Below the pieces are notes generated by a model. It ran no database searches. It was not told the DNA's origin and worked only from the letters and a program-made list of their open reading frames with translations. This document shows positions 1-64,000 of a stretch of 64,000 nt of DNA, piece by piece. The position numbers and the translations under genes are program-made. This DNA is from Gemmatimonadetes bacterium SCN 70-22 (GTDB lineage Bacteria > Gemmatimonadota > Gemmatimonadetes > Gemmatimonadales > Gemmatimonadaceae), in the NCBI GenBank assembly GCA_001724275.1, contig MEDZ01000013.1, positions 1 through 64,000 on the forward strand, in the 5' to 3' direction. How positions within the stretch are numbered: position 1 is the stretch's first letter; each line of letters starts with the position of its first letter.

Positions 1-482
1 GTGGAGGGGGGCGGGGGGTGGGGGGCGACTCTGAGAGATACACGGATTGGGGAGGAAGGTGCGGGGGGGCGAAGTACCGCTCGCGACGGTACATCCCCCC
101 GCAGCGCGCCATGAGCGTTAGTCTGAACCGCCGCGGCCTTAGAGGAGGCTCCCGCCTTGCGGCTGTGAGTGTGGGGCGCCGCGCGCGCCCACCCCGTCGC
201 TCATCGTGCATGTCGCGGAGGCGGCGGACGTGCAGGCCGATGACTCGGGCGAGCCGGCCGGGCCCGAGAGCCTCCTCGGCGTCCAGCATCAGCCCGATTT
301 CCGCCAAATGTGAAACTCGAGCAGTGCCTCATTGGAGAGGCTCTCCTCGAGCGCAGCATCGGACTGGTAGTTGTGTGAGGACGAGGACTGATGACGGATC
401 GTCTGGTTAGCGCTTCCTTTGGCGGATCTTGGTGAGCCGAGCGCCGGACGCGATGGCGACCGCGCGGAGAGTCAATCCTGCG
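1..482. other. Gene-poor left edge
   Basis: I see no supportable gene here. The first 70 bases are extremely G-rich. The open frames lack a start with a ribosome binding site, recognisable motifs and plausible composition. A short minus-strand frame ending near 290 could be the tail of a decayed gene, but nothing in it is recognisable. Confidence 0.5.
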
Positions 483-848
483 TCATGGTCGTGAATCCGA
501 AGTCGAATACGTGTAGTCCACAACGACCCCATTGCGTATGGTGAGAGAAAGGGAGCGAGAGCGCATTCGATCGTATCCATAACCGATCGTTGCCGGCCTT
601 CCTTCCCATCCCGTATAGGTCCAGGTCTCGGTGCCGTTGGCGGCACGCGTGATCGACTGCGGTGCGCCCAGCTTCGATCGCACGGACTCTCCGGTCGTTG
701 ATCCCTTGGAGATGGACTGAACGAAGGACTCCTCGATCTTCACCCCGCCGCGTCGTGGGGTGACCGAGAGGCAACCGGTACCGTGCAACCATGCGATCCC
801 GATGGTCAACAGTCGCCGAACGAAGTTCCCCATCTGCACGCTTCTCAT
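483..848 (-). CDS. Small BamE/OmlA-like outer-membrane lipoprotein
   Basis: About 121 residues. An Arg-containing n-region and hydrophobic stretch lead to a lipobox-like LHGTGC with Cys near residue 26, so export and lipidation are likely. The segment VQSISKGSTTGESVRSKLG resembles the start of the SmpA/OmlA (BamE-like) fold, in which a G-x-T-x-x-x-V-x-x-x-LG pattern precedes a WxY strand; here ETWTYTG follows. Family members support outer-membrane assembly, but many small lipoproteins share the fold and have no known role. I chose the ATG at 848; an ATG at 833 gives a shorter leader and one at 884 overlaps the upstream gene. It lies 23 bp downstream of the SH3 protein gene on the same strand and is probably cotranscribed with it. 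Confidence 0.6.
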   Translation of the reverse strand: MRSVQMGNFVRRLLTIGIAWLHGTGCLSVTPRRGGVKIEESFVQSISKGSTTGESVRSKLGAPQSITRAANGTETWTYTGWEGRPATIGYGYDRMRSRSLSLTIRNGVVVDYTYSTSDSRP

Positions 849-871
849 GCTGTGGTCAGTCAGGGTGAGTG

Positions 872-1684
872 TTACCAGCTCCATACTGCTTCGATGCCGA
901 TGCGCCTCCCGCCGTCGGGTGCCGTTAGCAGGACGGGCGATACCCTCGGCCGTACGCCGGCATGCTGCCGAGCGCGCTCGCGGTGCATGCGATTGGCACT
1001 GTCGTCCGCATCGAGGAACCCGAAGACATACGCCCCTAACAGCAGAGCCGTATTTACCGGCGCGCACTTCACGTGCAGCACCAGCAGCATCCCCTGGTCG
1101 CACTGCACTCGCGAGATGCCGTTGAAGAGGACCACGACCGATCCGACAAGCAGTGCCGCTCCCTTGAGGTGCTCCCCCGCGTAGAGATGCCCTCCTCCGG
1201 CGGCAACGAGGGCGTACCTCCTGGCGAGGGCGGGATCGCGATACTCCCAATCTTTGTCATCGAGTCCTGCGGCAGATGACCTTCCGGACGGCGCGGCGGA
1301 TGCCGAAGCGGATGCCGCGGCGGGAGGAGTCGCCCCACCTGTTTCCACGAGGCCGTCTGTGGATCGAAGTGCCCCGCGCTCGGACCCGTCGTCGGTGGAT
1401 ACCTGAGTCGGAGCGGGTGAGGGCGCTGCCGCTGTGTCGCCTCGAGCAGCGGGGTGCAGGAGGTCGCTTCGTATCCAGCCGGCGGCCCTCACTCCTTGTA
1501 TCCGCGTCCCTCCCACCGATCGTTCGAGCGCCGCGAGCTGCGTGCCGCGTTTGAGTGTCGCCACCACAGTGACGTCCGCAGTGGGGGCACGCCGGACGTT
1601 GGCGCGCGTGACGGCAACTGAAGCCGAATCCTGCGCGGCGATGGCGTGGATCGGCGATGCCAGTGCGAGCATCACGAACGCCAA
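872..1684 (-). CDS. Exported SH3-domain (SH3b) protein with hydrophobic C-terminal half
   Basis: About 270 residues. A signal-peptide-like leader (LALASPIHAIAA) is followed at about 20-80 by a bacterial SH3 domain: ANVRRAP, a repeated hydrophobic pattern, then GWIRSDLL. Such domains bind cell-wall or peptide ligands. Residues about 85-140 are a low-complexity Ala/Ser/Pro linker. From about 165 a GGGHLYAGEHLKGAALL motif with hydrophobic helices resembles DUF5683/TM2-type small membrane modules. The start is uncertain: the frame begins with TTG at 1684, no in-frame ATG lies upstream before a stop, and the Arg-rich codons just 5' suggest the real leader is slightly longer. It is followed by the BamE-like lipoprotein gene. 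No specific function can be assigned. Confidence 0.6.
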   Translation of the reverse strand: MAFVMLALASPIHAIAAQDSASVAVTRANVRRAPTADVTVVATLKRGTQLAALERSVGGTRIQGVRAAGWIRSDLLHPAARGDTAAAPSPAPTQVSTDDGSERGALRSTDGLVETGGATPPAAASASASAAPSGRSSAAGLDDKDWEYRDPALARRYALVAAGGGHLYAGEHLKGAALLVGSVVVLFNGISRVQCDQGMLLVLHVKCAPVNTALLLGAYVFGFLDADDSANRMHRERARQHAGVRPRVSPVLLTAPDGGRRIGIEAVWSW

Positions 1685-2103
1685 CTCGATGCCCGCGCGC
1701 CGACGAGAACGTCGCCCGCCAGACTGCGGCAGCGGTGGTAATGATTTTCACGGAGGGCCACACTGAGGACTGCCGAGTCGAATCGTCACCCCCGAGACGG
1801 GTGTTCGCCCTACGAGGGCAACTGGTCAGGCAGCCTCATCCGGGTTGCGCCCTAGGCCCTCGGATGAGACCTTGGCATGACTCGGCCGGTGCTTGGCCGA
1901 CCGTCAGTCCCGGGGGATACCGTGGTCCCGGGATTCGGCGCGAGGTGTCTAGTAAGTGATCGCGTACTCGGAGGCGGAGAATGGATGCGAGCGACGATTC
2001 TTGAAGGAGCGGTTCGGCCGTCAGAGGGGCGCGAAGCACGCTCAGGGGAATGCCCCGCTCCGCAGGTGCGGATTTCGCCACGATCGCACGCCGACGCTCC
2101 CGC
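1685..2103. other. Divergent intergenic region upstream of the defence cassette
   Basis: This separates the minus-strand SH3 gene from the plus-strand helicase gene and must hold promoters for both. An inverted repeat (CTCATCCG at 1835-1842, CGGATGAG at 1861-1868, around a CCTAGG) could be an operator or hairpin. I recognise no promoter consensus and no gene. Confidence 0.4.
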
Positions 2104-5100
2104 ATGACGCTCGAAGAGCTCAAACCGAACGCCACCGTCCGCGGCATCCTCCCCTCTGAGCTGGCGACCGTTGTCGGCGTCACCTGGCACGGCTCGAACG
2201 CCCTCACGGTCGTCTACCGTGGCCCCGAGGGCCGCCTCGCCGAGGAGATCCTCTACCGCGACGACGAACCCCGCCTCGAGTTGGTCGCGGTCGGACGCCC
2301 CTGGAGCTTCGACGGCGACGGCGCCGCCTTTCGGCTGGTCGCCGAGGCGCACCGGATCCGCCTCGCCCACCTCTTCGACCCGGTCCTCGCCGTCCACACG
2401 TCGCTCGTGGACCCGCTCCCGCACCAGATCACCGCGGTCTACGAGCAGATGCTGCCCCGTCAGCCGCTCCGCTTCCTCCTGGCGGACGACCCGGGCGCCG
2501 GCAAGACGATCATGGCGGGGCTCCTCATCAAGGAGCTGATCGCACGCGGCGACCTGCGGCGCTGCCTCATCGTCTGCCCCGGAAGCCTGGTGGAGCAATG
2601 GCAGGACGAGCTCAGCCGCCGTTTCCACCTTCCCTTCGAGATCCTCACGAACGACAAGCTGGAGGCCGCGCGCACGGGGAACTGGTTCCTGGAGAACGAC
2701 CTCGCGATCGCGCGCCTCGACAAGCTCTCGCGCAACGAGGACATCCAGCAGAAGCTCTCGGCGCCGGACTGTCGCTACGACCTCATCGTGTGCGACGAGG
2801 CGCACAAGATGTCGGCGACGTTCTTCAGCGGGGAGGTGAAGTACACCAAGCGCTACAAGCTCGGGCAGCTGCTCTCCACGCTCACGCGCCACTTCCTGTT
2901 GATGACGGCGACGCCGCACAACGGCAAGGAGGAGGACTTCCAGCTTTTCCTGGCGCTGCTCGACGGCGACCGCTTCGAGGGACGTTTCCGCGATGGCGTG
3001 CACCAGGTCGAGGTGTCGGACCTGATGCGCCGCATGGTAAAGGAGAACCTGCTCAAGTTCGACGGTCGCCCGCTCTTCCCCGAGCGAATCGCCTACACCG
3101 TCCCCTACAAGCTCTCCGACCTCGAGGCTCGGCTCTATCGCGAGGTCACCGACTACGTGCGTCAGGAGTTCAATCGCGCCGACGCGCTCCAGAACGACAA
3201 GCGCGCCGGCACGGTGGGGTTCGCGCTGACGATCCTCCAGCGCCGTCTTGCCTCTTCACCCGAGGCGATCTACCAGTCGATCAAGCGCCGCCGAGAGCGG
3301 CTGGAGAAGCGCCTCCGCGAGCTGGAACTCCTGCAGCGCGGTGGCGCGCCGGTCGCACGAGAACCCGCGCCGCGCCTACTCGATGCCGACGACGTCGAGG
3401 ATCTCGAAGAGGCGCCGGAGAACGAGGTCGAGGCGGTCGAGGAGGAGATCCTCGATCAGGCGACGGCCGCCAGCACCATCGCCGAGCTGCAGGCTGAAAT
3501 CGCGACGCTCGCGAGACTGGAGCAGCTCGCGACCGATGTGCGCCGCAGCGGGCAGGACACGAAGTGGCGCGAACTCTCGCGACTGCTGGGCGAGATCTTC
3601 TCATCGAACGGCGGCAATCCTGGCGCCGTCGGCGAGCGACAGCCCCCTCGGGGTGCCGGAGAGATTTTCCCTCCCGTCCCGTCACCTCGCCAGAAACTCG
3701 TGCTCTTCACTGAGCACCGGGACACGCTCAACTACCTGGAGCGCCAGATCGCCTCGCTCCTCGGTCGCCCGCATGCCGTCGTCCTGATCCACGGCGGGAT
3801 GGGACGCGAGGAGCGGCGGAAGGCGCAGGAGAGCTTCCTCCACGACCCCACCGTGCAGGTGCTGCTGGCGACAGACGCCGCTGGCGAGGGGATCAACCTC
3901 CAGCGGGCCCACCTGATGGTCAACTACGACCTCCCGTGGAACCCGAACCGGCTGGAGCAACGATTCGGTCGCATCCACCGAATCGGGCAGACCGAGGTGT
4001 GCCATCTCTGGAACCTCGTCGCTGACGAGACGCGCGAGGGTGACGTCTACAGAACGCTGCTGGAGAAGCTGGAGGAAGCACGAAAGGCGTTAGGCGGTCA
4101 GGTCTTCGATGTCCTAGGGAAGCTTCAATTCGAGGGGAAGGCGTTGAGAGAGCTCTTGCTGGAGGCGATTCGATACGGCGATCAGCCCGAGGTGCGGGCG
4201 CGTCTCACTCGATCGATCGCCAACGGCGTCGATCGGAGCCACTTGCAAGGACTGATCGAGGAACGGGCCCTGGCGCATGATGCCATGGACGCCAGCCGGG
4301 TGGCGCGGATTCGGGAGGAGATGGAACGGGCCGATGCGCGACGCCTCCAGCCGCATTACATCGAGTCCTTCTTTCTTGAAGCGTTCCGGCAGCTGGGCGG
4401 AAACGCGCGCCTGCGTGAGGCCAGGCGTTACGAGGTGTCGCACATCCCGGCCCCTGTGCGGAACCGCGACCGGGTCATCGGCACGGGTGACCCGGTGCTC
4501 CCGCGCTACGAGCGCATCGTCTTCGAGAAGGAGCTGATCGCGCCGCCGGGGCAGCCGCTCGGGGCATTTGTCTGCCCGGGGCACCCGCTGCTCGACGCGA
4601 CGCTCGACCTCACCCTGGAGCGCCACGCTGACCTCCTCAAGCGGGGGACCGTTCTCGTCGACGAGCGCGACCCCGGAACCGAGCCGCGCGTGCTCTTCTT
4701 CATCGAGCACGGTATCCAGAATGCGAGCCTGCTTCCCTCCGGAGAACGTCGCACCATCTCGCGCCGGATGCTCTATGTCGAGATCAACAAAGCGGGCGAC
4801 ACCCGGCACCTGCAGTACGCGCCGTATCTCGATTACCGGCCGCTGAAGGAAGGGGAACCCGGTTGCGATGCCTTGCTCGCCCGACCCGAATTGGCCTGGG
4901 TGACGCGCGAGGTGGAAGCGACCGCTGCTCGCTACGCGGTCGAGCACGTCGTCCCGGAGCACGTGAAGGAGGTCCGTGATCGGCGCCTCGAGCTGATCCA
5001 GAAGACACGCGCCGCGGTGAGGGACCGACTCACGAAGGAGATCACGTACTGGGACCACCGCGCCGCGCGACTGCAACTGGATGAGGCGGCGGGAAAGCCG

Positions 5101-5691
5101 AACGCACGCCAGAACTCCCAGGAAGCGCGGCGTCGGGCCGACGACCTACAGGTTCGCCTGGAGAAGCGACTGGCGGAACTGGAGCGCGAAGCGCAGATGT
5201 CGGCGCTATCGCCAGTCGTGCGAGGGGGGCTCGTCGTGGTTCCGATCGGCCTCCTGAACCAGATCAGCGGCGTTTCGACTCCGGTGGAGACGACGTCGCC
5301 CGATACCCAGGCGTCGGCCGCGCGCGCGCGACGCGTGATCATGGACGTGGAGCGGTCGCTCGGTTTCCACCCCACTGACCGCGAGTTTGAGAAGCTCGGC
5401 TACGACGTGGAGAGCAGCGATCCCAGGACGGGCGAATTGCGCTTCATCGAGGTCAAGGGGCGCGTGAGCGGCGCCGACACGCTCACCGTGACCAAGAACG
5501 AGATCCTCTACTCGTTCAACAAGCCGGATCACTTCATCCTGGCCATCGTCGAGTTTCTCGATGACGAGCGGCATCGGGTGCACTACGTGCGCCGGCCGTT
5601 CGATCGCACGGGGATCACGACGGACTTCAACGGGGCGAGCGTGAACTTCCCGTTCGCGCAGCTGGTGGAGCGGGGGGAGGAGCCGCGGTGA
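2104..5691 (+). CDS. SNF2-family helicase with C-terminal DUF3883/nuclease-like domain (defence cassette)
   Basis: About 1195 residues from the ATG at 2104; an earlier in-frame start at 2050 adds a short extension. Walker A DDPGAGKT is near 129-135, the DEAH box (CDEAHKM) near 231, motif III MTATPHNG near 268, motif V TDAAGEGINL near 592 and motif VI QRFGRIHRIGQ near 620. This is a complete SNF2/RapA-type SF2 motor. A charged coiled-coil insertion (about 400-500) splits the lobes. The C-terminus (about 1095-1150) has FEKLGYDV, a spacer, then FIEVKGR and a downstream TKNE, as in DUF3883/PD-(D/E)xK-like domains, so it may bind or cut DNA. Similar helicases occur in DISARM (DrmD) and in DUF1156/DUF499 defence loci. 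It overlaps the next gene by 4 bp and is the first gene of the cassette. Confidence 0.85.
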   Translation: MTLEELKPNATVRGILPSELATVVGVTWHGSNALTVVYRGPEGRLAEEILYRDDEPRLELVAVGRPWSFDGDGAAFRLVAEAHRIRLAHLFDPVLAVHTSLVDPLPHQITAVYEQMLPRQPLRFLLADDPGAGKTIMAGLLIKELIARGDLRRCLIVCPGSLVEQWQDELSRRFHLPFEILTNDKLEAARTGNWFLENDLAIARLDKLSRNEDIQQKLSAPDCRYDLIVCDEAHKMSATFFSGEVKYTKRYKLGQLLSTLTRHFLLMTATPHNGKEEDFQLFLALLDGDRFEGRFRDGVHQVEVSDLMRRMVKENLLKFDGRPLFPERIAYTVPYKLSDLEARLYREVTDYVRQEFNRADALQNDKRAGTVGFALTILQRRLASSPEAIYQSIKRRRERLEKRLRELELLQRGGAPVAREPAPRLLDADDVEDLEEAPENEVEAVEEEILDQATAASTIAELQAEIATLARLEQLATDVRRSGQDTKWRELSRLLGEIFSSNGGNPGAVGERQPPRGAGEIFPPVPSPRQKLVLFTEHRDTLNYLERQIASLLGRPHAVVLIHGGMGREERRKAQESFLHDPTVQVLLATDAAGEGINLQRAHLMVNYDLPWNPNRLEQRFGRIHRIGQTEVCHLWNLVADETREGDVYRTLLEKLEEARKALGGQVFDVLGKLQFEGKALRELLLEAIRYGDQPEVRARLTRSIANGVDRSHLQGLIEERALAHDAMDASRVARIREEMERADARRLQPHYIESFFLEAFRQLGGNARLREARRYEVSHIPAPVRNRDRVIGTGDPVLPRYERIVFEKELIAPPGQPLGAFVCPGHPLLDATLDLTLERHADLLKRGTVLVDERDPGTEPRVLFFIEHGIQNASLLPSGERRTISRRMLYVEINKAGDTRHLQYAPYLDYRPLKEGEPGCDALLARPELAWVTREVEATAARYAVEHVVPEHVKEVRDRRLELIQKTRAAVRDRLTKEITYWDHRAARLQLDEAAGKPNARQNSQEARRRADDLQVRLEKRLAELEREAQMSALSPVVRGGLVVVPIGLLNQISGVSTPVETTSPDTQASAARARRVIMDVERSLGFHPTDREFEKLGYDVESSDPRTGELRFIEVKGRVSGADTLTVTKNEILYSFNKPDHFILAIVEFLDDERHRVHYVRRPFDRTGITTDFNGASVNFPFAQLVERGEEPR

Positions 5692-7307
5692 CGCGCTCCG
5701 AGTTCCTGGCGTTGCTCAACGCTCCAGAAGGGACACGCCTGGAGTGCAAGGAGGCGCGCGCTCGGTTCGAGTTCGATGAGCTGGTGCGCTACTGCGTTGC
5801 GTTGGCCAACGAAGGCGGCGGCACCATCCTGCTCGGCGTCACGGATACCCGCCCGCGCACTGTGGTCGGCAGCCAGGCCTTTTCTGAACCGGGTCGAACG
5901 GAAGCGGGGATCTTCGAGCGGCTCGGACATCGGGTAAGCATCGAGGAGCTGATCCATGACGCCCATCGCGTGCTGATCGTGCGAGTGCCGCCTCGGTCTG
6001 CGGGCGCTCCGTGGAGCGATCGCGGACAGTACTGGATGCGGGCAGGAGATGCGCTGCAACCGATGTCCGACGACACCTTGCGCGCGATTCACAATGAATC
6101 TGCCCATGACTTTTCGGCCGAGATCTGTCCAGACGCCGTGCTCGCCGATCTGGCGGCAACGTCCATCGCGGAGTTCCGTCGCCGCTGGGCTGCTCGCAGC
6201 GGCAACGACCGCATTCTCGCCTGGACGGACGACGAGCTCCTTCGGAATGCGGAGCTAACCTCGGAACGCGGGATCACGTTCGCTGCGCTCTTGCTGCTCG
6301 GGGCCACGGGCGCACTCGGGCAGTTTCTGCCGCAAGCAGAGATCGTGTTCGAGTATCGGTCGTCGGAGTCCGCCGGACCGGCGCAGGATCGCCTGGAGTT
6401 TCGCGAGGGATTCCTCGGCTACCACGACCGTCTGTGGGATCGCATCAACCAGCGGAACGAACGACAGAGCTATCAGGACGGCTTCTTTCGCGCCGAAGTC
6501 GCGACCTTCGACGAACAGAGCATTCGAGAGGCGATCCTCAACGCGTTCTGCCATCGGGACTACCGACTGGGAGCGTCTGTCTTCGTACGACAGTTCGCGC
6601 GCCGGCTGGAAGTGGTGAGTCCGGGCGGCTTTCCCGCGGGGATTACTCCGGACAACGTCCTCGACCAGCAGAACCCGCGAAATCGACGTCTCGCCGAGGC
6701 CTGCGCTCGATGCGGGCTGATCGAGCGCGCGGGTCAGGGGATGAACGTGATGTTCGAGCAGGCCATCAAGCAGAGCAAGCCGCTCCCGGATTTCCGCGGC
6801 TCGGCAGGGCATGAGGTCCGGCTCACGCTCCGCGGTGACGTGTCGAATCCAGCGTTCCTAAGGTTCATCGAGCGAGTGGGGGCCGAGACGCTGTCCTCCT
6901 TCGATACGCGCGACCTGCTCGTGCTCGATTCCCTTCAGCGAGGCGAGGCCACTCCCGACGCCCTTCGGGACCGCCTCCCTCGCCTCCTGGAACTCGGACT
7001 CATCGAACGAATCGGCGGGGGACGGGGCACGCGCTACCTCCTGAGTCGCCGGTACTACTCGGCGATCGGGGAGCGCGGAACCTACACGCGACGGCGCGGA
7101 CTGGACCGCGGGGCCAATAGGGAGCTTCTGATGAAGCACCTGATCGACGTGGGCGCGGACGGAAGCCCGTTCTCCGAGCTGCAGCAGGTGCTCCCCGGTC
7201 TCTCGCGTGGGCAACTCAGGACGCTGCTGGTCGAGCTTCGGGACGCGGGGCGGGTGCGCGTCGAGGGGTTGCGGCGTTGGGCTCGCTGGTTTGCGGTCGG
7301 TGCGTAG
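5688..7307 (+). CDS. AlbA_2/Schlafen-like DNA-binding protein with GHKL-type ATPase region
   Basis: About 539 residues from a GTG overlapping the previous stop, which implies translational coupling. Residues about 10-135 form an AlbA_2 (Schlafen-like) domain: LECKEA, ANEGGGTILLGV, then a strand ending YWMRAGD. Residues about 270-365 match the HATPase_c_4-type block common in this family: EAILNAFCHRDY, VRQFARRLEVVSPGGFPAGIT, NPRNRRLAEACARCGLIERAGQGM. The last 120 residues look like tandem winged helices. Proteins of this build are often annotated as transcriptional regulators or ATP-binding proteins and are frequent in defence islands. Its likely role is regulator or nucleic-acid-sensing partner of the cassette; this is inferred, not known. 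Confidence 0.8.
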   Translation: MTRSEFLALLNAPEGTRLECKEARARFEFDELVRYCVALANEGGGTILLGVTDTRPRTVVGSQAFSEPGRTEAGIFERLGHRVSIEELIHDAHRVLIVRVPPRSAGAPWSDRGQYWMRAGDALQPMSDDTLRAIHNESAHDFSAEICPDAVLADLAATSIAEFRRRWAARSGNDRILAWTDDELLRNAELTSERGITFAALLLLGATGALGQFLPQAEIVFEYRSSESAGPAQDRLEFREGFLGYHDRLWDRINQRNERQSYQDGFFRAEVATFDEQSIREAILNAFCHRDYRLGASVFVRQFARRLEVVSPGGFPAGITPDNVLDQQNPRNRRLAEACARCGLIERAGQGMNVMFEQAIKQSKPLPDFRGSAGHEVRLTLRGDVSNPAFLRFIERVGAETLSSFDTRDLLVLDSLQRGEATPDALRDRLPRLLELGLIERIGGGRGTRYLLSRRYYSAIGERGTYTRRRGLDRGANRELLMKHLIDVGADGSPFSELQQVLPGLSRGQLRTLLVELRDAGRVRVEGLRRWARWFAVGA

Positions 7308-7322
7308 ACTGCCGCCCGGTCG

Positions 7323-7440
7323 CTATGAATCTCCGACTATGAATTCTACGCTTAAACGTCATACTTAGAAGCGTAAGTCTTTGTATCGCAACAGGTTCTA
7401 TGAATACTCCCTCCGAAGAAACGTGCATATGATGTCATAG
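7323..7440. promoter_or_regulatory. Putative promoter/operator region with CTATGA(AT) repeats
   Basis: CTATGAAT occurs three times in direct orientation (7323-7330, 7337-7344, 7398-7405), and TCATAG, the reverse of CTATGA, at 7435-7440. Also present are an imperfect palindrome TATGATGTCATA (7428-7439) and an inverted pair TACGCTT / AAGCGTA around 7346-7374. This density of near-identical sites in an AT-rich island before the methyltransferase suggests binding sites for a dedicated regulator, perhaps the AlbA_2 protein just upstream. Regulation is inferred; no promoter elements were assigned. Confidence 0.5.
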
Positions 7441-7551
7441 AGTCGGCACATAGGGCAGCGGCGGCGACCGCCGACCTGTCTCCCCCCGACCCAGCCGACG
7501 CGCGAGGCCGTGACGCCCCCGATTAACTCTCGCGGTCGACCGGAAGAAGAA

Positions 7552-7569
7552 ACGCCCCTGGCGGGGCGT
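7552..7569 (-). terminator. Hairpin with T-rich tail on the minus strand
   Basis: ACGCCCC-TGGC-GGGGCGT forms a perfect 7-bp stem. Read on the minus strand it is followed by TTCTTCTTCC, the layout of an intrinsic terminator for leftward transcription. No leftward gene lies to its right, so it may block antisense transcripts from the methyltransferase gene or be a relic. Confidence 0.35.
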
Positions 7570-7672
7570 CGGGCCGGTGATGCTATCGCCGGCGGGGGGC
7601 GCTTCCACAATCGGCAGCGCTTCCGACGGCGTCAAGTCAGCCAGAAGAACCTCTCGTGGTCAACGAGCACCC

Positions 7673-10585
7673 ATGACCGTCAAGTCCCACAAGAAACTCA
7701 TCGAAGTCGCCCTCCCCCTCGAGGCCATCAACAAGGCCTCGGCGCGGGAGAAGTCGATCCGGCACGGCCACCCCAGCACGCTGCACCTGTGGTGGGCGCG
7801 GCGCCCGCTGGCGGCGGCGCGGGCGGTGATCTTCGCGCAAATGGTGGACGACCCATCGTCGTGTCCGGACCTCTTTCCCACCGAGAAGGCGCAGGAGAAG
7901 GAGCGGCAGCGACTCTTCCGGATCATCGAGGAGCTGGTGCAGTGGGAGAACACGACCAACGAGGAGGTTCTCCAGAAGGCTCGCAACGAGATCTGGCAGA
8001 GTTGGCGCCGCGCCTGCGCCGAGAACGCGGACCACCCGCGGGCGAAGGAGCTGTTCGACCGGCACACGCTCCCCGCCTTCCACGATCCGTTCGCCGGCGG
8101 CGGGGCGTTGCCGCTGGAGGCGCAACGGCTGGGGCTCGAGGCGTACGCGAGCGACCTGAACCCGGTGGCGGTGCTGATCAACAAGGCGATGATCGAGATC
8201 CCGCCTCGATTTGCCGGAAAGCCGCCGGTGCGGCCGCGGTCGAAGGACGACCCGCCGGAGTTCATGCACCGGCAGTGGAAGGGAGCGCAGGGGTTGGCGG
8301 AGGACGTGCGCTACTACGGGCAGTGGATGCGCGACGAAGCGGAGAAGCGGATCGGCAAGCTGTATCCGCCCATCGAGGTGACCGCCGAGATGGCGAAGGG
8401 GCGGCCGGACCTCAGGCCGTACGTGGGACAGAAGCTCACGGTGATCGCCTGGCTGTGGGCGCGCACGGTGAAGAGCCCCAACCCGGCGTTTGCCAAGGTG
8501 GACGTGCCGCTGGCCTCGACCTTCATGCTGTCGACCAAGGCGGGGAAGGAGTCGTACGTGGAGCCGCTGATCGAGGAGGGTGGCTACCGGTTCACGGTGA
8601 AGGTGGGGAATCCGAAGAATGCGGCGCGGGCAAAGAGCGGGACCAAGCTGTCGCGCGGGGCGAACTTCGCGTGCCTGATGTCGGGGGCGCCGATCGAGGG
8701 CGACTACATAAAGGCAGAAGGCAAAGCCGGGCGGATGGGGGCGCGACTGATGGCGATCGTGGCTGAGGGGGAGCGAGGGCGCGTGTATCTCGCGCCGACG
8801 CCTGAGCATGAAGCGGCGGCACGGAAGGCGCAGCCGGAGTGGAGGCCAGAGCTGAATATCTCCGGAAGCACGCAGTACGTAGGCGTGAAGCCCTACGGAG
8901 TCGAACGCTTCGATGCAATCTTCACCGAACGACAAACGCTGGCGCTAACGACGTTCTCAGGTCTCATATCCGAAGCGATGCAGCAGGTGCATCGTCACGC
9001 CGTAGGTATGGGACTAAAGGATGACGGCATGACGCTGCGCGACGGCGGCAGCGCTGCGACGGCGTATGCAGAATCTGTCGCGGTGTACTTGGCTTTTGCG
9101 CTTAGCAAGCAGGCGGACCTTGCCAACAGCCTTTGCGGATGGGAGCCGATTGCTCAGTGCCCGCGACACCTCTTCGGTCGGCAGGCCATTCCAATGCTTT
9201 GGGATTATGCCGAGGGTAATCCCCTGGGAAACAGCTCAGGCGCATGGACGGTGTTCCTTGATGGCATCGTCAAGGCGCACACAAGGGCCTTTGAGCACGT
9301 TGCCCCCACCGCACGAGGTCACGCGCAACAAGGCGACGCAAGTGTGCAAAGAATCTCTGTTGACAAGATTGTCTCAACGGATCCGCCATACTACGACAAC
9401 GTCCCCTATGCCGACCTTTCGGACTTCTTCTACGTCTGGCTACGGCGCTCTCTCCGTGGAGTCTTCCCGGATCTGTTCGCAACAGTCGCAGTACCGAAGG
9501 CCGAGGAACTCGTGGCTTTCGCCTATCGACACGAGGAAGGGAAGAAGGGCGCCGAAGCATACTTCCTTGATGGCATGACGAGCGCAATGCGCCGTCTTGT
9601 CGACCAGTCCCATCCAGCGTTCCCGGTCACCATCTACTATGCCTTCAAACAGTCTGAGAGCTCCGCGGAGAGCGGTACTGCCAGCACTGGTTGGGAAACA
9701 TTCCTCGACGCGGTGATTCGCGCTGGATTCGGCACGACGGGTACATGGCCAATGCGTACCGAGAATGACTCTCGCCTAAGAGGCCAGACTTCGAACGCTC
9801 TCGCATCCAGTATTGTGCTTGCCTGCCGCAAGCGCGCCTCCGACGCCCCCACCGCCACCCGCCGCGAGTTCGTCGCCGCGCTCAAGTCCGAACTCCCCGC
9901 GGCGCTCGCGCACCTGCAACGCGGCAACATCGCCCCGGTGGACCTGGCGCAAGCCGCCATCGGCCCCGGCATGGCGATCTACACTCGTTATGCGCAGGTG
10001 CTCGACGCGCAGGGCAAGCCGCTCTCCGTGCGCGAGGCGCTGGCGCTCATCAACCAGGTGCTCGACGAGACGCTGGCCGAGCAGGAGGGGGACTTCGACG
10101 CCGACACCCGTTTCGCCGTGACCTGGTTCGAGCAGCAGGGGTTCGCCGAGGGGGAGTTCGGCGTGGCCGACGTGCTGGCGCGGGCCAAGAACACCAGCGT
10201 GGACGGGCTGCGCGAGGCGGGCGTGCTGGAGTCCAAGCGCAGCAAGGTGCGGCTGCTCACTGCCGACGAGCTGCCGGCCGACTGGGACCCGGCCACCGAC
10301 ACGCGCCTCACGGCGTGGGAGATGGTGCATCATCTCATCCGCGCGCTCAACGCCGGGGGCGTGACGCAAGCGGCGGCGCTGCTCAAGGCGCTCGGCGCCA
10401 AGGGGGAGGTGGCGCGGGAGCTGGCGTATCGGTTATATGCGATCGCCGAGCGAAAGAAGCGGGCGGCGGATGCGTTGGCGTACAATGGGTTGGTGCAGAG
10501 TTGGCCGGAGATTGCGCGGTTGGCGCAGGAAGACGGCAAAGCACGCGTCACACAGGTGGACGCCTTCGCCGACACGGAGGAGTAG
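7673..10585 (+). CDS. DUF1156-domain DNA methyltransferase (defence cassette)
   Basis: About 970 residues from the ATG at 7673 ([20 protein letters not shown]). The N-terminus, with [27 protein letters not shown] (given here in two pieces: [14 protein letters not shown] and [13 protein letters not shown]), is characteristic of DUF1156. A SAM-binding motif [15 protein letters not shown], lies near 137, and a catalytic motif IV, DPPYYDN, near 570, as in amino-methyltransferases acting on adenine N6 or cytosine N4. It is the modification component of the cassette and probably marks host DNA. About 430 residues separate motif I from motif IV, so target recognition may sit between them. DNA from about 8850 to 9815 (residues about 393-714) is roughly 55-62% GC while the flanks are about 70-73%, suggesting a swapped segment. 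It ends 3 bp before the DUF499 gene. Confidence 0.88.
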
Positions 10586-10588
10586 CCC

Positions 10589-13500
10589 ATGGCCATCACC
10601 AACCGCGACCGCGTCACCCGCGGCCTCGACCTCTTGCGCGACGGACTTCAGCCGTTCGTCGAACGCGAACTCAAGTCGAAGTACGGCGACCGCTGGCCCG
10701 CCGAACTCCGCGCCGGCCTCGCCGGGCGCAACATCGGAATGGGCGACAACCCGCTGCAGGATCCGCAGGTCCTCCTCTTCGTCACCGACAAGCTGTGGGG
10801 GCCCGTCTTCGGGAACATCCTCTCCCGGAGCGACCGCACGCTCGCGCTCGAACTCACCGACGTGCGCAACAAGTGGGCACATGCCGACTCGTTCAGCAGC
10901 GATGACGTGGACCGCGCACTGGACTCGGTCGAACGGCTGCTCAACAGCGTCGCCGCGCCACAGGCCGACGAGGTCCGCAAGCTCAAGCTCGACTTGCGGC
11001 GCACGATCTACGACGAACAGGTGCGCGGGGCACATCGTCGGGCGGGCGGAACACTGATCGAGCCGACTGCCGCCAGCACCATCTCGGCCTGGCGCGACGT
11101 GGTCACGCCGCACGCGGATGTCGCAAGCGGCCGGTACCAGCAGGCGGAGTTCGCCGCCGATCTCTGGCAGGTGCACATCGGGGAGGGCTCGGACGAGTAC
11201 AAGAAGCCCGCCGAGTTCTTCCGTCGCACCTACCTCACCGAGAGCCTCAAGCAGCTCCTCATCGGTGGAATCCAGCGCATTTCTGGGCAGGGGGGCGACC
11301 CGGTCGTGCAGCTGCAGACCAATTTCGGTGGCGGCAAGACGCACTCGATGCTCGCGCTGTACCACCTGTTCTCCGGCGCGCGCATCCCGGACCTCCCGGG
11401 GGTCGATACGCTGCTCGCCGAGGCAGGGGTCAAGTCGCTCCCGAAGGCGAAGCGGGTGGTCCTGGTCGGGAACAAGATCTCGGCGGGGAGCCCTTCGACG
11501 AAGCCTGATGGCACGGTGGTTCGCACGCTGTGGGGAGAGCTGGCGTATCAGCTCGGCGGCAAGAAGGCCTACGCCCGCATCAGGGAGGACGACGAGCGCG
11601 CGACGAGTCCCGGCGACACGCTGCGCGAGCTGTTCGTCGAACACGGCCCAGCGCTCATCCTCATCGACGAGTGGGTGGCGTACGCCCGCCAGCTGCACGA
11701 CCAGTCGGACCTTCCGGCTGGGAGCTTCGAGACGCAGTTCACCTTCGCCCAGGCGCTCACCGAGTCGGCCAAGCTCGCCGGCAACTGCCTCCTGGTGATC
11801 TCGCTCCCGGCGTCGGACACGACCGGGTCGCCGCACACGCTCTCCGACGACGTTGAGGTAGGCGGCGTGCGCGGGCGCACGGCGCTCGACCGGCTGCGCA
11901 ACGTGGTTGGGCGCGTGGAGTCGTCGTGGCGCCCGGCGACGGCGGAAGAAGGGTTCGAGATTGTGCGGCGACGTCTGTTCGAACCCATCGCCGGCGATGC
12001 TGGCTTCAAGCAGCGGGACATCACGGCGCGCGCCTTCGCGGAACTCTATCGCAGCCAGACCGGGGAGTTTCCCAGCGAGTCGCGCACCGTCGACTACGAG
12101 AAGCGCATCCAGGCGGCGTATCCCATCCACCCCGAGGTCTTCGACCGACTGTACACCGACTGGTCGACGCTGGTGAAGTTCCAGCGCACGCGCGGCGTGC
12201 TGCGCCTGATGGCGGCGGTGATCCACTCGCTGTGGGAGAAGGGCGATCGCAACCCGCTCATCCTCCCCTCCACCATCCCCATCGACGATCCGCGCGTGCA
12301 GTTCGAACTCACGCGCTACCTGTCCGATAACTGGGTCCCGATCATCGAGAAGGACGTCGACGGCCCCAGCTCGCTCCCCAAGAAGCTCGACGAAAACCCC
12401 GCGCTCGGCCGCCTGCACGCCGCCCGTCGCGTCGCACGCACCATCTACCTGGGCTCCGCGCCGCATTCCGGCACCGCTCATCGCGGCATCGACGACCAGC
12501 GCATCAAGCTTGGGTGCGTGATGCCGGGCGAGCCGCCCGCGGTATATGGAGACGCCCTGCGGCAGCTCGCGGCGGCGGCGACGTACCTGTACCAGGACGA
12601 ATCCCGCGCCTGGTATGACACGCAGCCCACCGTCACCAAGCTGGCCGCTGACCGCGCCGAGCAACTCAAGCGATCGCCCGACAAGGTGGCGCACGAGATC
12701 GAGGAGCGGTTGCGACTCGACCTGCGCAAGCACGGCGACTTCTCGCGCATCCATCCGGTGCCGCGCAGTGGCGCCGATGTGCCCGATGATCTCGACGCTC
12801 GGCTCGTCGTGCTCTCCGCCGAGTACCCGTACGCAGGAGAGCCCGACAACGCAGCCTTCAACGCCGCCCGGGCCATTCTCGAGTCGCGCGGCAACGCACC
12901 GCGACTGTACAGGAACACGTTGGTCTTTCTCGCTGCCGACAAGGCGAGGTTGCAGGACCTCGACGAGGCGGTACGCAAGTACCTCGCGTGGGAGTCGATC
13001 CTGGCGGAGAAGGAGACGCTTAACCTGACACCGTTCCAACAACGCCAGGCCGAGTCGCAGCGCAGGACCGCCGAATCGACCGTGACCGCGCGCCTCCCCG
13101 AGGCGTACCAGTGGCTGATCATCCCCGAGCAGGCGACGCCGCAGGAGCCCATCTCCCTGCGCGCGGCGAAGCTGACGGGGAGCGATGCGCTCGCAGTGCG
13201 GGCGAGCCGGAAGCTCAAGAGCGAGGAGACGCTGATAGGCGCGCTCGGGTCAACCGTGCTGCGGATGCGGATGGATGACGTGCCGCTGTGGCGCGGCGAT
13301 CACGTCGAGGTGCGTCAGCTGGTCGAGGATTTCGCGAAGTACCCCTACTTGCCGAGGCTCGCTGGGGCGGAGGTGCTGGTGCGAGCCGCGCGCGACGGGG
13401 TGGCGTTGCTCACCTGGGAGACGGATACGTTCGCGTTCGCGGAGAGTTACGACCAGACGGGGAAGCGATATCGCGGGCTTCGTTGTGGGCAACAGGTGCA

Positions 13501-13918
13501 GTCGATCGCGGTTGAGGGAGCGGGCCTTCTCGTCAAGCCGAGCGCGGCGCGGGAGCAGCTCGATCGTGTTCAACCGGGCGGACAACCACCGAGGCCAACG
13601 CCTCCGGAGGGCTTGGGAGTCGAACCGGGCGGTGGTGGTCGCGGCCGGCCATCCGTGCCGCCTCCTCCAACCCCGCCCGCGTTGCCCAAGCGGTACTACG
13701 GGACTGTCACTCTCGAGGCAGCGCGAGTTGGGCGAGACGCGGGGAAGATCGCTGAGGAGGTCATCTCGCATCTGGCGGGACTCGACGGAGCGAAGGTCAC
13801 GGTCACGCTGGAGATCTCAGCGGAGGTGCCTGGTGGTGTGCCGGAGAATGTCGTGCGGATCGTGATGGAGAATGGGAGGACGTTGCGGTTTGCGGGGCAG
13901 GGATTCGAGAGGGAGTGA
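10589..13918 (+). CDS. DUF499 ATPase with N-terminal Swt1-type HEPN domain (defence cassette)
   Basis: About 1109 residues. Residues 1-125 match the Swt1-family HEPN domain: RGLDLLRDGLQPFVERELK, then DVRNKWAHAD with the R-x4-H signature at 93-98, then a helix. HEPN domains with this motif are often ribonucleases in toxins and abortive-infection proteins. DUF499 follows, with a P-loop GGGKTHSM near 247-254 and a Walker B-like ALILIDEW near 352. DUF499 proteins are P-loop ATPases found beside DUF1156 methylases. The C-terminal part (about 990-1045) is Pro/Gly-rich and flexible, then a compact end domain. It starts 3 bp after the methylase and overlaps the next gene by 4 bp, so the three are made together. 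Confidence 0.85.
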   Translation: MAITNRDRVTRGLDLLRDGLQPFVERELKSKYGDRWPAELRAGLAGRNIGMGDNPLQDPQVLLFVTDKLWGPVFGNILSRSDRTLALELTDVRNKWAHADSFSSDDVDRALDSVERLLNSVAAPQADEVRKLKLDLRRTIYDEQVRGAHRRAGGTLIEPTAASTISAWRDVVTPHADVASGRYQQAEFAADLWQVHIGEGSDEYKKPAEFFRRTYLTESLKQLLIGGIQRISGQGGDPVVQLQTNFGGGKTHSMLALYHLFSGARIPDLPGVDTLLAEAGVKSLPKAKRVVLVGNKISAGSPSTKPDGTVVRTLWGELAYQLGGKKAYARIREDDERATSPGDTLRELFVEHGPALILIDEWVAYARQLHDQSDLPAGSFETQFTFAQALTESAKLAGNCLLVISLPASDTTGSPHTLSDDVEVGGVRGRTALDRLRNVVGRVESSWRPATAEEGFEIVRRRLFEPIAGDAGFKQRDITARAFAELYRSQTGEFPSESRTVDYEKRIQAAYPIHPEVFDRLYTDWSTLVKFQRTRGVLRLMAAVIHSLWEKGDRNPLILPSTIPIDDPRVQFELTRYLSDNWVPIIEKDVDGPSSLPKKLDENPALGRLHAARRVARTIYLGSAPHSGTAHRGIDDQRIKLGCVMPGEPPAVYGDALRQLAAAATYLYQDESRAWYDTQPTVTKLAADRAEQLKRSPDKVAHEIEERLRLDLRKHGDFSRIHPVPRSGADVPDDLDARLVVLSAEYPYAGEPDNAAFNAARAILESRGNAPRLYRNTLVFLAADKARLQDLDEAVRKYLAWESILAEKETLNLTPFQQRQAESQRRTAESTVTARLPEAYQWLIIPEQATPQEPISLRAAKLTGSDALAVRASRKLKSEETLIGALGSTVLRMRMDDVPLWRGDHVEVRQLVEDFAKYPYLPRLAGAEVLVRAARDGVALLTWETDTFAFAESYDQTGKRYRGLRCGQQVQSIAVEGAGLLVKPSAAREQLDRVQPGGQPPRPTPPEGLGVEPGGGGRGRPSVPPPPTPPALPKRYYGTVTLEAARVGRDAGKIAEEVISHLAGLDGAKVTVTLEISAEVPGGVPENVVRIVMENGRTLRFAGQGFERE

Positions 13919-16900
13919 TCGCTGTGGAGAACGAATTCGAGATTCCGTGGCCGAAGCTAGTCGCATTCCATCGTGCCATCGTTCGGCGTGCAGAGGAGGG
14001 CTTCTGGGCGCTCGACGCGAGTTCCAGCACGAGTGAGAGGTGGAGCAGCGTGCAGGCCTTCGTCCCATTGGAGCTGGACGGGCCATGGCAGATCGAGGCG
14101 GCTCAACTGAACAGTGGGCCGTGGCGGCAGCTGCTGCATCAGGGGAAGCTCGAGACGATCTTCCTCGGTGGCCCGTGCTTCGTCGGGAGTGCGACGTTCG
14201 GCTCGAAGTTGAAGAGCTCCTGGCAGCCCCTCTTCTACCGTGAGGTCTCCATCAACGAGCGAGAGGGCGGCCTGGAGATTCGCCCGTCTGGCGACACGTG
14301 GGTACTGAGTCCGCCTGTGCACCAGAGACTCGATCGCTGGCAACTACGGCCCGACCTGGAGCCAGACGCGTTGAGCGCTCAGGCTCTCGTGGAAGCGCGC
14401 CGGATTCTCAAGCAAGACGGCTCGCCCGCGCACGATGCGCTGTATCGTGCCTTGGTACGTCTCATTCCGGAAGTCGAGTCTCGCTTCGAACTCGACCCAC
14501 GGCGAGCGTTTCCGACCACACCGCCTACTGGATGGGTGCTGTTCAGCCCCCCCACGAGTGTTGGTCCCTACAATCGACACCTCATCCGCGACTACGACCA
14601 GCTCGAGCGCCTACTGGTGCTGCAGAAGCCGTCCGAGGTTGGCGGTCTCTCGCTACTTCGCCCGATCGCGCAGCCAGCGACGCCGCGACATGCGGAGGTG
14701 CTTCCGTTCGTGGCGCTCAACACTGCGCAAGAACGCGCAGTCAGCGCCATGCTTGGCGGACAGCCGGTCACGGTGGTCTCCGGGCCACCCGGTTGCGGCA
14801 AGAGCCAAGTGGTCGTGTCGCTGCTTCTCAACGCGTGGGCCCGCGGGCAGTCGGTCCTGTTCGCCAGCAATAACAACAAGGCCGTGAGCGTGGTGGCGGA
14901 ACGCCTCGCTCCATTTGACGAGGACAGCCCGGTGGCCATCCGGGCCGGGAGTGGCCCTAGCAACAACGTTGCGACTGCGCTGCGACGCATCATTCAGTCC
15001 GCTGGAGCCACGACGTCGCAGAAGGCGCAATGGTCCAAGGCGCTCGTTGGCTCTCTCCTTGAGGAGCGACAGGTTCTGCGAGGGCATCTCGATTCAGGCA
15101 CACCCCAGCAGGTTGAAGAGGCGCTGGCTTCGGCCCTATCCACTTTCAGTCGCTCGCGGCGCATGTACGCCGACCTGCAGCAGAGGTTGGAGGTCCTGTC
15201 TGATCGTTTTCGGCTCATTACGGGGCTACCGATTTCGCCGACGGCGGCGCGAGACGTGCTTCGCAGCACCGAGCAGTGGTTGCTGCAGGTCGCGGCACTT
15301 CGCGACCAGGTTCCACTCGATACCGCCGAGCGCGAGAGACTCGACGACGAGGCGAGGGGGGCGCGGGACCACTATCTCAAGGCGCTGACGGAGTGCGCGG
15401 TCTCACCTTCCTCGTTCACGGACCAGGAGTCCGTCCCACAGCTTTCCTCAATCGACAGCAGCCTCCGCGCTTGGATGCTGGCCGCTCGTGAGACTGTCAC
15501 TGCGCAGGGGGCACGTCTGCTCGCTGATGAGGAGTGGTCCACAGCGTGGGATCGATGGACCTCGTCGACACATGCACTGGCGTTCGTAGACACGGCGCGC
15601 ACGGTGCTCGCGAGCGTCGTGGAACTGTTGCCGGCTCTGAGGACCACGGTCGCAACCGCTGATGAAGCGCGCGCTCTCCACGTCGAACGGCGACACGCCC
15701 TTGTCGGCGCGGGCTGGCCTCCGCATGTCACCGAGCCGTCCATTCCTCCCGACGGGCTTCGCCGGTGGTTGTCGCTTCATGCCGAGCTGCTTGCCCTTCC
15801 GCACTCGTCCTACCACCCTGTCGCTTGGCTCACACGTCGGCGCGTGCGTCGCCAACAGGCCGTCATCGAGGCATCCCTACGTCCAGACCTCCCCCTCGAC
15901 GTCTGGAGGAGCGTCGGAGCGCTCAATGACGCGGGGCGTAGTCGACTGGCGGACGTCCTGGAGAGCCTGCTCAGGCTCATGGAGGCCCGTGAGCGACTAG
16001 TTCCAGCCACCGCTGCCGCATCAGAGGTCGCCGCCAGACTTGCGGCGCTCGCCCCAACACTGCTTTCCCTTGGTATCTCGCCTCCGCGCTCGCCGCTTGA
16101 TATCGAGGGTTGGCTGGCTATCGCCGAGGAGTTGCGTGCGCTTGCTCAAGCAGCCCTTGACGCGGATCACGGATGGCGTGCGAGAGAGAGCCGGGAGGAG
16201 CTTCGAAAGCGGCTCGCGCTCGTTGGTTCGAGCTGGACGGAATTGACGCACGGAGGAACGCTCCTCGCCACGTGGATGTCCGAGCGAGGGAAGGACGTCG
16301 ATACCGCGATGACAGCGCTCACAACGGCCCCAACGTCTCGGGTGCTGGAGATCGCGCATGAGTATCTGCAGTCGGGCCCCCTGATGCAGTTGTGCGAGTC
16401 GGTTCACGACGCCGTGCTTCGCCAAGACGAATCGATGCGCGCGGCGAGTCGCCGCGATGCGATTCCTTCCGAGGCAGAGCGTCGCCAAGCCGCGTGGTCG
16501 TCACGCGGTGAGTACGTGCTCAGTCTACCGACTGACCAAGCCGATTGGCCGGACAGGAGTGCTTTTGAAGCGCGCCTGTCCATGCTGCGGGCGTGGGTCG
16601 TCGAGTGGACGGCGTTCTATGACGGTGACCGCCCCGGGCTGCTCAAGGCGATACACGTCGAGCGAACCCTGGCGTCGGAGCGCCTTCGAGAAGCGGCTGC
16701 ATCCATACCCCCCGGCAGCGCGTCCGCCGGCATTCGCGAGGAAGTTGACGGCATCCTCTCGACAGACAACGAGTGGCCGATATCGCAGCTGCAGGAGCGC
16801 TTCGCCCCGTTCCTGCCGGAGGGCATCAGGCTTCGCCTGGATGAGCTGCAAGCGGAGCTATCACAGTCCGCAATGGATGAAGGGCGTAGCGCCTGGCTCC

Positions 16901-18225
16901 AGCGACTTCATACCGAGGTCGATGCGCTCAAGGCGGTCACGACGCTCAAGCATCTTGCGGGGGATGGCGGGCAGGGTGACCTCACCGCGCACGGAGACGT
17001 CTTTCGCCAGGCACTGCGCGTGGCTCCGGTGTGGATCACCACCGCACAGACCACGCGCTCCATTCCGCTTCTTCCGCAGCTGTTCGATCTGGTGGTAATC
17101 GATGAAGCGTCGCAGTGCACGCTGACCAACCTGCTCCCCATGCTCTACAGAGCGAAGCGATTGGTCGTCATCGGTGATCCGCAGCAGCTTCCCGCAATCA
17201 CAGTCGTTGGGCCGAGCGAAGAGCGGCATTTGGCCGAGGAACACGACGTCCGACGGTTCCTGCTCGAGTACGGCCACGATCGCCGAGACTTGTTTTCCGT
17301 GGCGCGGGAAGCGCTTCCAAGAGGTGCAGCGGATGTCATCATGCTCGATGAGCACTATCGAAGCGATCCGCTGATCATCGGCTTTGCGAATCGCTACGTC
17401 TACCAACGGAAGCTCATCCTGCGGCGACCACCTTCAGGGCCCGCTTCCTCGTCCATTAGACAGGGAATCTCCCACAAGCATGTAAATGGACGTCCGTACC
17501 GGAAGAGCGGAGGCTCATGGGTGAACGAACAGGAGGCCAGGGCTGTCCTTGAGGTCGTACGGACCGTCCTGGCGACCGGCATCGAACCACGTGAACTGGG
17601 GGTCGTCACGCCGTTCGCCGGACAGAAGGAGCGCATCGGTGTGCTCCTCAGGGAGTCTGGCGTACCCGAACAGGTGCACGTGAACACCGCTTTCGGATTT
17701 CAGGGAGATGAGCGCCAGGTCATCGTCTTTAGCGCGGTGGTTAGTGACGGCGTTGAGTCAGGAACCAGTCGGTGGGTCGAACAACCACCGAATCTGCTGA
17801 ATGTCGCGCTGACTCGTGCGAAGGACGGGCTGATCGTCGTGGCCAATCTGGACTATTGCAGGAAACAGAGCGGGCTCCTGGGGGACTTAGCCGCTTATCT
17901 CGACGACGTGGATGTACTCCGCAATGGCATCATCGAAGAGCTCTCGCTCTTCAATTGGATGACCATGGAGGGGTGGGTCCCGAGAGTGCACCCGAAGGTT
18001 GGGAACGAGACGCCGACCTTCGTCTTGGCTGAACCGCAGGCCCATCGCCTCGCCGTGATCGTGCGCGCCCTGACGGAGTTGGAGCAGCCACGCGATGAGC
18101 GCGAGCGAGCGCGAGCTCTCACGCTCGCGGGGGCAGGCTACCGGGTACTCGAGTTCACCGCGCGTGACGTTAGGGAGACCCCAACGGCTGTGCTCAAGCG
18201 CATCAGGGAGAGGATGACTGCGTGA
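13915..18225 (+). CDS. UPF1/DNA2-like superfamily 1 helicase (defence cassette)
   Basis: About 1436 residues from a GTG that overlaps the DUF499 stop. Walker A GPPGCGKS is near 289-296. A long, mostly helical insertion of about 760 residues precedes motif II VVIDEASQC near 1060 and GDPQQLP near 1088. Then come DEHYRSDP, VVTPFAGQ, a motif V region AFGFQGDERQVIVFS and LNVALTRAKD near 1300. The motor is therefore intact and of the AAA_11/AAA_12 (UPF1/DNA2) kind. The first 270 residues and the insertion match no domain I can name. The C-terminal 100 residues show no PD-(D/E)xK nuclease motif. Last gene of the cassette; it probably translocates on or remodels nucleic acid in the defence reaction. 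Confidence 0.85.
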   Translation: MIAVENEFEIPWPKLVAFHRAIVRRAEEGFWALDASSSTSERWSSVQAFVPLELDGPWQIEAAQLNSGPWRQLLHQGKLETIFLGGPCFVGSATFGSKLKSSWQPLFYREVSINEREGGLEIRPSGDTWVLSPPVHQRLDRWQLRPDLEPDALSAQALVEARRILKQDGSPAHDALYRALVRLIPEVESRFELDPRRAFPTTPPTGWVLFSPPTSVGPYNRHLIRDYDQLERLLVLQKPSEVGGLSLLRPIAQPATPRHAEVLPFVALNTAQERAVSAMLGGQPVTVVSGPPGCGKSQVVVSLLLNAWARGQSVLFASNNNKAVSVVAERLAPFDEDSPVAIRAGSGPSNNVATALRRIIQSAGATTSQKAQWSKALVGSLLEERQVLRGHLDSGTPQQVEEALASALSTFSRSRRMYADLQQRLEVLSDRFRLITGLPISPTAARDVLRSTEQWLLQVAALRDQVPLDTAERERLDDEARGARDHYLKALTECAVSPSSFTDQESVPQLSSIDSSLRAWMLAARETVTAQGARLLADEEWSTAWDRWTSSTHALAFVDTARTVLASVVELLPALRTTVATADEARALHVERRHALVGAGWPPHVTEPSIPPDGLRRWLSLHAELLALPHSSYHPVAWLTRRRVRRQQAVIEASLRPDLPLDVWRSVGALNDAGRSRLADVLESLLRLMEARERLVPATAAASEVAARLAALAPTLLSLGISPPRSPLDIEGWLAIAEELRALAQAALDADHGWRARESREELRKRLALVGSSWTELTHGGTLLATWMSERGKDVDTAMTALTTAPTSRVLEIAHEYLQSGPLMQLCESVHDAVLRQDESMRAASRRDAIPSEAERRQAAWSSRGEYVLSLPTDQADWPDRSAFEARLSMLRAWVVEWTAFYDGDRPGLLKAIHVERTLASERLREAAASIPPGSASAGIREEVDGILSTDNEWPISQLQERFAPFLPEGIRLRLDELQAELSQSAMDEGRSAWLQRLHTEVDALKAVTTLKHLAGDGGQGDLTAHGDVFRQALRVAPVWITTAQTTRSIPLLPQLFDLVVIDEASQCTLTNLLPMLYRAKRLVVIGDPQQLPAITVVGPSEERHLAEEHDVRRFLLEYGHDRRDLFSVAREALPRGAADVIMLDEHYRSDPLIIGFANRYVYQRKLILRRPPSGPASSSIRQGISHKHVNGRPYRKSGGSWVNEQEARAVLEVVRTVLATGIEPRELGVVTPFAGQKERIGVLLRESGVPEQVHVNTAFGFQGDERQVIVFSAVVSDGVESGTSRWVEQPPNLLNVALTRAKDGLIVVANLDYCRKQSGLLGDLAAYLDDVDVLRNGIIEELSLFNWMTMEGWVPRVHPKVGNETPTFVLAEPQAHRLAVIVRALTELEQPRDERERARALTLAGAGYRVLEFTARDVRETPTAVLKRIRERMTA

Positions 18226-18379
18226 TGATGCATACCACATCGCACATTCGCTGCCAGACCCACCCATCGAGTTGAGCGCGCGACGCGTTCGGGTGTAGAC
18301 TGATCGAGGCCCCCGGCGGATTACTCCTCGCTGAAGGCGTGAGAAGCGAGCCTACCGGAGTGCGCGTGGTAGACCATGC
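18226..18379. other. Spacer between the cassette and a gene remnant
   Basis: No gene or clear terminator is visible. It separates the plus-strand cassette from a convergent minus-strand gene remnant. Confidence 0.4.
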
Positions 18380-18563
18380 TCAGATCCCCTCGTCGGGTGC
18401 CGCCACGATCCAGATGCGTCGTTGCGGCGCTTCTGCCTTCAGCTCGTCATCGAGCTTCTCATAATTTGACAGCAAGTCCTCGAGCAGGTCGTCCTGCGAC
18501 CACAGGCGCACCTTGACGAAGCTCGCCGCCAGTTCCCTGGCCACGCTCGACTTGAAGGCTCCC
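18380..18563 (-). pseudogene. 3' remnant of a restriction-endonuclease-like gene cut by the IS element
   Basis: Reading leftward from the IS, one frame encodes about 60 residues ending at TGA (18380-18382): GAFKSSVARELAASFVKVRL, then WSQDDLLEDLLSNYEKLDDE, then LKAEAPQRRIWIVAAPDEGI. This resembles the end of Mrr-like or related restriction endonucleases, where an LW-x2-DDLL segment follows the catalytic core; the assignment is from memory of the family. The catalytic core is absent. The frame is closed on its 5' side by an in-frame TAG lying inside the CTAG insertion site, so the gene may already have been broken before the IS arrived. No matching 5' part is visible beyond the IS. Confidence 0.55.
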
Positions 18564-18567
18564 TAGG
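18562..18567. repeat. Left target-site copy CCTAGG
   Basis: CCTAGG abuts the left end of the IS. With GCTAGG at the other end it forms an N-CTAG-N pair differing at one base. IS481 elements are known to favour NCTAGN targets and duplicate about 6 bp. Confidence 0.7.
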
Positions 18568-18594
18568 TGTAATTGACGAGGAGGTTGTTCACTG
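18568..18594. repeat. IS481 left terminal inverted repeat
   Basis: A 27-bp end beginning TGTAATTGACGAGG and ending GTTGTTCACTG; differs from the right end at four positions, three of them clustered at positions 4-6. Confidence 0.88.
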
Positions 18595-18654
18595 AGCCGT
18601 AGCAGGGCAAGCTGGAGTTGTCGAGACCACAACCGGCAACTGCCAGAGGGCTCA

Positions 18655-19587
18655 GTGAACGTCCACAAGCATGCACGATTGACCCCGCGGGGGCGAGCCC
18701 TCGCGGTCCAGCGCGTCCTCGCGGGCGAACGCGCGCCCGTTGTCGCCCACGGGTGTGGGGTGTCCGTCCGGACCGTGTGGAAGTGGGTCCGTCGCTGCCG
18801 CGAGCTGGGGGAGGTGACGGCGCGGAGCACCACGGATCGCTCCTCGCGCCCCCGCCGGATCGCACGACAACTCCCCCGGCACCAGCGGCGCCAGATCCTC
18901 CGCGCACGCCGCAAGCGCTGGAGTTCGCTCCGCATTGCGCAGCATTACGCGCTGGCCGTGTCCACGGTGGTGACCATCCTGCGGCGCCACGGCCTCAACC
19001 GGCTGGCGCGCCTGGAACCGCCCCGGCCGGTGCAGCGCTACGAGCGCCGGCGCCCCGGCACGCTCGTCCACTTCGACGTGAAGAAGCTGGGGAAGATCGG
19101 CCGCGTCGGCCATCGCATGCACGGCGACCGCACGACCCGCGTACGCGGGATCGGCTGGGAGTATGTCCATGTCGCCATCGACGACTGCACGCGCCTGGGC
19201 TACGCGGAAGTGCTCGCCGACGAACAGGGCGAGACCACCGCGGGCTTTCTGCAGCGGGCCTACGCCTGGTATGCCGCCCACGGCGTCACGATCCGCCGCC
19301 TGCTCACCGACAACGGCGGCAACTACCGGAGCGCGGCCCTGGCGGCCGCCTGCAAGGCGCACCGGATCCGGCACTACTTCACGCGTCCCTACCGGCCCCA
19401 GACCAACGGCAAGGCCGAACGCTTCATCCGCACCCTGCTCCACGAGTGGGCGTATGCGCACGCCTACGGCCGCTCCGTCTATCGCACCCGCGCCCTACCC
19501 GCGTACCTTCGCTTCTACAACACCGAGCGCCGTCATACCGCGCTCCACTTCCTCACCCCGCTCCAGCGCCTCGCGGCGAAGCAGTGA
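18655..19587 (+). CDS. IS481-family transposase
   Basis: About 310 residues from a GTG start. The N-terminal helix-turn-helix (about 8-60) contains LTPRGRALAVQRVLAGER, then GVSVRTVWKWVRRCRE. The DDE integrase core (rve domain) follows: first Asp in LVHFDVKKLGKIGR, second Asp in LLTDNGGNYRS and the catalytic Glu in TNGKAERFIRTLLHEWAY. The end LRFYNTERRHTALHFLTP is typical of the family. Full length, no frameshift. The stop lies inside the right inverted repeat, as is common in compact IS481 elements. Confidence 0.95.
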   Translation: MNVHKHARLTPRGRALAVQRVLAGERAPVVAHGCGVSVRTVWKWVRRCRELGEVTARSTTDRSSRPRRIARQLPRHQRRQILRARRKRWSSLRIAQHYALAVSTVVTILRRHGLNRLARLEPPRPVQRYERRRPGTLVHFDVKKLGKIGRVGHRMHGDRTTRVRGIGWEYVHVAIDDCTRLGYAEVLADEQGETTAGFLQRAYAWYAAHGVTIRRLLTDNGGNYRSAALAAACKAHRIRHYFTRPYRPQTNGKAERFIRTLLHEWAYAHAYGRSVYRTRALPAYLRFYNTERRHTALHFLTPLQRLAAKQ

Positions 19588-19608
19588 ACAACCTCTTCGT
19601 CATCAACA
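19582..19608. repeat. IS481 right terminal inverted repeat
   Basis: Reverse complement begins TGTTGATGACGAAG and ends GTTGTTCACTG. It overlaps the transposase stop codon. Confidence 0.88.
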
Positions 19609-19614
19609 GCTAGG
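19609..19614. repeat. Right target-site copy GCTAGG
   Basis: GCTAGG directly follows the IS; five of six bases match the left copy and the CTAG core is conserved. Confidence 0.65.
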
Positions 19615-19692
19615 CGTCCGCGCGGCGGCGAAGCGCGCCGCCGAGCGTTCGCACTCGGCCCAGCGAGAGGCGGCGTCCAGTGGTCTCCCCTT

Positions 19693-19738
19693 GCTGGGTG
19701 AGCGGCGGTGCGACAAGCACCTGGGCCGATCACCCAGC
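19693..19738. other. Long imperfect hairpin
   Basis: GCTGGGTGA (19693-19701) pairs with TCACCCAGC (19730-19738), and inner GTGC/GCAC pairs surround a GACAA loop. It could be a terminator, part of a decayed mobile element end or an RNA structure. There is no T-run. Confidence 0.4.
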
Positions 19739-19780
19739 AGGGCGGCACCCGCATCTCCTGACGACAACCGCCCGTAGTCA

Positions 19781-19841
19781 CCTTTCAATCTGCCGCCCGC
19801 CAACCTTTCATTCTGCCGTATACTAACCTTGCAATCTGCCG
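19781..19841. repeat. Three 23-bp-spaced iterons upstream of the DUF4143 ATPase
   Basis: CCTTTCAATCTGCCG (19781), CCTTTCATTCTGCCG (19804) and CCTTGCAATCTGCCG (19827) recur with an exact 23-bp period; the 8-bp spacers differ. Conserved cores with variable spacers imply selection on the cores. They end 24 bp before the ATG of the next gene. Two explanations fit: an operator/promoter control array, or the repeat-bearing terminus of a lost IS21-type element, whose ends are known to carry several copies of a short repeat. Confidence 0.7.
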
Positions 19842-19865
19842 CGCTCCTGTGTTACGATCCGCGGC

Positions 19866-21107
19866 ATGTCCGGCACTACTGCCTATCCACGCTACTCCGA
19901 GGAGCGTCTCACCGAGGCGCTCGCCGACTCCCCCGCGGTCCTGATCCACGGGCCGCGGCAGAGTGGGAAGACGACCCTCGCACGCTCGGTGGGCGACCGG
20001 CTCGGCTACCAGTACACCACCTTCGACGACGACGTGGCGCGCGCGGCGGCCAGCGCGGACCCGATCGGGTTCGTGGCCGATCTCCCCAGACGAGCCATCC
20101 TGGACGAGGTCCAGCACGTCCCCACCCTCTTCTCGGCCCTCAAGGCGGCGATCGATCGCGCGCGCACGCCCGGGCGATTCATCCTCACCGGATCGGCCAA
20201 CGTCCTGCTAGTCCCACGACTCTCGGATTCGCTCGCGGGACGGATGGAGATCTTGCGCCTGCATCCGCTGTCGCAGGGCGAGATCGCGCGCACGGAACCT
20301 CACTTCATCGACGCCCTCTTCACCGGCTCGTTCAGGCGGCCCCGAAGCCGTCGGTTGGCCGGAGAGCTGGTCGAGCGAGTTGTCGCTGGCGGATATCCCG
20401 CCGCACTGCAGCGTGCGCAACCGCGTCGCCGCGCGGCGTGGTATCGCAACTATGTCGACGCGCTCGTCGAGCGGGACGTACGCGACATGTCGCGGATCAG
20501 CGCGCTGGACGCGCTCCCTCGTCTGCTCGCGGTCGCCGCGGCCAACACGGCGCAGACGCTGAACATCAGCGAGCTCGCCGCCCCATTCAGCCTCACCCGC
20601 CCGACCATCAAGGACTACGTGACGCTGCTCGAGCGCGTCTTCCTCATCGACACCCTTCCCCCCTGGCACTACAATCGGCTCAAGCGCCTGGTGAAGACGC
20701 CCAAGCTGCACATGGGCGACACGGGTCTCGCCTGCGCGCTGCTCGGACTCGACGCGACCGCACTCCATGCGGATCGGTCGGCGTTCGGCCCGCTGCTCGA
20801 GACATTCGTCTTTCAGGAATTGCGGCGTCAGGCGAGCTGGCACCCCGAAACGGTCACCTTCTACCATTTCCGCGATCGAGATGGTGTGGAGGTCGACCTC
20901 GTGCTCGAGTGCGGTGCGCGCGTGGCCGGGATAGAGGTGAAAGCCGCGGCCACCGTGACGGACGCGGATTTTCGCGGGCTGCGGAAGCTGCGCGAGGCCA
21001 CGGGGCGGCGATTCTCGGCCGGGGTGGTGCTGTACGATGGCGAGACCTCCGCCCCGTTCGGAGAGGGACTCCATGCCCTCCCCATGAGCACCCTCTGGGC
21101 GCGTTGA
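19866..21107 (+). CDS. AAA_14/DUF4143 ATPase with C-terminal PD-(D/E)xK-like domain
   Basis: About 413 residues. AAA_14 domain: Walker A HGPRQSGKTT near 31-40, Walker B RAILDEVQHV, sensor LTGSANVLL and SDSLAGRMEILRLHPLSQGE. DUF4143 follows (about 200-370): ANTAQTLNISELAAPFSLTRPTIKDYV is a winged-helix-like stretch, then FVFQELRRQ and YHFRDRDGVEVDLVLE...GIEVKAA, a nuclease-fold pattern common in this family. Such proteins are widespread, mobile and often single-gene islands; their substrate is generally unknown, though a toxin or defence link is often suspected. The iteron array directly upstream is probably its control region. Confidence 0.85.
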   Translation: MSGTTAYPRYSEERLTEALADSPAVLIHGPRQSGKTTLARSVGDRLGYQYTTFDDDVARAAASADPIGFVADLPRRAILDEVQHVPTLFSALKAAIDRARTPGRFILTGSANVLLVPRLSDSLAGRMEILRLHPLSQGEIARTEPHFIDALFTGSFRRPRSRRLAGELVERVVAGGYPAALQRAQPRRRAAWYRNYVDALVERDVRDMSRISALDALPRLLAVAAANTAQTLNISELAAPFSLTRPTIKDYVTLLERVFLIDTLPPWHYNRLKRLVKTPKLHMGDTGLACALLGLDATALHADRSAFGPLLETFVFQELRRQASWHPETVTFYHFRDRDGVEVDLVLECGARVAGIEVKAAATVTDADFRGLRKLREATGRRFSAGVVLYDGETSAPFGEGLHALPMSTLWAR

Positions 21108-21138
21108 CGCCCAGGCGCGCGCCTCCGTTCTCCCCTCC

Positions 21139-22359
21139 ATGGACAACATCACCCACGCCCTCGCCGGCGCCCTCCTCGCCGAAGCCGCCTGGCAGCGTGT
21201 GGCGCGCGCCCCATCGCCCCCGCCTGTCGCCTTTCGCCCCACGGCCTACACACTCGGCATCGTCCTGGCCGAGCTCCCCGACCTCGACATCGCCTACTCG
21301 GGCGACGTACTCGGCATCGGTCCGCTGGGCTACCTGCTTCACCACCGCGGACACACGCACACGGTCCTCTTCACCATCGTGGCGGGGCTGGCGGCGTGGG
21401 GGGTGACGCTGCTGTACCGCCGCGACCTGCGCGCCCAACCGTGGTCGCGAACGCTGCTCGGGCTCTCGCTCATCGCCTCGCTCTCGCACGTAGCCCTGGA
21501 CTACACCAACAACTACGGCGTGCATCCGTGGTGGCCGCTGAGCGCGCGGTGGATCTACGGCGACGCGGTCTTCATCATCGAGCCGTGGCTCTGGATCGCG
21601 GCGCTGGGGCCGCTCCTCTTCATCGCTCGCGGGACGCTGAGACGCCTGCTGAGCGGGGCGTTGCTGCTGACGATCCTCGTGGCGGCGTGGCGGGTGGAGA
21701 TGGTGGGGCACAACGTGGCCGCGGTACTCACGATCGGGGCCATTGCCTGGACGCTGGTGAGCTGGCAGCTGGCGCCCTCGCGCCGGGCGACTTGGGCGCT
21801 CGTGGCGTGGGGAGCGTTCGAGGCAATTTCCTTCACGGGGTCGGCGCTGGGGCGGCAGGCCGTGGTACGGGCGGTCGGCGCGCCGCTCCGCGACGCGGTA
21901 CTCACCCCGGCGCCGGGGAACCCGTTGTGCCTGGCGGCCATCGTCGTCACCGAATACGACGGCACCTACTCGGCCACCACCGCCACGGTGGCGCCGGTGC
22001 CGGCGCTCTTGACGGCGAGCGCGTGCGGCAACGTGAGGCGCGGGGATGCGGCCGAGGCCTCACGGGCGGACCGCAGCGATTCGCCGGCGATCGGCTGGGG
22101 GCGCACGTGGAGCGCGCCGGTCGCCGAACTGCGCGCCCTCGCGGCCGAGCGATGCGAGCTGGCGGCAGCGCTGGAGTTCATCCGGGTCCCGGTGTGGGAA
22201 CGCGGGGCGAACGGAGTCGTTACGATGTACGACCTGCGATTCGGAAGCGGCGAGGGATCGTTCACGACGGTGGTGTCGCGCCCGGGCGAGGCGTGCCCGC
22301 GATGGATCCCGGGGTGGGAGAAGCCGCGAGGGGATGTACTGGGGGAGGGGGCACGGTAG
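21139..22359 (+). CDS. DUF457/YdjM-like membrane-bound metal-dependent hydrolase
   Basis: About 406 residues. The start MDNITHALAGALLAEAAWQR is the hallmark of the DUF457/YdjM family, with a conserved His (TH) and later ELPDLDIAYSGD and LHHRGHTHTVLFT, which supply Asp and His ligands for a metal. Several transmembrane helices follow up to about 260; the last 140 residues look extracytoplasmic. YdjM itself is LexA-regulated in E. coli, but the family's biochemical function is not established. It lies 31 bp after the DUF4143 gene and could be cotranscribed. Confidence 0.8.
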   Translation: MDNITHALAGALLAEAAWQRVARAPSPPPVAFRPTAYTLGIVLAELPDLDIAYSGDVLGIGPLGYLLHHRGHTHTVLFTIVAGLAAWGVTLLYRRDLRAQPWSRTLLGLSLIASLSHVALDYTNNYGVHPWWPLSARWIYGDAVFIIEPWLWIAALGPLLFIARGTLRRLLSGALLLTILVAAWRVEMVGHNVAAVLTIGAIAWTLVSWQLAPSRRATWALVAWGAFEAISFTGSALGRQAVVRAVGAPLRDAVLTPAPGNPLCLAAIVVTEYDGTYSATTATVAPVPALLTASACGNVRRGDAAEASRADRSDSPAIGWGRTWSAPVAELRALAAERCELAAALEFIRVPVWERGANGVVTMYDLRFGSGEGSFTTVVSRPGEACPRWIPGWEKPRGDVLGEGAR

Positions 22360-22479
22360 TCAGCGAGTACACGATTCGGCACCAATCGTCGGGAAATGGT
22401 ACGGTCCGGCCACGGGATCGCCCCCACCGTGGAGCATGCCCCCTTGCCTCCCTAACTGCGCCGAGCGTACGCCGTGGTC

Positions 22480-22825
22480 ATGCCGGCGCCCTCGTCGGTT
22501 CTCTCGAACCTCACCCATCGCATCTGGACGATGGAGGAACGGAACGTCCTTCCCGACAACGAGCACCGGTACGAGGTGGTGGACGGGGAGCTGCTGGTGA
22601 CGCCGGCGCCGTCGTGGCGCCACCCGCGGGGCACCCCCGAACTGGCTCAGGCGGGGGTCCCCGAGGAGTGGATCGTCGACCCGGCCAATCGCTTGGTCGA
22701 GCGCTGGCGTCCGGGAATCGACGAGCCCGAAATCCTGGCCGAGTCGTTCACGTGGCAGCCGCGCGAGGGCGCGTCACCGCTGGCGTGTAGGGGTGAAGCG
22801 GTACTTCGGTCGCGTCCACGGCTAG
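22480..22825 (+). pseudogene. Decayed Uma2-family (DUF820) endonuclease gene
   Basis: The N-terminus HRIWTMEERNVLPDNEHRYE, then VVDGELLVTPAPSWRH, is classic Uma2. The sequence then jumps straight to AQAGVPEEWIVDPANRLVER, which belongs near the C-terminus, so about 90 internal residues including the PD-(D/E)xK catalytic core are missing. After PLA (about 22786) the frame is also lost: the expected ending KRYFGRVHG followed by TAG (22823-22825) is readable only in another frame. The internal deletion plus frameshift make it non-functional as a nuclease. Confidence 0.75.
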
Positions 22826-22977
22826 AGTATTTCCGCCACCGTGCACGCAAACCCCGGCAGCACCTTGCCCGGGCACTCGTCGCGCGACAGCTCCTCTGCC
22901 ACCAGGTCCGGCGCCAGCTTGCTGAATCCGTGCGTGTCGCGCGGCGGCTGGATATGGAGGAGCTCCTTTGTGGTCAT
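22822..22977 (-). CDS. Possible 51-residue ORF, unrecognised
   Basis: An ATG at 22977 opens MTTKELLHIQPPRDTHGFSK, followed by LAPDLVAEELSRDECPGKVL and PGFACTVAEIL, ending at a TAG that shares bases with the Uma2 pseudogene stop. Codons in the body have strongly GC third positions like local real genes, and the helical amphipathic composition looks protein-like. I know no family. It could be a small gene or the tail of a decayed one. Confidence 0.35.
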   Translation of the reverse strand: MTTKELLHIQPPRDTHGFSKLAPDLVAEELSRDECPGKVLPGFACTVAEIL

Positions 22978-23113
22978 TGGCAAGGCGCTCGGTTTGGCCG
23001 AGTATAGTACGGCAGGTCCATGGCGGCAAACGAAGTGGCGTCGGGCCGATAATGTCGCCGCCGGCGCCTCCCCCCCGGTAACCATTCGCCTTCACACCCA
23101 TCCGAATCGCGAC

Positions 23114-23488
23114 ATGTGGCTCTTCACGAAGCACGGATTCTTTTCGGCCGTCTGCGCCCGTCAGGGCGACGGCGCCCACGGCCAGCCCGTCGACCCCTCC
23201 CGTATCATGGTCCGCGCCCGCCTTCGCCCGCACCTCGAGGCGCTCACGGCGCGCTTCCCCGACGAGCTCGAGGGGTGCGAGATCGTCGAGACGAAGCGCA
23301 GCGACTACGCCTTCCGCCTCTTCGTCGGCAAGGCGGCGTGGACGCGCGTCGCGGCGGCGCTCGCCGAGGAGATCGACTACGACAACTTCAAGGACGAGGT
23401 GGAGAAGTACCAGGGCGATGACGGCGCGGGGTATCACCACGCGCTGGGCGACATCTGGTCGGTGATGTACGAGCTGCAGCGTCGTTAG
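23114..23488 (+). CDS. Conserved hypothetical 124-residue protein
   Basis: Start taken at the ATG opening MWLFTKHGFFSAVCARQG; the open frame reaches further 5' but that part reads as random. The protein is compact and soluble, with ...ALTARFPDELEGCEIVETKR, then DYAFRLFVGKAAWTRV and a C-terminal helix IDYDNFKDEVEK...WSVMYELQRR. Short proteins opening MW(L/I)FT are, as I recall, widespread with no known function. It ends on CGTTAGGT, one of the recurring CGTTAGG words. Confidence 0.6.
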   Translation: MWLFTKHGFFSAVCARQGDGAHGQPVDPSRIMVRARLRPHLEALTARFPDELEGCEIVETKRSDYAFRLFVGKAAWTRVAAALAEEIDYDNFKDEVEKYQGDDGAGYHHALGDIWSVMYELQRR

Positions 23489-23590
23489 GTCCGGCGGGGC
23501 GGTGACGGCCCGGAAGCTGGATGACGCCCCCCCCCTTCCCTCCGGCGCCCCCGGCGGCAACTTCCAGCCACCCTCACCTCGGTCACTGGC

Positions 23591-23794
23591 ATGCAGTGGT
23601 CCATCGTCGCCCTCAACTTCCTCTACGCCGCCCTCGGCGTCGCGATGATGTTCGTCGCCTACCGCGTCATAGATCTCCTGACACCCAAGGTCGATTTCGA
23701 GGATGAACTCAGGAAGGGAAACGTCGCCGTGGGGCTGTTCATCGCCGCCATCTTCATCTCGGTGGCGATCGTGATCGGCGGGGCGCTCAACTAG
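23591..23794 (+). CDS. DUF350 small membrane protein
   Basis: 67 residues with two hydrophobic helices: ALNFLYAALGVAMMFVAYRV and AVGLFIAAIFISVAIVIGGAL, linked by a charged loop with DFEDELRKGN-VAVG, the DUF350 signature. It is an inner-membrane protein of unknown role. The gene ends 4 bp before the lytic transglycosylase gene, suggesting a two-gene unit. Confidence 0.75.
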   Translation: MQWSIVALNFLYAALGVAMMFVAYRVIDLLTPKVDFEDELRKGNVAVGLFIAAIFISVAIVIGGALN

Positions 23795-23798
23795 GAGC

Positions 23799-24476
23799 AT
23801 GAGCGCCGTGTGCGGCTCCCTGCTGTCACGGAACGGCATTGTGCCGGGGGCGATCCTGCGCGCCGGTTTGCTCCTGGCGGCACTCGTCGCGCTCGCCCCT
23901 CGCGACGCGCCGGCCCAGCCCCGTCGCCCCGCCGACCGCTACGACGACGCCTTCCGCAAGTACAGCAAGCGCTACTTCGGTCCCGCCTTCGACTGGCGCA
24001 TCTTCAAGGCCCAGGGGATGGCCGAGAGCAACCTGGATCCCAAGGCCAGGAGCTGGGTGGGGGCGCGCGGGGTGATGCAGCTGATGCCGGCGACGTTCAA
24101 CGAGATCCGGTCGAGGAACCCCGACCTGCAGCGCATCGACAGCCCGGAGATGAACATCGCTGCCGGCATTGCGTACGACCGGGCGCTCTGGACGCGCTGG
24201 GAGGGCGACTCGGTGATCGCCGACACGCGCGCCTTCACCTTCGCCAGCTACAACGCCGGGCGCAGGACGGTGCTCAATGCGCAGGATGAGGCGCGAGCGT
24301 CGAGGCTCGACCCCCGATCGTGGCCGAGCATCGAGACCGTCGCCCCGAAGGTGAAGCGGTGGCGGCACGAGGAGACGATCGGCTATGTGCGGCGCATCGG
24401 GGAGTTCCATGCGCGGCTCGACGACCGGGGGCGGGTGATGGTGGACTCGGTCACGGCGCGAGGGGTGAAGCGGTAG
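23799..24476 (+). CDS. Exported lytic transglycosylase (SLT domain)
   Basis: About 225 residues with a signal-peptide-like leader (LRAGLLLAALVALAPRDAPAQ). The SLT/goose-lysozyme-like domain covers about 45-190: catalytic Glu in AQGMAESNLDP, then GARGVMQLMPATF, SPEMNIAAGIAYDRALW and FTFASYNAGRRTVLNAQ, all conserved positions of the MltF/Slt catalytic family. It cleaves peptidoglycan between MurNAc and GlcNAc in the periplasm to give 1,6-anhydromuropeptides. Small size suggests a free catalytic domain with no extra binding module. Confidence 0.85.
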   Translation: MSAVCGSLLSRNGIVPGAILRAGLLLAALVALAPRDAPAQPRRPADRYDDAFRKYSKRYFGPAFDWRIFKAQGMAESNLDPKARSWVGARGVMQLMPATFNEIRSRNPDLQRIDSPEMNIAAGIAYDRALWTRWEGDSVIADTRAFTFASYNAGRRTVLNAQDEARASRLDPRSWPSIETVAPKVKRWRHEETIGYVRRIGEFHARLDDRGRVMVDSVTARGVKR

Positions 24477-24523
24477 CGCGTGATGGTCGTCCCGTAGGTA
24501 ACCGCAGCGTGGAGATTGCCAGC

Positions 24524-25312
24524 ATGACCCGTCGCCACACTCCGCTTGCCGTCGCCCTCCTCCTGGTGGCCTGCGCCGCGACCAGCGCCTCGTCGCAGGC
24601 CTCCGCGGATAGCTCCGCGGTGCGCGTGTGGGTGAATCCACGTTCCGGGGTATACCACTGCCCGGGGACGCCGCCCTACGGGACGACGGCGCGCGGCTTC
24701 TACGTGAGCGAGGCGGACGCGAAGGCGCGGCGGTATCGGCCGGCGGGGGGGCGGGTATGTGCGGGGGGAGCAAAAGGGGCGGCTAGGCTCGAGCACGGAC
24801 CCCGACCGCTGTCCGGCGAGGGCACCGAGCAGCCGACGTCGTTCCTCGCCGCCCTCCGTGACCCGGCATCTCCACGTCGCCCCACCACAACGCTCGAGCG
24901 CTGCACGGTGTCGCACATTGTGGACGGCGATGGCATCGAGTGTCGCGAGCTCGGCGAGGTGCGATTGATCGGGATCGACGCGCCCGAGCGCGCGCAATCG
25001 CCCTGGTTCGCCGTTTCCACAGCGGCGCTTACCTCGCTCATTCCGGTCGGCTCCGTGGTGGAGCTAGAACTGGACGTCGAGAACCAGGACCGGTACAGCC
25101 GCCGCCTCGCCTATGTCTGGAGCGACGAGATCATGGTCAACTGGGTGATGGCGCGGATGGGGTGGGCAGTGGCGTACCCCTACGGCCGCACGGCGCGATA
25201 CCGCGTCGCGCTGGACGGCGCGGAGCGTACCGCCCGCACTGAAGGGCGCGGGCTTTGGCCGGCGGGCGGGCTCGATTGCCGCCCTGCTGAATTCAAGTCC
25301 AAACGATGCTGA
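24524..25312 (+). CDS. Secreted thermonuclease-like nuclease with extra N-terminal module
   Basis: About 262 residues from the ATG at 24524, opening MTRRHTPLAVALLLVACAAT, so exported and perhaps a lipoprotein (LLVAC). Residues about 33-80 form a small module with VWVNPRSGVYHCPG, then YGTTARGFYVSEADAKA and GGRVC, a Cys-containing motif often found with exported nucleases. The SNase domain spans about 125-250: VDGDG (Asp134), R147, D152 and E155 in VRLIGIDAPE, and RYSRRLAYVW, matching the catalytic Arg-Glu-Arg set of staphylococcal nuclease. It probably degrades extracellular or periplasmic DNA/RNA. Overlaps the macro-domain gene by 7 bp. Confidence 0.85.
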   Translation: MTRRHTPLAVALLLVACAATSASSQASADSSAVRVWVNPRSGVYHCPGTPPYGTTARGFYVSEADAKARRYRPAGGRVCAGGAKGAARLEHGPRPLSGEGTEQPTSFLAALRDPASPRRPTTTLERCTVSHIVDGDGIECRELGEVRLIGIDAPERAQSPWFAVSTAALTSLIPVGSVVELELDVENQDRYSRRLAYVWSDEIMVNWVMARMGWAVAYPYGRTARYRVALDGAERTARTEGRGLWPAGGLDCRPAEFKSKRC

Positions 25313-25842
25313 CCGCCCCCACCGCCCCCCTGACCGCCGTCCTCGCCGACATCACCCGTCTCGACGTCGACGCCATCGTCAACGCCGCCAACGAATCGCT
25401 CGCCCCTGGCGGCGGGGTCTGCGGCGCCATCCACGCCGCGGCGGGACCGCAGCTGGCGGTGGCGTGCGAGCGCGTGGCCCCCTGCCCCGCCGGCGACGCC
25501 CGCATCACCCCGGGCTTCGCGCTCCCGGCACGCTACGTCATCCACGCCGTGGGCCCTCGCTGGCATGGAGGACACCACGGCGAGCCGGAGCTCCTGGCCC
25601 GCGCCTACCGCGCCGTCTTCGCCCTCGCCCGCGCGCACGACATCACGCGCATCGCCTTCCCCGCCATCTCCACGGGAATCTTCGGCTACCCGTTGCAGGC
25701 GGCGACGCAGATCGCGGTGCGCGAGGCCCGCGCGGCGGCGGAGCGGGGAGACGTGGAGCGGGTGGTCTTCGCCTGCTTTTCGGGCGAGGTGCTGGAGGCG
25801 TATCGCGCCGAAGGTGTCGGGCGGCGCGACGACGACACCTAA
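25306..25842 (+). CDS. Macro-domain protein, ADP-ribose/O-acetyl-ADP-ribose hydrolase type
   Basis: About 178 residues, nearly all macro domain. ADITRLDVDAIVNAANESL, then GGGVCGAIHAAAG, is the conserved ADP-ribose-binding loop with the catalytic-type Asn-Ala-Ala-Asn; later VIHAVGP, FPAISTGIFGYP and VVFACFSGEVLEAY complete the fold. YmdB/MacroD-like members remove ADP-ribose from proteins or hydrolyse O-acetyl-ADP-ribose in the cytoplasm. The start overlaps the nuclease gene, so translation is probably coupled, although one product is exported and the other cytoplasmic. The stop codon overlaps that of the convergent amidohydrolase gene. Confidence 0.88.
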   Translation: MLTAPTAPLTAVLADITRLDVDAIVNAANESLAPGGGVCGAIHAAAGPQLAVACERVAPCPAGDARITPGFALPARYVIHAVGPRWHGGHHGEPELLARAYRAVFALARAHDITRIAFPAISTGIFGYPLQAATQIAVREARAAAERGDVERVVFACFSGEVLEAYRAEGVGRRDDDT

Positions 25843-27350
25843 CGGTCCGCCCGCCTGATCACGCGCCCGCTGCGGCTGGCGACGGTCCTGCCGTCGGCCC
25901 ACACCACCTTCCCGTTCACCCACACCCGCCGTATCCCCTCCGACACCAGGTGCGGCTCCGCCGGCGTCGCGCGGTCGATCACGGTCGCGGGGTCGAAGAG
26001 CACCAGATCGGCGTACTGCCCAGCGGCGATGGTCCCGCGCCGCTTGATTCCCACGTGCGCCGCCGAGAGGGAGGTCATCTTGCGGATCGCCTCCTCGAGC
26101 GTGAGGACCTTCTGCTCGCGCACATACCGCCCCAGCACGCGCGTGAAGGCGCCGAACCCCCGAGGGTGTGCCCCGTCCAGGGCGCCGTCGGAGCAGATGT
26201 TGGCCTGCTCCCAGGCGATGAGCTTCGACACGTCGGCCTCCGACATGCTCGTCGCCACCACGCTCTCGCCGTCCTTGCCGGGATTGGCCTTCTCCCACGC
26301 TTGCGCCTCGCGGATGAGCCCCATCAGCGTGCTCGCCGGGTCCTCCTTCCGCATCACGGCGATCTCGGCGATCGTTTTCCCCTTGTAGGCCGGATTGGCC
26401 TCGAAGCGCCCGATCAGCAACCCCTCGGGCCTGGCGATTTCGCGCAGGATCTTCCCGGCCTCGGCGCGGTTGCCGAAGTCGCGCTTGGGAAAGAGGACGG
26501 TGAGCGTGGAGTGCCAGTAGGGATACGGGTAGATGTCGGCCGTGATGTCGATGCCGCTGTTGCGCGCCGCGCCCAGCACGTGGAGGAGCGAGTCCGTCTG
26601 CCCCCACAGCGGGATCATCCCCAGCTTGATGTGGCTCACCTGCACGGGGAGCCTGGCCTCGCGCCCCACGGCGATGATCTCGTCGATGGCCTCCCAGAAC
26701 CAGCGGTCCTCGCTGCGGATGTGGCTCGCGTAGCGCCCCCCGGCCCTGGCCGCCACCTTGGCCAGCGCGATGACCTCGGCGCGGCCGGAGTAGATCCCCG
26801 GATCGTATTCGAGCCCGGTGGAGAGGCCGAGGGCACCGGCGTCGAGCTCCTGCTGGAGGAGGACGGCCATGGAGTCCACCTCGGCGGGGGTCGCTTTGCG
26901 CTTGAAGTCGCCGCCCATCACCTGCTCGCGCAGCGTCCCGTGGCCGGCGTAGAAGGCGACGTTGACCGAGGGGGCGACCTTGGCGAGGGTGTCGATGCGC
27001 TTGGCGAGCGGGAATGGATGGCTCCCGTCGGCGCCCGAGACGATGGTAGTGATCCCCTGGCTCACCGCGCCTAACGCGTCCGGCGTCTCGAGGAGTCCGC
27101 CGCCGTGGTGGGAGTGGGTGTCGATGAAGCCCGGAGCGAGGACGAGGCCGCCGCCGTCGATGACCGAATCGCCGGCGGCGGGGTGCACGGCGCCCACGGC
27201 CACGATGGTGTCGCCCACGAAGCGCACCGCACCGCTCACGGCCGCCGCGCCCGTGCCGTCGACGATGCGGACATTGGTGATGGTGGTGCCGGCGGGGCCC
27301 GAGGTGCAGGCACCCAGGACGAGGGCGATGAGGGGGCGGATTGCGCGCAT
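25839..27350 (-). CDS. Lipoprotein D-aminoacylase / N-acyl-D-amino-acid deacylase-like amidohydrolase
   Basis: 503 residues. A leader with lipobox LGAC (Cys15) targets it to a membrane. The amidohydrolase fold is clear: APGFIDTHSHHGG provides the H-x-H metal ligands (His79, His81), later ASHIRSEDR, VQVSHIKLG and a C-terminal beta sandwich ending VWVNGKVVWADGRTV. The family removes N-acyl groups from D-amino acids or hydrolyses related N-terminal D-residue bonds; in this phylum-like context it could help recycle peptidoglycan peptides. It is one of two such genes 2 kb apart. The start codon ATG at 27350 is set by the leader. Confidence 0.85.
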   Translation of the reverse strand: MRAIRPLIALVLGACTSGPAGTTITNVRIVDGTGAAAVSGAVRFVGDTIVAVGAVHPAAGDSVIDGGGLVLAPGFIDTHSHHGGGLLETPDALGAVSQGITTIVSGADGSHPFPLAKRIDTLAKVAPSVNVAFYAGHGTLREQVMGGDFKRKATPAEVDSMAVLLQQELDAGALGLSTGLEYDPGIYSGRAEVIALAKVAARAGGRYASHIRSEDRWFWEAIDEIIAVGREARLPVQVSHIKLGMIPLWGQTDSLLHVLGAARNSGIDITADIYPYPYWHSTLTVLFPKRDFGNRAEAGKILREIARPEGLLIGRFEANPAYKGKTIAEIAVMRKEDPASTLMGLIREAQAWEKANPGKDGESVVATSMSEADVSKLIAWEQANICSDGALDGAHPRGFGAFTRVLGRYVREQKVLTLEEAIRKMTSLSAAHVGIKRRGTIAAGQYADLVLFDPATVIDRATPAEPHLVSEGIRRVWVNGKVVWADGRTVASRSGRVIRRADR

Positions 27351-27647
27351 GCGGCGGAGTGCGATTGGCGGAGACGGGGTGACGGCGAGACGTTGCGGCG
27401 GGGGACGAACGGGCGCAATGCGCGGCGCCCTCGCTCCGCCGCCATCGACCCCCTTTCGCCTCGGCATCGTGCTTCCGCCCTGCATGACGAGAGGGTAGCG
27501 GCGGCTCGCATGGCGTGAGGCTTGACGCCGGCTGGCCCGGCACGACGCCGGACGCATCCAGCGCTCCGTAGGCCGGCCACTCCCATTGGGGGCGTCCGTC
27601 ACCTGACCGGGGAAGCGGCGCCCGCACATGGTCGCTATTCTCCCCCC

Positions 27648-28886
27648 ATGCGACATGTCGTGGTAATCGGCGCGGGGGCGGCCGGAACGATGGCGGCAAT
27701 CTTCGCCGCGCGCGACGGGGCGCGCACCACCCTGCTCGAGCGCACCCGCGACGGCGGGCGCAAGATCCTCATCAGCGGCGGAGGGCGCTGCAACATCCTG
27801 CCGCTCGAGGTGGACGAGTCGCGCTTCGTCACCGACTCCTCGCCCAACACGCTGCGCAAGATGCTGCGCTCGTGGCCGCTCGACGAGCAGGTGCGCTTCT
27901 TCGAGGCGATCGGCATCCCGCTCGCCGAGGAGCGCGAGTCGCTGAAGCGCTTCCCGGCCTCGCACAAGGCGCGCGACGTGCGTGACGGGCTCCATGCGCA
28001 GGCGCGGCGTGAAGGCGTCGACATCCGATTCGACACCCTGGTGACCGGCTTCGCGCCGAACGCCGGACGGTGGGCGATCGCCATCGACGGCGCGTCGCCG
28101 GTCGAGGCCGACGCCGTCGTCGTTGCAACTGGCGGACTGAGCGTCCCCGCGACGGGGAGCGACGGGATCGGCTTGCGCCTGCTCGGCGCGCTCGGCCACG
28201 TGCTGCACCCGACCTATCCGGCGCTCACCCCCATCACCTCGCGCGACGCGACCTTCGCGGCGCTGAGCGGCGTCTCGCTCGAGGTCACGCTGTCGGCCAT
28301 CGACGCGCACCGCGCGGCCACGTCCAAGCGGGGCTTCCTCTTCACGCACCACGGCTACAGCGGCCCAGCCGCGCTCGACGTGTCGCACGTGGTGGCGCGC
28401 TCGCGGCTGGAAGGCGACTCGAGCGCGCGGCTCATCGTGCAGTGGACCGAGCTGGGTGAGAAGGAGTGGGAAGCGGCGCTGCGCCCGCACGGGCCACGCA
28501 CGGTGGCCGGGGCCCTGCGCGCCCATCTCCCCGAGCGGCTCGCGCTGGTGCTCCTCGCGAAGGCGGAGGTCGACCACACGCGCCCGCTGGCCGAACTGCG
28601 ACGCGCGGAACGGAAGCGGCTCGTCGAGATGCTGGTGCGGGGCACGCTCCCGTGGAGCGGCGATGAGGGCTACAAGAAGGCCGAGGTGACGGGCGGCGGG
28701 GTGAGCCTGGGCGAGGTGGACACCCGCACCTTGGAGAGCCGCCGGCACCCTGGGCTCTTCGTGTGCGGCGAGGCGCTCGACGCCTTTGGGCCGATCGGCG
28801 GCTACAACTTCATGTGGGCGTGGGCAACGGGGCGCGCGGCGGGGCGAGGGGCAGCGGCCATGGTCGGGCGGGGCGAGCGCAGCTGA
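27648..28886 (+). CDS. HI0933-family FAD-dependent oxidoreductase
   Basis: 412 residues from the ATG opening MRHVVVIGAGAAGTMAAIFA, a Rossmann FAD motif. GRKILISGGGRCNI and RFFEAIG-like segments, then ATGGLSVPATGSDGIGLRLL, GFLFTHHGYSGPAALDVS and the C-terminal GGGVSLGEVDTRTLESRRHPG and GPIGGYNFMWAWATG, are all diagnostic of the HI0933/BaiN family. These cytoplasmic flavoproteins include an enzyme active on bile-acid derivatives, but most members have no known substrate. It is divergent from the first D-aminoacylase gene and convergent with the second. Confidence 0.88.
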   Translation: MRHVVVIGAGAAGTMAAIFAARDGARTTLLERTRDGGRKILISGGGRCNILPLEVDESRFVTDSSPNTLRKMLRSWPLDEQVRFFEAIGIPLAEERESLKRFPASHKARDVRDGLHAQARREGVDIRFDTLVTGFAPNAGRWAIAIDGASPVEADAVVVATGGLSVPATGSDGIGLRLLGALGHVLHPTYPALTPITSRDATFAALSGVSLEVTLSAIDAHRAATSKRGFLFTHHGYSGPAALDVSHVVARSRLEGDSSARLIVQWTELGEKEWEAALRPHGPRTVAGALRAHLPERLALVLLAKAEVDHTRPLAELRRAERKRLVEMLVRGTLPWSGDEGYKKAEVTGGGVSLGEVDTRTLESRRHPGLFVCGEALDAFGPIGGYNFMWAWATGRAAGRGAAAMVGRGERS

Positions 28887-28922
28887 CGTTCGCGCGCAGC
28901 CCGTGCGCAGCCCGCGTGCCGC

Positions 28923-28950
28923 GACGAGCCGCCCGGGTGGTCGGCTCGTC
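28923..28950. terminator. Bidirectional hairpin between convergent genes
   Basis: GACGAGCCG (28923-28931) pairs perfectly with CGGCTCGTC (28942-28950) around a 10-nt loop. It lies between the stops of the flavoprotein gene and the second D-aminoacylase gene. Confidence 0.6.
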
Positions 28951-28977
28951 AGGCGTGACGCACGAGAGCGAGCCCCC

Positions 28978-30708
28978 TTACCGCCGATACCCCGGCCCCC
29001 GCACCACCACCCCCGGCTTGGCCCCGGTGTGCACGCCACCGCGCACCACCGCCACCCCGTTCACGAAGACGTCGCGCACCCCGGTCGACAGCTGGTGCGG
29101 CTGCTCGAACGTCGCGTGGTCCTGGATGGTCGCCGGGTCGAAGACGATGACGTCGGCCTTGAGCCCCACCTTCAGCACGCCGCGGTCGGTGAGGTTGAGC
29201 CGCGTCGCCACCGCCGACGATGCCTTGCGCACGGCGTCCTCCAGCGGGAGCACCCGCTCCTCGCGCACGTACTTGGCGAAGATGCGCGGGAAGTTCCCGT
29301 ACGTCCGCGGGTGCGTCATCCCCCGCGCGGTCGCGGGGTCCTGCGAGCCGGCGTCGGTCCCGAACTTGATCCACGGCTGTTGCAGCTGGAGCTTCATGTT
29401 CTCCTCGCTCATCAGGAAGAGAATCTCCCCCAGCCCCAGCTCTTCCTCCACGTTGAGGTCGATGATGACCTCCGCCCAGTCCTTGCCCAAGGCGGCGGCG
29501 ATCTCGCTCAGCCGCTTCCCCTCGAACCGCTTCAGCTCGGGCTTCCGGAAGCCGGTCACCATCACGTTGGCCGGGGTCGCGATCTCGCAGAGGTTCTCGT
29601 AGCCGGCGTCCATGGCGTGCATCTCGGCGACCATCGTCGCCCGCAGCGCCGGGTTGCGCAGGTTGTCGAGCAGCTTCCCCCCGGCCGCGTACTTGGGCGG
29701 GATGCAGCTGGCGAAGGAATTTCCCCCGGCCGGGTACAGGTACATGTTGGCCTGGACGTCCTGCCCCGCGGTGCGCGCCGAGTCGATCTTGGCGATGGCC
29801 AGGGGCATCTTGGGCCAATTGCGCGGCCCGCTCGCCTTGAGGTGGTAGATCTCGACGGGGACCCCGCCCTCTCGCCCGATCCGCAGCGCCTCGTCGATCG
29901 CCTCCAGGAACTTGTCCCCCTCGCTCCGCATGTGGGTGATGTACACCCCGCCGTAGGGCGCCATCGCCCGGGCCGCCTCGACCAGCTCCTCGGTGCTGGC
30001 GTAGGTGTTGGGCGGGTAGATCAGCGCGCTGGCGATGCCGAAGGCCCCGTCCTCCATGGCCCGCGCGACCATCGCCTTCATGGTGTCGCGCTCGGCGGCG
30101 GTCAACGGCCCCGCCTCCTCACCCTTGGCGTAGACGCGCACCGTCCCGTCGCCGAGGAACGACCCCACATTCTGCGAGGCGCCGCGCCCCACCATGTATT
30201 CGAGCCACTTCGCGAAGCCGTGCGCCCCGGTGAACTGCGACAGGATGCGCCGGGTGGCGGTGTCGGTCTCGGCGGCGAGGATCTTGTCGTTCACCGGCCC
30301 TAACGAGGACCCCTCCCCATGGATGGCGGTGGTGATCCCCTGGGTCATCATCGAGAGCGCGCGCCCGTCGCCCATCATGTAGTGCGCGATGGAGTGCGCC
30401 TGGATGTCGATGAAGCCGGGGGCGACGACCTGCCCGGTGGCGTCGACGCGCTGCGCGGCGCGCGCCGTCCGGAAGGCGCCGCGGGGGCCGATGGCGGCGA
30501 TCCGGTCGCCCCGGAGCGCCACGTCGCCGTAGAACCAGGCCGCCCCGGTCCCGTCGACGACCTTGCCATTCTCGATCACGACGTCGTAGGCGCCAGCCGG
30601 AGCCACGGCCCCGCTCTCCACGCCGGCCCGGGGGGCGCACGCGGCGGAGATCGTCGCGAGCAGGACGAGGGGTAGGACGAACGCGGTGCGGAGACGAGTG
30701 GGAATCAT
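28978..30708 (-). CDS. Second lipoprotein D-aminoacylase-like amidohydrolase, altered metal motif
   Basis: 576 residues. A hydrophobic leader ends in a lipobox-like SAAC (Cys24). The composite amidohydrolase domain has VVAPGFIDIQAHSIAHY, where D-x-H-x-H would be expected: the first His is replaced by Gln103, leaving His105. Other landmarks are kept: MTQGITTAIHGEG, YITHMRSEGDKF, VEIYHLKASG, KFGTDAGSQDP and the end VNGVAVVRGGVHTGAKPG. It is longer than the first paralogue because of extra segments near 190-230. It is probably exported and acts on D-amino-acid or related amide bonds, but the motif change makes substrate and metal content uncertain. Confidence 0.82.
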   Translation of the reverse strand: MIPTRLRTAFVLPLVLLATISAACAPRAGVESGAVAPAGAYDVVIENGKVVDGTGAAWFYGDVALRGDRIAAIGPRGAFRTARAAQRVDATGQVVAPGFIDIQAHSIAHYMMGDGRALSMMTQGITTAIHGEGSSLGPVNDKILAAETDTATRRILSQFTGAHGFAKWLEYMVGRGASQNVGSFLGDGTVRVYAKGEEAGPLTAAERDTMKAMVARAMEDGAFGIASALIYPPNTYASTEELVEAARAMAPYGGVYITHMRSEGDKFLEAIDEALRIGREGGVPVEIYHLKASGPRNWPKMPLAIAKIDSARTAGQDVQANMYLYPAGGNSFASCIPPKYAAGGKLLDNLRNPALRATMVAEMHAMDAGYENLCEIATPANVMVTGFRKPELKRFEGKRLSEIAAALGKDWAEVIIDLNVEEELGLGEILFLMSEENMKLQLQQPWIKFGTDAGSQDPATARGMTHPRTYGNFPRIFAKYVREERVLPLEDAVRKASSAVATRLNLTDRGVLKVGLKADVIVFDPATIQDHATFEQPHQLSTGVRDVFVNGVAVVRGGVHTGAKPGVVVRGPGYRR

Positions 30709-30863
30709 GGCGAGAGGCGTGATCGCGGAACGACGGCGAGTGAGAGGGATGGCGTCCGGGCCCGCAGGCATTGCGGTCGCCAATCGTACGCACGGGGGAG
30801 GCGCGACGCTACCGGTGCTGCCGAGGGGCCCATGTGGGACCGCCCGGGACGCGGTGACGTGTC

Positions 30864-31598
30864 GTGGCGTGCCGCCAGGCGGGGCCCACCCTCGCCGGCC
30901 CGATGCGCAACGCGCGCCACTCTGGACATGTCCGCGGGATCGGGAACCCGCTCTGGCGCTGCTCGGGGACCCTCGTGTCGCCCACACACTTCCTCACCGC
31001 CGGGCACTGCACCGAATCGCCGGCTGCCCATGCCGAGATCTGGTTCGACGCCGACGTGGAGTCGGGGATCCCGGGGAACGGCTACCCCTTCAGCGGCGAT
31101 GTCGGGGGGACGCCGTATACGCATCCGAGCTACGACCCGAACGCCTTCTATCGCCACGACGTGGGCATGGTGGTGCTCGATGCACCCGTGAGCATGCCGG
31201 CGTACGGCGCCCTCCCGCCGCTGAACGTCATCGACCAGATGGCACGCGCCCGCGGGACGCAGAACGTGACGTTCACCGCCGTCGGTTACGGGCTGCAGTG
31301 GATCAATCCCGTCTTCGTCGAGGGACAACGCGTGCGGATGTCGGCCACGCCCAGGCTGGTGCAGATCAACACCGGCTACGTGGGGGGCTACTCGCTGATG
31401 CTCTCCAACAACGCGTCCACCGGCGGCACCTGCTTCGGCGACTCGGGGGGCCCCAACTTCATCGGCTCCAGCAACGTGGTGGGCGGGGTGACGTCGTTCG
31501 CCATCAACGGCAATTGCGTCGGGACCGGAGGGGTGTACCGGCTCGACCGCGCCGACGCCCTCGACTGGCTATCGACCGCGTTCGGGCTCACGCCTTAG
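30864..31598 (+). CDS. Trypsin-like (S1) serine protease, N-terminus incomplete
   Basis: About 244 residues. The catalytic triad is present: His in LTAGHC (about 47), Asp in HDVGMVVLD and Ser in GTCFGDSGGP, with the usual WRCSGTLVSP strand before the His. Paired Cys near the His and Ser fit an exported enzyme. No signal peptide or propeptide cleavage site is readable: the first 30 residues look random and the expected N-terminal strands are missing, so the 5' end may be frame-disrupted or the start wrong. It is divergent from the second D-aminoacylase gene. Confidence 0.75.
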   Translation: MACRQAGPTLAGPMRNARHSGHVRGIGNPLWRCSGTLVSPTHFLTAGHCTESPAAHAEIWFDADVESGIPGNGYPFSGDVGGTPYTHPSYDPNAFYRHDVGMVVLDAPVSMPAYGALPPLNVIDQMARARGTQNVTFTAVGYGLQWINPVFVEGQRVRMSATPRLVQINTGYVGGYSLMLSNNASTGGTCFGDSGGPNFIGSSNVVGGVTSFAINGNCVGTGGVYRLDRADALDWLSTAFGLTP

Positions 31599-31652
31599 GG
31601 CCGCCTGCGCGCAACCTCGCGGGCGGGCCAACCGCCACCCGACAGGATGACG

Positions 31653-31691
31653 CGAGAAGGGGCGGAGCCACCGCGGCTCCGCCCCTTCTCG
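31653..31691. terminator. Perfect 17-bp terminator hairpin
   Basis: CGAGAAGGGGCGGAGCC (31653-31669) pairs perfectly with its complement at 31675-31691 around ACCGC. It stands between the convergent S1 protease and SusD genes and can serve both. Confidence 0.85.
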
Positions 31692-31713
31692 ACTCACCAA
31701 CCCGCCGCGCGCG

Positions 31714-33006
31714 CTAGCTCGACTTGAAGTTCGGGTTGTTCTGCGTCTCCACGTTAGGCAGCGGAATGCAGGTGAGGGTGCTGTACGTCTGCCCCTTCCG
31801 GTTCACCCCGCTCTGGAACGGGAGGTTCTTGCGCAGCATGTCGACATAGCGATGTCCCTCGCTGAACAGCTGGCGACGCCGCTCCTCGAGGATGATGGAC
31901 ATCATGTCGGCCCCGGGCGGGGGGACGAGCGCCGGGATGTTCTGCGCCGCCCGCACCCGGTTGATGGCGTCGAGCTGCGCGGTCCCCGTGGACGCCTCGG
32001 CCAGGATCAGCTGCGCCTCGGCCCACGAGGCGATCGGGAGCGATACCGCACCGCTCCCGGTGAACTTCTGCTGCTGCCAGATGGCGGTGTTGTTGTCGGG
32101 GCCGATGCGCTTCATGTCGGCCACCTTCACGCGCGGGTCGGGGGCGCCGTTCTCGAGCGTGAGTCCCCGGTACGCCGGCGTCACCGAGACGAAGTCGTTG
32201 CGGACGGAGAGGTTGTAGAGCCGGTTCTCGCGCGCCGGGGTCGTTTCGGAGAACTCGGCGTTGCGCACGAAGCCGGCGGTCACCTGCTGCGCGTCGGCGG
32301 CGGCGCCGGCCAGGTTCCCGGCATCGAGGCGCGTGCGCGCCCGCCCCACGTACGCCATGTTGCGCAGCGAGGCGTCGTTGGCGGTGTTCGCCGAGGCGAG
32401 GGCGTCGGTGAAGCGGGCCTCGGCGATGGCCAGCACCTCCGCCTTGTTCATCTTCGGCCCGTTGTCGACCGTCATCTCGCACATCGACTCGGCGAGGATC
32501 ACGTAGGTGTAGCCGGCGTAGGCGCGCATCTCGGCCAGGATGCGGGCGCGGTTGGCCACCTGCTGGTCGGTGAAGACGGAGATGCGCTTGTGCGCATCGT
32601 CCAGCTGCCAGCGCGCCTGCTGCATGGGCGAGTAGAAGCCCATGTTGGTGGCGGCGCGGCTGGTGGTGCAGGCGCCGGGCTCGTTCTTGATCTCCTGGAC
32701 GCCGCGCCATTCCCAGATGTGGTTGTTCACGAAGCCGTTGGCCGACCAGTACTCGCCGGAGAGCATCCCGGCCGTGGAGACCCACTGGCCGAAGGCGCAC
32801 TGGAAGCTCTGCAGCGAGGCGTAGGCCAGGGCCGGCGCGAGCGCCGGGTCCTCGAGCGCCTCGACGGCGACGCGCCCCGGGTTCTCGACGCTCAGCAGCT
32901 TGTCGCACGCCGCGGAGGTGATGGAGAGGAGCGCCACCCCGACGGCGGCCGCTCGATGGCGCAGCACGGCGCCCCTGGAAGTCGTGGTCATGTGATGCCG
33001 ATGCAT
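31714..33006 (-). CDS. SusD/RagB-family outer-membrane lipoprotein (pair 1)
   Basis: 430 residues. The leader ends in ITSAAC-DKLLSVENPGRV; Cys then the (L/V)xVENPG motif is typical of this lineage's SusD proteins. TPR-like helices follow (ALAYASLQSFQ, YAGYTYVILAESMCE) and the C-terminal block LIEERRRQLFSEGHRYVDML is the family signature (here IILEERRRQLFSEGHRYVD). SusD proteins sit on the cell surface as the lid of a SusC channel and capture oligomeric nutrients. I chose the ATG at 33006 because a GGAG lies about 11 nt upstream; an ATG at 32991 is also possible. It follows the SusC gene by 20 bp. Confidence 0.88.
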   Translation of the reverse strand: MHRHHMTTTSRGAVLRHRAAAVGVALLSITSAACDKLLSVENPGRVAVEALEDPALAPALAYASLQSFQCAFGQWVSTAGMLSGEYWSANGFVNNHIWEWRGVQEIKNEPGACTTSRAATNMGFYSPMQQARWQLDDAHKRISVFTDQQVANRARILAEMRAYAGYTYVILAESMCEMTVDNGPKMNKAEVLAIAEARFTDALASANTANDASLRNMAYVGRARTRLDAGNLAGAAADAQQVTAGFVRNAEFSETTPARENRLYNLSVRNDFVSVTPAYRGLTLENGAPDPRVKVADMKRIGPDNNTAIWQQQKFTGSGAVSLPIASWAEAQLILAEASTGTAQLDAINRVRAAQNIPALVPPPGADMMSIILEERRRQLFSEGHRYVDMLRKNLPFQSGVNRKGQTYSTLTCIPLPNVETQNNPNFKSS

Positions 33007-33026
33007 GATGTCGTCGTCTCCGTCGC

Positions 33027-36000
33027 TTAGAAGGTGAGGCGGAGCGTCGTCACGAAGCTCACGGTGGGGGGGAGGATGGTCTGGTAGCCGTTGGAGAGCT
33101 GCCCCACCGCGCGAATCTCGGGGTCCCACACGCGCTGGTCGGCGATGCCGACCTTGATCATCCCGTCGCGCGAGGTCCCCCACCCGTCCTGCTGGGTCCA
33201 GAGCATCATCAGGTTGCGCCCGCCGACGGTGAGCGATCCGTTGGAGGCGCCGATGCGCTGCACGAGCGAGCGGGCGAGGTTGTAGCTGGCGGACACCTCG
33301 CGCAGGCGCAGGAAGCCGGCGCGATACGTCCCCGGGGCGTCGGCCTCGATGGCGCGATAGACCTGGAGGAACGGGTCGTCGCGCTTGATCACCGCAAGGG
33401 TCGACCCCTGGTTGTGCAGGGCGCGGATCTCGGTGTTGGACTGGATGTGGCCCCCGTTGCCGTCGACGCGCGCGTAGAGGCGCAGCTTCTCCCAGAGCGA
33501 GACGGAGGTGTTGACCCCCAGCTGCCAGGTGGGCTGCGAGTGCCCCCAGTACACGCGCGGGGCCTGCGAGCACGGGACGTCGGCGCCGCCGCGATCGACG
33601 CCGCCCTTGCCACGGCCGCCGTCGCAGATGGACTCGAGGACGGTTCCCTTGTCGTCGATCTTCGCCGAGCGGAGCTTGTACATGAAGAAGTCGGCGATGC
33701 CGTAGCCGACGCGGTTCTGCGCCTGGCCGCCACCACCGACGGCGAGGAACTGCGACCCGCCCATGTCCTCGATGCGGTTGCCGTTGGAGGCGAGCTGCGT
33801 CCCCATCTCCCACGCGAAGCGACGCCCCTCGATGAGGCGGACGTTGACGGCGAGCTCGTTCCCCCACCCGCTCACCTTCCCGATGTTGACCACCTGCGAG
33901 CCGGGGAAGCCGGCCGAGGGGGGAATGGGGACGTTGACGATGGCGTCGGTGATGTCACGCCCGTAGTGCGTGTAGGAGACGTCGGCCCGCCCGTTGAGGA
34001 GGGTGGTCTCGAAGCCCAGCTCGAGCTCCTGCGAGCGCTCGGGCTTGAGCGCCGGGTTGCCGAACGACGACGGGATGAGCCCCGGGTTGTTCTGGTAGCC
34101 GACGCTCGGGTCGTACAGGCGCGAGGCGTCGAAGGTGCCCGGCTGCGTCCCCGCCGCGCCCAATGCACCGCGCAGGCGCGTCTCGCCGAGGAAGGGGACC
34201 TTGAACCACGGCTCCTCGCTCACCACCCACGAGGCGCTGACCTTGGGATAGTAGGCCGCGGAGAAGTCCTTGCCGAAGGCGCTGTTGTCGTCGCCGCGCA
34301 CGGCGGCGGTCACGAAGACGCGGTTCTTCCACGCCACCTGCTGCTGCACGAACATCCCGACGGTGGCGTTGGCCAGGTAGTCCTCGGTCCCGCTGCGCGT
34401 GGCGCCGCCGGTGATGGTGGTGATCGGGATGGCGGGGAAGGTGTTGGCGGTGGCGCCGATGGTGCTGATCTCCGAGCGATAGGCCTGGAGGCCCACCGAC
34501 GAGGTCAGGCGGATGTCCTCGCCGAAGCCCCACCTCACGTTCCCCGAGTAGTCGAGGGTGAGGAACGAACGGGTGGTGCGGGCGGCGTTCTTGGCGCCGA
34601 GGCCGTTCTGTCCCAGGAAGTCCAGGCTGCCTAACGGCTGGCGGCGGTAGAGCGTCCAGTTGTTCTCGGCGCCCACGTCGAGCCCGGTGATGAGGCGGTT
34701 GGTGAACCACGTCATCGGGGAGTACTCCATCGTGAGGCTCAGCGTGGTGCGGTCGTTGTCGGCGTGCGCCTCGGCGGTCTTCCACTCCTCGGGCGGCGAG
34801 TTGAGGAAGCCCCGCTTCCCCGTGTTGCGGGTGAGCGGCGTCCCCCAGCGGAGCTGGGAGAACGGGTCGACGTCGATGGCCTGCTGCGCCAGGCGGACGC
34901 GATCGCGGATGTGCCCGATGCTCCCCTGCAGCCGCAGCGTGTTGCTGGCCAGGATGTCGACGTTGGCGCGCCCGGAGAACTTCTTGTTCCAGTTCCACGG
35001 GACCACGCCGACGTCATGGTCCCACGAGGCCGCGATGTAGTAGCGGTTGGCGTCGGTCCCGCCGTTGAGGGCGGCCTGGTAGCCCTGGTTCTGGCCGGTG
35101 GTGAAGATCGGCCCGTTGCCGTTGTCGATCTCGTTCCGGTAGAGGTTGAAGGAGATGATCTCCTGCGTGGCGGGGTCGCGCCCGTACAGGAGCCCGGCGC
35201 GCCCCTCGGGGTTGGCGAGCCAGTTGGCCCCCTGGCGGGTGGTGAAGTTGAACTGCGGCTTCCCCGTGCGTCCGCGCTTGGTGATGATCTGGATGACGCC
35301 GTTGGAGGCTTCGGTGCCGTAGAGCGTGGAGGCGGCCGGCCCCTTGATGACCTCGATGGACTGGATGTCCTCGGGGTTGATGTCGTTGAGGCGCGAGGCG
35401 CCGCCGCCGCCGCGCTGTACCGGGCCACGCGCCGGCGCCGCGTCCATGCGCACGCCGTCGATGTAGATGATCGGGTCGTTGGAGAGCGAGAGCGAGCCCA
35501 CGCCGCGCACGCGCAGCTGGGCGCCGGTCCCGACCTGCCCCGCGGCGGGGAGGACGATGAGCCCCGGGGTGCGGGCGCCGATCACCTCCTGCACCGAGCG
35601 CGCCGGGGCAACGGCCATCACGTCCTTGGCGTCGATGGACTCGACGACGTTCCCGACCGCGCGGCGCTGCGTCACCCCGCCCGTACCTGTCACGACCACC
35701 TGGTCGAGCCGCGCCGTCTGCGCGGGGAGGAAGAAGTCGGCGGTGACCGTCTCGTTGGCGCGCACCGTGACCCGAAGGGCGCGCGGGGCGAAGCCGACCA
35801 GCCGGACACTCACCGTCGCCGCGCCGGGCGCCAGGCCGGCGACGGTGTAGCGCCCGTTGACGCCGGTACGAACGGTGCGGACACCGGCCCCCGCATCGCC
35901 GGTGACGATGATCTCCGCCCCGACCAGCGGGGCGCGTGATGCGGAGTCGGCCACCTGGCCGCTCACGGTCCCCGTCCCCTGCTGCGCCGCTGCGGGGGCG

Positions 36001-36059
36001 GCCCAGAGGAGCGCGAGGAGCGGCACGAAGATGCCGCGGATGGACGTGCGGTTGGACAT
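33027..36059 (-). CDS. SusC/RagA-family TonB-dependent transporter (pair 1)
   Basis: 1010 residues with a signal peptide ending AAPAAAQQ. A carboxypeptidase-regulatory-like domain follows (about 26-110: GTVSGQVADSASRAPLVGAE), then a TonB-box-like LDQVVVTGTGG and the plug, with VQEVIGARTPGLIVL, RVRGVGSLSLSNDPIIYIDG and VIKGPAASTLYGTEASNGVI. The 22-strand barrel fills the rest and ends in an aromatic residue (LRLTF), as outer-membrane barrels do. With SusD it imports a ligand too large for porins, energised by TonB. The ligand is unknown; neighbouring peptidase and D-aminoacylase genes make peptides or cell-wall fragments plausible. Confidence 0.92.
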   Translation of the reverse strand: MSNRTSIRGIFVPLLALLWAAPAAAQQGTGTVSGQVADSASRAPLVGAEIIVTGDAGAGVRTVRTGVNGRYTVAGLAPGAATVSVRLVGFAPRALRVTVRANETVTADFFLPAQTARLDQVVVTGTGGVTQRRAVGNVVESIDAKDVMAVAPARSVQEVIGARTPGLIVLPAAGQVGTGAQLRVRGVGSLSLSNDPIIYIDGVRMDAAPARGPVQRGGGGASRLNDINPEDIQSIEVIKGPAASTLYGTEASNGVIQIITKRGRTGKPQFNFTTRQGANWLANPEGRAGLLYGRDPATQEIISFNLYRNEIDNGNGPIFTTGQNQGYQAALNGGTDANRYYIAASWDHDVGVVPWNWNKKFSGRANVDILASNTLRLQGSIGHIRDRVRLAQQAIDVDPFSQLRWGTPLTRNTGKRGFLNSPPEEWKTAEAHADNDRTTLSLTMEYSPMTWFTNRLITGLDVGAENNWTLYRRQPLGSLDFLGQNGLGAKNAARTTRSFLTLDYSGNVRWGFGEDIRLTSSVGLQAYRSEISTIGATANTFPAIPITTITGGATRSGTEDYLANATVGMFVQQQVAWKNRVFVTAAVRGDDNSAFGKDFSAAYYPKVSASWVVSEEPWFKVPFLGETRLRGALGAAGTQPGTFDASRLYDPSVGYQNNPGLIPSSFGNPALKPERSQELELGFETTLLNGRADVSYTHYGRDITDAIVNVPIPPSAGFPGSQVVNIGKVSGWGNELAVNVRLIEGRRFAWEMGTQLASNGNRIEDMGGSQFLAVGGGGQAQNRVGYGIADFFMYKLRSAKIDDKGTVLESICDGGRGKGGVDRGGADVPCSQAPRVYWGHSQPTWQLGVNTSVSLWEKLRLYARVDGNGGHIQSNTEIRALHNQGSTLAVIKRDDPFLQVYRAIEADAPGTYRAGFLRLREVSASYNLARSLVQRIGASNGSLTVGGRNLMMLWTQQDGWGTSRDGMIKVGIADQRVWDPEIRAVGQLSNGYQTILPPTVSFVTTLRLTF

Positions 36060-36242
36060 GGCACCTCGGAGAGTGCAGGGGGGAGGGCGCGCAGGGCGCC
36101 TGCGCGAGGCGCACACTCTGGGGGCCGGGGCGGTCGCTCCGCAAGAGATCCTTCCGGGCGTTAGTCCGCCCTCATCGGATCGCCCCCGTCGCGGCTGAGC
36201 CACCCGCACCGGGCACACTGCCGATCGTTGGTGTGCTCTCAT

Positions 36243-36284
36243 GACGAACGGGGGGAGGGGCCAATGCCCCTCCCCCCGTTCGTC
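36243..36284. terminator. Perfect 19-bp terminator hairpin
   Basis: The arm starting GACGAACGGGGGG (36243-36261) pairs base for base with 36266-36284 around CAAT. It lies at the 3' end of the minus-strand DinB gene and upstream of SusC pair 1, insulating the two. Confidence 0.85.
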
Positions 36285-36298
36285 CGCCCCGGGCGCCG

Positions 36299-36802
36299 CT
36301 AGATGGCCGGCGGTTCCATCCCCATCCCGGCCCACTCCTCGCGCGCGGGACCGTAGATCCCGGGGACGGCCAGCCCCGCCAGCCGCATGAGGATCGTCAG
36401 CTGCCCGCGGTGGTGGATCTGGTGCGCCACCAGCGCCCTCAGCGTCTGCGATCGCGACCACATCTCGCCGTACATCTCGTCCTGCTGCTCGAGCGACGCA
36501 TCGGTCCAGCGGGCGCGGATCTCGTTGACGAGCGACGTGGCGGCGGTGCGATAGGCGGCGGCGATCTGGGCGGCGTGCGCCGGCGGCGCTTCGTGCTCGC
36601 CGGGCCCCGACACCGCCAGGCCGGTGCGCCCCATCATCTCGGGGATCGTCTGCGTGATGTGCCACGCCAGGCGCGCGATCGTGCGCCCGTCGGCGTTGAC
36701 CGACGTACCTAACGAGGCATCGGTGAGCCGGTCGAGGCACTTCTGGGTGCCGTCGGATTCGTGGGCCCAGGTGGCGGCGAACTGCTCGATCTTGTCGTTC
36801 AT
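36299..36802 (-). CDS. DinB-family metal-binding protein
   Basis: 167 residues, a four-helix bundle of the DinB/YfiT type. The three metal ligands are visible: His48 in RLAWHIT, and His127 and His131 in ALVAHQIHHRGQL. Related enzymes include thiol-dependent S-transferases using bacillithiol or mycothiol and maleylpyruvate isomerase, but most members are uncharacterised. Cytoplasmic. It is monocistronic, bounded by a strong hairpin on its 3' side. Confidence 0.85.
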   Translation of the reverse strand: MNDKIEQFAATWAHESDGTQKCLDRLTDASLGTSVNADGRTIARLAWHITQTIPEMMGRTGLAVSGPGEHEAPPAHAAQIAAAYRTAATSLVNEIRARWTDASLEQQDEMYGEMWSRSQTLRALVAHQIHHRGQLTILMRLAGLAVPGIYGPAREEWAGMGMEPPAI

Positions 36803-37037
36803 GGCGATCGTCCTGCGCGTCAGGGGTGGTGACCATCGGGGCCCGGATAATCACGCCGCCGTGCGCCCCGCGCAATCGCGACTCGTCACCGATCCGGACG
36901 GATCATCCCGGCTTCACGGCCGCGTCCGCCGCCCATGGGTCAAACGACCCATCAGGCCGAGAAACATCGGCCCGCGGGCGCCCGTAGGCCCCGTCACGAC
37001 AGTCCGTGCAGCGCATACATCATCAAGGAGACCGTCC

Positions 37038-37445
37038 ATGCCCACGCGCCACATCCTCTCCGCCATCGCGATGGCCGCCATCATGATCGGCGCCAGCGCC
37101 ACGACCGCCGCCGCCCAGCGGCCGAGCGACCCGGCGCGCGGCGCGCGCGTCGTCGCGACGTACCGGTTCGACATGGCCCATCGGGGCGCCTTCCCCTCCA
37201 TCGTCACCGTCGCCGACTCGGCCGGGATCCTGGTGGCCAGCGCCCGCATGCCGGGCGAGTCGGCGGCGCGTCCGCTGGAGGTCACGGTCCTGCAGTCCGA
37301 CGTGATCGTGCAGGGCGAGACGCCGAGTGGCGTTTTGACGCTGACGCTCAGCCGGGAGAGCCAGGGTGGGGCGAGGCCGCTGACCACGGGGCGCTGGTCG
37401 CTCGGCAACGAGGTGGGGAAGCTGAAGGGGAGGGAGCGCAGCTGA
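37038..37445 (+). CDS. Exported small hypothetical protein
   Basis: 135 residues from the ATG at 37038, preceded by AAGGAG at optimal spacing. The signal peptide is HILSAIAMAAIMIGASATTAAAQ. The mature part is a short beta-rich domain (VVATYRFDMAHRG...VTVADSAGILVASARMPG...PLEVTVLQSDVIVQGETPSG) with no family I recognise. Probably periplasmic. It stands alone, with a terminator-like hairpin downstream. Confidence 0.65.
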   Translation: MPTRHILSAIAMAAIMIGASATTAAAQRPSDPARGARVVATYRFDMAHRGAFPSIVTVADSAGILVASARMPGESAARPLEVTVLQSDVIVQGETPSGVLTLTLSRESQGGARPLTTGRWSLGNEVGKLKGRERS

Positions 37446-37480
37446 GCCTCGGCACCACGCGGGCTCGTTAGGCATCGACA

Positions 37481-37507
37481 CGGCCGCTCCCGCTCCGGGG
37501 GCGGCCG
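37481..37507 (+). terminator. GC-rich hairpin with following T-stretch
   Basis: CGGCCGC and GCGGCCG arms with further C:G pairs, followed by CTTTCG. It is placed 36 bp after the stop of the small exported protein gene. Confidence 0.6.
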
Positions 37508-37641
37508 CTTTCGTCGCGCGTGTGGAACGTGTGAAGACTCCCGGCGCGACCTTGTCGCCCGGCGAGCGGGGGGTGCAGCTTCTGGCCGGCTGGCTCCGCG
37601 GAACGCCGCATATTCCCCGCCCCCCGCGACTTCACCTCCCC

Positions 37642-40600
37642 ATGCCGATGTCCTGCCGCCGCCCCACCCGCTGGTCGCTCCGTGCGGCGGCGCTCGCCGC
37701 CCTGGCGGTGTGCGCCGCGTGCCTCCCGTTCGCCGCGCTGTCCGCCCAGGCGCTCGCCTTCGACGCCATGCAATGGCGCGAGATCGGCCCCACCCGCGCC
37801 GGGCGCGCCCGTGCCGTGGCCGGCGTCCCGTCGCTCCCCAACACGTTCTACGCCGGCTTCGACAACGGCGGCGTCTGGCGCTCCACCGACTACGGCGCCA
37901 ACTGGGTCCCCATCTTCGACGACCAGCCGACGGGGTCCATCGGGGCGATCGCGGTGGCGCCGACCAACCCCAGCACCATCTACGTGGGGAGCGGGGCCGG
38001 GATCATCCGCCCCGACCTCGCCATCGGCGACGGGATGTACAAGTCGACCGACGGCGGCAAGTCGTGGGTCCACCTGGGGCTGCGCGAGAGCCAGATGATC
38101 GCCGCCATCGCGGTCGACCCGCGCAACGAGAACCGTCTCTTCGTCGCCGCCCTCGGACACCCGTATGGGCCCAACCCCGAGCGCGGCGTGTTCCGCTCGA
38201 CCGACGGCGGACGGACCTTCGAGAAGGTGCTCTACAAGGACGAGTACACCAGCGCCAACGAGGTCCTGATCGACCCCGGTGACCCCAACACCGTCTACGC
38301 AACGCTCTGGCAGCAGCAGCAGAGCTTCATCGAGGGGCGCGACTTCGGCGGCGCGGGGATGGGGATCTTCAAGTCGACCGACGGCGGGACCACGTGGGTG
38401 CAGCTGTCGACGGGGCTCCCGTCGGCGCTCCAGGCCAACATCGCCATCGCCCCCAGCGCCCCGAACATCCTCTACGCCGTCGTCGCCCCCGGCGAGGGGG
38501 CCATCGGCTTCTACAAGTCGGTGGACGGGGGAGCGCACTGGTACCAGCCCGTCCGCGGCCCGCGGGACGAGATCGCCGGGGGGCGGCAGGACATGCGACC
38601 GCTTGCGCGCATCGGCGGAGGCGACCTCCCCACGCTCACGGTCGATCCCAAGGACGCCGACGTGGTGTACAGCGCCTCGGTGGTGATGTGGCGGACGGAA
38701 GACGGCGGACTCACCTGGTCGGCGGTGCGCGGCGCCCCGGGAGGCGACGATTACCAGCGCATCTGGATCAACCCCAACGATCCGAAGATCCTCGTCGCGG
38801 TCGCCGATCAGGGGGCCGTGGTCTCGGCGAATCGCGGCGCGTCGTGGAGCAACTGGTACAACCAGAACACGGCGGCGATGTACCACGTCACCACCGACTT
38901 CGCCTTCCCCTATCGCGTGTGCAGCGGGCAGCAGGACTCGGGATCGGCGTGCGTGCAGAGCCGCTCGGACGACGGGCGCATCACCTTCCACGACTGGCAC
39001 CCGGTCAACATCCAGGAATACGGGATGGCGGCGCCCGACCCGCGGGACCCCGACATCGTCTTCGGGAGCCAGCGCTCGGGGGTCTCGCGCTACGACCGGC
39101 GCACCCGGCAGACGACGCAGGTGGGGCCCGACGTTTCGGGGACGCTCCCCGGCGGCGGGGCGATGAACCGCAACGTGCGCACCATGCCGCTGCACTTCTC
39201 GCCGGTGGACCACCACACGATGTACTACGCGTCGAACGTGGTGTGGAAGAGCACCGACAAGGCACACAGCTGGACGCGCATCTCCCCCGACCTCGCGCGG
39301 CAGGCCTGGGACGTGCCGGCCAATGCCGGGAAGTACGCCGCCAGCGTCACGCCCGGCCCCTGGGGGAGCATCACCGCCCTGTCGCCGTCGCCCAGGTCGC
39401 TGTCGGTCATCTGGGCCGGGACCGACGACGGGCAGATCCAGGTGACCACCAACGGCGGGACATCCTGGAGCAACGTCACCCCTCCGTCCATCAGGGCGTG
39501 GACCCGCATCTTCAACATCGAGGCGGGGCACTTCGACAACCTCACGGCGTATGCCGCGGCCAACACGCTCCGCCTCGACGACATCAACCCGCACTTCTTC
39601 CGCACGCACGATGGCGGGAAGACGTGGACCGAGATCAACACGGGGATTGCGGGCGGCGCGGTGGCCAACGCGATCCGCGAGGACCCGCGGCAGAAGGGGC
39701 TGCTGTACGCCGCCACCGACCTGCAGGTGTGGGTCTCGTTCGACGACGGCGACCATTGGCAGTCGCTCAAGAACGGGATGCCGGCCATTTCGGTGCGCGA
39801 CCTGCAGGTGAAGGACGACTCCACCTGCCACTGCGCCGACCTGATCGCCGGGACGCACGGGCGCGGCTTCTGGATCCTGGACGACGTGACGCCGCTGCGC
39901 CAGGCGGCGGCGGCGCGCGCATCGCTCTCGTCAGGCGCCCCCTACCTGTTCAAGCCGGGGACGGCGGTGCGCGTGCGCTTCGGCACCAACGAGCCCACGC
40001 CGTGGCCGCCGGAGCTCCCATCCGGTGAGAACCCGCCGCCCGGAGCGATCATCGACTACTACCTCCCGCGCGCCGCGAGCGGCGAGGTGAAGCTCGAGAT
40101 CGTGGATGCGGGGGGGAAGGTCGTGCGCTCGTACTCCAGCACCGAGCCGGTCTTCGACCCGGACCCGGGGAAGGACATGGCGGCGTACGACCAGGTGTGC
40201 CGGAAGAACCCGACCGCCGCCTACTGCGGGCTCCCGCTGTACTGGCCGGCGCCGCAGTACATCGTCTCGACCAGGGCGGGGATGCACCGCTTCAGCTGGG
40301 ACCTGCGCTTCGACCCGGTGTCGCCGCAGGACCTGATCCCGGCGGGGGACGAGGAGGCGACGGGGGCGGTGCCGGGGCGGACGTACCCCAACTACAACGT
40401 GCCGTGGGTCCCGCCGGGGCGGTACACGGTGCGGCTGGCGGTCGAGGGGAAGTCGTACGCGCAGCCGATCGAGGTGAGGCTCGACCCGCGGGTGACGATC
40501 GTGCCGGCGGCGCTGGCGCAGCTCAACGCCCTGAGCGTGGAGATGTACGACGGGGCCGTCGCCGCGCACCGGGCGTTCAACGAGGCCAGGGCGCTGGCCG

Positions 40601-40902
40601 CGCAGGTGGCATCGCGGGGCGGCGCCGAGGCGGAGGCGCTCAAGGCGGAGCTCGAGGCGCTGGCTCCCACCGGGTTGCAGCGCACGAGGCAGGGGGGCTT
40701 CCGCCGGCGGGGCGCGGCCCCGGCGACGCCGTCGCTGGAGGCGGTGAGCAATGCCTTGCAGTCGGCGGCCATGGCGATGCAGGGGGCGGAGGTGGCGCCC
40801 ACGGCGGTGCAGGTGGCGGCGTGCGCGAAGGCGCGCGAGCAGTACGTCGCCGTCATGGCCCGGTGGCGGGCGGCGCAGGCCAGGGCACGGGCGATGCGTT
40901 AG
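37642..40902 (+). CDS. Exported BNR/sortilin-like (VPS10-type) beta-propeller protein
   Basis: 1086 residues with a signal peptide (AALAALAVCAACLPFAALSAQ). Many BNR/Asp-box repeats S-x-D-G-G-x-(T/S)-W appear in the first 750 residues: WRSTDYGANW, YKSTDGGKSWVHL, FRSTDGGRTFEKV, FKSTDGGTTWVQL, YKSVDGGAHW, THDGGKTW. This builds one or two large propellers like those of sortilin and some xyloglucanases. GTHGRGFWILDDVTPL ends the propeller, and the last 300 residues form a beta domain plus a helical tail. Such proteins are often labelled glycosyl hydrolase without proof. It is probably periplasmic or surface-exposed and binds or cleaves a polymer. Its closest relative in the window is at 58680-61772. 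Confidence 0.82.
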   Translation: MPMSCRRPTRWSLRAAALAALAVCAACLPFAALSAQALAFDAMQWREIGPTRAGRARAVAGVPSLPNTFYAGFDNGGVWRSTDYGANWVPIFDDQPTGSIGAIAVAPTNPSTIYVGSGAGIIRPDLAIGDGMYKSTDGGKSWVHLGLRESQMIAAIAVDPRNENRLFVAALGHPYGPNPERGVFRSTDGGRTFEKVLYKDEYTSANEVLIDPGDPNTVYATLWQQQQSFIEGRDFGGAGMGIFKSTDGGTTWVQLSTGLPSALQANIAIAPSAPNILYAVVAPGEGAIGFYKSVDGGAHWYQPVRGPRDEIAGGRQDMRPLARIGGGDLPTLTVDPKDADVVYSASVVMWRTEDGGLTWSAVRGAPGGDDYQRIWINPNDPKILVAVADQGAVVSANRGASWSNWYNQNTAAMYHVTTDFAFPYRVCSGQQDSGSACVQSRSDDGRITFHDWHPVNIQEYGMAAPDPRDPDIVFGSQRSGVSRYDRRTRQTTQVGPDVSGTLPGGGAMNRNVRTMPLHFSPVDHHTMYYASNVVWKSTDKAHSWTRISPDLARQAWDVPANAGKYAASVTPGPWGSITALSPSPRSLSVIWAGTDDGQIQVTTNGGTSWSNVTPPSIRAWTRIFNIEAGHFDNLTAYAAANTLRLDDINPHFFRTHDGGKTWTEINTGIAGGAVANAIREDPRQKGLLYAATDLQVWVSFDDGDHWQSLKNGMPAISVRDLQVKDDSTCHCADLIAGTHGRGFWILDDVTPLRQAAAARASLSSGAPYLFKPGTAVRVRFGTNEPTPWPPELPSGENPPPGAIIDYYLPRAASGEVKLEIVDAGGKVVRSYSSTEPVFDPDPGKDMAAYDQVCRKNPTAAYCGLPLYWPAPQYIVSTRAGMHRFSWDLRFDPVSPQDLIPAGDEEATGAVPGRTYPNYNVPWVPPGRYTVRLAVEGKSYAQPIEVRLDPRVTIVPAALAQLNALSVEMYDGAVAAHRAFNEARALAAQVASRGGAEAEALKAELEALAPTGLQRTRQGGFRRRGAAPATPSLEAVSNALQSAAMAMQGAEVAPTAVQVAACAKAREQYVAVMARWRAAQARARAMR

Positions 40903-40934
40903 GCGCCCGTCCGCCGGCGGGCCGTGGCATACGT

Positions 40935-40972
40935 GAACGGGGCGCGACCCACTCGGGAGTCGCGCCCCGTTC
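40935..40972. terminator. Perfect 14-bp hairpin between convergent genes
   Basis: GAACGGGGCGCGAC (40935-40948) pairs perfectly with GTCGCGCCCCGTTC (40959-40972) around a 10-nt loop. It serves the BNR gene and the convergent S15 hydrolase gene. Confidence 0.85.
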
Positions 40973-40991
40973 CGTGATCGGCCGGACCTCG

Positions 40992-42926
40992 CTACTGGTC
41001 CAGCCGCCGCACCTCGAGCCGCGTGGGGCGCGCCGCGCTGTGGTACACGCGCATCGTCGCCTTCACGAAGTCCTCCGGCTTCGCCTCGAAGATGTCGGGG
41101 ACGAACTTCTGCGGGTTCCGGTCGATGTGCGGGAACCAGGTGCTTTGCACCTGCACCATGATGCGGTGCCCCTTGCGGAAGGTGTGGTGGATGGAGGGCA
41201 TCTCGTAGCGCACCGAGTCCGGGCGCCCGGCCACCATCGGCGCCGGCTTCTCCCACGAGCGGCGGTAGCGCATGCGGATCGGCTCGCCGCGCACCAGCTG
41301 CTGGTAGCCGCCCACGATGAAGCCGCTGGTGTCGCCCATCCAGTTGGACGCCGTGTCGGGGAAGACGTCGATGAGCTTGACGATGAAGTCGGCGTCGGTC
41401 CCGGTGGTGCTCACGTGGAGCACCGGGGCGACGGGGCCGGTGAGTGTCACGTCCTCGGCGAGGACGTCGGTCTGGTAGACCAGGACGTCGGGGCGGCGCG
41501 CGGCGAAGCGCTGGTCGGCGGTGATGTAGTCGCGCGGCATCCCCTGCGGCTCGATGCGGTCCACGAGGGGGACGGGCTTGGCGGGGTCGCTGACGTACTC
41601 ATCGAAGCCCCCGCGTGCCGCTGGCGGGGTGAAGGCAAGCTTGCCATCCGGATGCAGGTACAGCGAGACTGGCCTGGCGTTGGGGGCGGGCCAGCGGTCG
41701 TAGCGGTCCCACCGGTCGCCCCCGGTGCGGAAGACGAGGACGTTGGGGAGCTGCGGGTCGGGGGCCCCGGCCAGGTGATGGGCAAAGAAGGGGTACTCCA
41801 CGGAGTCGCGGTAGAAGGGACCGGTGGGGTACCGCCAGCGCAGGGTGCCTAACGAGGTGCCGTCGCCGCGGCTCCACCCGCCGTGCGACCACGGCCCCTC
41901 CACCAGGGTGTTGCGCGTCCCGGGGCTCTGGCGGGCGATGGCGTCGTGGACCCACCACGGCCCATGCAGGTCCTCGGTGTCGTAGAAGCCGCCCACGGTG
42001 AGCACCGCCGCCTTCACGTCCGTGAGGTGCGGGCGCACGTTGCGCGACTTCCAGTAGTCATCGTAGGCCGGGTGGGCCAGGATCGAATCCCACATCGGGG
42101 CCGTTCCCGCCGGCTGCAAGTACTTCCGCGACCCCGGCCCCACCGGCCCCATCTCCAGGTAGAACTTGTAGGCGTCGCGCGTCCCCATGCTGAACGGGTA
42201 GCGCTTGTCGTACCCCGGCTCGGTGCGCGGCCCGCGCCCGAACGAGGTGAAGAAGCCGAAGTTGTGCGGGAGGAGGAAGGCGCCGCCGTGGAAGTTGTCG
42301 TCGCCCATCCAGATGTCGGTCATCGGCGCCTGCGGCGAGCAGGCCACGAGCGCCGGGTGACGCGACAGGCACGAGGTGGTCGCGAAGAAGCCCGGGTACG
42401 ACGTCCCGTAGATCCCCATCTTCCCGTTGGTGGGAAGGTTGGCGAGGAGCCACTCGATGGTGTCCCAGGCGTCGGTCCCCTCGTCGATGTCGGCGGGCGT
42501 GTCGTGCCGCTCGCGCACCGGAGTCATGTCGACGAAGGTCCCCTCGGAGAAATGGCGCCCCCGCACGTCCTGGTAGACGAAGATGTAGCCGTCGGCCGCA
42601 TAACGAGGGTTGCCCGAGGGGCCCAGCGCGGCGCGATAGTTGTCGGCGCCGTACGGGGCCACCGAGTACGGGGTGCGCGACATCAGCACGGGGTAGCGGC
42701 GCGTGGTGTCGCGCGGGACGTAGATCGACGTGAAGAGGCGCACCCCGTCGCGCATCGGGATCATCACCTCCCGCTTGGCGTAGGCCGCGCGGACGGCCTC
42801 GGCGCTGGGAGTGGAAGTGGGCTGCTGGGCCACGGCGGCCGGTGCGGCCGAGAGCGCGAGGGCCATCAGCACGACGGCGAACGCAGGGGTCAGGCGAGGG
42901 ACGGCACGGCGACGGCGGCTGGACAT
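40992..42926 (-). CDS. Exported CocE/NonD-type S15 hydrolase
   Basis: 644 residues with a signal peptide (AVVLMALALSAAPAAVAQ). Peptidase S15/alpha-beta hydrolase domain: IPMRDGVRLFTSIYVP at about 56-71, YVYQDVRGRHFSEG, the nucleophile elbow GIYGTSYPGF with Ser176, and VGGFYDTEDLHGP providing the acid region, then GPWSHGGW with the likely His. A C-terminal jelly-roll (X-Pro dipeptidyl-peptidase C-terminal type, about 430-640) ends the protein. Family activities are X-Pro dipeptidyl peptidase, glutaryl-7-ACA acylase and cocaine esterase; the substrate here is unknown. Likely periplasmic. Confidence 0.88.
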   Translation of the reverse strand: MSSRRRRAVPRLTPAFAVVLMALALSAAPAAVAQQPTSTPSAEAVRAAYAKREVMIPMRDGVRLFTSIYVPRDTTRRYPVLMSRTPYSVAPYGADNYRAALGPSGNPRYAADGYIFVYQDVRGRHFSEGTFVDMTPVRERHDTPADIDEGTDAWDTIEWLLANLPTNGKMGIYGTSYPGFFATTSCLSRHPALVACSPQAPMTDIWMGDDNFHGGAFLLPHNFGFFTSFGRGPRTEPGYDKRYPFSMGTRDAYKFYLEMGPVGPGSRKYLQPAGTAPMWDSILAHPAYDDYWKSRNVRPHLTDVKAAVLTVGGFYDTEDLHGPWWVHDAIARQSPGTRNTLVEGPWSHGGWSRGDGTSLGTLRWRYPTGPFYRDSVEYPFFAHHLAGAPDPQLPNVLVFRTGGDRWDRYDRWPAPNARPVSLYLHPDGKLAFTPPAARGGFDEYVSDPAKPVPLVDRIEPQGMPRDYITADQRFAARRPDVLVYQTDVLAEDVTLTGPVAPVLHVSTTGTDADFIVKLIDVFPDTASNWMGDTSGFIVGGYQQLVRGEPIRMRYRRSWEKPAPMVAGRPDSVRYEMPSIHHTFRKGHRIMVQVQSTWFPHIDRNPQKFVPDIFEAKPEDFVKATMRVYHSAARPTRLEVRRLDQ

Positions 42927-43132
42927 GGTGGTGCGCGAAGGGGGATTGGGCGCGCACCCGGGACGGGCGCGCCCCGTATCGTTCCTCCCGCGCACGCGGA
43001 CGGCAATCGGCGATTCCCCCACTATGCCGCGGGCCGGCGCCCGGGCCGGTGCTGCTGCGGGGGGCGTGCGGGGGCGTCCTGGAGGCGTCCTCCCGGCGTC
43101 CCGCGCGGAACACGTCCCGTCAGCGCACCCCG

Positions 43133-44617
43133 TCAGCGCACCCCGTCGCTCCGCATCCGAGCGATCACCGCCTCCCCGACCTTCGTCCCCAGCGCCTCTC
43201 CGGCCTCGATGTCGAAGCGATAGTGCACGCCGGCCCAGACGCGGGACTCGGACGCCTCCACCGCCAGGTCGTCGTAGTGCCGCTTCCGGTCGGGGAAGAG
43301 CTCGCCCATGACCATCGCCGCGGCCGGTGAGATGCTCGAATGCCCGGAGGGGTACGACGGGAAGGGCGGCGTCGCGAAGATCGTGGTCAGGGTGGGGTCG
43401 ATGGTGATGGGGCGCGCCAGCCAGTAGTGGAACTTGCCGTCCCAGCAGGCCACGAAGGCGTCGTACATCGCGATGCTCACGTAGGCGCGGGCGCGCGCGG
43501 CGCGGGGGACGCTCCAGCGACGCCGCTCCAGCTCCTCCTCCATGTACAGGTCCCACCGCGCGGTGGGGGCCTCGGTGGCCCAGTACCGGGCGCGATCCAT
43601 CTGGGTCACCGTGCGACCGCCAGCCGCAAACTTCCGGAGCTCGGCGAGGTTGGCGGCAAACTCGGGGGAGCCGGGCAACGGGGGGGGCGGCGGGCGGAAG
43701 GCGTCGCCCCCGGCAATGACCCAGGTGCGCCACGTCCCCGCCAGGGCGTCGAAGGGGACGGCGACGCGGCGGGGGGGCGTCGGCTTCCAGGAGTAGGCCC
43801 CCTCGGGCGGGCTCCCCTGCCACGTGGCGTCGGCGCCGTCGGTGGCCGCGCGCTGCAGGACGCGGCGCGCCACCGCCGTGCCTAACGTGTAACCCGCCTG
43901 CACGTCGCTGGGCCAGGCGGCGCCGGCGGCGACGCGGGCCTGGCCGGCCTCGTGCATCATGGCGCGCAACCGCGCGGTGTCGCCGGGCAGGGCCAGGGCG
44001 ATGAGCACCTCGGCGGCGGCGGCGGCCACCGCCGCGTGCTCGCTCGGGTAACTCGGCGCGTCGCCCAGGGTGACGAGCGCGCGCACCCGGCCGCCCGTCC
44101 GCGCTGGCGCCGCACGCTTGTAGGCATACTTCGCGTCCCACGTGGCGACCACTGCGTCGTACATGGCCACGTGCAGCAGCGTCATCAGGCGCGCCGAGCG
44201 CGCCGGGGTGGCGATGCGGACGTCGGGGAGGATGGTCCAGTAGAAGCCGAGGAGATCGACCGCCTCGCGCGTCCACAGGGAGGTGGGGTCGCCGTCGTAG
44301 GTGCGGATGAGCGAGTCGGTCGCGGCGGTGCGATTCGCCTGCGCCGCGACGATCGCCTCCAGTTCCTGTTGCACCTGCGGAGAGCCGCCGGCCGGCGGCG
44401 CCGGGGGGCGCAGCACCCCGGCATCGGCCAGCACCCAGGTGGACCAGGTGGCCGCCCGCGGCTCGGCGGGGCGCTGCGGGGCGGTGCTGGGCTCGGCGCA
44501 GGCGGCGAGCTGCAATGCGATGAGGAGCGAGGCCGCCAGGGCGGGACGCCAGCCATGGCCGGTGCCTCGCCCGTGCGGTCGCCGGGGCGAGTGCCCGCCA
44601 CCCTTCGGTCCGCTCAC
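43133..44617 (-). CDS. Lipoprotein vanadium-haloperoxidase/PAP2-like protein with duplicated half
   Basis: 494 residues, lipobox LQLAAC. The C-terminal half has the full vanadate/phosphate pocket: LARPITIDP (Arg), PSYPSGHSSIS (Ser, His) and SRVWAGVHYRFD (Arg, His). The N-terminal half carries a weaker copy: KYAYKRAAPARTGG and DAPSYPSEHAAVAAAAAEV, so the gene looks internally duplicated with only the second site complete. Members are vanadium-dependent haloperoxidases or related phosphatases. The start overlaps the stop of the upstream lipoprotein gene by 4 bp, so it is the last gene of the SusC/SusD pair 2 unit. Confidence 0.85.
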   Translation of the reverse strand: MSGPKGGGHSPRRPHGRGTGHGWRPALAASLLIALQLAACAEPSTAPQRPAEPRAATWSTWVLADAGVLRPPAPPAGGSPQVQQELEAIVAAQANRTAATDSLIRTYDGDPTSLWTREAVDLLGFYWTILPDVRIATPARSARLMTLLHVAMYDAVVATWDAKYAYKRAAPARTGGRVRALVTLGDAPSYPSEHAAVAAAAAEVLIALALPGDTARLRAMMHEAGQARVAAGAAWPSDVQAGYTLGTAVARRVLQRAATDGADATWQGSPPEGAYSWKPTPPRRVAVPFDALAGTWRTWVIAGGDAFRPPPPPLPGSPEFAANLAELRKFAAGGRTVTQMDRARYWATEAPTARWDLYMEEELERRRWSVPRAARARAYVSIAMYDAFVACWDGKFHYWLARPITIDPTLTTIFATPPFPSYPSGHSSISPAAAMVMGELFPDRKRHYDDLAVEASESRVWAGVHYRFDIEAGEALGTKVGEAVIARMRSDGVR

Positions 44618-45633
44618 TGCCGGCTCCCCTCGCCCCCCGGCACCCCCTGGGGGCGGAAGGTGATGGTGCGCGGGGTCCCCGGCGCGCTGTCACCGAAGCC
44701 GTCGCGGTAGGGGCGGATGGCGAACGGACGCTCGCTTCCGATCGGCTCTCCCTTGTCGGTGATGGGCTCGATCGTGATCACGTGCGTCCAGCGGCTCGCC
44801 CCCGTCGCGTCCTTCTCGCGCAGGTCGAGCGGAAGGGTGAGGACGGAGGGGAAGGGGAAGCCTAACGGGTTGGAGAACCAGTCGTCGCCCGGGAACTCCT
44901 CCTCGCCGGCGGTCTGGAAGTCCTCGACGCCGGAGAAGGGACCCCACCCCGTGTCGTCGCGCGACGAGACCGCGCCGCCCGCGTCGGGGAGGAACTTGCC
45001 GTACGACAGCCAGATGGCGTCGGGGGCGTCGATGTCGCGCACCATCCACCCCTCGTAGGTCCAGCCGGGGGTGAGCGAGGTGAGCCGGACCCACTGGTCG
45101 TTCTGCGGCGTCTGGCGCGGCTGCATGTTGAACAGCCAGACGCCGCACTCCTCGAAGCTCGGATAGCCGTTGAGGTGGTTGTCGCTGGGGCTGAACATGG
45201 TGAACTGCCCGGGGACCTGCTTGAGCGGGAGGTCGCCCCGGGTGAGCGCCCCCTCGACGGCGAGCGTCGCGCGGCCGTTGCGCCAGCTCCCCTGCAACAG
45301 GCGCTGCTCCGACGGAGCGCCCGCGGCGCCGGGGCGCTGCACGGTGACGAAGATCGAGGCGGGCGATGCGGCGGGGAAGCCGGCCCGCACGGTTGCCGTC
45401 CCGGCGCCGGTCACCTCCAGCGTGCCTAACGATACCGTCCGGCCGGCGGCGTCGGTGGCCCACGCCTCGTAGTGTCCCTGGCTCACGGGGTCGAGCGGGA
45501 CGAGCCCGTGCACCGACACCACGAGCGACGGCGCGCTCGACCCGCCGCCCGGCCCCGAGGCGCCGGAGCCATCGCCTCCACAGGCGACGAGCGCGGCCAG
45601 CAGCGCTCCCCGCGCGATCCGATTCCCGATCAT
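44614..45633 (-). CDS. Hypothetical lipoprotein in the SusC/D operon
   Basis: 339 residues. A short leader ends in LAALVACGGDGSG, a lipobox followed by a Gly/Ser-rich tether. The first domain (about 35-160) resembles an anti-sigma-K-factor/Ig-like unit: HYEAWATDAAGRTVSLGTLE pattern, seen in proteins that expose a domain on the surface. The rest has Trp/Phe-rich segments (GVWLFNMQPRQTP, WTYEGWMV, WGPFSGVEDFQ). No enzyme motif found. It overlaps both neighbours by 4 bp, so its product is made with the haloperoxidase-like protein and the small lipoprotein. Confidence 0.65.
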   Translation of the reverse strand: MIGNRIARGALLAALVACGGDGSGASGPGGGSSAPSLVVSVHGLVPLDPVSQGHYEAWATDAAGRTVSLGTLEVTGAGTATVRAGFPAASPASIFVTVQRPGAAGAPSEQRLLQGSWRNGRATLAVEGALTRGDLPLKQVPGQFTMFSPSDNHLNGYPSFEECGVWLFNMQPRQTPQNDQWVRLTSLTPGWTYEGWMVRDIDAPDAIWLSYGKFLPDAGGAVSSRDDTGWGPFSGVEDFQTAGEEEFPGDDWFSNPLGFPFPSVLTLPLDLREKDATGASRWTHVITIEPITDKGEPIGSERPFAIRPYRDGFGDSAPGTPRTITFRPQGVPGGEGSRQ

Positions 45634-46139
45634 TGGTCCGGACCTCCCCCACCATCGGGCCCCGCCGGCGGCGTGCTCCCGGTCTTGAACCCCTTGGTGG
45701 CAAAGAACGTCACGACGACGGCCAGCGCCGTCCCGATCGCGATCGCCGTGCGCTTGCGCGACAGCTTGCGCACCTGCACGTCGGCCACGTCGCCCGGCCC
45801 GAGGGTGACCGCCACCCCGCTGACCGGGAGCTCCTGCCCGCGGATGGGCGTCACCGCCGTGACGTCGACGACGTACCGGTCGCCCTCCATCGCCTTGAGC
45901 GCGCCCATCACCTTCAGGATGCCCGGGCCCAGGGCGGCCGCGTGCGCCACGCGCCCGGTGTCGGTTAGCTCGAAGGCGAGTGCCGCGCCAGGCGCCGGTG
46001 CCGGGCGTGCGGGGATCCACGTGTAACAGGCGGTAAACAGGTGCAAGGTGGCGAGCACCGAAGCCGCCGCGCGCAACCGGGGGCGGCGTGTCGGCGACAC
46101 GCCGCCCCGGTCGTCACGCATGGTCATGCCAAGGTCCAT
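45630..46139 (-). CDS. Small hypothetical lipoprotein/membrane protein
   Basis: 169 residues. After an Arg-rich n-region the hydrophobic VLATLHLFTAC carries a likely lipid Cys, followed by YTWIPARPAP. A compact beta domain follows (VAHAAALGPGILKVMGALK... YVVDVTAVTPIRG... VAVTLGPGDVADVQVRKLS) and a C-terminal hydrophobic helix IGTALAVVVTFFATKGF. Family unknown. It lies 24 bp after the SusD gene and overlaps the next gene by 4 bp. Confidence 0.6.
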   Translation of the reverse strand: MDLGMTMRDDRGGVSPTRRPRLRAAASVLATLHLFTACYTWIPARPAPAPGAALAFELTDTGRVAHAAALGPGILKVMGALKAMEGDRYVVDVTAVTPIRGQELPVSGVAVTLGPGDVADVQVRKLSRKRTAIAIGTALAVVVTFFATKGFKTGSTPPAGPDGGGGPDQ

Positions 46140-46163
46140 CTAACTACTCCCTGCGCCCAGCGG

Positions 46164-47408
46164 TCACCCGCCACGCAGGTTGGGGTTGGACTGCGTCTCG
46201 TTGAGGCTGATGGGGATGCACTTGTCGCGCGCATCCAGGAAGGAGTTCTTGGCCGGTCCGGTCTCGGCGTTCCAGCGGCGCAGGTCCCACAGGCGGCGCG
46301 CCTCGAGCCAGAGCGTCGCCCCGCGCTCGCGCTGCAGGATCGGCCACGCCTCGGCCAGCGTCGTCGCGGAAAGCGAGGGGAGCGGAGCCGCCGGCGTGCT
46401 GTAGAACGCACGCACCTGGTTGATGAGCGTCATCGCACCGGCCACGTCGTTGCCGCGCAACGCAGCTTCGGCGCGGAGGAGGAGCATTTCCGTTCCCTTC
46501 ACCATGGGGATGTCGGAGCCGAGGTTGAGGTACTTGCGCTGGCGGAAGAAGGTGGTGCGCCCGTCCTGCCCGACGGCGAGGGCGCCGCTGCTGGTGCGGA
46601 CGGTGTCCCACGGAACGCGCGGATCCTTCACCGTCGCCCAGTAGGTGTTGTACACCGTGAACTCCGACCGCGTCGTGGTCTCGAAGACGAGGTCATTGTT
46701 CTCGGCCGAGGTGTTGGTGGAGAACGGCGCCACGAAGACGTAGCTGGTGGGGACCAGCTGCGCATCGGTGACGGCGGCGTTCCAGTTCCCCTGCCAGGCG
46801 CGCACCGAGGCGCGCCCGCCATACGCCACGCGCAGGAGCGAATCCTTGATGGCGCCGCTCAGCCCCGTCGCGATGCGGATGGCCTCGGTGAACTGCGCCT
46901 CGGCGCGCGAGAAGTGGAGCTTGTAGTCGCCGGACGGGCCGCCGTCGATCACGGAGTTGCAGACCAGTTCGCCCAGGAGGCGGTTGGAGAGCCCTGCGTA
47001 GATGTTGGCGCGCGCCGCCAGCGGTGAGGTGTCGTACGCGGTGCCGAGCACCGCCTTCATGCGCACGATCCCCTGCTCCGCCACCCATCGCGCCCGGTGC
47101 ATGGCGCCCCAATCGCCATTGATGTCCTCGGGGCGAATGATCCCGCGGTTCCAGAGCCCTTCACCCGGGCCGTAGCTCCCCGAGTGATAGAGGTCGTCGG
47201 ACATGATCGAGACGCCCTGCGTGACCGCGTCGTAGGCACGCGAGAGGTCGAACGACATCCCGGTCACCAGCCCGGGCATGGCGGTGGCGACGTTGAGGTT
47301 GTCGTCGGCGATGGGACCCGGGTTGGAGACGTCGAAGAAGTTGCAGCCGGTGATGGCTGCGAGGGCGACAGCGGCCGAGGCGCGTCGCACGATCCTGTTC
47401 AGTCGCAT
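46164..47408 (-). CDS. SusD/RagB-family outer-membrane lipoprotein (pair 2)
   Basis: 414 residues. The leader ALAAITGC-NFFDVSNPGPI has the lipobox Cys and the DVSNPGP motif of this group. The helical TPR-like body includes ANIYAGLSNRLLGELVCN and FTEAIRIATG, and the C-terminal region has ILQRERGATLWLEARRLWDL, equivalent to the SusD signature, and ETQSNPNLRGG at the end. It is the surface lid for the SusC partner 22 bp upstream in the operon. Confidence 0.88.
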   Translation of the reverse strand: MRLNRIVRRASAAVALAAITGCNFFDVSNPGPIADDNLNVATAMPGLVTGMSFDLSRAYDAVTQGVSIMSDDLYHSGSYGPGEGLWNRGIIRPEDINGDWGAMHRARWVAEQGIVRMKAVLGTAYDTSPLAARANIYAGLSNRLLGELVCNSVIDGGPSGDYKLHFSRAEAQFTEAIRIATGLSGAIKDSLLRVAYGGRASVRAWQGNWNAAVTDAQLVPTSYVFVAPFSTNTSAENNDLVFETTTRSEFTVYNTYWATVKDPRVPWDTVRTSSGALAVGQDGRTTFFRQRKYLNLGSDIPMVKGTEMLLLRAEAALRGNDVAGAMTLINQVRAFYSTPAAPLPSLSATTLAEAWPILQRERGATLWLEARRLWDLRRWNAETGPAKNSFLDARDKCIPISLNETQSNPNLRGG

Positions 47409-47430
47409 CGTGTCTGATCCTCGGTAGGGG

Positions 47431-50415
47431 TTACCAGTTGGTCCGGAAGGAGAGCGAGAACGAGCGCAGCTGCGGGAGGTTGTAGTACTCGCGGCGCCCG
47501 ATCTGGCTGTCGGTCTGGTCGGCCGACTCGGGGTCGAGCCCGGTGTAGTCGGTGCTGATGAAGAGGTTGCGCCCGGCCAGGGTCAGCGTGCCGCCCCGTG
47601 ACCCCGGGATCCAGTGCGAGGGCACCTTGTACGACATCGAGACGTAGCGCAGGCGGAAGAAGTCGATCTTCTCGATCCACGCGTCGGCCATGTTCTGCGC
47701 CGAGTTGTAGCCGCACTTCACGCGCTCGAGGGCGGTGAGGCCATCGGCGGCACCGGCCTGCCCCTTGGCGGCGGCGATGATCTTGCGCTGCGCGTCGTAG
47801 CACGGGCGCCAGTTGCCACGGATGGCGTTCTGGTAGCCGATGTAGTTGATGTTGTAACCCCCCTTCTGGAACTCGCCCAGCCCGTCGATGGTGAGCTTGT
47901 CGAAGAGCGTGAGCGTGGAGCCGAGGCCGAGGATGTTGGTGGGCCAGGTGGGGCCGATGTACATGTTGGTGTCGGACCGCACCGGCGCCTCGAGCTTCCC
48001 CGCGTTGAGGATCTTGCGGGCGAAGAGCGACGTCACCGGATAGCCGACGCGCACCTCGGTGAACGACCCGCCGACGGTGATGAGCGGCTCGTCGCCCAGG
48101 TCGGTGGCCTCGCTCTTGATGTTCGTGTAGTTCACGCGAGCGCGCCAATCGACGGCGGCGCGCCGCACGAGCCCGGCGTCGACCTTGGCCTCGAAGCCGC
48201 GGTTGTTGACCTCACCGATGTTCTCGAGCTGCCGGTTGAGGAAGCCCTGGCTGGGCGGGTACCGCACCTGGATGAGCGCGTCCTGGGTGCGGGTGTTGAA
48301 GTAGGTCATGTCGACCGAGATGCGGCCGGCATAGGCGCTGGCCTCGAGTCCGACCTCGGTCTCGCGCGTGCGCTCCGGTCCGAGATTCTTGTTGCCCAGC
48401 TGGTTCGGCGTGAAGCCCGGCTTGGCCTCGTCGCCGGCGATCGGGTCCCACGTGCGCACGGCGTCGAAGGCGCCGGGAGCCTTCCCCGACTCGCCGACGG
48501 CGGCGCGCAGCTTGAACGTCTCGATCTTGTCCTTGGGCCAGAAGTCGTGGTCCGAGAGGGCGTAGGCGAAGCCCACCTTGGGGTACCACTGCAGGCCGAA
48601 GTCCTTGCCGAAGGCGCTGTTGCCGTCGACGCGCATGCCTAACGTGAGGAAGGCGCGGTCCCGCCACCCCACCTGCTCCTGGAAGAAGAGCCCCGCGTTC
48701 ACGACGCGGCGGCGCGTATCGGCACCCACCGTGCGCCGCGCAGCGCTGGTGAGCACGGGGTCGCCCGGCCCCGAGAACTCGTCACCCGTGATCGACGTGC
48801 TGACCAGGTTGTCCTGGAAGAGCTGCCCGCCCAGCGACGTGGCGGTGGTGAAGTTCCCGCGGAAGTCCTTCTTGTACGTGGAGGCGTAGTCGATCGAGAG
48901 GAACTGGCGCACCCACTCGGACTGCGAGAGCTGCCCGACCGCGTTGCGCAGGTGCCCGAAGGGGATGATCGAGCGGTTCTCGACGTTGTTGTAGTCGTAG
49001 CCGACCGACAGGCGGTTCGTCCAGGCGTCGACCGGGTTGTAGTTCATCGTGAAGCCGGAAATGTAGTGGTCCGACTTCGTCTTGGTCCCGATGGTGAGCG
49101 CGGCATTGTTGTTCATGCAGATGATGCCGCTGGTCTTGCACCCGGAGCCGCGATAGTTGCCGGCCGTCCCGCGGGCCACGTTCAGGAGGAAGCCATTGGC
49201 CAGGTTGCCGTCGGCCACCCAGTCCTGATCACCCTTCTGGTACGACGAGTTGAGCGCGAGCTCGAGCTTCTGGAACGGGCGGAACGAGAAGTTGCCTCGG
49301 AAGCCGCCGGTGGTGTACGCGTTGGACTCCAGCGCCCCCTGCTCGTCGGAGAGGTTCCCGGCCAGGAAGTACTGCGCGACGTCGGTCCCGCCGGCCACCG
49401 AGAGCGCCGCCTTCTGCACCATCCCGGTGCGGATCCACTTGCCGCGCGACGGGCAGGTGGCATCCTCGAACGGGACGTTCTCGCCGAACTTCGCGCTCGT
49501 GGGGACGATGTCGATGCCGAAGAGCTCCGGGCCGCGGCAATCCTTGAGGTACACCGCGGTGGGGTCGCCCTTGACGTCGAGGTAATCGAGGTCGTTGGTC
49601 CCGCCGGTGAGGTCGAGCGACCACTGCGGCTTCCCCGAGCGGCCACGTTTGGTGAAGATCTGGATCACCCCCCCCGCAGCCTCGGTGCCGTAGAGCGTCG
49701 TCGCCGCCGCCCCCTTCACCACCTCGACGCGCTCGATGTCCTCCGAGCGGATGTCGTTGAAGGGGTTGATGGTCTGGCGAGCGTTGGGGACCGTGGGACT
49801 GTTGCCGCTGTAGATGCGGACGCCGTCCACGTAGATGATCGGGTTGTTGTCCTGCGAGATGGAGTTGTTGCCGCGCAGGCGGATCTGCCCCCCCGCACCC
49901 GGCTGCCCGGAGTTTGCCAGGACGGTCACCCCCGGCGTCTGCGCCGACAGGAGCTGCTGCGCGTTGGCGACCGGGGCGTTCTGGATCTGCTCCGCCGAGA
50001 TCGTGGCCATGGAGTTGGAGATCTCCTTGCGGCGCACGTCACCGGTGGCGGTGACGACCACCTGCTCCAGCGCCACCGGCGCCTCGCGGATGGTGAAGTC
50101 GAGCGTCGCCGTCTCGCCGGCCACCACGGTGACCTGTGCCGTGGCAGGTGCAAAGCCGAGGCGCACGACACGGATCGTGCGCGGACCCGCGGGGACGTTG
50201 CTGAGGCGATACTCGCCCTCGTCGTTGGTCATGGTGCCGATCGTCGTCCCGACCACGCCCACCTGGGCCTGGGGGAGCGGGCGATTGGCTCCCTCGACGG
50301 TCACCCGCCCGCGCACCGACCCGGTGGCCTGGGCCGCGAGTGGTGAGGCGAGGGCGAACACGAGGCCGGCAGCCAAAGCCGGGCCGAGCAGCATTCGACG
50401 GAAGTCTCTTGTCAT
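47431..50415 (-). CDS. SusC/RagA-family TonB-dependent transporter (pair 2)
   Basis: 994 residues from the ATG at 50415, preceded by AGGAG. Signal peptide (GLVFALASPLAAQ), then a carboxypeptidase-regulatory-like domain (SVRGRVTVEGANRPLPQAQV), LEQVVVTATGDV, a plug with ISAEQIQNAPVANAQQLLSA, RLRGNNSISQDNNPIIYVDG and VVKGAAATTLYGTEAAGGVI, and a barrel ending SFSLSFRTNW with a terminal aromatic. First gene of a five-gene minus-strand unit: SusC, SusD, two lipoproteins, haloperoxidase-like protein. The cargo is unknown; the co-encoded oxidase/phosphatase-like enzyme may process it. Confidence 0.92.
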   Translation of the reverse strand: MTRDFRRMLLGPALAAGLVFALASPLAAQATGSVRGRVTVEGANRPLPQAQVGVVGTTIGTMTNDEGEYRLSNVPAGPRTIRVVRLGFAPATAQVTVVAGETATLDFTIREAPVALEQVVVTATGDVRRKEISNSMATISAEQIQNAPVANAQQLLSAQTPGVTVLANSGQPGAGGQIRLRGNNSISQDNNPIIYVDGVRIYSGNSPTVPNARQTINPFNDIRSEDIERVEVVKGAAATTLYGTEAAGGVIQIFTKRGRSGKPQWSLDLTGGTNDLDYLDVKGDPTAVYLKDCRGPELFGIDIVPTSAKFGENVPFEDATCPSRGKWIRTGMVQKAALSVAGGTDVAQYFLAGNLSDEQGALESNAYTTGGFRGNFSFRPFQKLELALNSSYQKGDQDWVADGNLANGFLLNVARGTAGNYRGSGCKTSGIICMNNNAALTIGTKTKSDHYISGFTMNYNPVDAWTNRLSVGYDYNNVENRSIIPFGHLRNAVGQLSQSEWVRQFLSIDYASTYKKDFRGNFTTATSLGGQLFQDNLVSTSITGDEFSGPGDPVLTSAARRTVGADTRRRVVNAGLFFQEQVGWRDRAFLTLGMRVDGNSAFGKDFGLQWYPKVGFAYALSDHDFWPKDKIETFKLRAAVGESGKAPGAFDAVRTWDPIAGDEAKPGFTPNQLGNKNLGPERTRETEVGLEASAYAGRISVDMTYFNTRTQDALIQVRYPPSQGFLNRQLENIGEVNNRGFEAKVDAGLVRRAAVDWRARVNYTNIKSEATDLGDEPLITVGGSFTEVRVGYPVTSLFARKILNAGKLEAPVRSDTNMYIGPTWPTNILGLGSTLTLFDKLTIDGLGEFQKGGYNINYIGYQNAIRGNWRPCYDAQRKIIAAAKGQAGAADGLTALERVKCGYNSAQNMADAWIEKIDFFRLRYVSMSYKVPSHWIPGSRGGTLTLAGRNLFISTDYTGLDPESADQTDSQIGRREYYNLPQLRSFSLSFRTNW

Positions 50416-50580
50416 GGGGGGTGAACTCCTGGGGGGGAACGACGGATGGTGCAATCGACGGCGGGGGCGGGAAGCGCCACATCATGCAGCACGCCCCGTC
50501 ACCAAGGCAACGGGATTGGGACGAGTCGCGCTGCGAGCCGCGGCGCGATGGAGCGCGCCGTCGGATCGCCGCTCGACGCC

Positions 50581-51726
50581 CTAGCGTGTGCGCAGCGGTG
50601 GTTGCGGCTTGGAGAGATCGAGGTACGGTCGCAGGTGCCAGTCGAAGAAGGTCCAGGTGCGGTTCCACGAGTCGATCTGCTCCGGCGAATCGACCCGCTC
50701 CAGCGTCTCCGAATCGACCCGGCGGCTGAAGGCGTGCCCCACCGACGATCCCCACGGCGCCGGGTCGTGATAGACCACCGTCTCGGCGAGGTCGGGCTTG
50801 AGGGCGCGGAGCTTCCACACCAGCTGCTCGTCTTCCACGAAGTTCACGTCCTCGTCGTTGGTGGCGACGTGCACGAGGATGGGGCGCTGCAGCTTCTCCA
50901 CGTGATAGAGCGGGGAGCGCTTGATGTACTCCTCGCGCTTCTCGTGCGGGAGCCCGCGAATGGCCGCCTGCGTCGAGAACGAGCGCTGGTAGCCGGGCCC
51001 CTTGTAGCCGAGGCGGAAGACGAGGTTGGTGACGGGGACGATCGCGGCCCCGGCCTTGAGCGGCGTCTCGCCACGGAAGAGGAGGTGCGCCGTGATGAAG
51101 CCGCCGTGGCTCCACCCCATGATCCCGATGCGCTCGCTATCGACGTGCGGGAGCGTCTTGAGGTAGGCCACCGCACCGAAGACGTCGTCCAGCTCCTTGC
51201 CGCCATAATCGATGGCGTTGTAGTGCTCGGCGCCGTAGCCGGTGCTCCCGCGGTAATCCGGGGCGATGATGACGTAGCCGCGCGCCACCGCCTCCTTCAC
51301 GAAGGGGAGCATCGTCGCCCCCCAGTTGCCGTGCACCCCGCCGTGCACCCAGATCATCGCCGCGTGCCCGCGGGGGCCGCGCTTGCTCAGCGGCTGGAAC
51401 AGGTAGGCCGGGATGTCCATGTCGCCGGCGGCGCTGCGATAGGTGACCTTCTGGAAGTCCATCACCCCCGCACTGCGCGCCGCATAGATGCTGTCGATGC
51501 GCGCCTTGTCCTTCATGTCCGCGGCGTGATTGCGCTGCGGATGGTCGGCGGGGTCGGCACTGACGTACAACGACTCGGCGCGGGTGGTGGGACGCGGCCG
51601 GGCGCCGTTGCCCGAGCCGCGGTTCGCCCCCGACTGCGCCAGCGCCGGTCCAGCGAGCACGAGGGTGGCGAGGATCGTGGCCGGCATCCATGCCCGGCGC
51701 GGAATGGACGGGAGGAGGACCTGCAT
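50581..51726 (-). CDS. Exported S9-type alpha/beta hydrolase
   Basis: 381 residues with a signal peptide (ILATLVLAGPALAQ). The peptidase S9/DAP2-like hydrolase core includes MIWVHGGVHGNWG (oxyanion loop), IIAPDYRGSTGYG, GIMGWSHGGF with nucleophile Ser207, the acid in ATNDEDVNF (about 291-293) and His331 in VGHAFSRR. No N-terminal beta-propeller is present, so it is a stand-alone catalytic domain, more like an exported esterase or aminopeptidase than a true prolyl oligopeptidase. Probably periplasmic. A 165-bp gap separates it from SusC pair 2. Confidence 0.85.
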   Translation of the reverse strand: MQVLLPSIPRRAWMPATILATLVLAGPALAQSGANRGSGNGARPRPTTRAESLYVSADPADHPQRNHAADMKDKARIDSIYAARSAGVMDFQKVTYRSAAGDMDIPAYLFQPLSKRGPRGHAAMIWVHGGVHGNWGATMLPFVKEAVARGYVIIAPDYRGSTGYGAEHYNAIDYGGKELDDVFGAVAYLKTLPHVDSERIGIMGWSHGGFITAHLLFRGETPLKAGAAIVPVTNLVFRLGYKGPGYQRSFSTQAAIRGLPHEKREEYIKRSPLYHVEKLQRPILVHVATNDEDVNFVEDEQLVWKLRALKPDLAETVVYHDPAPWGSSVGHAFSRRVDSETLERVDSPEQIDSWNRTWTFFDWHLRPYLDLSKPQPPLRTR

Positions 51727-51805
51727 GCGCGAAAGCTCCAGCAGCGGATGGAACGGACGATGCACGGCGGTATGATGCGGACGAGAAGACGCCCAATATG
51801 GACGC

Positions 51806-51839
51806 GGGGCACCGGCGAGCAAGGGCCCCCCGGTGCCCC
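51806..51839. terminator. Perfect 10-bp hairpin
   Basis: GGGGCACCGG (51806-51815) pairs with CCGGTGCCCC (51830-51839). It lies in the gap after the Tat-exported protein gene, upstream of the S9 hydrolase start. Confidence 0.6.
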
Positions 51840-51894
51840 ATGCGCCGCGCCCGGTTAGAGGCGTCACATCAGCACGTCGCGCCCGGCGCCACGG

Positions 51895-52581
51895 TCAGCT
51901 CGCCGACGCGAAATGACACCCCGCTTCCTGCGCACGCAGGACGGCGAAGATCCCGTTAGGCTGCAGGATGACCCCAGGGACCAGCTGTTCGGCAGCCCGC
52001 TGGCGCGCGTCAGCAGCATCGAGTTTGTCTGCCTGCTGGATGCGCGAGGCGACGAAGCGGAACGCCCAGCCGCAGGCCAGGACGATGCCGCCGTTCGCGA
52101 TGAACGTCTCGAGCGTGTAGCGGCGCGCCTGCTCGGTGTCGGGACGGGAGCGGGCGCTGATCGGGTTCACCTTCGTCCACTTCTTCCCCTTGTCGTCGCG
52201 AAGCTTGTGCTCCTTGCCGAGGTCGAAGCGCGCCCAGTAGTCGTCGTTCATGACGAGGTCGATGGCCGCATGCCGCAGCACGAGGACCGAGGTGATGTCA
52301 CGCTTCTCGACGCCGTACACTTCCTTGTACAAGTCGGCCCAGGCGGCGGCGCGCACCATGGGCGCGCCATCCGAGATCTCGGGACCGTCGAAGACGGCGC
52401 GGTACTTCCCGGTCACGCGCGACACCCAGCTCATGTCCCAGGTGTCGGCCACGGGGAGGGGGTGATCGTCGGGGAACGGCGTCGGCGCCGACATGGCTCG
52501 CGCCAACGACGGCGTGCCGGCGACGCCCAGCAGCGAGGCGCCCCCGAGCCAGGAGAGGAAATGTCGACGTGGTGTGGGCAT
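51895..52581 (-). CDS. Tat-exported hypothetical protein
   Basis: 228 residues opening MPTPRRHFLSWLGGASLLGV with a twin-arginine motif and hydrophobic stretch, so it is likely exported folded, perhaps with a cofactor. The mature part (KYRAVFDGPEISDG... SVLVLRHAAIDLVMND... GIVLACGWAF... GVILQPNGIFAVLRAQEAGCHF) has alternating strands and helices resembling the DsrE-like fold. No catalytic motif is recognised; Cys residues in ACGWAF and GCHF may bind metal or form disulfides. Confidence 0.65.
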   Translation of the reverse strand: MPTPRRHFLSWLGGASLLGVAGTPSLARAMSAPTPFPDDHPLPVADTWDMSWVSRVTGKYRAVFDGPEISDGAPMVRAAAWADLYKEVYGVEKRDITSVLVLRHAAIDLVMNDDYWARFDLGKEHKLRDDKGKKWTKVNPISARSRPDTEQARRYTLETFIANGGIVLACGWAFRFVASRIQQADKLDAADARQRAAEQLVPGVILQPNGIFAVLRAQEAGCHFASAS

Positions 52582-52703
52582 GCGCGGTCGGGTTGGTGGA
52601 CGGGAGCGAGCGGGAGAATGTACCGGGGAGCCGGTTGGGGGCGCGAGGGACGTTGGCGGATGCCGCGCGATCCGGCGCCGCGAGGAGCGGCTGGGAGACG
52701 CGT

Positions 52704-53912
52704 TCAGCGCCCCGCCGTGCCGAGCCCCAGCGGGACGAAGCGCCCCTCTCCCACCCTCCCGGCGCGCACTTCATAGACCGTCACCCCCGACGGAAAGGTG
52801 ACCCCTCCCCCCTCGGTGGGGGCGAGCACCGCCGCGCCCTGGTCGAAGCGCGTGTCGACGCCGGCGTACCGGAGCGACTCGCGCGCATGCACGTGCCCCG
52901 CCAGCGCCAGCGGATAGGGCCGCCCCCTCATCCGCTCGATCACCGCGCTGGCGTTCGATACGGTGTGGCGGAACGACTTCTTCCCCCCGACGTCGATCAC
53001 GCTCGGCGCCGGCGGCTCCTCGGAATAGCCATGGATGACCTCGAGGGCGCTGAAGAAGGGGATGTGGTTGAAGGTGACCACCGGCCGTCCGGGCGGGACC
53101 ACGGCGAGGTCGCGGGCCAGCCACTGCAGCTGCAACGAATCGACGTGCCCGTAGTACCGGGTGTCGTCCATGTCGACCGTGTTGAGGCCGACGAAGTGGA
53201 TGCCGCCGGCGTTGAACGAGTAGTAATCCGGGCCACGGAAGTGCCGGTACATGCCGCGCCCGTAGAGGGGATGCGCCGCGCTCACCCCCGAACGCTCACG
53301 CTCGATCCCGAAGATCTCGTGGTTCCCCGGAACCGTCCACAGGGGGACCTTCACCTTCGCCGCCTCGGCGCCGAAGAGCTCGTAGTAGCCAGCCGCCTCC
53401 GCCTCGCCCACGCGCAGCGCGTCTCGCACCAGGTCGCCGGTGACGATCACGAACGAGGGGGCGATGGAGTCGACCAGCGCCAGGAGGCGGCGCATGCGCG
53501 GGAGCGACCGCTGGTCGACGTGCACATCCGAGGCGTGGATGAACGTGATGCGCGCCGACGGTGCGCGGCGGCGCAACGGGAAGTCGACGATCGCCCCGCT
53601 GGCGGCGGGGGCCCAGAAGCGCCCCGCCGCGCGATAACCCTCGGGGACGCTCACGAAGACGACCCCCGTCCCGTTGCGACTGGCCAGGCGGTAGCGCCCC
53701 GCGCCGTCGGTGACGACGACCGTGTCCTGGTCGGAGACGGCGACCCCGGCGATCCCCGGTTCGCTGGCGTCGCGCGCCCCATTGCCGTTGCGGTCGGCGA
53801 AGACGACGCCGCTGATGCCGTCCTGGGACACTCGGGGCATGCCATCGGGGGGGACGCCGGGCGCAAGGGACACGGCGGCCACGACGGCGAGGATCGGGGG
53901 GGCGATCAACAT
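52704..53912 (-). CDS. Exported calcineurin-like metallophosphoesterase
   Basis: 402 residues from the ATG at 53912, which gives a short hydrophobic leader. Residues about 30-115 form a SdrD/Cna-B-like beta domain (ISGVVFADRNGNGARDASEP, GIAGVAVSD). The phosphoesterase domain follows with all metal motifs: HASDVHVD, VTGDLVRD, VPGNHEIF, VTFNHIPFF and LAGHVHARES. The same order of beta domain plus calcineurin-like domain is seen in exported phosphoesterases that cleave phosphate mono- or diesters. Substrate unknown. Confidence 0.85.
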   Translation of the reverse strand: MLIAPPILAVVAAVSLAPGVPPDGMPRVSQDGISGVVFADRNGNGARDASEPGIAGVAVSDQDTVVVTDGAGRYRLASRNGTGVVFVSVPEGYRAAGRFWAPAASGAIVDFPLRRRAPSARITFIHASDVHVDQRSLPRMRRLLALVDSIAPSFVIVTGDLVRDALRVGEAEAAGYYELFGAEAAKVKVPLWTVPGNHEIFGIERERSGVSAAHPLYGRGMYRHFRGPDYYSFNAGGIHFVGLNTVDMDDTRYYGHVDSLQLQWLARDLAVVPPGRPVVTFNHIPFFSALEVIHGYSEEPPAPSVIDVGGKKSFRHTVSNASAVIERMRGRPYPLALAGHVHARESLRYAGVDTRFDQGAAVLAPTEGGGVTFPSGVTVYEVRAGRVGEGRFVPLGLGTAGR

Positions 53913-54072
53913 GGGAGATGGCACTGAAGGGGTGCTACAAGCTCGACCTCGCACCCCGGCGGCACCAGCCCGCGCGCTCCCGTCGCGACGCCGCGGGGGC
54001 ATGTAGGGGCATGCCCGACGGCACCACTACGTACTTGCCACAGTTCACCTGTTGCCGCGGGCGACAGATCGT

Positions 54073-56262
<2,190 letters not shown>

Positions 56263-56571
56263 GTCGCAGCCTGCTCGCGCCTGGGGCAGCTCGACCGGCG
56301 CACGAAGACGCCCGGTACGTGGTGGGACACCTCCTGGGTCGTTAGGCTCCAGCGCCTCCCCCGCCGTGGCCGACGCTCGCGTCGCGCACCGGCGGGGGCT
56401 TCGGTTTCGGCCGTCCCGGGTCGCGACGCCCGGCGGCCCAGGGGACGCGGTCGTCGTTGGCCGCGTGCACGAAGCGCGTCGCCGCCTTCACGCGGCCAGC
56501 ATGGGCAAGCGGCGACTGGCGTCCCCCGGCGCACGGACGAAGATTGTCGCCATCGGCCCGACGGAGACGAC
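56263..56571. other. Intergenic region
   Basis: No convincing gene. A minus-strand frame opens from 56701 to 56342 but lacks features. A CGTTAGGC word lies at 56340-56347, near the 3' end of the receptor gene. Confidence 0.4.
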
Positions 56572-57204
56572 ATGCCCTTCCTTGGACATCCACGCCGCTC
56601 GCTCTACCGGGTCGGCATCGTGACCCTGCTCCTGACGGCGTGCTCGAGGCGCAACACCGGGCCCTACTCCGAACCCGCCCTGCGCGCGGAGCTGCTGTCA
56701 CGCGTGGCCCGGGACCAGGCGGTACGTGACACGTTCCAGGTGCAGCTGCGGCAGACGGGAACCATCACCCCTGCGCTCTTCGCCTCGATGTCGCGCGTGG
56801 ACTCGGCGAATTTCCTGTGGTTGCGCGAGGTCGTGCGGAGCCAGGGATTCCCGACGCACGCGCAGGTCGGGCGCGACGGCGTGGCGGCCGCGACGCTTCT
56901 CGTTCAGCACGCCGACGCGGCCCCCGACTTCCAGGGCGAGATGCTCCCCACCTTCGAAGCGCTCCACCGTTCGGGCGATGTCACCGGCCAGGAGCTCGCC
57001 CTCCTCACCGACCGCGTCGCCAAGGCACGGGGGCGTCCGCAGCGCTACGGCTCGCAGACCACGATCGTCGACGGCAAGGTCATCATCGACCCGATCGAGG
57101 ATTCCGCGGGGGTCGATGCTCGGCGGCGCGCGCTGGGCCTGCCACCTCTCGCCGAGTACAAGCGGGTGCTCGACTCGCTGTACGCGCGGGAGGGCGGGCG
57201 GTAG
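56572..57204 (+). CDS. DUF6624-like lipoprotein
   Basis: 210 residues with a leader ending VTLLLTACSRRNTG (lipobox Cys). The helical body contains ELLSRVARDQAVRDTF, VDSANFLWLREVVRSQGFPT, LLVQHADAAPDFQGEMLPTF and GRPQRYGSQTTIVDGKV, a pattern I recall from DUF6624 proteins. Function unknown; probably periplasmic or membrane-anchored. Confidence 0.65.
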   Translation: MPFLGHPRRSLYRVGIVTLLLTACSRRNTGPYSEPALRAELLSRVARDQAVRDTFQVQLRQTGTITPALFASMSRVDSANFLWLREVVRSQGFPTHAQVGRDGVAAATLLVQHADAAPDFQGEMLPTFEALHRSGDVTGQELALLTDRVAKARGRPQRYGSQTTIVDGKVIIDPIEDSAGVDARRRALGLPPLAEYKRVLDSLYAREGGR

Positions 57205-57229
57205 GCGGGAGACAAACGCGCTCCCTCCT

Positions 57230-57330
57230 CGCGGGCGAGGCGTCGACGTCTTCACGATGGTGCGGCAGGACGGTCGCTGGCGCATCTCGGCGATGACGTG
57301 GAGCGCCGAACAGCCGCCCGTGGGCGCGCG
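57230..57330 (+). pseudogene. C-terminal remnant of an NTF2-like/DUF4440 gene
   Basis: One frame just after the DUF6624-like gene reads GVDVFTMVRQDGRWRISAMT then WSAEQPP, the usual last beta-strands of SnoaL/DUF4440 NTF2-like proteins. There is no upstream part, start or clean stop, so it is a fragment left by deletion. Confidence 0.5.
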
Positions 57331-57390
57331 GCACCCCGGGCGTCCGCCGCCAGGCACAAAGCCGCGAGCCGGTGAAGGGGCGGGGCGGCG

Positions 57391-58629
57391 CTACTTCACC
57401 ACTGCCGCCATCAGCTTCCCGAGGAAGTCGTTGACCTGCCCGTTCTCGATCCACCGGATCACCGCCACGAGGTCATGCTCGGGATCGACGAAGATGATGT
57501 TGGTCCCGTTCCCCACATGGCCGAAGGCCGACGCCGGGGCGCTCGGCATCCACTTGCGGTCGGTGTTGAGGAACCAGTTCATGTAGCCGTACGTCGGCTG
57601 CGGAACGGTAGGGGTGAGCGACCGCTTGACCCACTCCTCGGACAGGATGCGCGTGTCGCCCCACACGCCGCGGCGCAGGGTCAGGAGGCCGAAGCGCGCC
57701 ATGTCCCAGGCGTTGATGAACATCCCGCCCCCCCAGTGCCCGCCGCCCGACACCACCTGCACCGGGCGCCCGTCGAGCGTGATCCAGGCGTTGTCGTAGC
57801 CGTTCCACCGCCAGCTGCGCGAGGCGCCGATGGGATCCATGAGGTTGTCGCGCAGCACCTCGGGGAGCGGGCGGCGCCAGATGTTGGTGGCGGCGAGGGC
57901 GAGCACGTTGACGCGCACGTCGTTGTACTCGTACGCGGTCCCGGCCGGCTTGCGGGGGCGGGTGCGCCACTCGGCGGCGTCCTGCGCCGGCCGGTCGGCC
58001 CACTCGGGCTTCCCCCACAGCGTCCCCTCCCAGTCGCTCGTCTGCCGCAGCATGTCGTCCCACGTGATGGTGCGGTTGTGCGGCGTGTCCCACGGGTCGA
58101 TGAACATCGGCCGCCCCATGTCGGTCCCCGGCTCGGAGGGCGCCGTCAGGCGCAAGCGGTAGGTGGGGGCCTGCGACTTCCAGACGGTGTCGCGCACCGA
58201 GCCGATGAGCCCGCGGTCGAACGCCATCCCCACGGTGGCCGAGAGGAACGACTTGGTGACCGAGTGCGTCATGTCGACGCGATCGGGTTCCCCCCAGCTG
58301 GCCACCAGGTAGCCGCCGCGCACGATCACCCCGGTCTGCGCGCCGCGCGGCGTGAAGGGACCGATCCCCTGCCCGAAGGGCTCCACGCGCCCGAAGGAGC
58401 GGTAGTGCGATTCCTCCATGTCGCGCGGGGCGCGTGCCTCGTTCGCGATGGCGAAGGCGATGGCGTCGGCGAGCTTCACGGAGTCGATCCCCGCCGCGGC
58501 CGGGGAACGGCGCTCCCAGGTGGCACCCGGGACGTACGGCGCCGCGGTGCGTCCGCGTTGGGCGGGCTGGGCCGCCGCGGCACTGCTGGTGGCGGCGAAG
58601 GCGAGGGCGATGAGGCGAGTCGTGCGCAC
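57391..58629 (-). CDS. Exported beta-lactamase-family serine hydrolase
   Basis: 412 residues from a GTG at 58629 giving VRTTRLIALAFAATSSAAAA as signal peptide; a GTG at 58683 overlapping the upstream stop would add 18 residues. The class C beta-lactamase/PBP fold is shown by S-x-x-K in HSVTKSFLS (Ser123, Lys126), YEYNDVRVN in place of Y-x-N, and FGHVGNGTN as the third motif. Members are D-aminopeptidases, esterases or PBP-like enzymes; real beta-lactamase activity is not implied. Last gene of a three-gene minus-strand operon. Confidence 0.85.
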   Translation of the reverse strand: MRTTRLIALAFAATSSAAAAQPAQRGRTAAPYVPGATWERRSPAAAGIDSVKLADAIAFAIANEARAPRDMEESHYRSFGRVEPFGQGIGPFTPRGAQTGVIVRGGYLVASWGEPDRVDMTHSVTKSFLSATVGMAFDRGLIGSVRDTVWKSQAPTYRLRLTAPSEPGTDMGRPMFIDPWDTPHNRTITWDDMLRQTSDWEGTLWGKPEWADRPAQDAAEWRTRPRKPAGTAYEYNDVRVNVLALAATNIWRRPLPEVLRDNLMDPIGASRSWRWNGYDNAWITLDGRPVQVVSGGGHWGGGMFINAWDMARFGLLTLRRGVWGDTRILSEEWVKRSLTPTVPQPTYGYMNWFLNTDRKWMPSAPASAFGHVGNGTNIIFVDPEHDLVAVIRWIENGQVNDFLGKLMAAVVK

Positions 58630-58679
58630 GGGGAGCTCGAGCTGGGGGGAGGTGGGGCGGGGTGCTGGTGGCGCTGGCG

Positions 58680-61600
58680 TCACGGAACCGGGACGGGGGC
58701 GAGCGTGACCCCGGCCCCGGCGGCGCGGCGCTGCAGGTCGGCGAAGGCGCCGGCCAGGAAGGCGTTGAGGGCGGTGAGGTCCTCGCGGAGCTTCGCCGCC
58801 AGCTGCTCGAGCGCGCGCTGCTGGGCGACGGTCGGGGCGGTGGACGACGCCTGCATCGACCCGTCGAGGTCGAGCAGGCCGAACTTGGGACCTCCGAAGC
58901 CCGCGCCGAAGCGGGATCTCAACGAGTCGAGCCCTTGCCTGACCTGCCCCATGAGCGGGGCGAGCGAGTCGCGGCGCGACGGCGTCGAGGCGAGCGCCGT
59001 CTCGAGGCGGGACCGTTCGGCGGCCATGCGCTTGTGCAGCTCGACGCCGTCGTTGAAGGACTTCTGGAGCGCCGCCAGCCGCACCGACGCCTCGTGCCGC
59101 GCCTGCGGCGCGCCGGCGGCGATCTCGACGCGCGTGTCGGCGGTGACGTCGACGGGCTGGGAGAGCTGCTTCCCCCGCGCCGTGAGCGTCACCGTGTAGC
59201 GCCCGGGGAGGACCCAGGGTCCGGCGGGGACGCCGAACCACCCCTCGTCGGCATCCGTCACCCCCGGGGCGCGGTCGTGGCGCAGGTCCCACGCCGTCCG
59301 GTGGAGCCCAGGCGTCGCCTTCACGTCGACGCTGCGCACGGTGCGTCCCTGCGCGTCGGTGACGACGAGCCGGGCCGTGGTGTCGCCCGCCGTGGTCGCC
59401 GCGCCTAACGCGTAGGTGACGATGGCCCCCTGCGGCGGGTTGGGCGCCTGGAAGTTGCGCGCCCCCGGGGTGGGGAGGACCCGGGTGATGTAGCGCTGCG
59501 ACGCGGGACGGATGGGATAGAGGGCGGCGTCGCCGGGAGCCGCCGCCGGGGCCCCCCGGTCGAACAGGGCGATGTCGTCCAGGACGATGATGCTCCGCCC
59601 GTGCGTTCCCAGCAGGAGGTCCTTCTCGCGCGGGTGGATGGCGATGTCGTCGATGCGCACGCGCGGGAGCGACCCGCCCGCGTGCACCCACGTGCGGCCG
59701 CCGTCGAAGGTGACGTACAGGCCGAACTCGGTTCCCGCGAAGAGCACGTCGCGGTTGGAGGGGTGCTCGGCGAGCGACTTGATGGCGTGCCCGCCCGGGA
59801 AGTCGCCGACGGCGCTCACCCACGTGGCACCGCCGTCGGTCGTGCGGAACAGGTACGGCGCCATGTCGTCGTCGTAGTGGCCATCGAAGGCGACGTAGGC
59901 GGTCCGCGCGTCGTGCGCCGACCAGAGCACGCGGCTCACCCAGCGAGGCGCCGGGAGGCGGAAGCGCGGCGAGAGGTTGCTCCAGGTCGCGCCCCCGTCC
60001 ATCGACAGCTGCACCAGGCCGTCGTCGGTGCCGACGAGGAGGGCGCCGGCGGTGCGTGGCGACTCGGAGATGGTGGTGATCGTCCCGTAGTCGCTCACCC
60101 CGTCGTCGCGCGACAGCGTCGTGGAATCGCGGACCATCCCCATGATCGGGAGCGCCTTCCAGTCGAGCTTGCGGGTGAGGTCCGGGCTGATCACGTCCCA
60201 TGACTCGCCACCATTGCGCGTGCGGAACAGCTTGTTGCCGCCATAGTACACCGTGCGCGGATCGTGCGGCGAGCGCACCATCGGCGTGCTCCAGTTGAAG
60301 CGGTACGATTCCCCGGTGTCGGCCGGCACCGGGCGGATGCCGCGCTCCTCGCGTGTCGCCAGGTGCACGCGGTAGGCGCGCCCTCCCTGCGAGTTGGCGT
60401 AGATGTAGCGCGGGTCGGCGGGGTCGGTCACGGTGAAGAAGCCGTCGCCATAGGCGACGTTGATCACGTCGGCGTTGGTGATCCCGACGCCGTTGTACGT
60501 GCGTGCCGGGAGCCCCCACGTCCCGTTGTCCTGCGCCCCGCCATACACGTAGTAGGGGTCGCGATCGTCGACGTCGATGTCGTAGAACTGCCCGATGGGG
60601 AGGTTGTCGACGAAGTCCCAGCTCTTCGCCCCGTCGTGGGTGAGGTACAGCCCTCCGTCGTTCCCGAGCACCATGTGGTTCCCGTCGTCCGGGTCCAGCC
60701 ACAGGGCGTGATGGTCGACGTGGATCCGGTCGCCGGTGCTGTCGGTCGTGAACGTCTTCCCGCCGTCGATCGACTTGTGCAGGTAGGTGCCGAGCACCCA
60801 GACGCGGTCGGGGTGCTGCGGATCGACGCGGATCTGCGAGTAGTACATGGGACGCGGGTTCAGCGACGAGACGCGCGTCCAGCTGTTGCCGCGATCATCG
60901 GAGCGGAAGACGCCGCCGACCTTGGCCTCGACGATGGCATACACCGTGCTCGGCTGGCTGGGGGCGATCGCGATCCCGATGCGCCCCTTCACCCCCACCG
61001 GGAGGCCGTTGGTGAGCGGTTCCCAGTGGTCGCCGCCGTCGCGGGAGCGGTACAGGCGGCTCCCCGGACCACCGCCGATGAAGCCGTAACCCCGACGCTG
61101 CCGCTGGTACATCGCCGCGTAGACGGTGCGCCCGTCGGGGTCCAGCGCCAGGTCGACCGCGCCGGTGACGCTGTCGCCGGCCAGGACCTTCTTCCACGAC
61201 GCACCGCCGTCGGTGGTGCGGTAGACGCCGCGCTCCGCGTTAGGCCCCCAGAGGTGGCCGAGGGCGGCGACGAAGACGGTGTTCGGGTCGCGCGGGTGCA
61301 CCACGACGCGCCCGATGTGGTGCGTGTCGCGGAGCCCCATGTGCGTCCACGTCTCGCCGCCGTCGAGCGAGCGGTAGATGCCATCGCCCCACGTGGAGCT
61401 CTGCCGGTTGTTGGGCTCGCCCGTCCCGACCCAGACGATCCCGGGGTCGCTCGGCGCCACCGCGATGTCGCCGATGGAGGTCGAACGCCCGTCACGGTCG
61501 AAGACCGGGGACCACGTCGTCCCGTTGTTGGTGGAGCGGAAGACACCACCCCCCGCGGTCCCGACGAAGATCGCCCTCCCCCGCCCCGTCCGCGACGGGG

Positions 61601-61772
61601 CGACCTCGATGTCGTCGATGCGCCCGCCGAACGAGGCGGGGCCGATGTGGCGCCAGGGGAGGGTGGAGAGATCCTGCGCACCGAGCGACGAGGCGGCGGC
61701 GGCCATGGCGACGCCTGCGACGTGCACTCGGACGAGCTGCGTGACGGAACGGAGGGACATGACGTTAGGCAT
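58680..61772 (-). CDS. Exported BNR/sortilin-like (VPS10-type) beta-propeller protein 2
   Basis: 1030 residues with a signal peptide (GVAMAAAASSLGAQ). BNR/Asp-box repeats run through about 40-690: FRSTNNGTTWSPV, YRSLDGGETWTHM, YRTTDGGASWKKV, YRSRDGGDHWEPL, FRSDDRGNSW, FRTRNGGESW, FRTTDGGATW and VTFDGGRTWVH. LLLGTHGRSIIVLDDIALFD closes the propeller, followed by a beta domain and a C-terminal coiled helix. Similar in length and layout to the protein at 37642. Start ATG at 61772 or 61760. It follows the prolyl oligopeptidase gene by 49 bp; the end overlaps the alternative start of the serine hydrolase gene. Confidence 0.82.
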   Translation of the reverse strand: MPNVMSLRSVTQLVRVHVAGVAMAAAASSLGAQDLSTLPWRHIGPASFGGRIDDIEVAPSRTGRGRAIFVGTAGGGVFRSTNNGTTWSPVFDRDGRSTSIGDIAVAPSDPGIVWVGTGEPNNRQSSTWGDGIYRSLDGGETWTHMGLRDTHHIGRVVVHPRDPNTVFVAALGHLWGPNAERGVYRTTDGGASWKKVLAGDSVTGAVDLALDPDGRTVYAAMYQRQRRGYGFIGGGPGSRLYRSRDGGDHWEPLTNGLPVGVKGRIGIAIAPSQPSTVYAIVEAKVGGVFRSDDRGNSWTRVSSLNPRPMYYSQIRVDPQHPDRVWVLGTYLHKSIDGGKTFTTDSTGDRIHVDHHALWLDPDDGNHMVLGNDGGLYLTHDGAKSWDFVDNLPIGQFYDIDVDDRDPYYVYGGAQDNGTWGLPARTYNGVGITNADVINVAYGDGFFTVTDPADPRYIYANSQGGRAYRVHLATREERGIRPVPADTGESYRFNWSTPMVRSPHDPRTVYYGGNKLFRTRNGGESWDVISPDLTRKLDWKALPIMGMVRDSTTLSRDDGVSDYGTITTISESPRTAGALLVGTDDGLVQLSMDGGATWSNLSPRFRLPAPRWVSRVLWSAHDARTAYVAFDGHYDDDMAPYLFRTTDGGATWVSAVGDFPGGHAIKSLAEHPSNRDVLFAGTEFGLYVTFDGGRTWVHAGGSLPRVRIDDIAIHPREKDLLLGTHGRSIIVLDDIALFDRGAPAAAPGDAALYPIRPASQRYITRVLPTPGARNFQAPNPPQGAIVTYALGAATTAGDTTARLVVTDAQGRTVRSVDVKATPGLHRTAWDLRHDRAPGVTDADEGWFGVPAGPWVLPGRYTVTLTARGKQLSQPVDVTADTRVEIAAGAPQARHEASVRLAALQKSFNDGVELHKRMAAERSRLETALASTPSRRDSLAPLMGQVRQGLDSLRSRFGAGFGGPKFGLLDLDGSMQASSTAPTVAQQRALEQLAAKLREDLTALNAFLAGAFADLQRRAAGAGVTLAPVPVP

Positions 61773-61821
61773 GAAATGGTTCGTGCGGATGGACGGTCGT
61801 CCGGGCGAGTGCGGACGAGGC

Positions 61822-63951
61822 TCAGCGCAGGGCGCCGACGTGGCGCAGGAGGAATTCGAGTTCCTGCGTGGCCAGGGCGACGTTCCCGCTCATCGAGCGC
61901 CCGCCGGCGTGCCCGGAGCGCAGGTCGTGGAGGAGGACGACCGGCTTCCCCGAGGCGGTGGCCTCCTGCAACCGCGCGGTGAAGCGGCGCGCCTGCCACG
62001 GCGGGACGCGCGTGTCGTTCATCCCCGTCTGCACCATGACGGCGGGGTACCGCACCCCGTCGCGCACGTTCTGGTACGGCGAGTACGTGCGGATCGCCGC
62101 GAACTGCTCGGCGTTCCGCGCGTCGCCGTACTCCAGCAGCGCGGGCGCGTTGTTGTGCGTGACGAACCAGGGGAAGCGCACCAGGTCGAGGTCGGGAACG
62201 CCGACGAAGGCAGCGGCGAAGAGCTCCGGGCGCTGGGTGAGGGCAGCCCCCATCAGGAGCCCGCCGTTGCTCGCGCCGCGGATGGCCAGTCGCTCGGGCG
62301 CGGTGAAGCCCGAGTCCACGAGGAACCGGGCCGCCGAGATGAAGTCGTCGAAGACGTTCTGCTTGTTGAGCAGCATCCCCGCCTGGTGCCACGCCTCGCC
62401 GAATTCGTTGCCGCCGCGCAGCGTGGCCTGCACGTAGATCCCCCCGCGCTCCACCCAGAGCGCCGCGCGCGGGTCGAAACGCGGGCCGAGGCTCAGCGTG
62501 AAGCCGCCGTAGCCGTTGAGCAGCGCCGGCGTGTTGCGGCTGCGGACGTGCCCGCGCTTCTGCACCACCCACAGCGGGGCGCGCGTCCCGTCCTTCGAGC
62601 GGTACCAGTGCTGCGACACCTCGAAGGCGGCGGTGTCGAAGGGGATCAGGCTCGCCTCGTCGACCGTGCGGGCGCCGGAGGCGAGGTCGACGGCGTAGGT
62701 GACGCTCGGCTGCGCGAAGCCGGTGACGGTGAGGAGCGCGGTGCCACGCCCCCCGGCCCGAAGGGCGACGGTGGAATGCGGCGGGACCGGCAGCTCGCCC
62801 GCCGGCGCCCCGTCGCGCGTGAAGGCGGCGATGCGGTGACTCGCGTTGCGCAGGTAGGTGACGTAGAGCCTTCCGTCGATGAGGGCGAAGGCGTCGATGA
62901 CGTCCTCGCCCTCGGGAATCACGGTGCGCCAGGCCTCGCGCCGGGGGTTCGCGAAGTCGACCGCGACGATCCTGCCGCGCGGGGCGTCGAGATCGGTGCG
63001 CATCCACAGCTCGTCGTCGACGACCTGTGCCGTGAAGTGCGCGTCGAGCCCCTCGGTGATGCGCGTGCGCGTCCCGGTCCGGGTATCCTCCAGCACGATC
63101 TCGTTTCGCGCCCACCCGTGCCCGATGGTGTAGATGCGGACCTTCCCCTCCCTGGCCGTGGCCACCCCGAGGAAGTGCGTGGGGGGGAGGAACTCGCCGT
63201 AGACGAGCGAATCGCTCCCCGGCGACGTGCCGAGCCGGTGGTACCGGAAGCGGGGTCCCTCGTAGCGCGAACGGTGGACGTAGTAGATCCCGCGTCCGTC
63301 AGGCGCAAACGAGAGCGCGGCGTAGAGCGCGCGCGGGAGCGAGTCGGGGAGGTCGCGCCCGGTGCGCAGGTCCCGGAGCCTCACCGTGATCTCGTCGGGC
63401 CCGCCGTCGCGCACCGAGTACATCAGCAGCGAGCCATCGGGCGACAGCGCCTCGATCGCGACGCTGGTCGTCCCGTCGGCGCGAAGCGCGAGCGGGTCGA
63501 CGACGCGCTCGTACTGCGCATCGGGGACGATGCGCCCCGCCTCGGGCGCCCAGCGGCGGCGATAGATCGCGGCGACCTCCTCCCCCTTCCGCCGCAGCGT
63601 GAAGTACTCGTGGTCACCGCCGCGCCTCGGCGGCGACGACTGCGGCACGTCCATCAACTCGCGCAACCGGGTGCCCAGGGCACGCCGCCCCGGAGTGTCC
63701 GGCCCCAGCACCTGCAACGCATACCGGTTCTGCGCCTCGATCCAGGCCAGTACGTCCGGCGACGTCTGGGACTCCAACCAGCGAAAGCGATCCTCGACGG
63801 CGATGCCGTGCAGGGTATCGACCGTGGGCGTTGCCCGGGTTGGCGGCGTCGCCTGGCTCGCAGCGGCCATCGGCGCCAGCGGTGCGATGACGGCGGCGAC
63901 GAGCACGGGCATGCGTCGCCCGAGGCGCTGTGAGATTCGAGGGAAGGACAT
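61822..63951 (-). CDS. Exported prolyl oligopeptidase (S9A)
   Basis: 709 residues; leader MPVLVAAVIAPLAPMAAASQ. N-terminal pattern VEDRFRWLESQTSPDVLAWI is the classic S9A opening. A seven-bladed propeller occupies about 80-420 and the hydrolase domain follows: NGYGGFTLS, GASNGGLLMGAAL with the nucleophile near 562, MVQTGMNDTRVPPWQA with Asp about 646 and LRSGHAGGRSMSG with His about 681. It cleaves Pro-containing peptides shorter than about 30 residues, here in the periplasm. First gene of an operon with the BNR giant and serine hydrolase. Confidence 0.92.
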   Translation of the reverse strand: MSFPRISQRLGRRMPVLVAAVIAPLAPMAAASQATPPTRATPTVDTLHGIAVEDRFRWLESQTSPDVLAWIEAQNRYALQVLGPDTPGRRALGTRLRELMDVPQSSPPRRGGDHEYFTLRRKGEEVAAIYRRRWAPEAGRIVPDAQYERVVDPLALRADGTTSVAIEALSPDGSLLMYSVRDGGPDEITVRLRDLRTGRDLPDSLPRALYAALSFAPDGRGIYYVHRSRYEGPRFRYHRLGTSPGSDSLVYGEFLPPTHFLGVATAREGKVRIYTIGHGWARNEIVLEDTRTGTRTRITEGLDAHFTAQVVDDELWMRTDLDAPRGRIVAVDFANPRREAWRTVIPEGEDVIDAFALIDGRLYVTYLRNASHRIAAFTRDGAPAGELPVPPHSTVALRAGGRGTALLTVTGFAQPSVTYAVDLASGARTVDEASLIPFDTAAFEVSQHWYRSKDGTRAPLWVVQKRGHVRSRNTPALLNGYGGFTLSLGPRFDPRAALWVERGGIYVQATLRGGNEFGEAWHQAGMLLNKQNVFDDFISAARFLVDSGFTAPERLAIRGASNGGLLMGAALTQRPELFAAAFVGVPDLDLVRFPWFVTHNNAPALLEYGDARNAEQFAAIRTYSPYQNVRDGVRYPAVMVQTGMNDTRVPPWQARRFTARLQEATASGKPVVLLHDLRSGHAGGRSMSGNVALATQELEFLLRHVGALR

Positions 63952-64000
63952 GACGGAAGGCTCCGGAGCGGCGATGGTCGCTGAAGGTACGCCCCGCCAC

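Follow-up and report, generated by a model that had tools for sequence, protein, structure and literature searches.

A repeat cluster behind the AlbA_2/GHKL/winged-helix gene of an Hma defence cassette as a candidate operator array

The window analysed here, a stretch of 64,000 nucleotides from Gemmatimonadetes bacterium SCN 70-22, carries a cassette of five plus-strand genes. The cassette opens with hmaA (2050..5691), which encodes a SNF2 helicase with a NOV_C domain (PADLOC HmaA, 1667 bits; Pfam Helicase_C and NOV_C), and continues with a 4-nt overlap into a gene for an AlbA_2/HATPase_c_4 (GHKL)/winged-helix protein (5688..7307; Pfam PF04326 and PF13749), the putative regulator of this study. 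Beyond a gap follow hmaB (7673..10585, ATG at 7673), a DUF1156 adenine methylase (PADLOC HmaB, 1544 bits), hmaC (10589..13918), a DUF499 ATPase with an N-terminal HEPN_Swt1 domain (PADLOC HmaC, 1106 bits; Pfam), and a gene for an SF1 helicase (AAA_11/AAA_12; 13915..18225; PADLOC and Pfam searches) that overlaps hmaC by 4 nt. HmaA, HmaB and HmaC are thus found together, and by its gene content the cassette is an Hma system, with predicted protection against phage. The HEPN_Swt1 domain of HmaC (residues 11-121, window 10589-10951, plus strand) could be an RNase arm. Apart from the 365 nt between the regulator gene and hmaB (7308-7672), all junctions are overlapping or 3 nt apart; this gap is the sole intergenic space among the five genes and so the only junction at which a second promoter is to be expected.

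The regulator is a protein of 539 residues with a predicted N-terminal Schlafen/AlbA_2 domain, a GHKL-type ATPase domain and two C-terminal winged helices. PF04326 (42.9 bits) and PF13749 (59.5 bits) both scored over their cut-offs, and AlphaFold2 gave a good model of the C-terminal region as two winged helices (residues 388-539; 6849..7304, plus strand; mean pLDDT 87.5), whereas the model of the whole protein was poor (pLDDT 61). Foldseek matched the C-terminal model to generic winged helices (TFIIIC, best E 3e-4), with 3lmm at an E of about 1e-3. The only solved relative by sequence was DIP2311 (PDB 3lmm, E 2.9e-21), whose family we take to be COG2865. Two relatives lie on viral contigs, and a plasmid-borne relative of the pAQ3 protein is annotated MloB; searches of the open-licence literature found no function or binding site for this family of DIP2311 and the MloB-type genes of hsd loci. 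Residues E14, E19 and D53 were invariant in seven orthologues of the regulator; in a wider automatic alignment of 39 array-bearing genes they were kept in 28, 25 and 21, with gaps that come partly from cut ORFs. E14 and E19 share the E-x4-E spacing of the acidic triad described for SLFN13 (E205/E210/D248; PMC5862951), the distance from E19 to D53 being 34 in the regulator vs 38 in SLFN13.

The gap begins with an AT-rich island (7308-7460, no strand, 47% GC) that holds a cluster of short repeats. Three exact copies of CTATGAAT lie on the plus strand (7323-7330, 7337-7344 and 7398-7405), followed by an exact inverted site, TCATAG as read on the plus strand (7435-7440, minus), and by an inverted core, CATAG (7449-7453, minus). 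The first-pass annotation had reported the first four sites within 118 bases, in an AT-rich island of a GC-rich locus, after the AlbA_2 gene and before the methylase, ATPase and helicase genes; its coordinates proved exact and its gene order correct, and the fifth core is an addition. GC content is 39.8% at 7323-7440 vs 69.2% for the window, the lowest of any 118 bp: only 0.008% of all such stretches are as low, every one at this place. CTATGA is not in excess over the whole window (7 vs 6.2 expected), and four of the seven occurrences fall inside 7323-7440; the 8-mer CTATGAAT occurs six times in the 4.7-Mb genome, three of them here. When the island (7308-7460) was shuffled with dinucleotides preserved, none of 2000 shuffles held an 8-mer three times, and none reached four CTATGA or five CTATG; some 8-mer occurred three times in 11 of 2000 shuffles of the whole gap (7308-7672). 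Two of the five sites are inverted, and the copy spacings, 14 and 61, are off an 11-bp ladder.

Several other identities for the cluster were considered and dropped. There was no Rfam family match, a tRNA was rejected, and a search of the gap for a relic of hmaB returned nothing convincing. In type III toxin-antitoxin loci the toxin is preceded by tandem repeats of about 36 nt; the window copies are 8 nt long and of mixed orientation. A terminator-like hairpin with a T/C-rich tail lies on the minus strand at 7551-7570, in the GC-rich half of the gap, with no minus-strand gene evident.

We scanned for relatives of hmaB and obtained 80 loci (numbered with the prefix L), in seven of which (L006, L008, L011, L013, L049, L055 and L080) a complete or partial orthologue of the AlbA_2 gene lies between hmaA and hmaB. 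None of the hmaA-hmaB gaps of these seven contains a CTATGA cluster. Other short direct repeats were present at or just past the AlbA_2 stop in six of them: ACGCAATTC in L006, L013 and behind the first copy in L008, CTATCACC behind the second copy in L008, CCATAGA in L055 and L080, and less regular GCAATC repeats in L011. No repeats follow the AlbA_2 stop in L049, which has almost no gap. Read on the opposite strand, CCATAGA has the CTATG core in common with the window. Lack of the motif in related loci had been named beforehand as grounds for giving up the idea of a regulatory site; the exact word is indeed not conserved, but the kind of element, short direct repeats at or after the stop of the regulator gene, is.

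To score this kind of element across the family, HATPase_c_4 genes were gathered from relatives of the window's genome, from 49 genomes with hma loci and from stretches around further matches (40 fetched, with the weakest and some edge rows left out). Words of 7 in pairs 8-70 bp apart were scored from -40 to +160 of the stop against dinucleotide shuffles, leaving out copies with an identical flank and genes whose stop codon is not on the contig; the flank starts at -40 because an earlier start at -6 missed L006, where the first copy sits inside the gene. Among 58 genes with a C-terminal tail of at least 60 aa, part of whose flanks had already been inspected before scoring, 16 reached p<=.01 at the 3' flank and 42 lay above it, and the same genes gave 0/58 in mid-gene and 3/54 on the 5' side. 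Genes with little or nothing beyond the ATPase domain (tail 0-25 aa) gave 1/23, the lone positive (L145) being cut by an in-frame TGA, and intermediate tails gave 1/5. A second set was picked by protein match alone, before its flanks were inspected (matches lacking a locus were left out, and L201 was dropped as identical to the gene in L011). Here 14 of 32 3' flanks reached p<=.01 and 18 reached p<=.05, with 0/32 in mid-gene; control 3' flanks of other genes, drawn from loci L002-L081 and L183-L200, gave 22/612 and 52/612 at these thresholds. In a third set, built around the pAQ3 protein, the counts were 2/20 and 6/20 (mid-gene 1/20), with copies mostly 66-99 bp apart and so largely past the score's 70-bp reach. 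The window's own 3' flank scored p 0.010 from -6 and p 0.022 from -40. Strong direct repeats stand 5' of the AlbA_2 gene, as opposed to the usual 3' place, in L178 and L182 (p 0.002 each).

In the loci scanned, copies of each word are nearly confined to the region from about -30 to +130 of the stop and do not precede the gene, apart from isolated distant copies in several loci, an inner copy in L162 and, in L191, three copies in the gene that follows. Of 39 array loci, 14 have a copy that begins ahead of the stop codon. Spacing was counted between identical copies after removal of near-identical flanks and of L103, with distances from one locus not independent of each other. For genes with a single winged helix, 19/23 distances of 8-45 bp and 30/34 of 46-115 bp fell within 1 of a multiple of 11 (chance 3/11). 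Genes with a double winged helix, the window's group, gave 49/68 at 8-45 bp (chance again 3/11) and 9/21 at 46-115 bp, which is not phased. An earlier in-phase count of 58/73 was set aside, as it includes nine 9-bp steps of L103, where a long 9-bp tandem array (CCTGAGACG, L103:2096-2190) lies behind the AlbA_2 gene, in contrast to the 11-bp arrays. Short-range steps of about 11 bp occur across the family and not in the window itself. Inverted copies, in the window and in L162 (2/7), together with the near-helical spacing, point to a function in duplex DNA rather than in RNA.

In the alignment of the seven orthologues, the window, L055, L080 and L049 have the wing RRWARW, and L006, L013 and L011 have T[KQ]AARW. 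We compared word cores with wing classes in 53 double-winged-helix genes, requiring at least two ATTGC copies for the TKA class; classes and cores were defined after seeing the data, and related genes are not independent. ATTGC went with the TKA wing (7/8 vs 8/45 others, p 0.0003), TTAGC with the PKW wing (6/10 vs 5/43, p 0.003) and AATCTA with the GYW wing (5/7 vs 0/46, p 7e-6), while the window's own core, CTATG, showed only a trend with the RRW wing (3/7 vs 5/46, p 0.06). By these sequence comparisons, three of the four word cores associate significantly with wing class. A Mantel test against the word over 38 loci gave a weak correlation for the C-terminus (rho 0.125, p 0.011) and p 0.096 for the protein body.

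We also asked which genes the arrays face. An Acidovorax plasmid and pAQ3 of Picosynechococcus PCC 7002 have the order hsdM-hsdS-regulator-hsdR, and in both the space separating the regulator gene from hsdR (107 bp in pAQ3) has a pair of copies at a distance of 66 bp (p 0.06 and 0.002 by the repeat score, respectively). On an Aeromonas plasmid, with the order regulator-hsdM, the gap has loose CTATCG/CGATAG copies only (p 0.16), and the Neotabrizicola flank has no repeats by this score. Downstream neighbours with Pfam support are co-directional in L189, L190, L191 and L195 and convergent in L183 and L186, where the array does not have to act on a cassette downstream of it; convergent frames without Pfam support follow in L184, L187 and L188. 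From these arrangements, the array belongs to the regulator gene, and in many loci, not all, it also precedes the next defence gene.

Before hsdR genes, two clusters of sites flank a promoter-sized stretch. TATAAT-likeness upstream of the second cluster, summed over 21 hand-anchored loci, was 96 as against 89.3 (sd 2.75) in shuffles, a value reached by 1 of 300; the positions of the second box were set by hand, and L237, L245 and L255 were among the loci left out. Between the two clusters of single-winged-helix loci before hsdR, a CAATGAGTTR-like stretch recurs by eye and is perhaps part of a promoter. In the window, a scan of 1700-18700 found no sigma-70 site at 9/12 of the consensus, with 1.4 expected; a lone, weak -10-like hexamer, TATGAT, lies at 7428-7433 (plus), and no -35 was found for it. 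The first-pass annotation had suggested that an internal promoter with operator sites could lie in the gap: the reading as sites of the AlbA_2 protein is well supported by comparison, through the family's own repeats and the word-wing cores (three of four), but the promoter did not appear in the sigma-70 scan. The position of the cluster in the sole gap of the cassette fits separate expression of the hmaB side.

Related loci also carry traces of rearrangement at the start of hmaB. Three different arrays lie in L008, and an hmaB start comes after each of them (7023-7160, 46 codons; 8824-8892, worn; 9001, intact); L008:6563-9180 looks like a serial insertion of regulator cassettes at this point. 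Worn hmaB starts also occur upstream of an intact hmaB in L049 (818-874), L056 (8643-8768) and L030 (2376-2498), which suggests that the 5' end of hmaB is a recurrent insertion point. An ACGCAAT array directly follows hmaA in L043 (6941-7060) and L071; that of L043 lies inside a frame of 70 aa that opens with codons like those of an AlbA_2 start, as if the AlbA_2 gene had been deleted and the array kept. Arrays resembling TAATCGTCCGAT stand just before hmaB in L004, in L008 and, less clearly, in L022 (p 0.07). In L004 (5918-6123) and L022 (8894-9000) the array is preceded by the gene of a 413-aa ATPase, with no AlbA_2 gene, and is either an orphan or another regulator's own array.

We consider that the cluster is probably an operator array of the AlbA_2 regulator encoded just upstream, controlling hmaB, hmaC and the helicase gene. 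The C-terminal winged helix would bind CTATGA-type sites in the gap, and the bound regulator would set transcription of hmaB-hmaC-helicase, from a promoter that may lie within 7308-7672, apart from that of hmaA-albA_2, most likely by repression, which infection may then relieve. Within the window the direct evidence is the cluster itself, and the remainder is comparison. The observations that bear on this reading are the sites, their clustering beyond chance, the like element after genes of the family, the helical spacing across loci and the word-wing link in three of four cores. A coincidence in an AT-rich spacer, where short words of low complexity do recur and where the window flank alone gave p values of 0.01-0.02 by the broad score, would be a hard case to make: composition-keeping shuffles of the island never produced the cluster, and the family exceeds the 612 control flanks, so that we give this explanation almost no weight. 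We also regard it as very improbable that the repeats work in RNA, with the AlbA_2 domain binding them as an intercistronic element. The gap could be part of a transcript, and Schlafen domains are described as acting on RNA (PMC5862951), but the inverted copies and near-helical spacing argue for duplex DNA and there was no match to an Rfam family.

Two other explanations keep the array in DNA. The protein might bind it and act on its own gene or product, the bound array serving as a roadblock at the end of the transcription unit or as a DNA leash on a Schlafen-type nuclease. The arrays do overlap or follow the stop even beside a convergent neighbour (MerR in L183, TPR in L186), in 14 of 39 loci a copy starts inside the gene, and the acidic residues, with the E-x4-E spacing of SLFN13, are invariant in seven orthologues; in hsdR and hma loci, however, the array sits shortly before the next start, the acidic residues are kept in only part of the array genes, and the L043 array persists without its gene. 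Such a role is unlikely in our view. More doubtful still is a decayed or orphan array, left behind by an earlier regulator cassette and no longer bound. Irregular spacings and the length of the gap would suit a relic, as does the survival of arrays without their genes in L043 and L071 and the stacking of three in L008, but the regulator gene of the window is intact and adjacent, the three 8-mers of the cluster are identical, and the regulator's wing is the same as in L055 and L080, whose arrays have the CTATG core.

Beyond the operator reading of the window, a broader scheme can be offered as a tentative possibility. AlbA_2/GHKL/winged-helix proteins may make up a very large family whose members regulate defence and are encoded in swappable cassettes that each bring a 3' operator array with a word set by the wing; side-by-side binding at 11-bp steps, up to about 100 bp, would cover the promoter of the next nuclease or methylase gene, the GHKL ATPase would release it on infection, and cassettes would be exchanged where hmaB begins, a point suggested by L008 with its three stacked arrays and their hmaB starts. 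If this were true, a common uncharacterised family beside Hma, BREX-related and Type I systems would be one of regulators whose sites can be read behind each gene, and specificity, switching and cassette exchange would become directly testable. It would bear on the balance of nuclease and methylase in multi-gene defence cassettes, and would offer an alternative to seeing Schlafen-kinase-wHTH proteins as back-up RNases only.

Regulators of several kinds are encoded with restriction and defence genes. Restriction controller (C) proteins are small helix-turn-helix proteins with C-boxes upstream of their own gene; the present regulator is a large multidomain protein with no CTATG or CATAG in the 350 bp upstream of hmaA (1700-2050), and we rejected this identity. 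Another group comprises the BrxR/CapW WYL-domain regulators. BrxR-type regulators are described as encoded with phage-defence cassettes (PMC9122601, PMC9122589, PMC9122588), which is the likeness to the present case; they carry a WYL domain, in contrast to the AlbA_2/GHKL architecture found here. Hma itself was named in PMC8565338, and such DUF499-centred systems have been placed with BREX, with Schlafen-kinase-wHTH proteins proposed as likely RNase effectors (PMC12839542); the words 'promoter', 'operator' and 'intergenic' have no match in the main text of that paper. The window shares with these systems the order of hmaA, hmaB and hmaC, family-level PADLOC scores and an ATPase with a HEPN domain, as described for Type 1 BR systems (PMC12839542), and differs from them in that an AlbA_2 gene with its array separates hmaA from hmaB and an SF1 helicase is appended. 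In searches of the open-licence literature we recognised no description of binding sites for the AlbA_2/GHKL/winged-helix family. The nearest worked-out analogue is RptR, a 9-kDa repressor of Type I restriction-modification islands that, as described in PMC12255303, occupies a promoter through three short direct repeats, which hold TAGCTA palindromes and lie upstream of its own gene. An RptR-like binder may act at the arrays of L218 and L220, which contain TAGCTAA. The present regulator is not RptR, being a 539-aa AlbA_2/GHKL protein with CTATGA sites downstream of its gene and a word that varies by locus; what the two have in common is the place of a local regulator in a defence operon, an association with Type I systems (here at the level of the family) and short direct repeats as putative sites.
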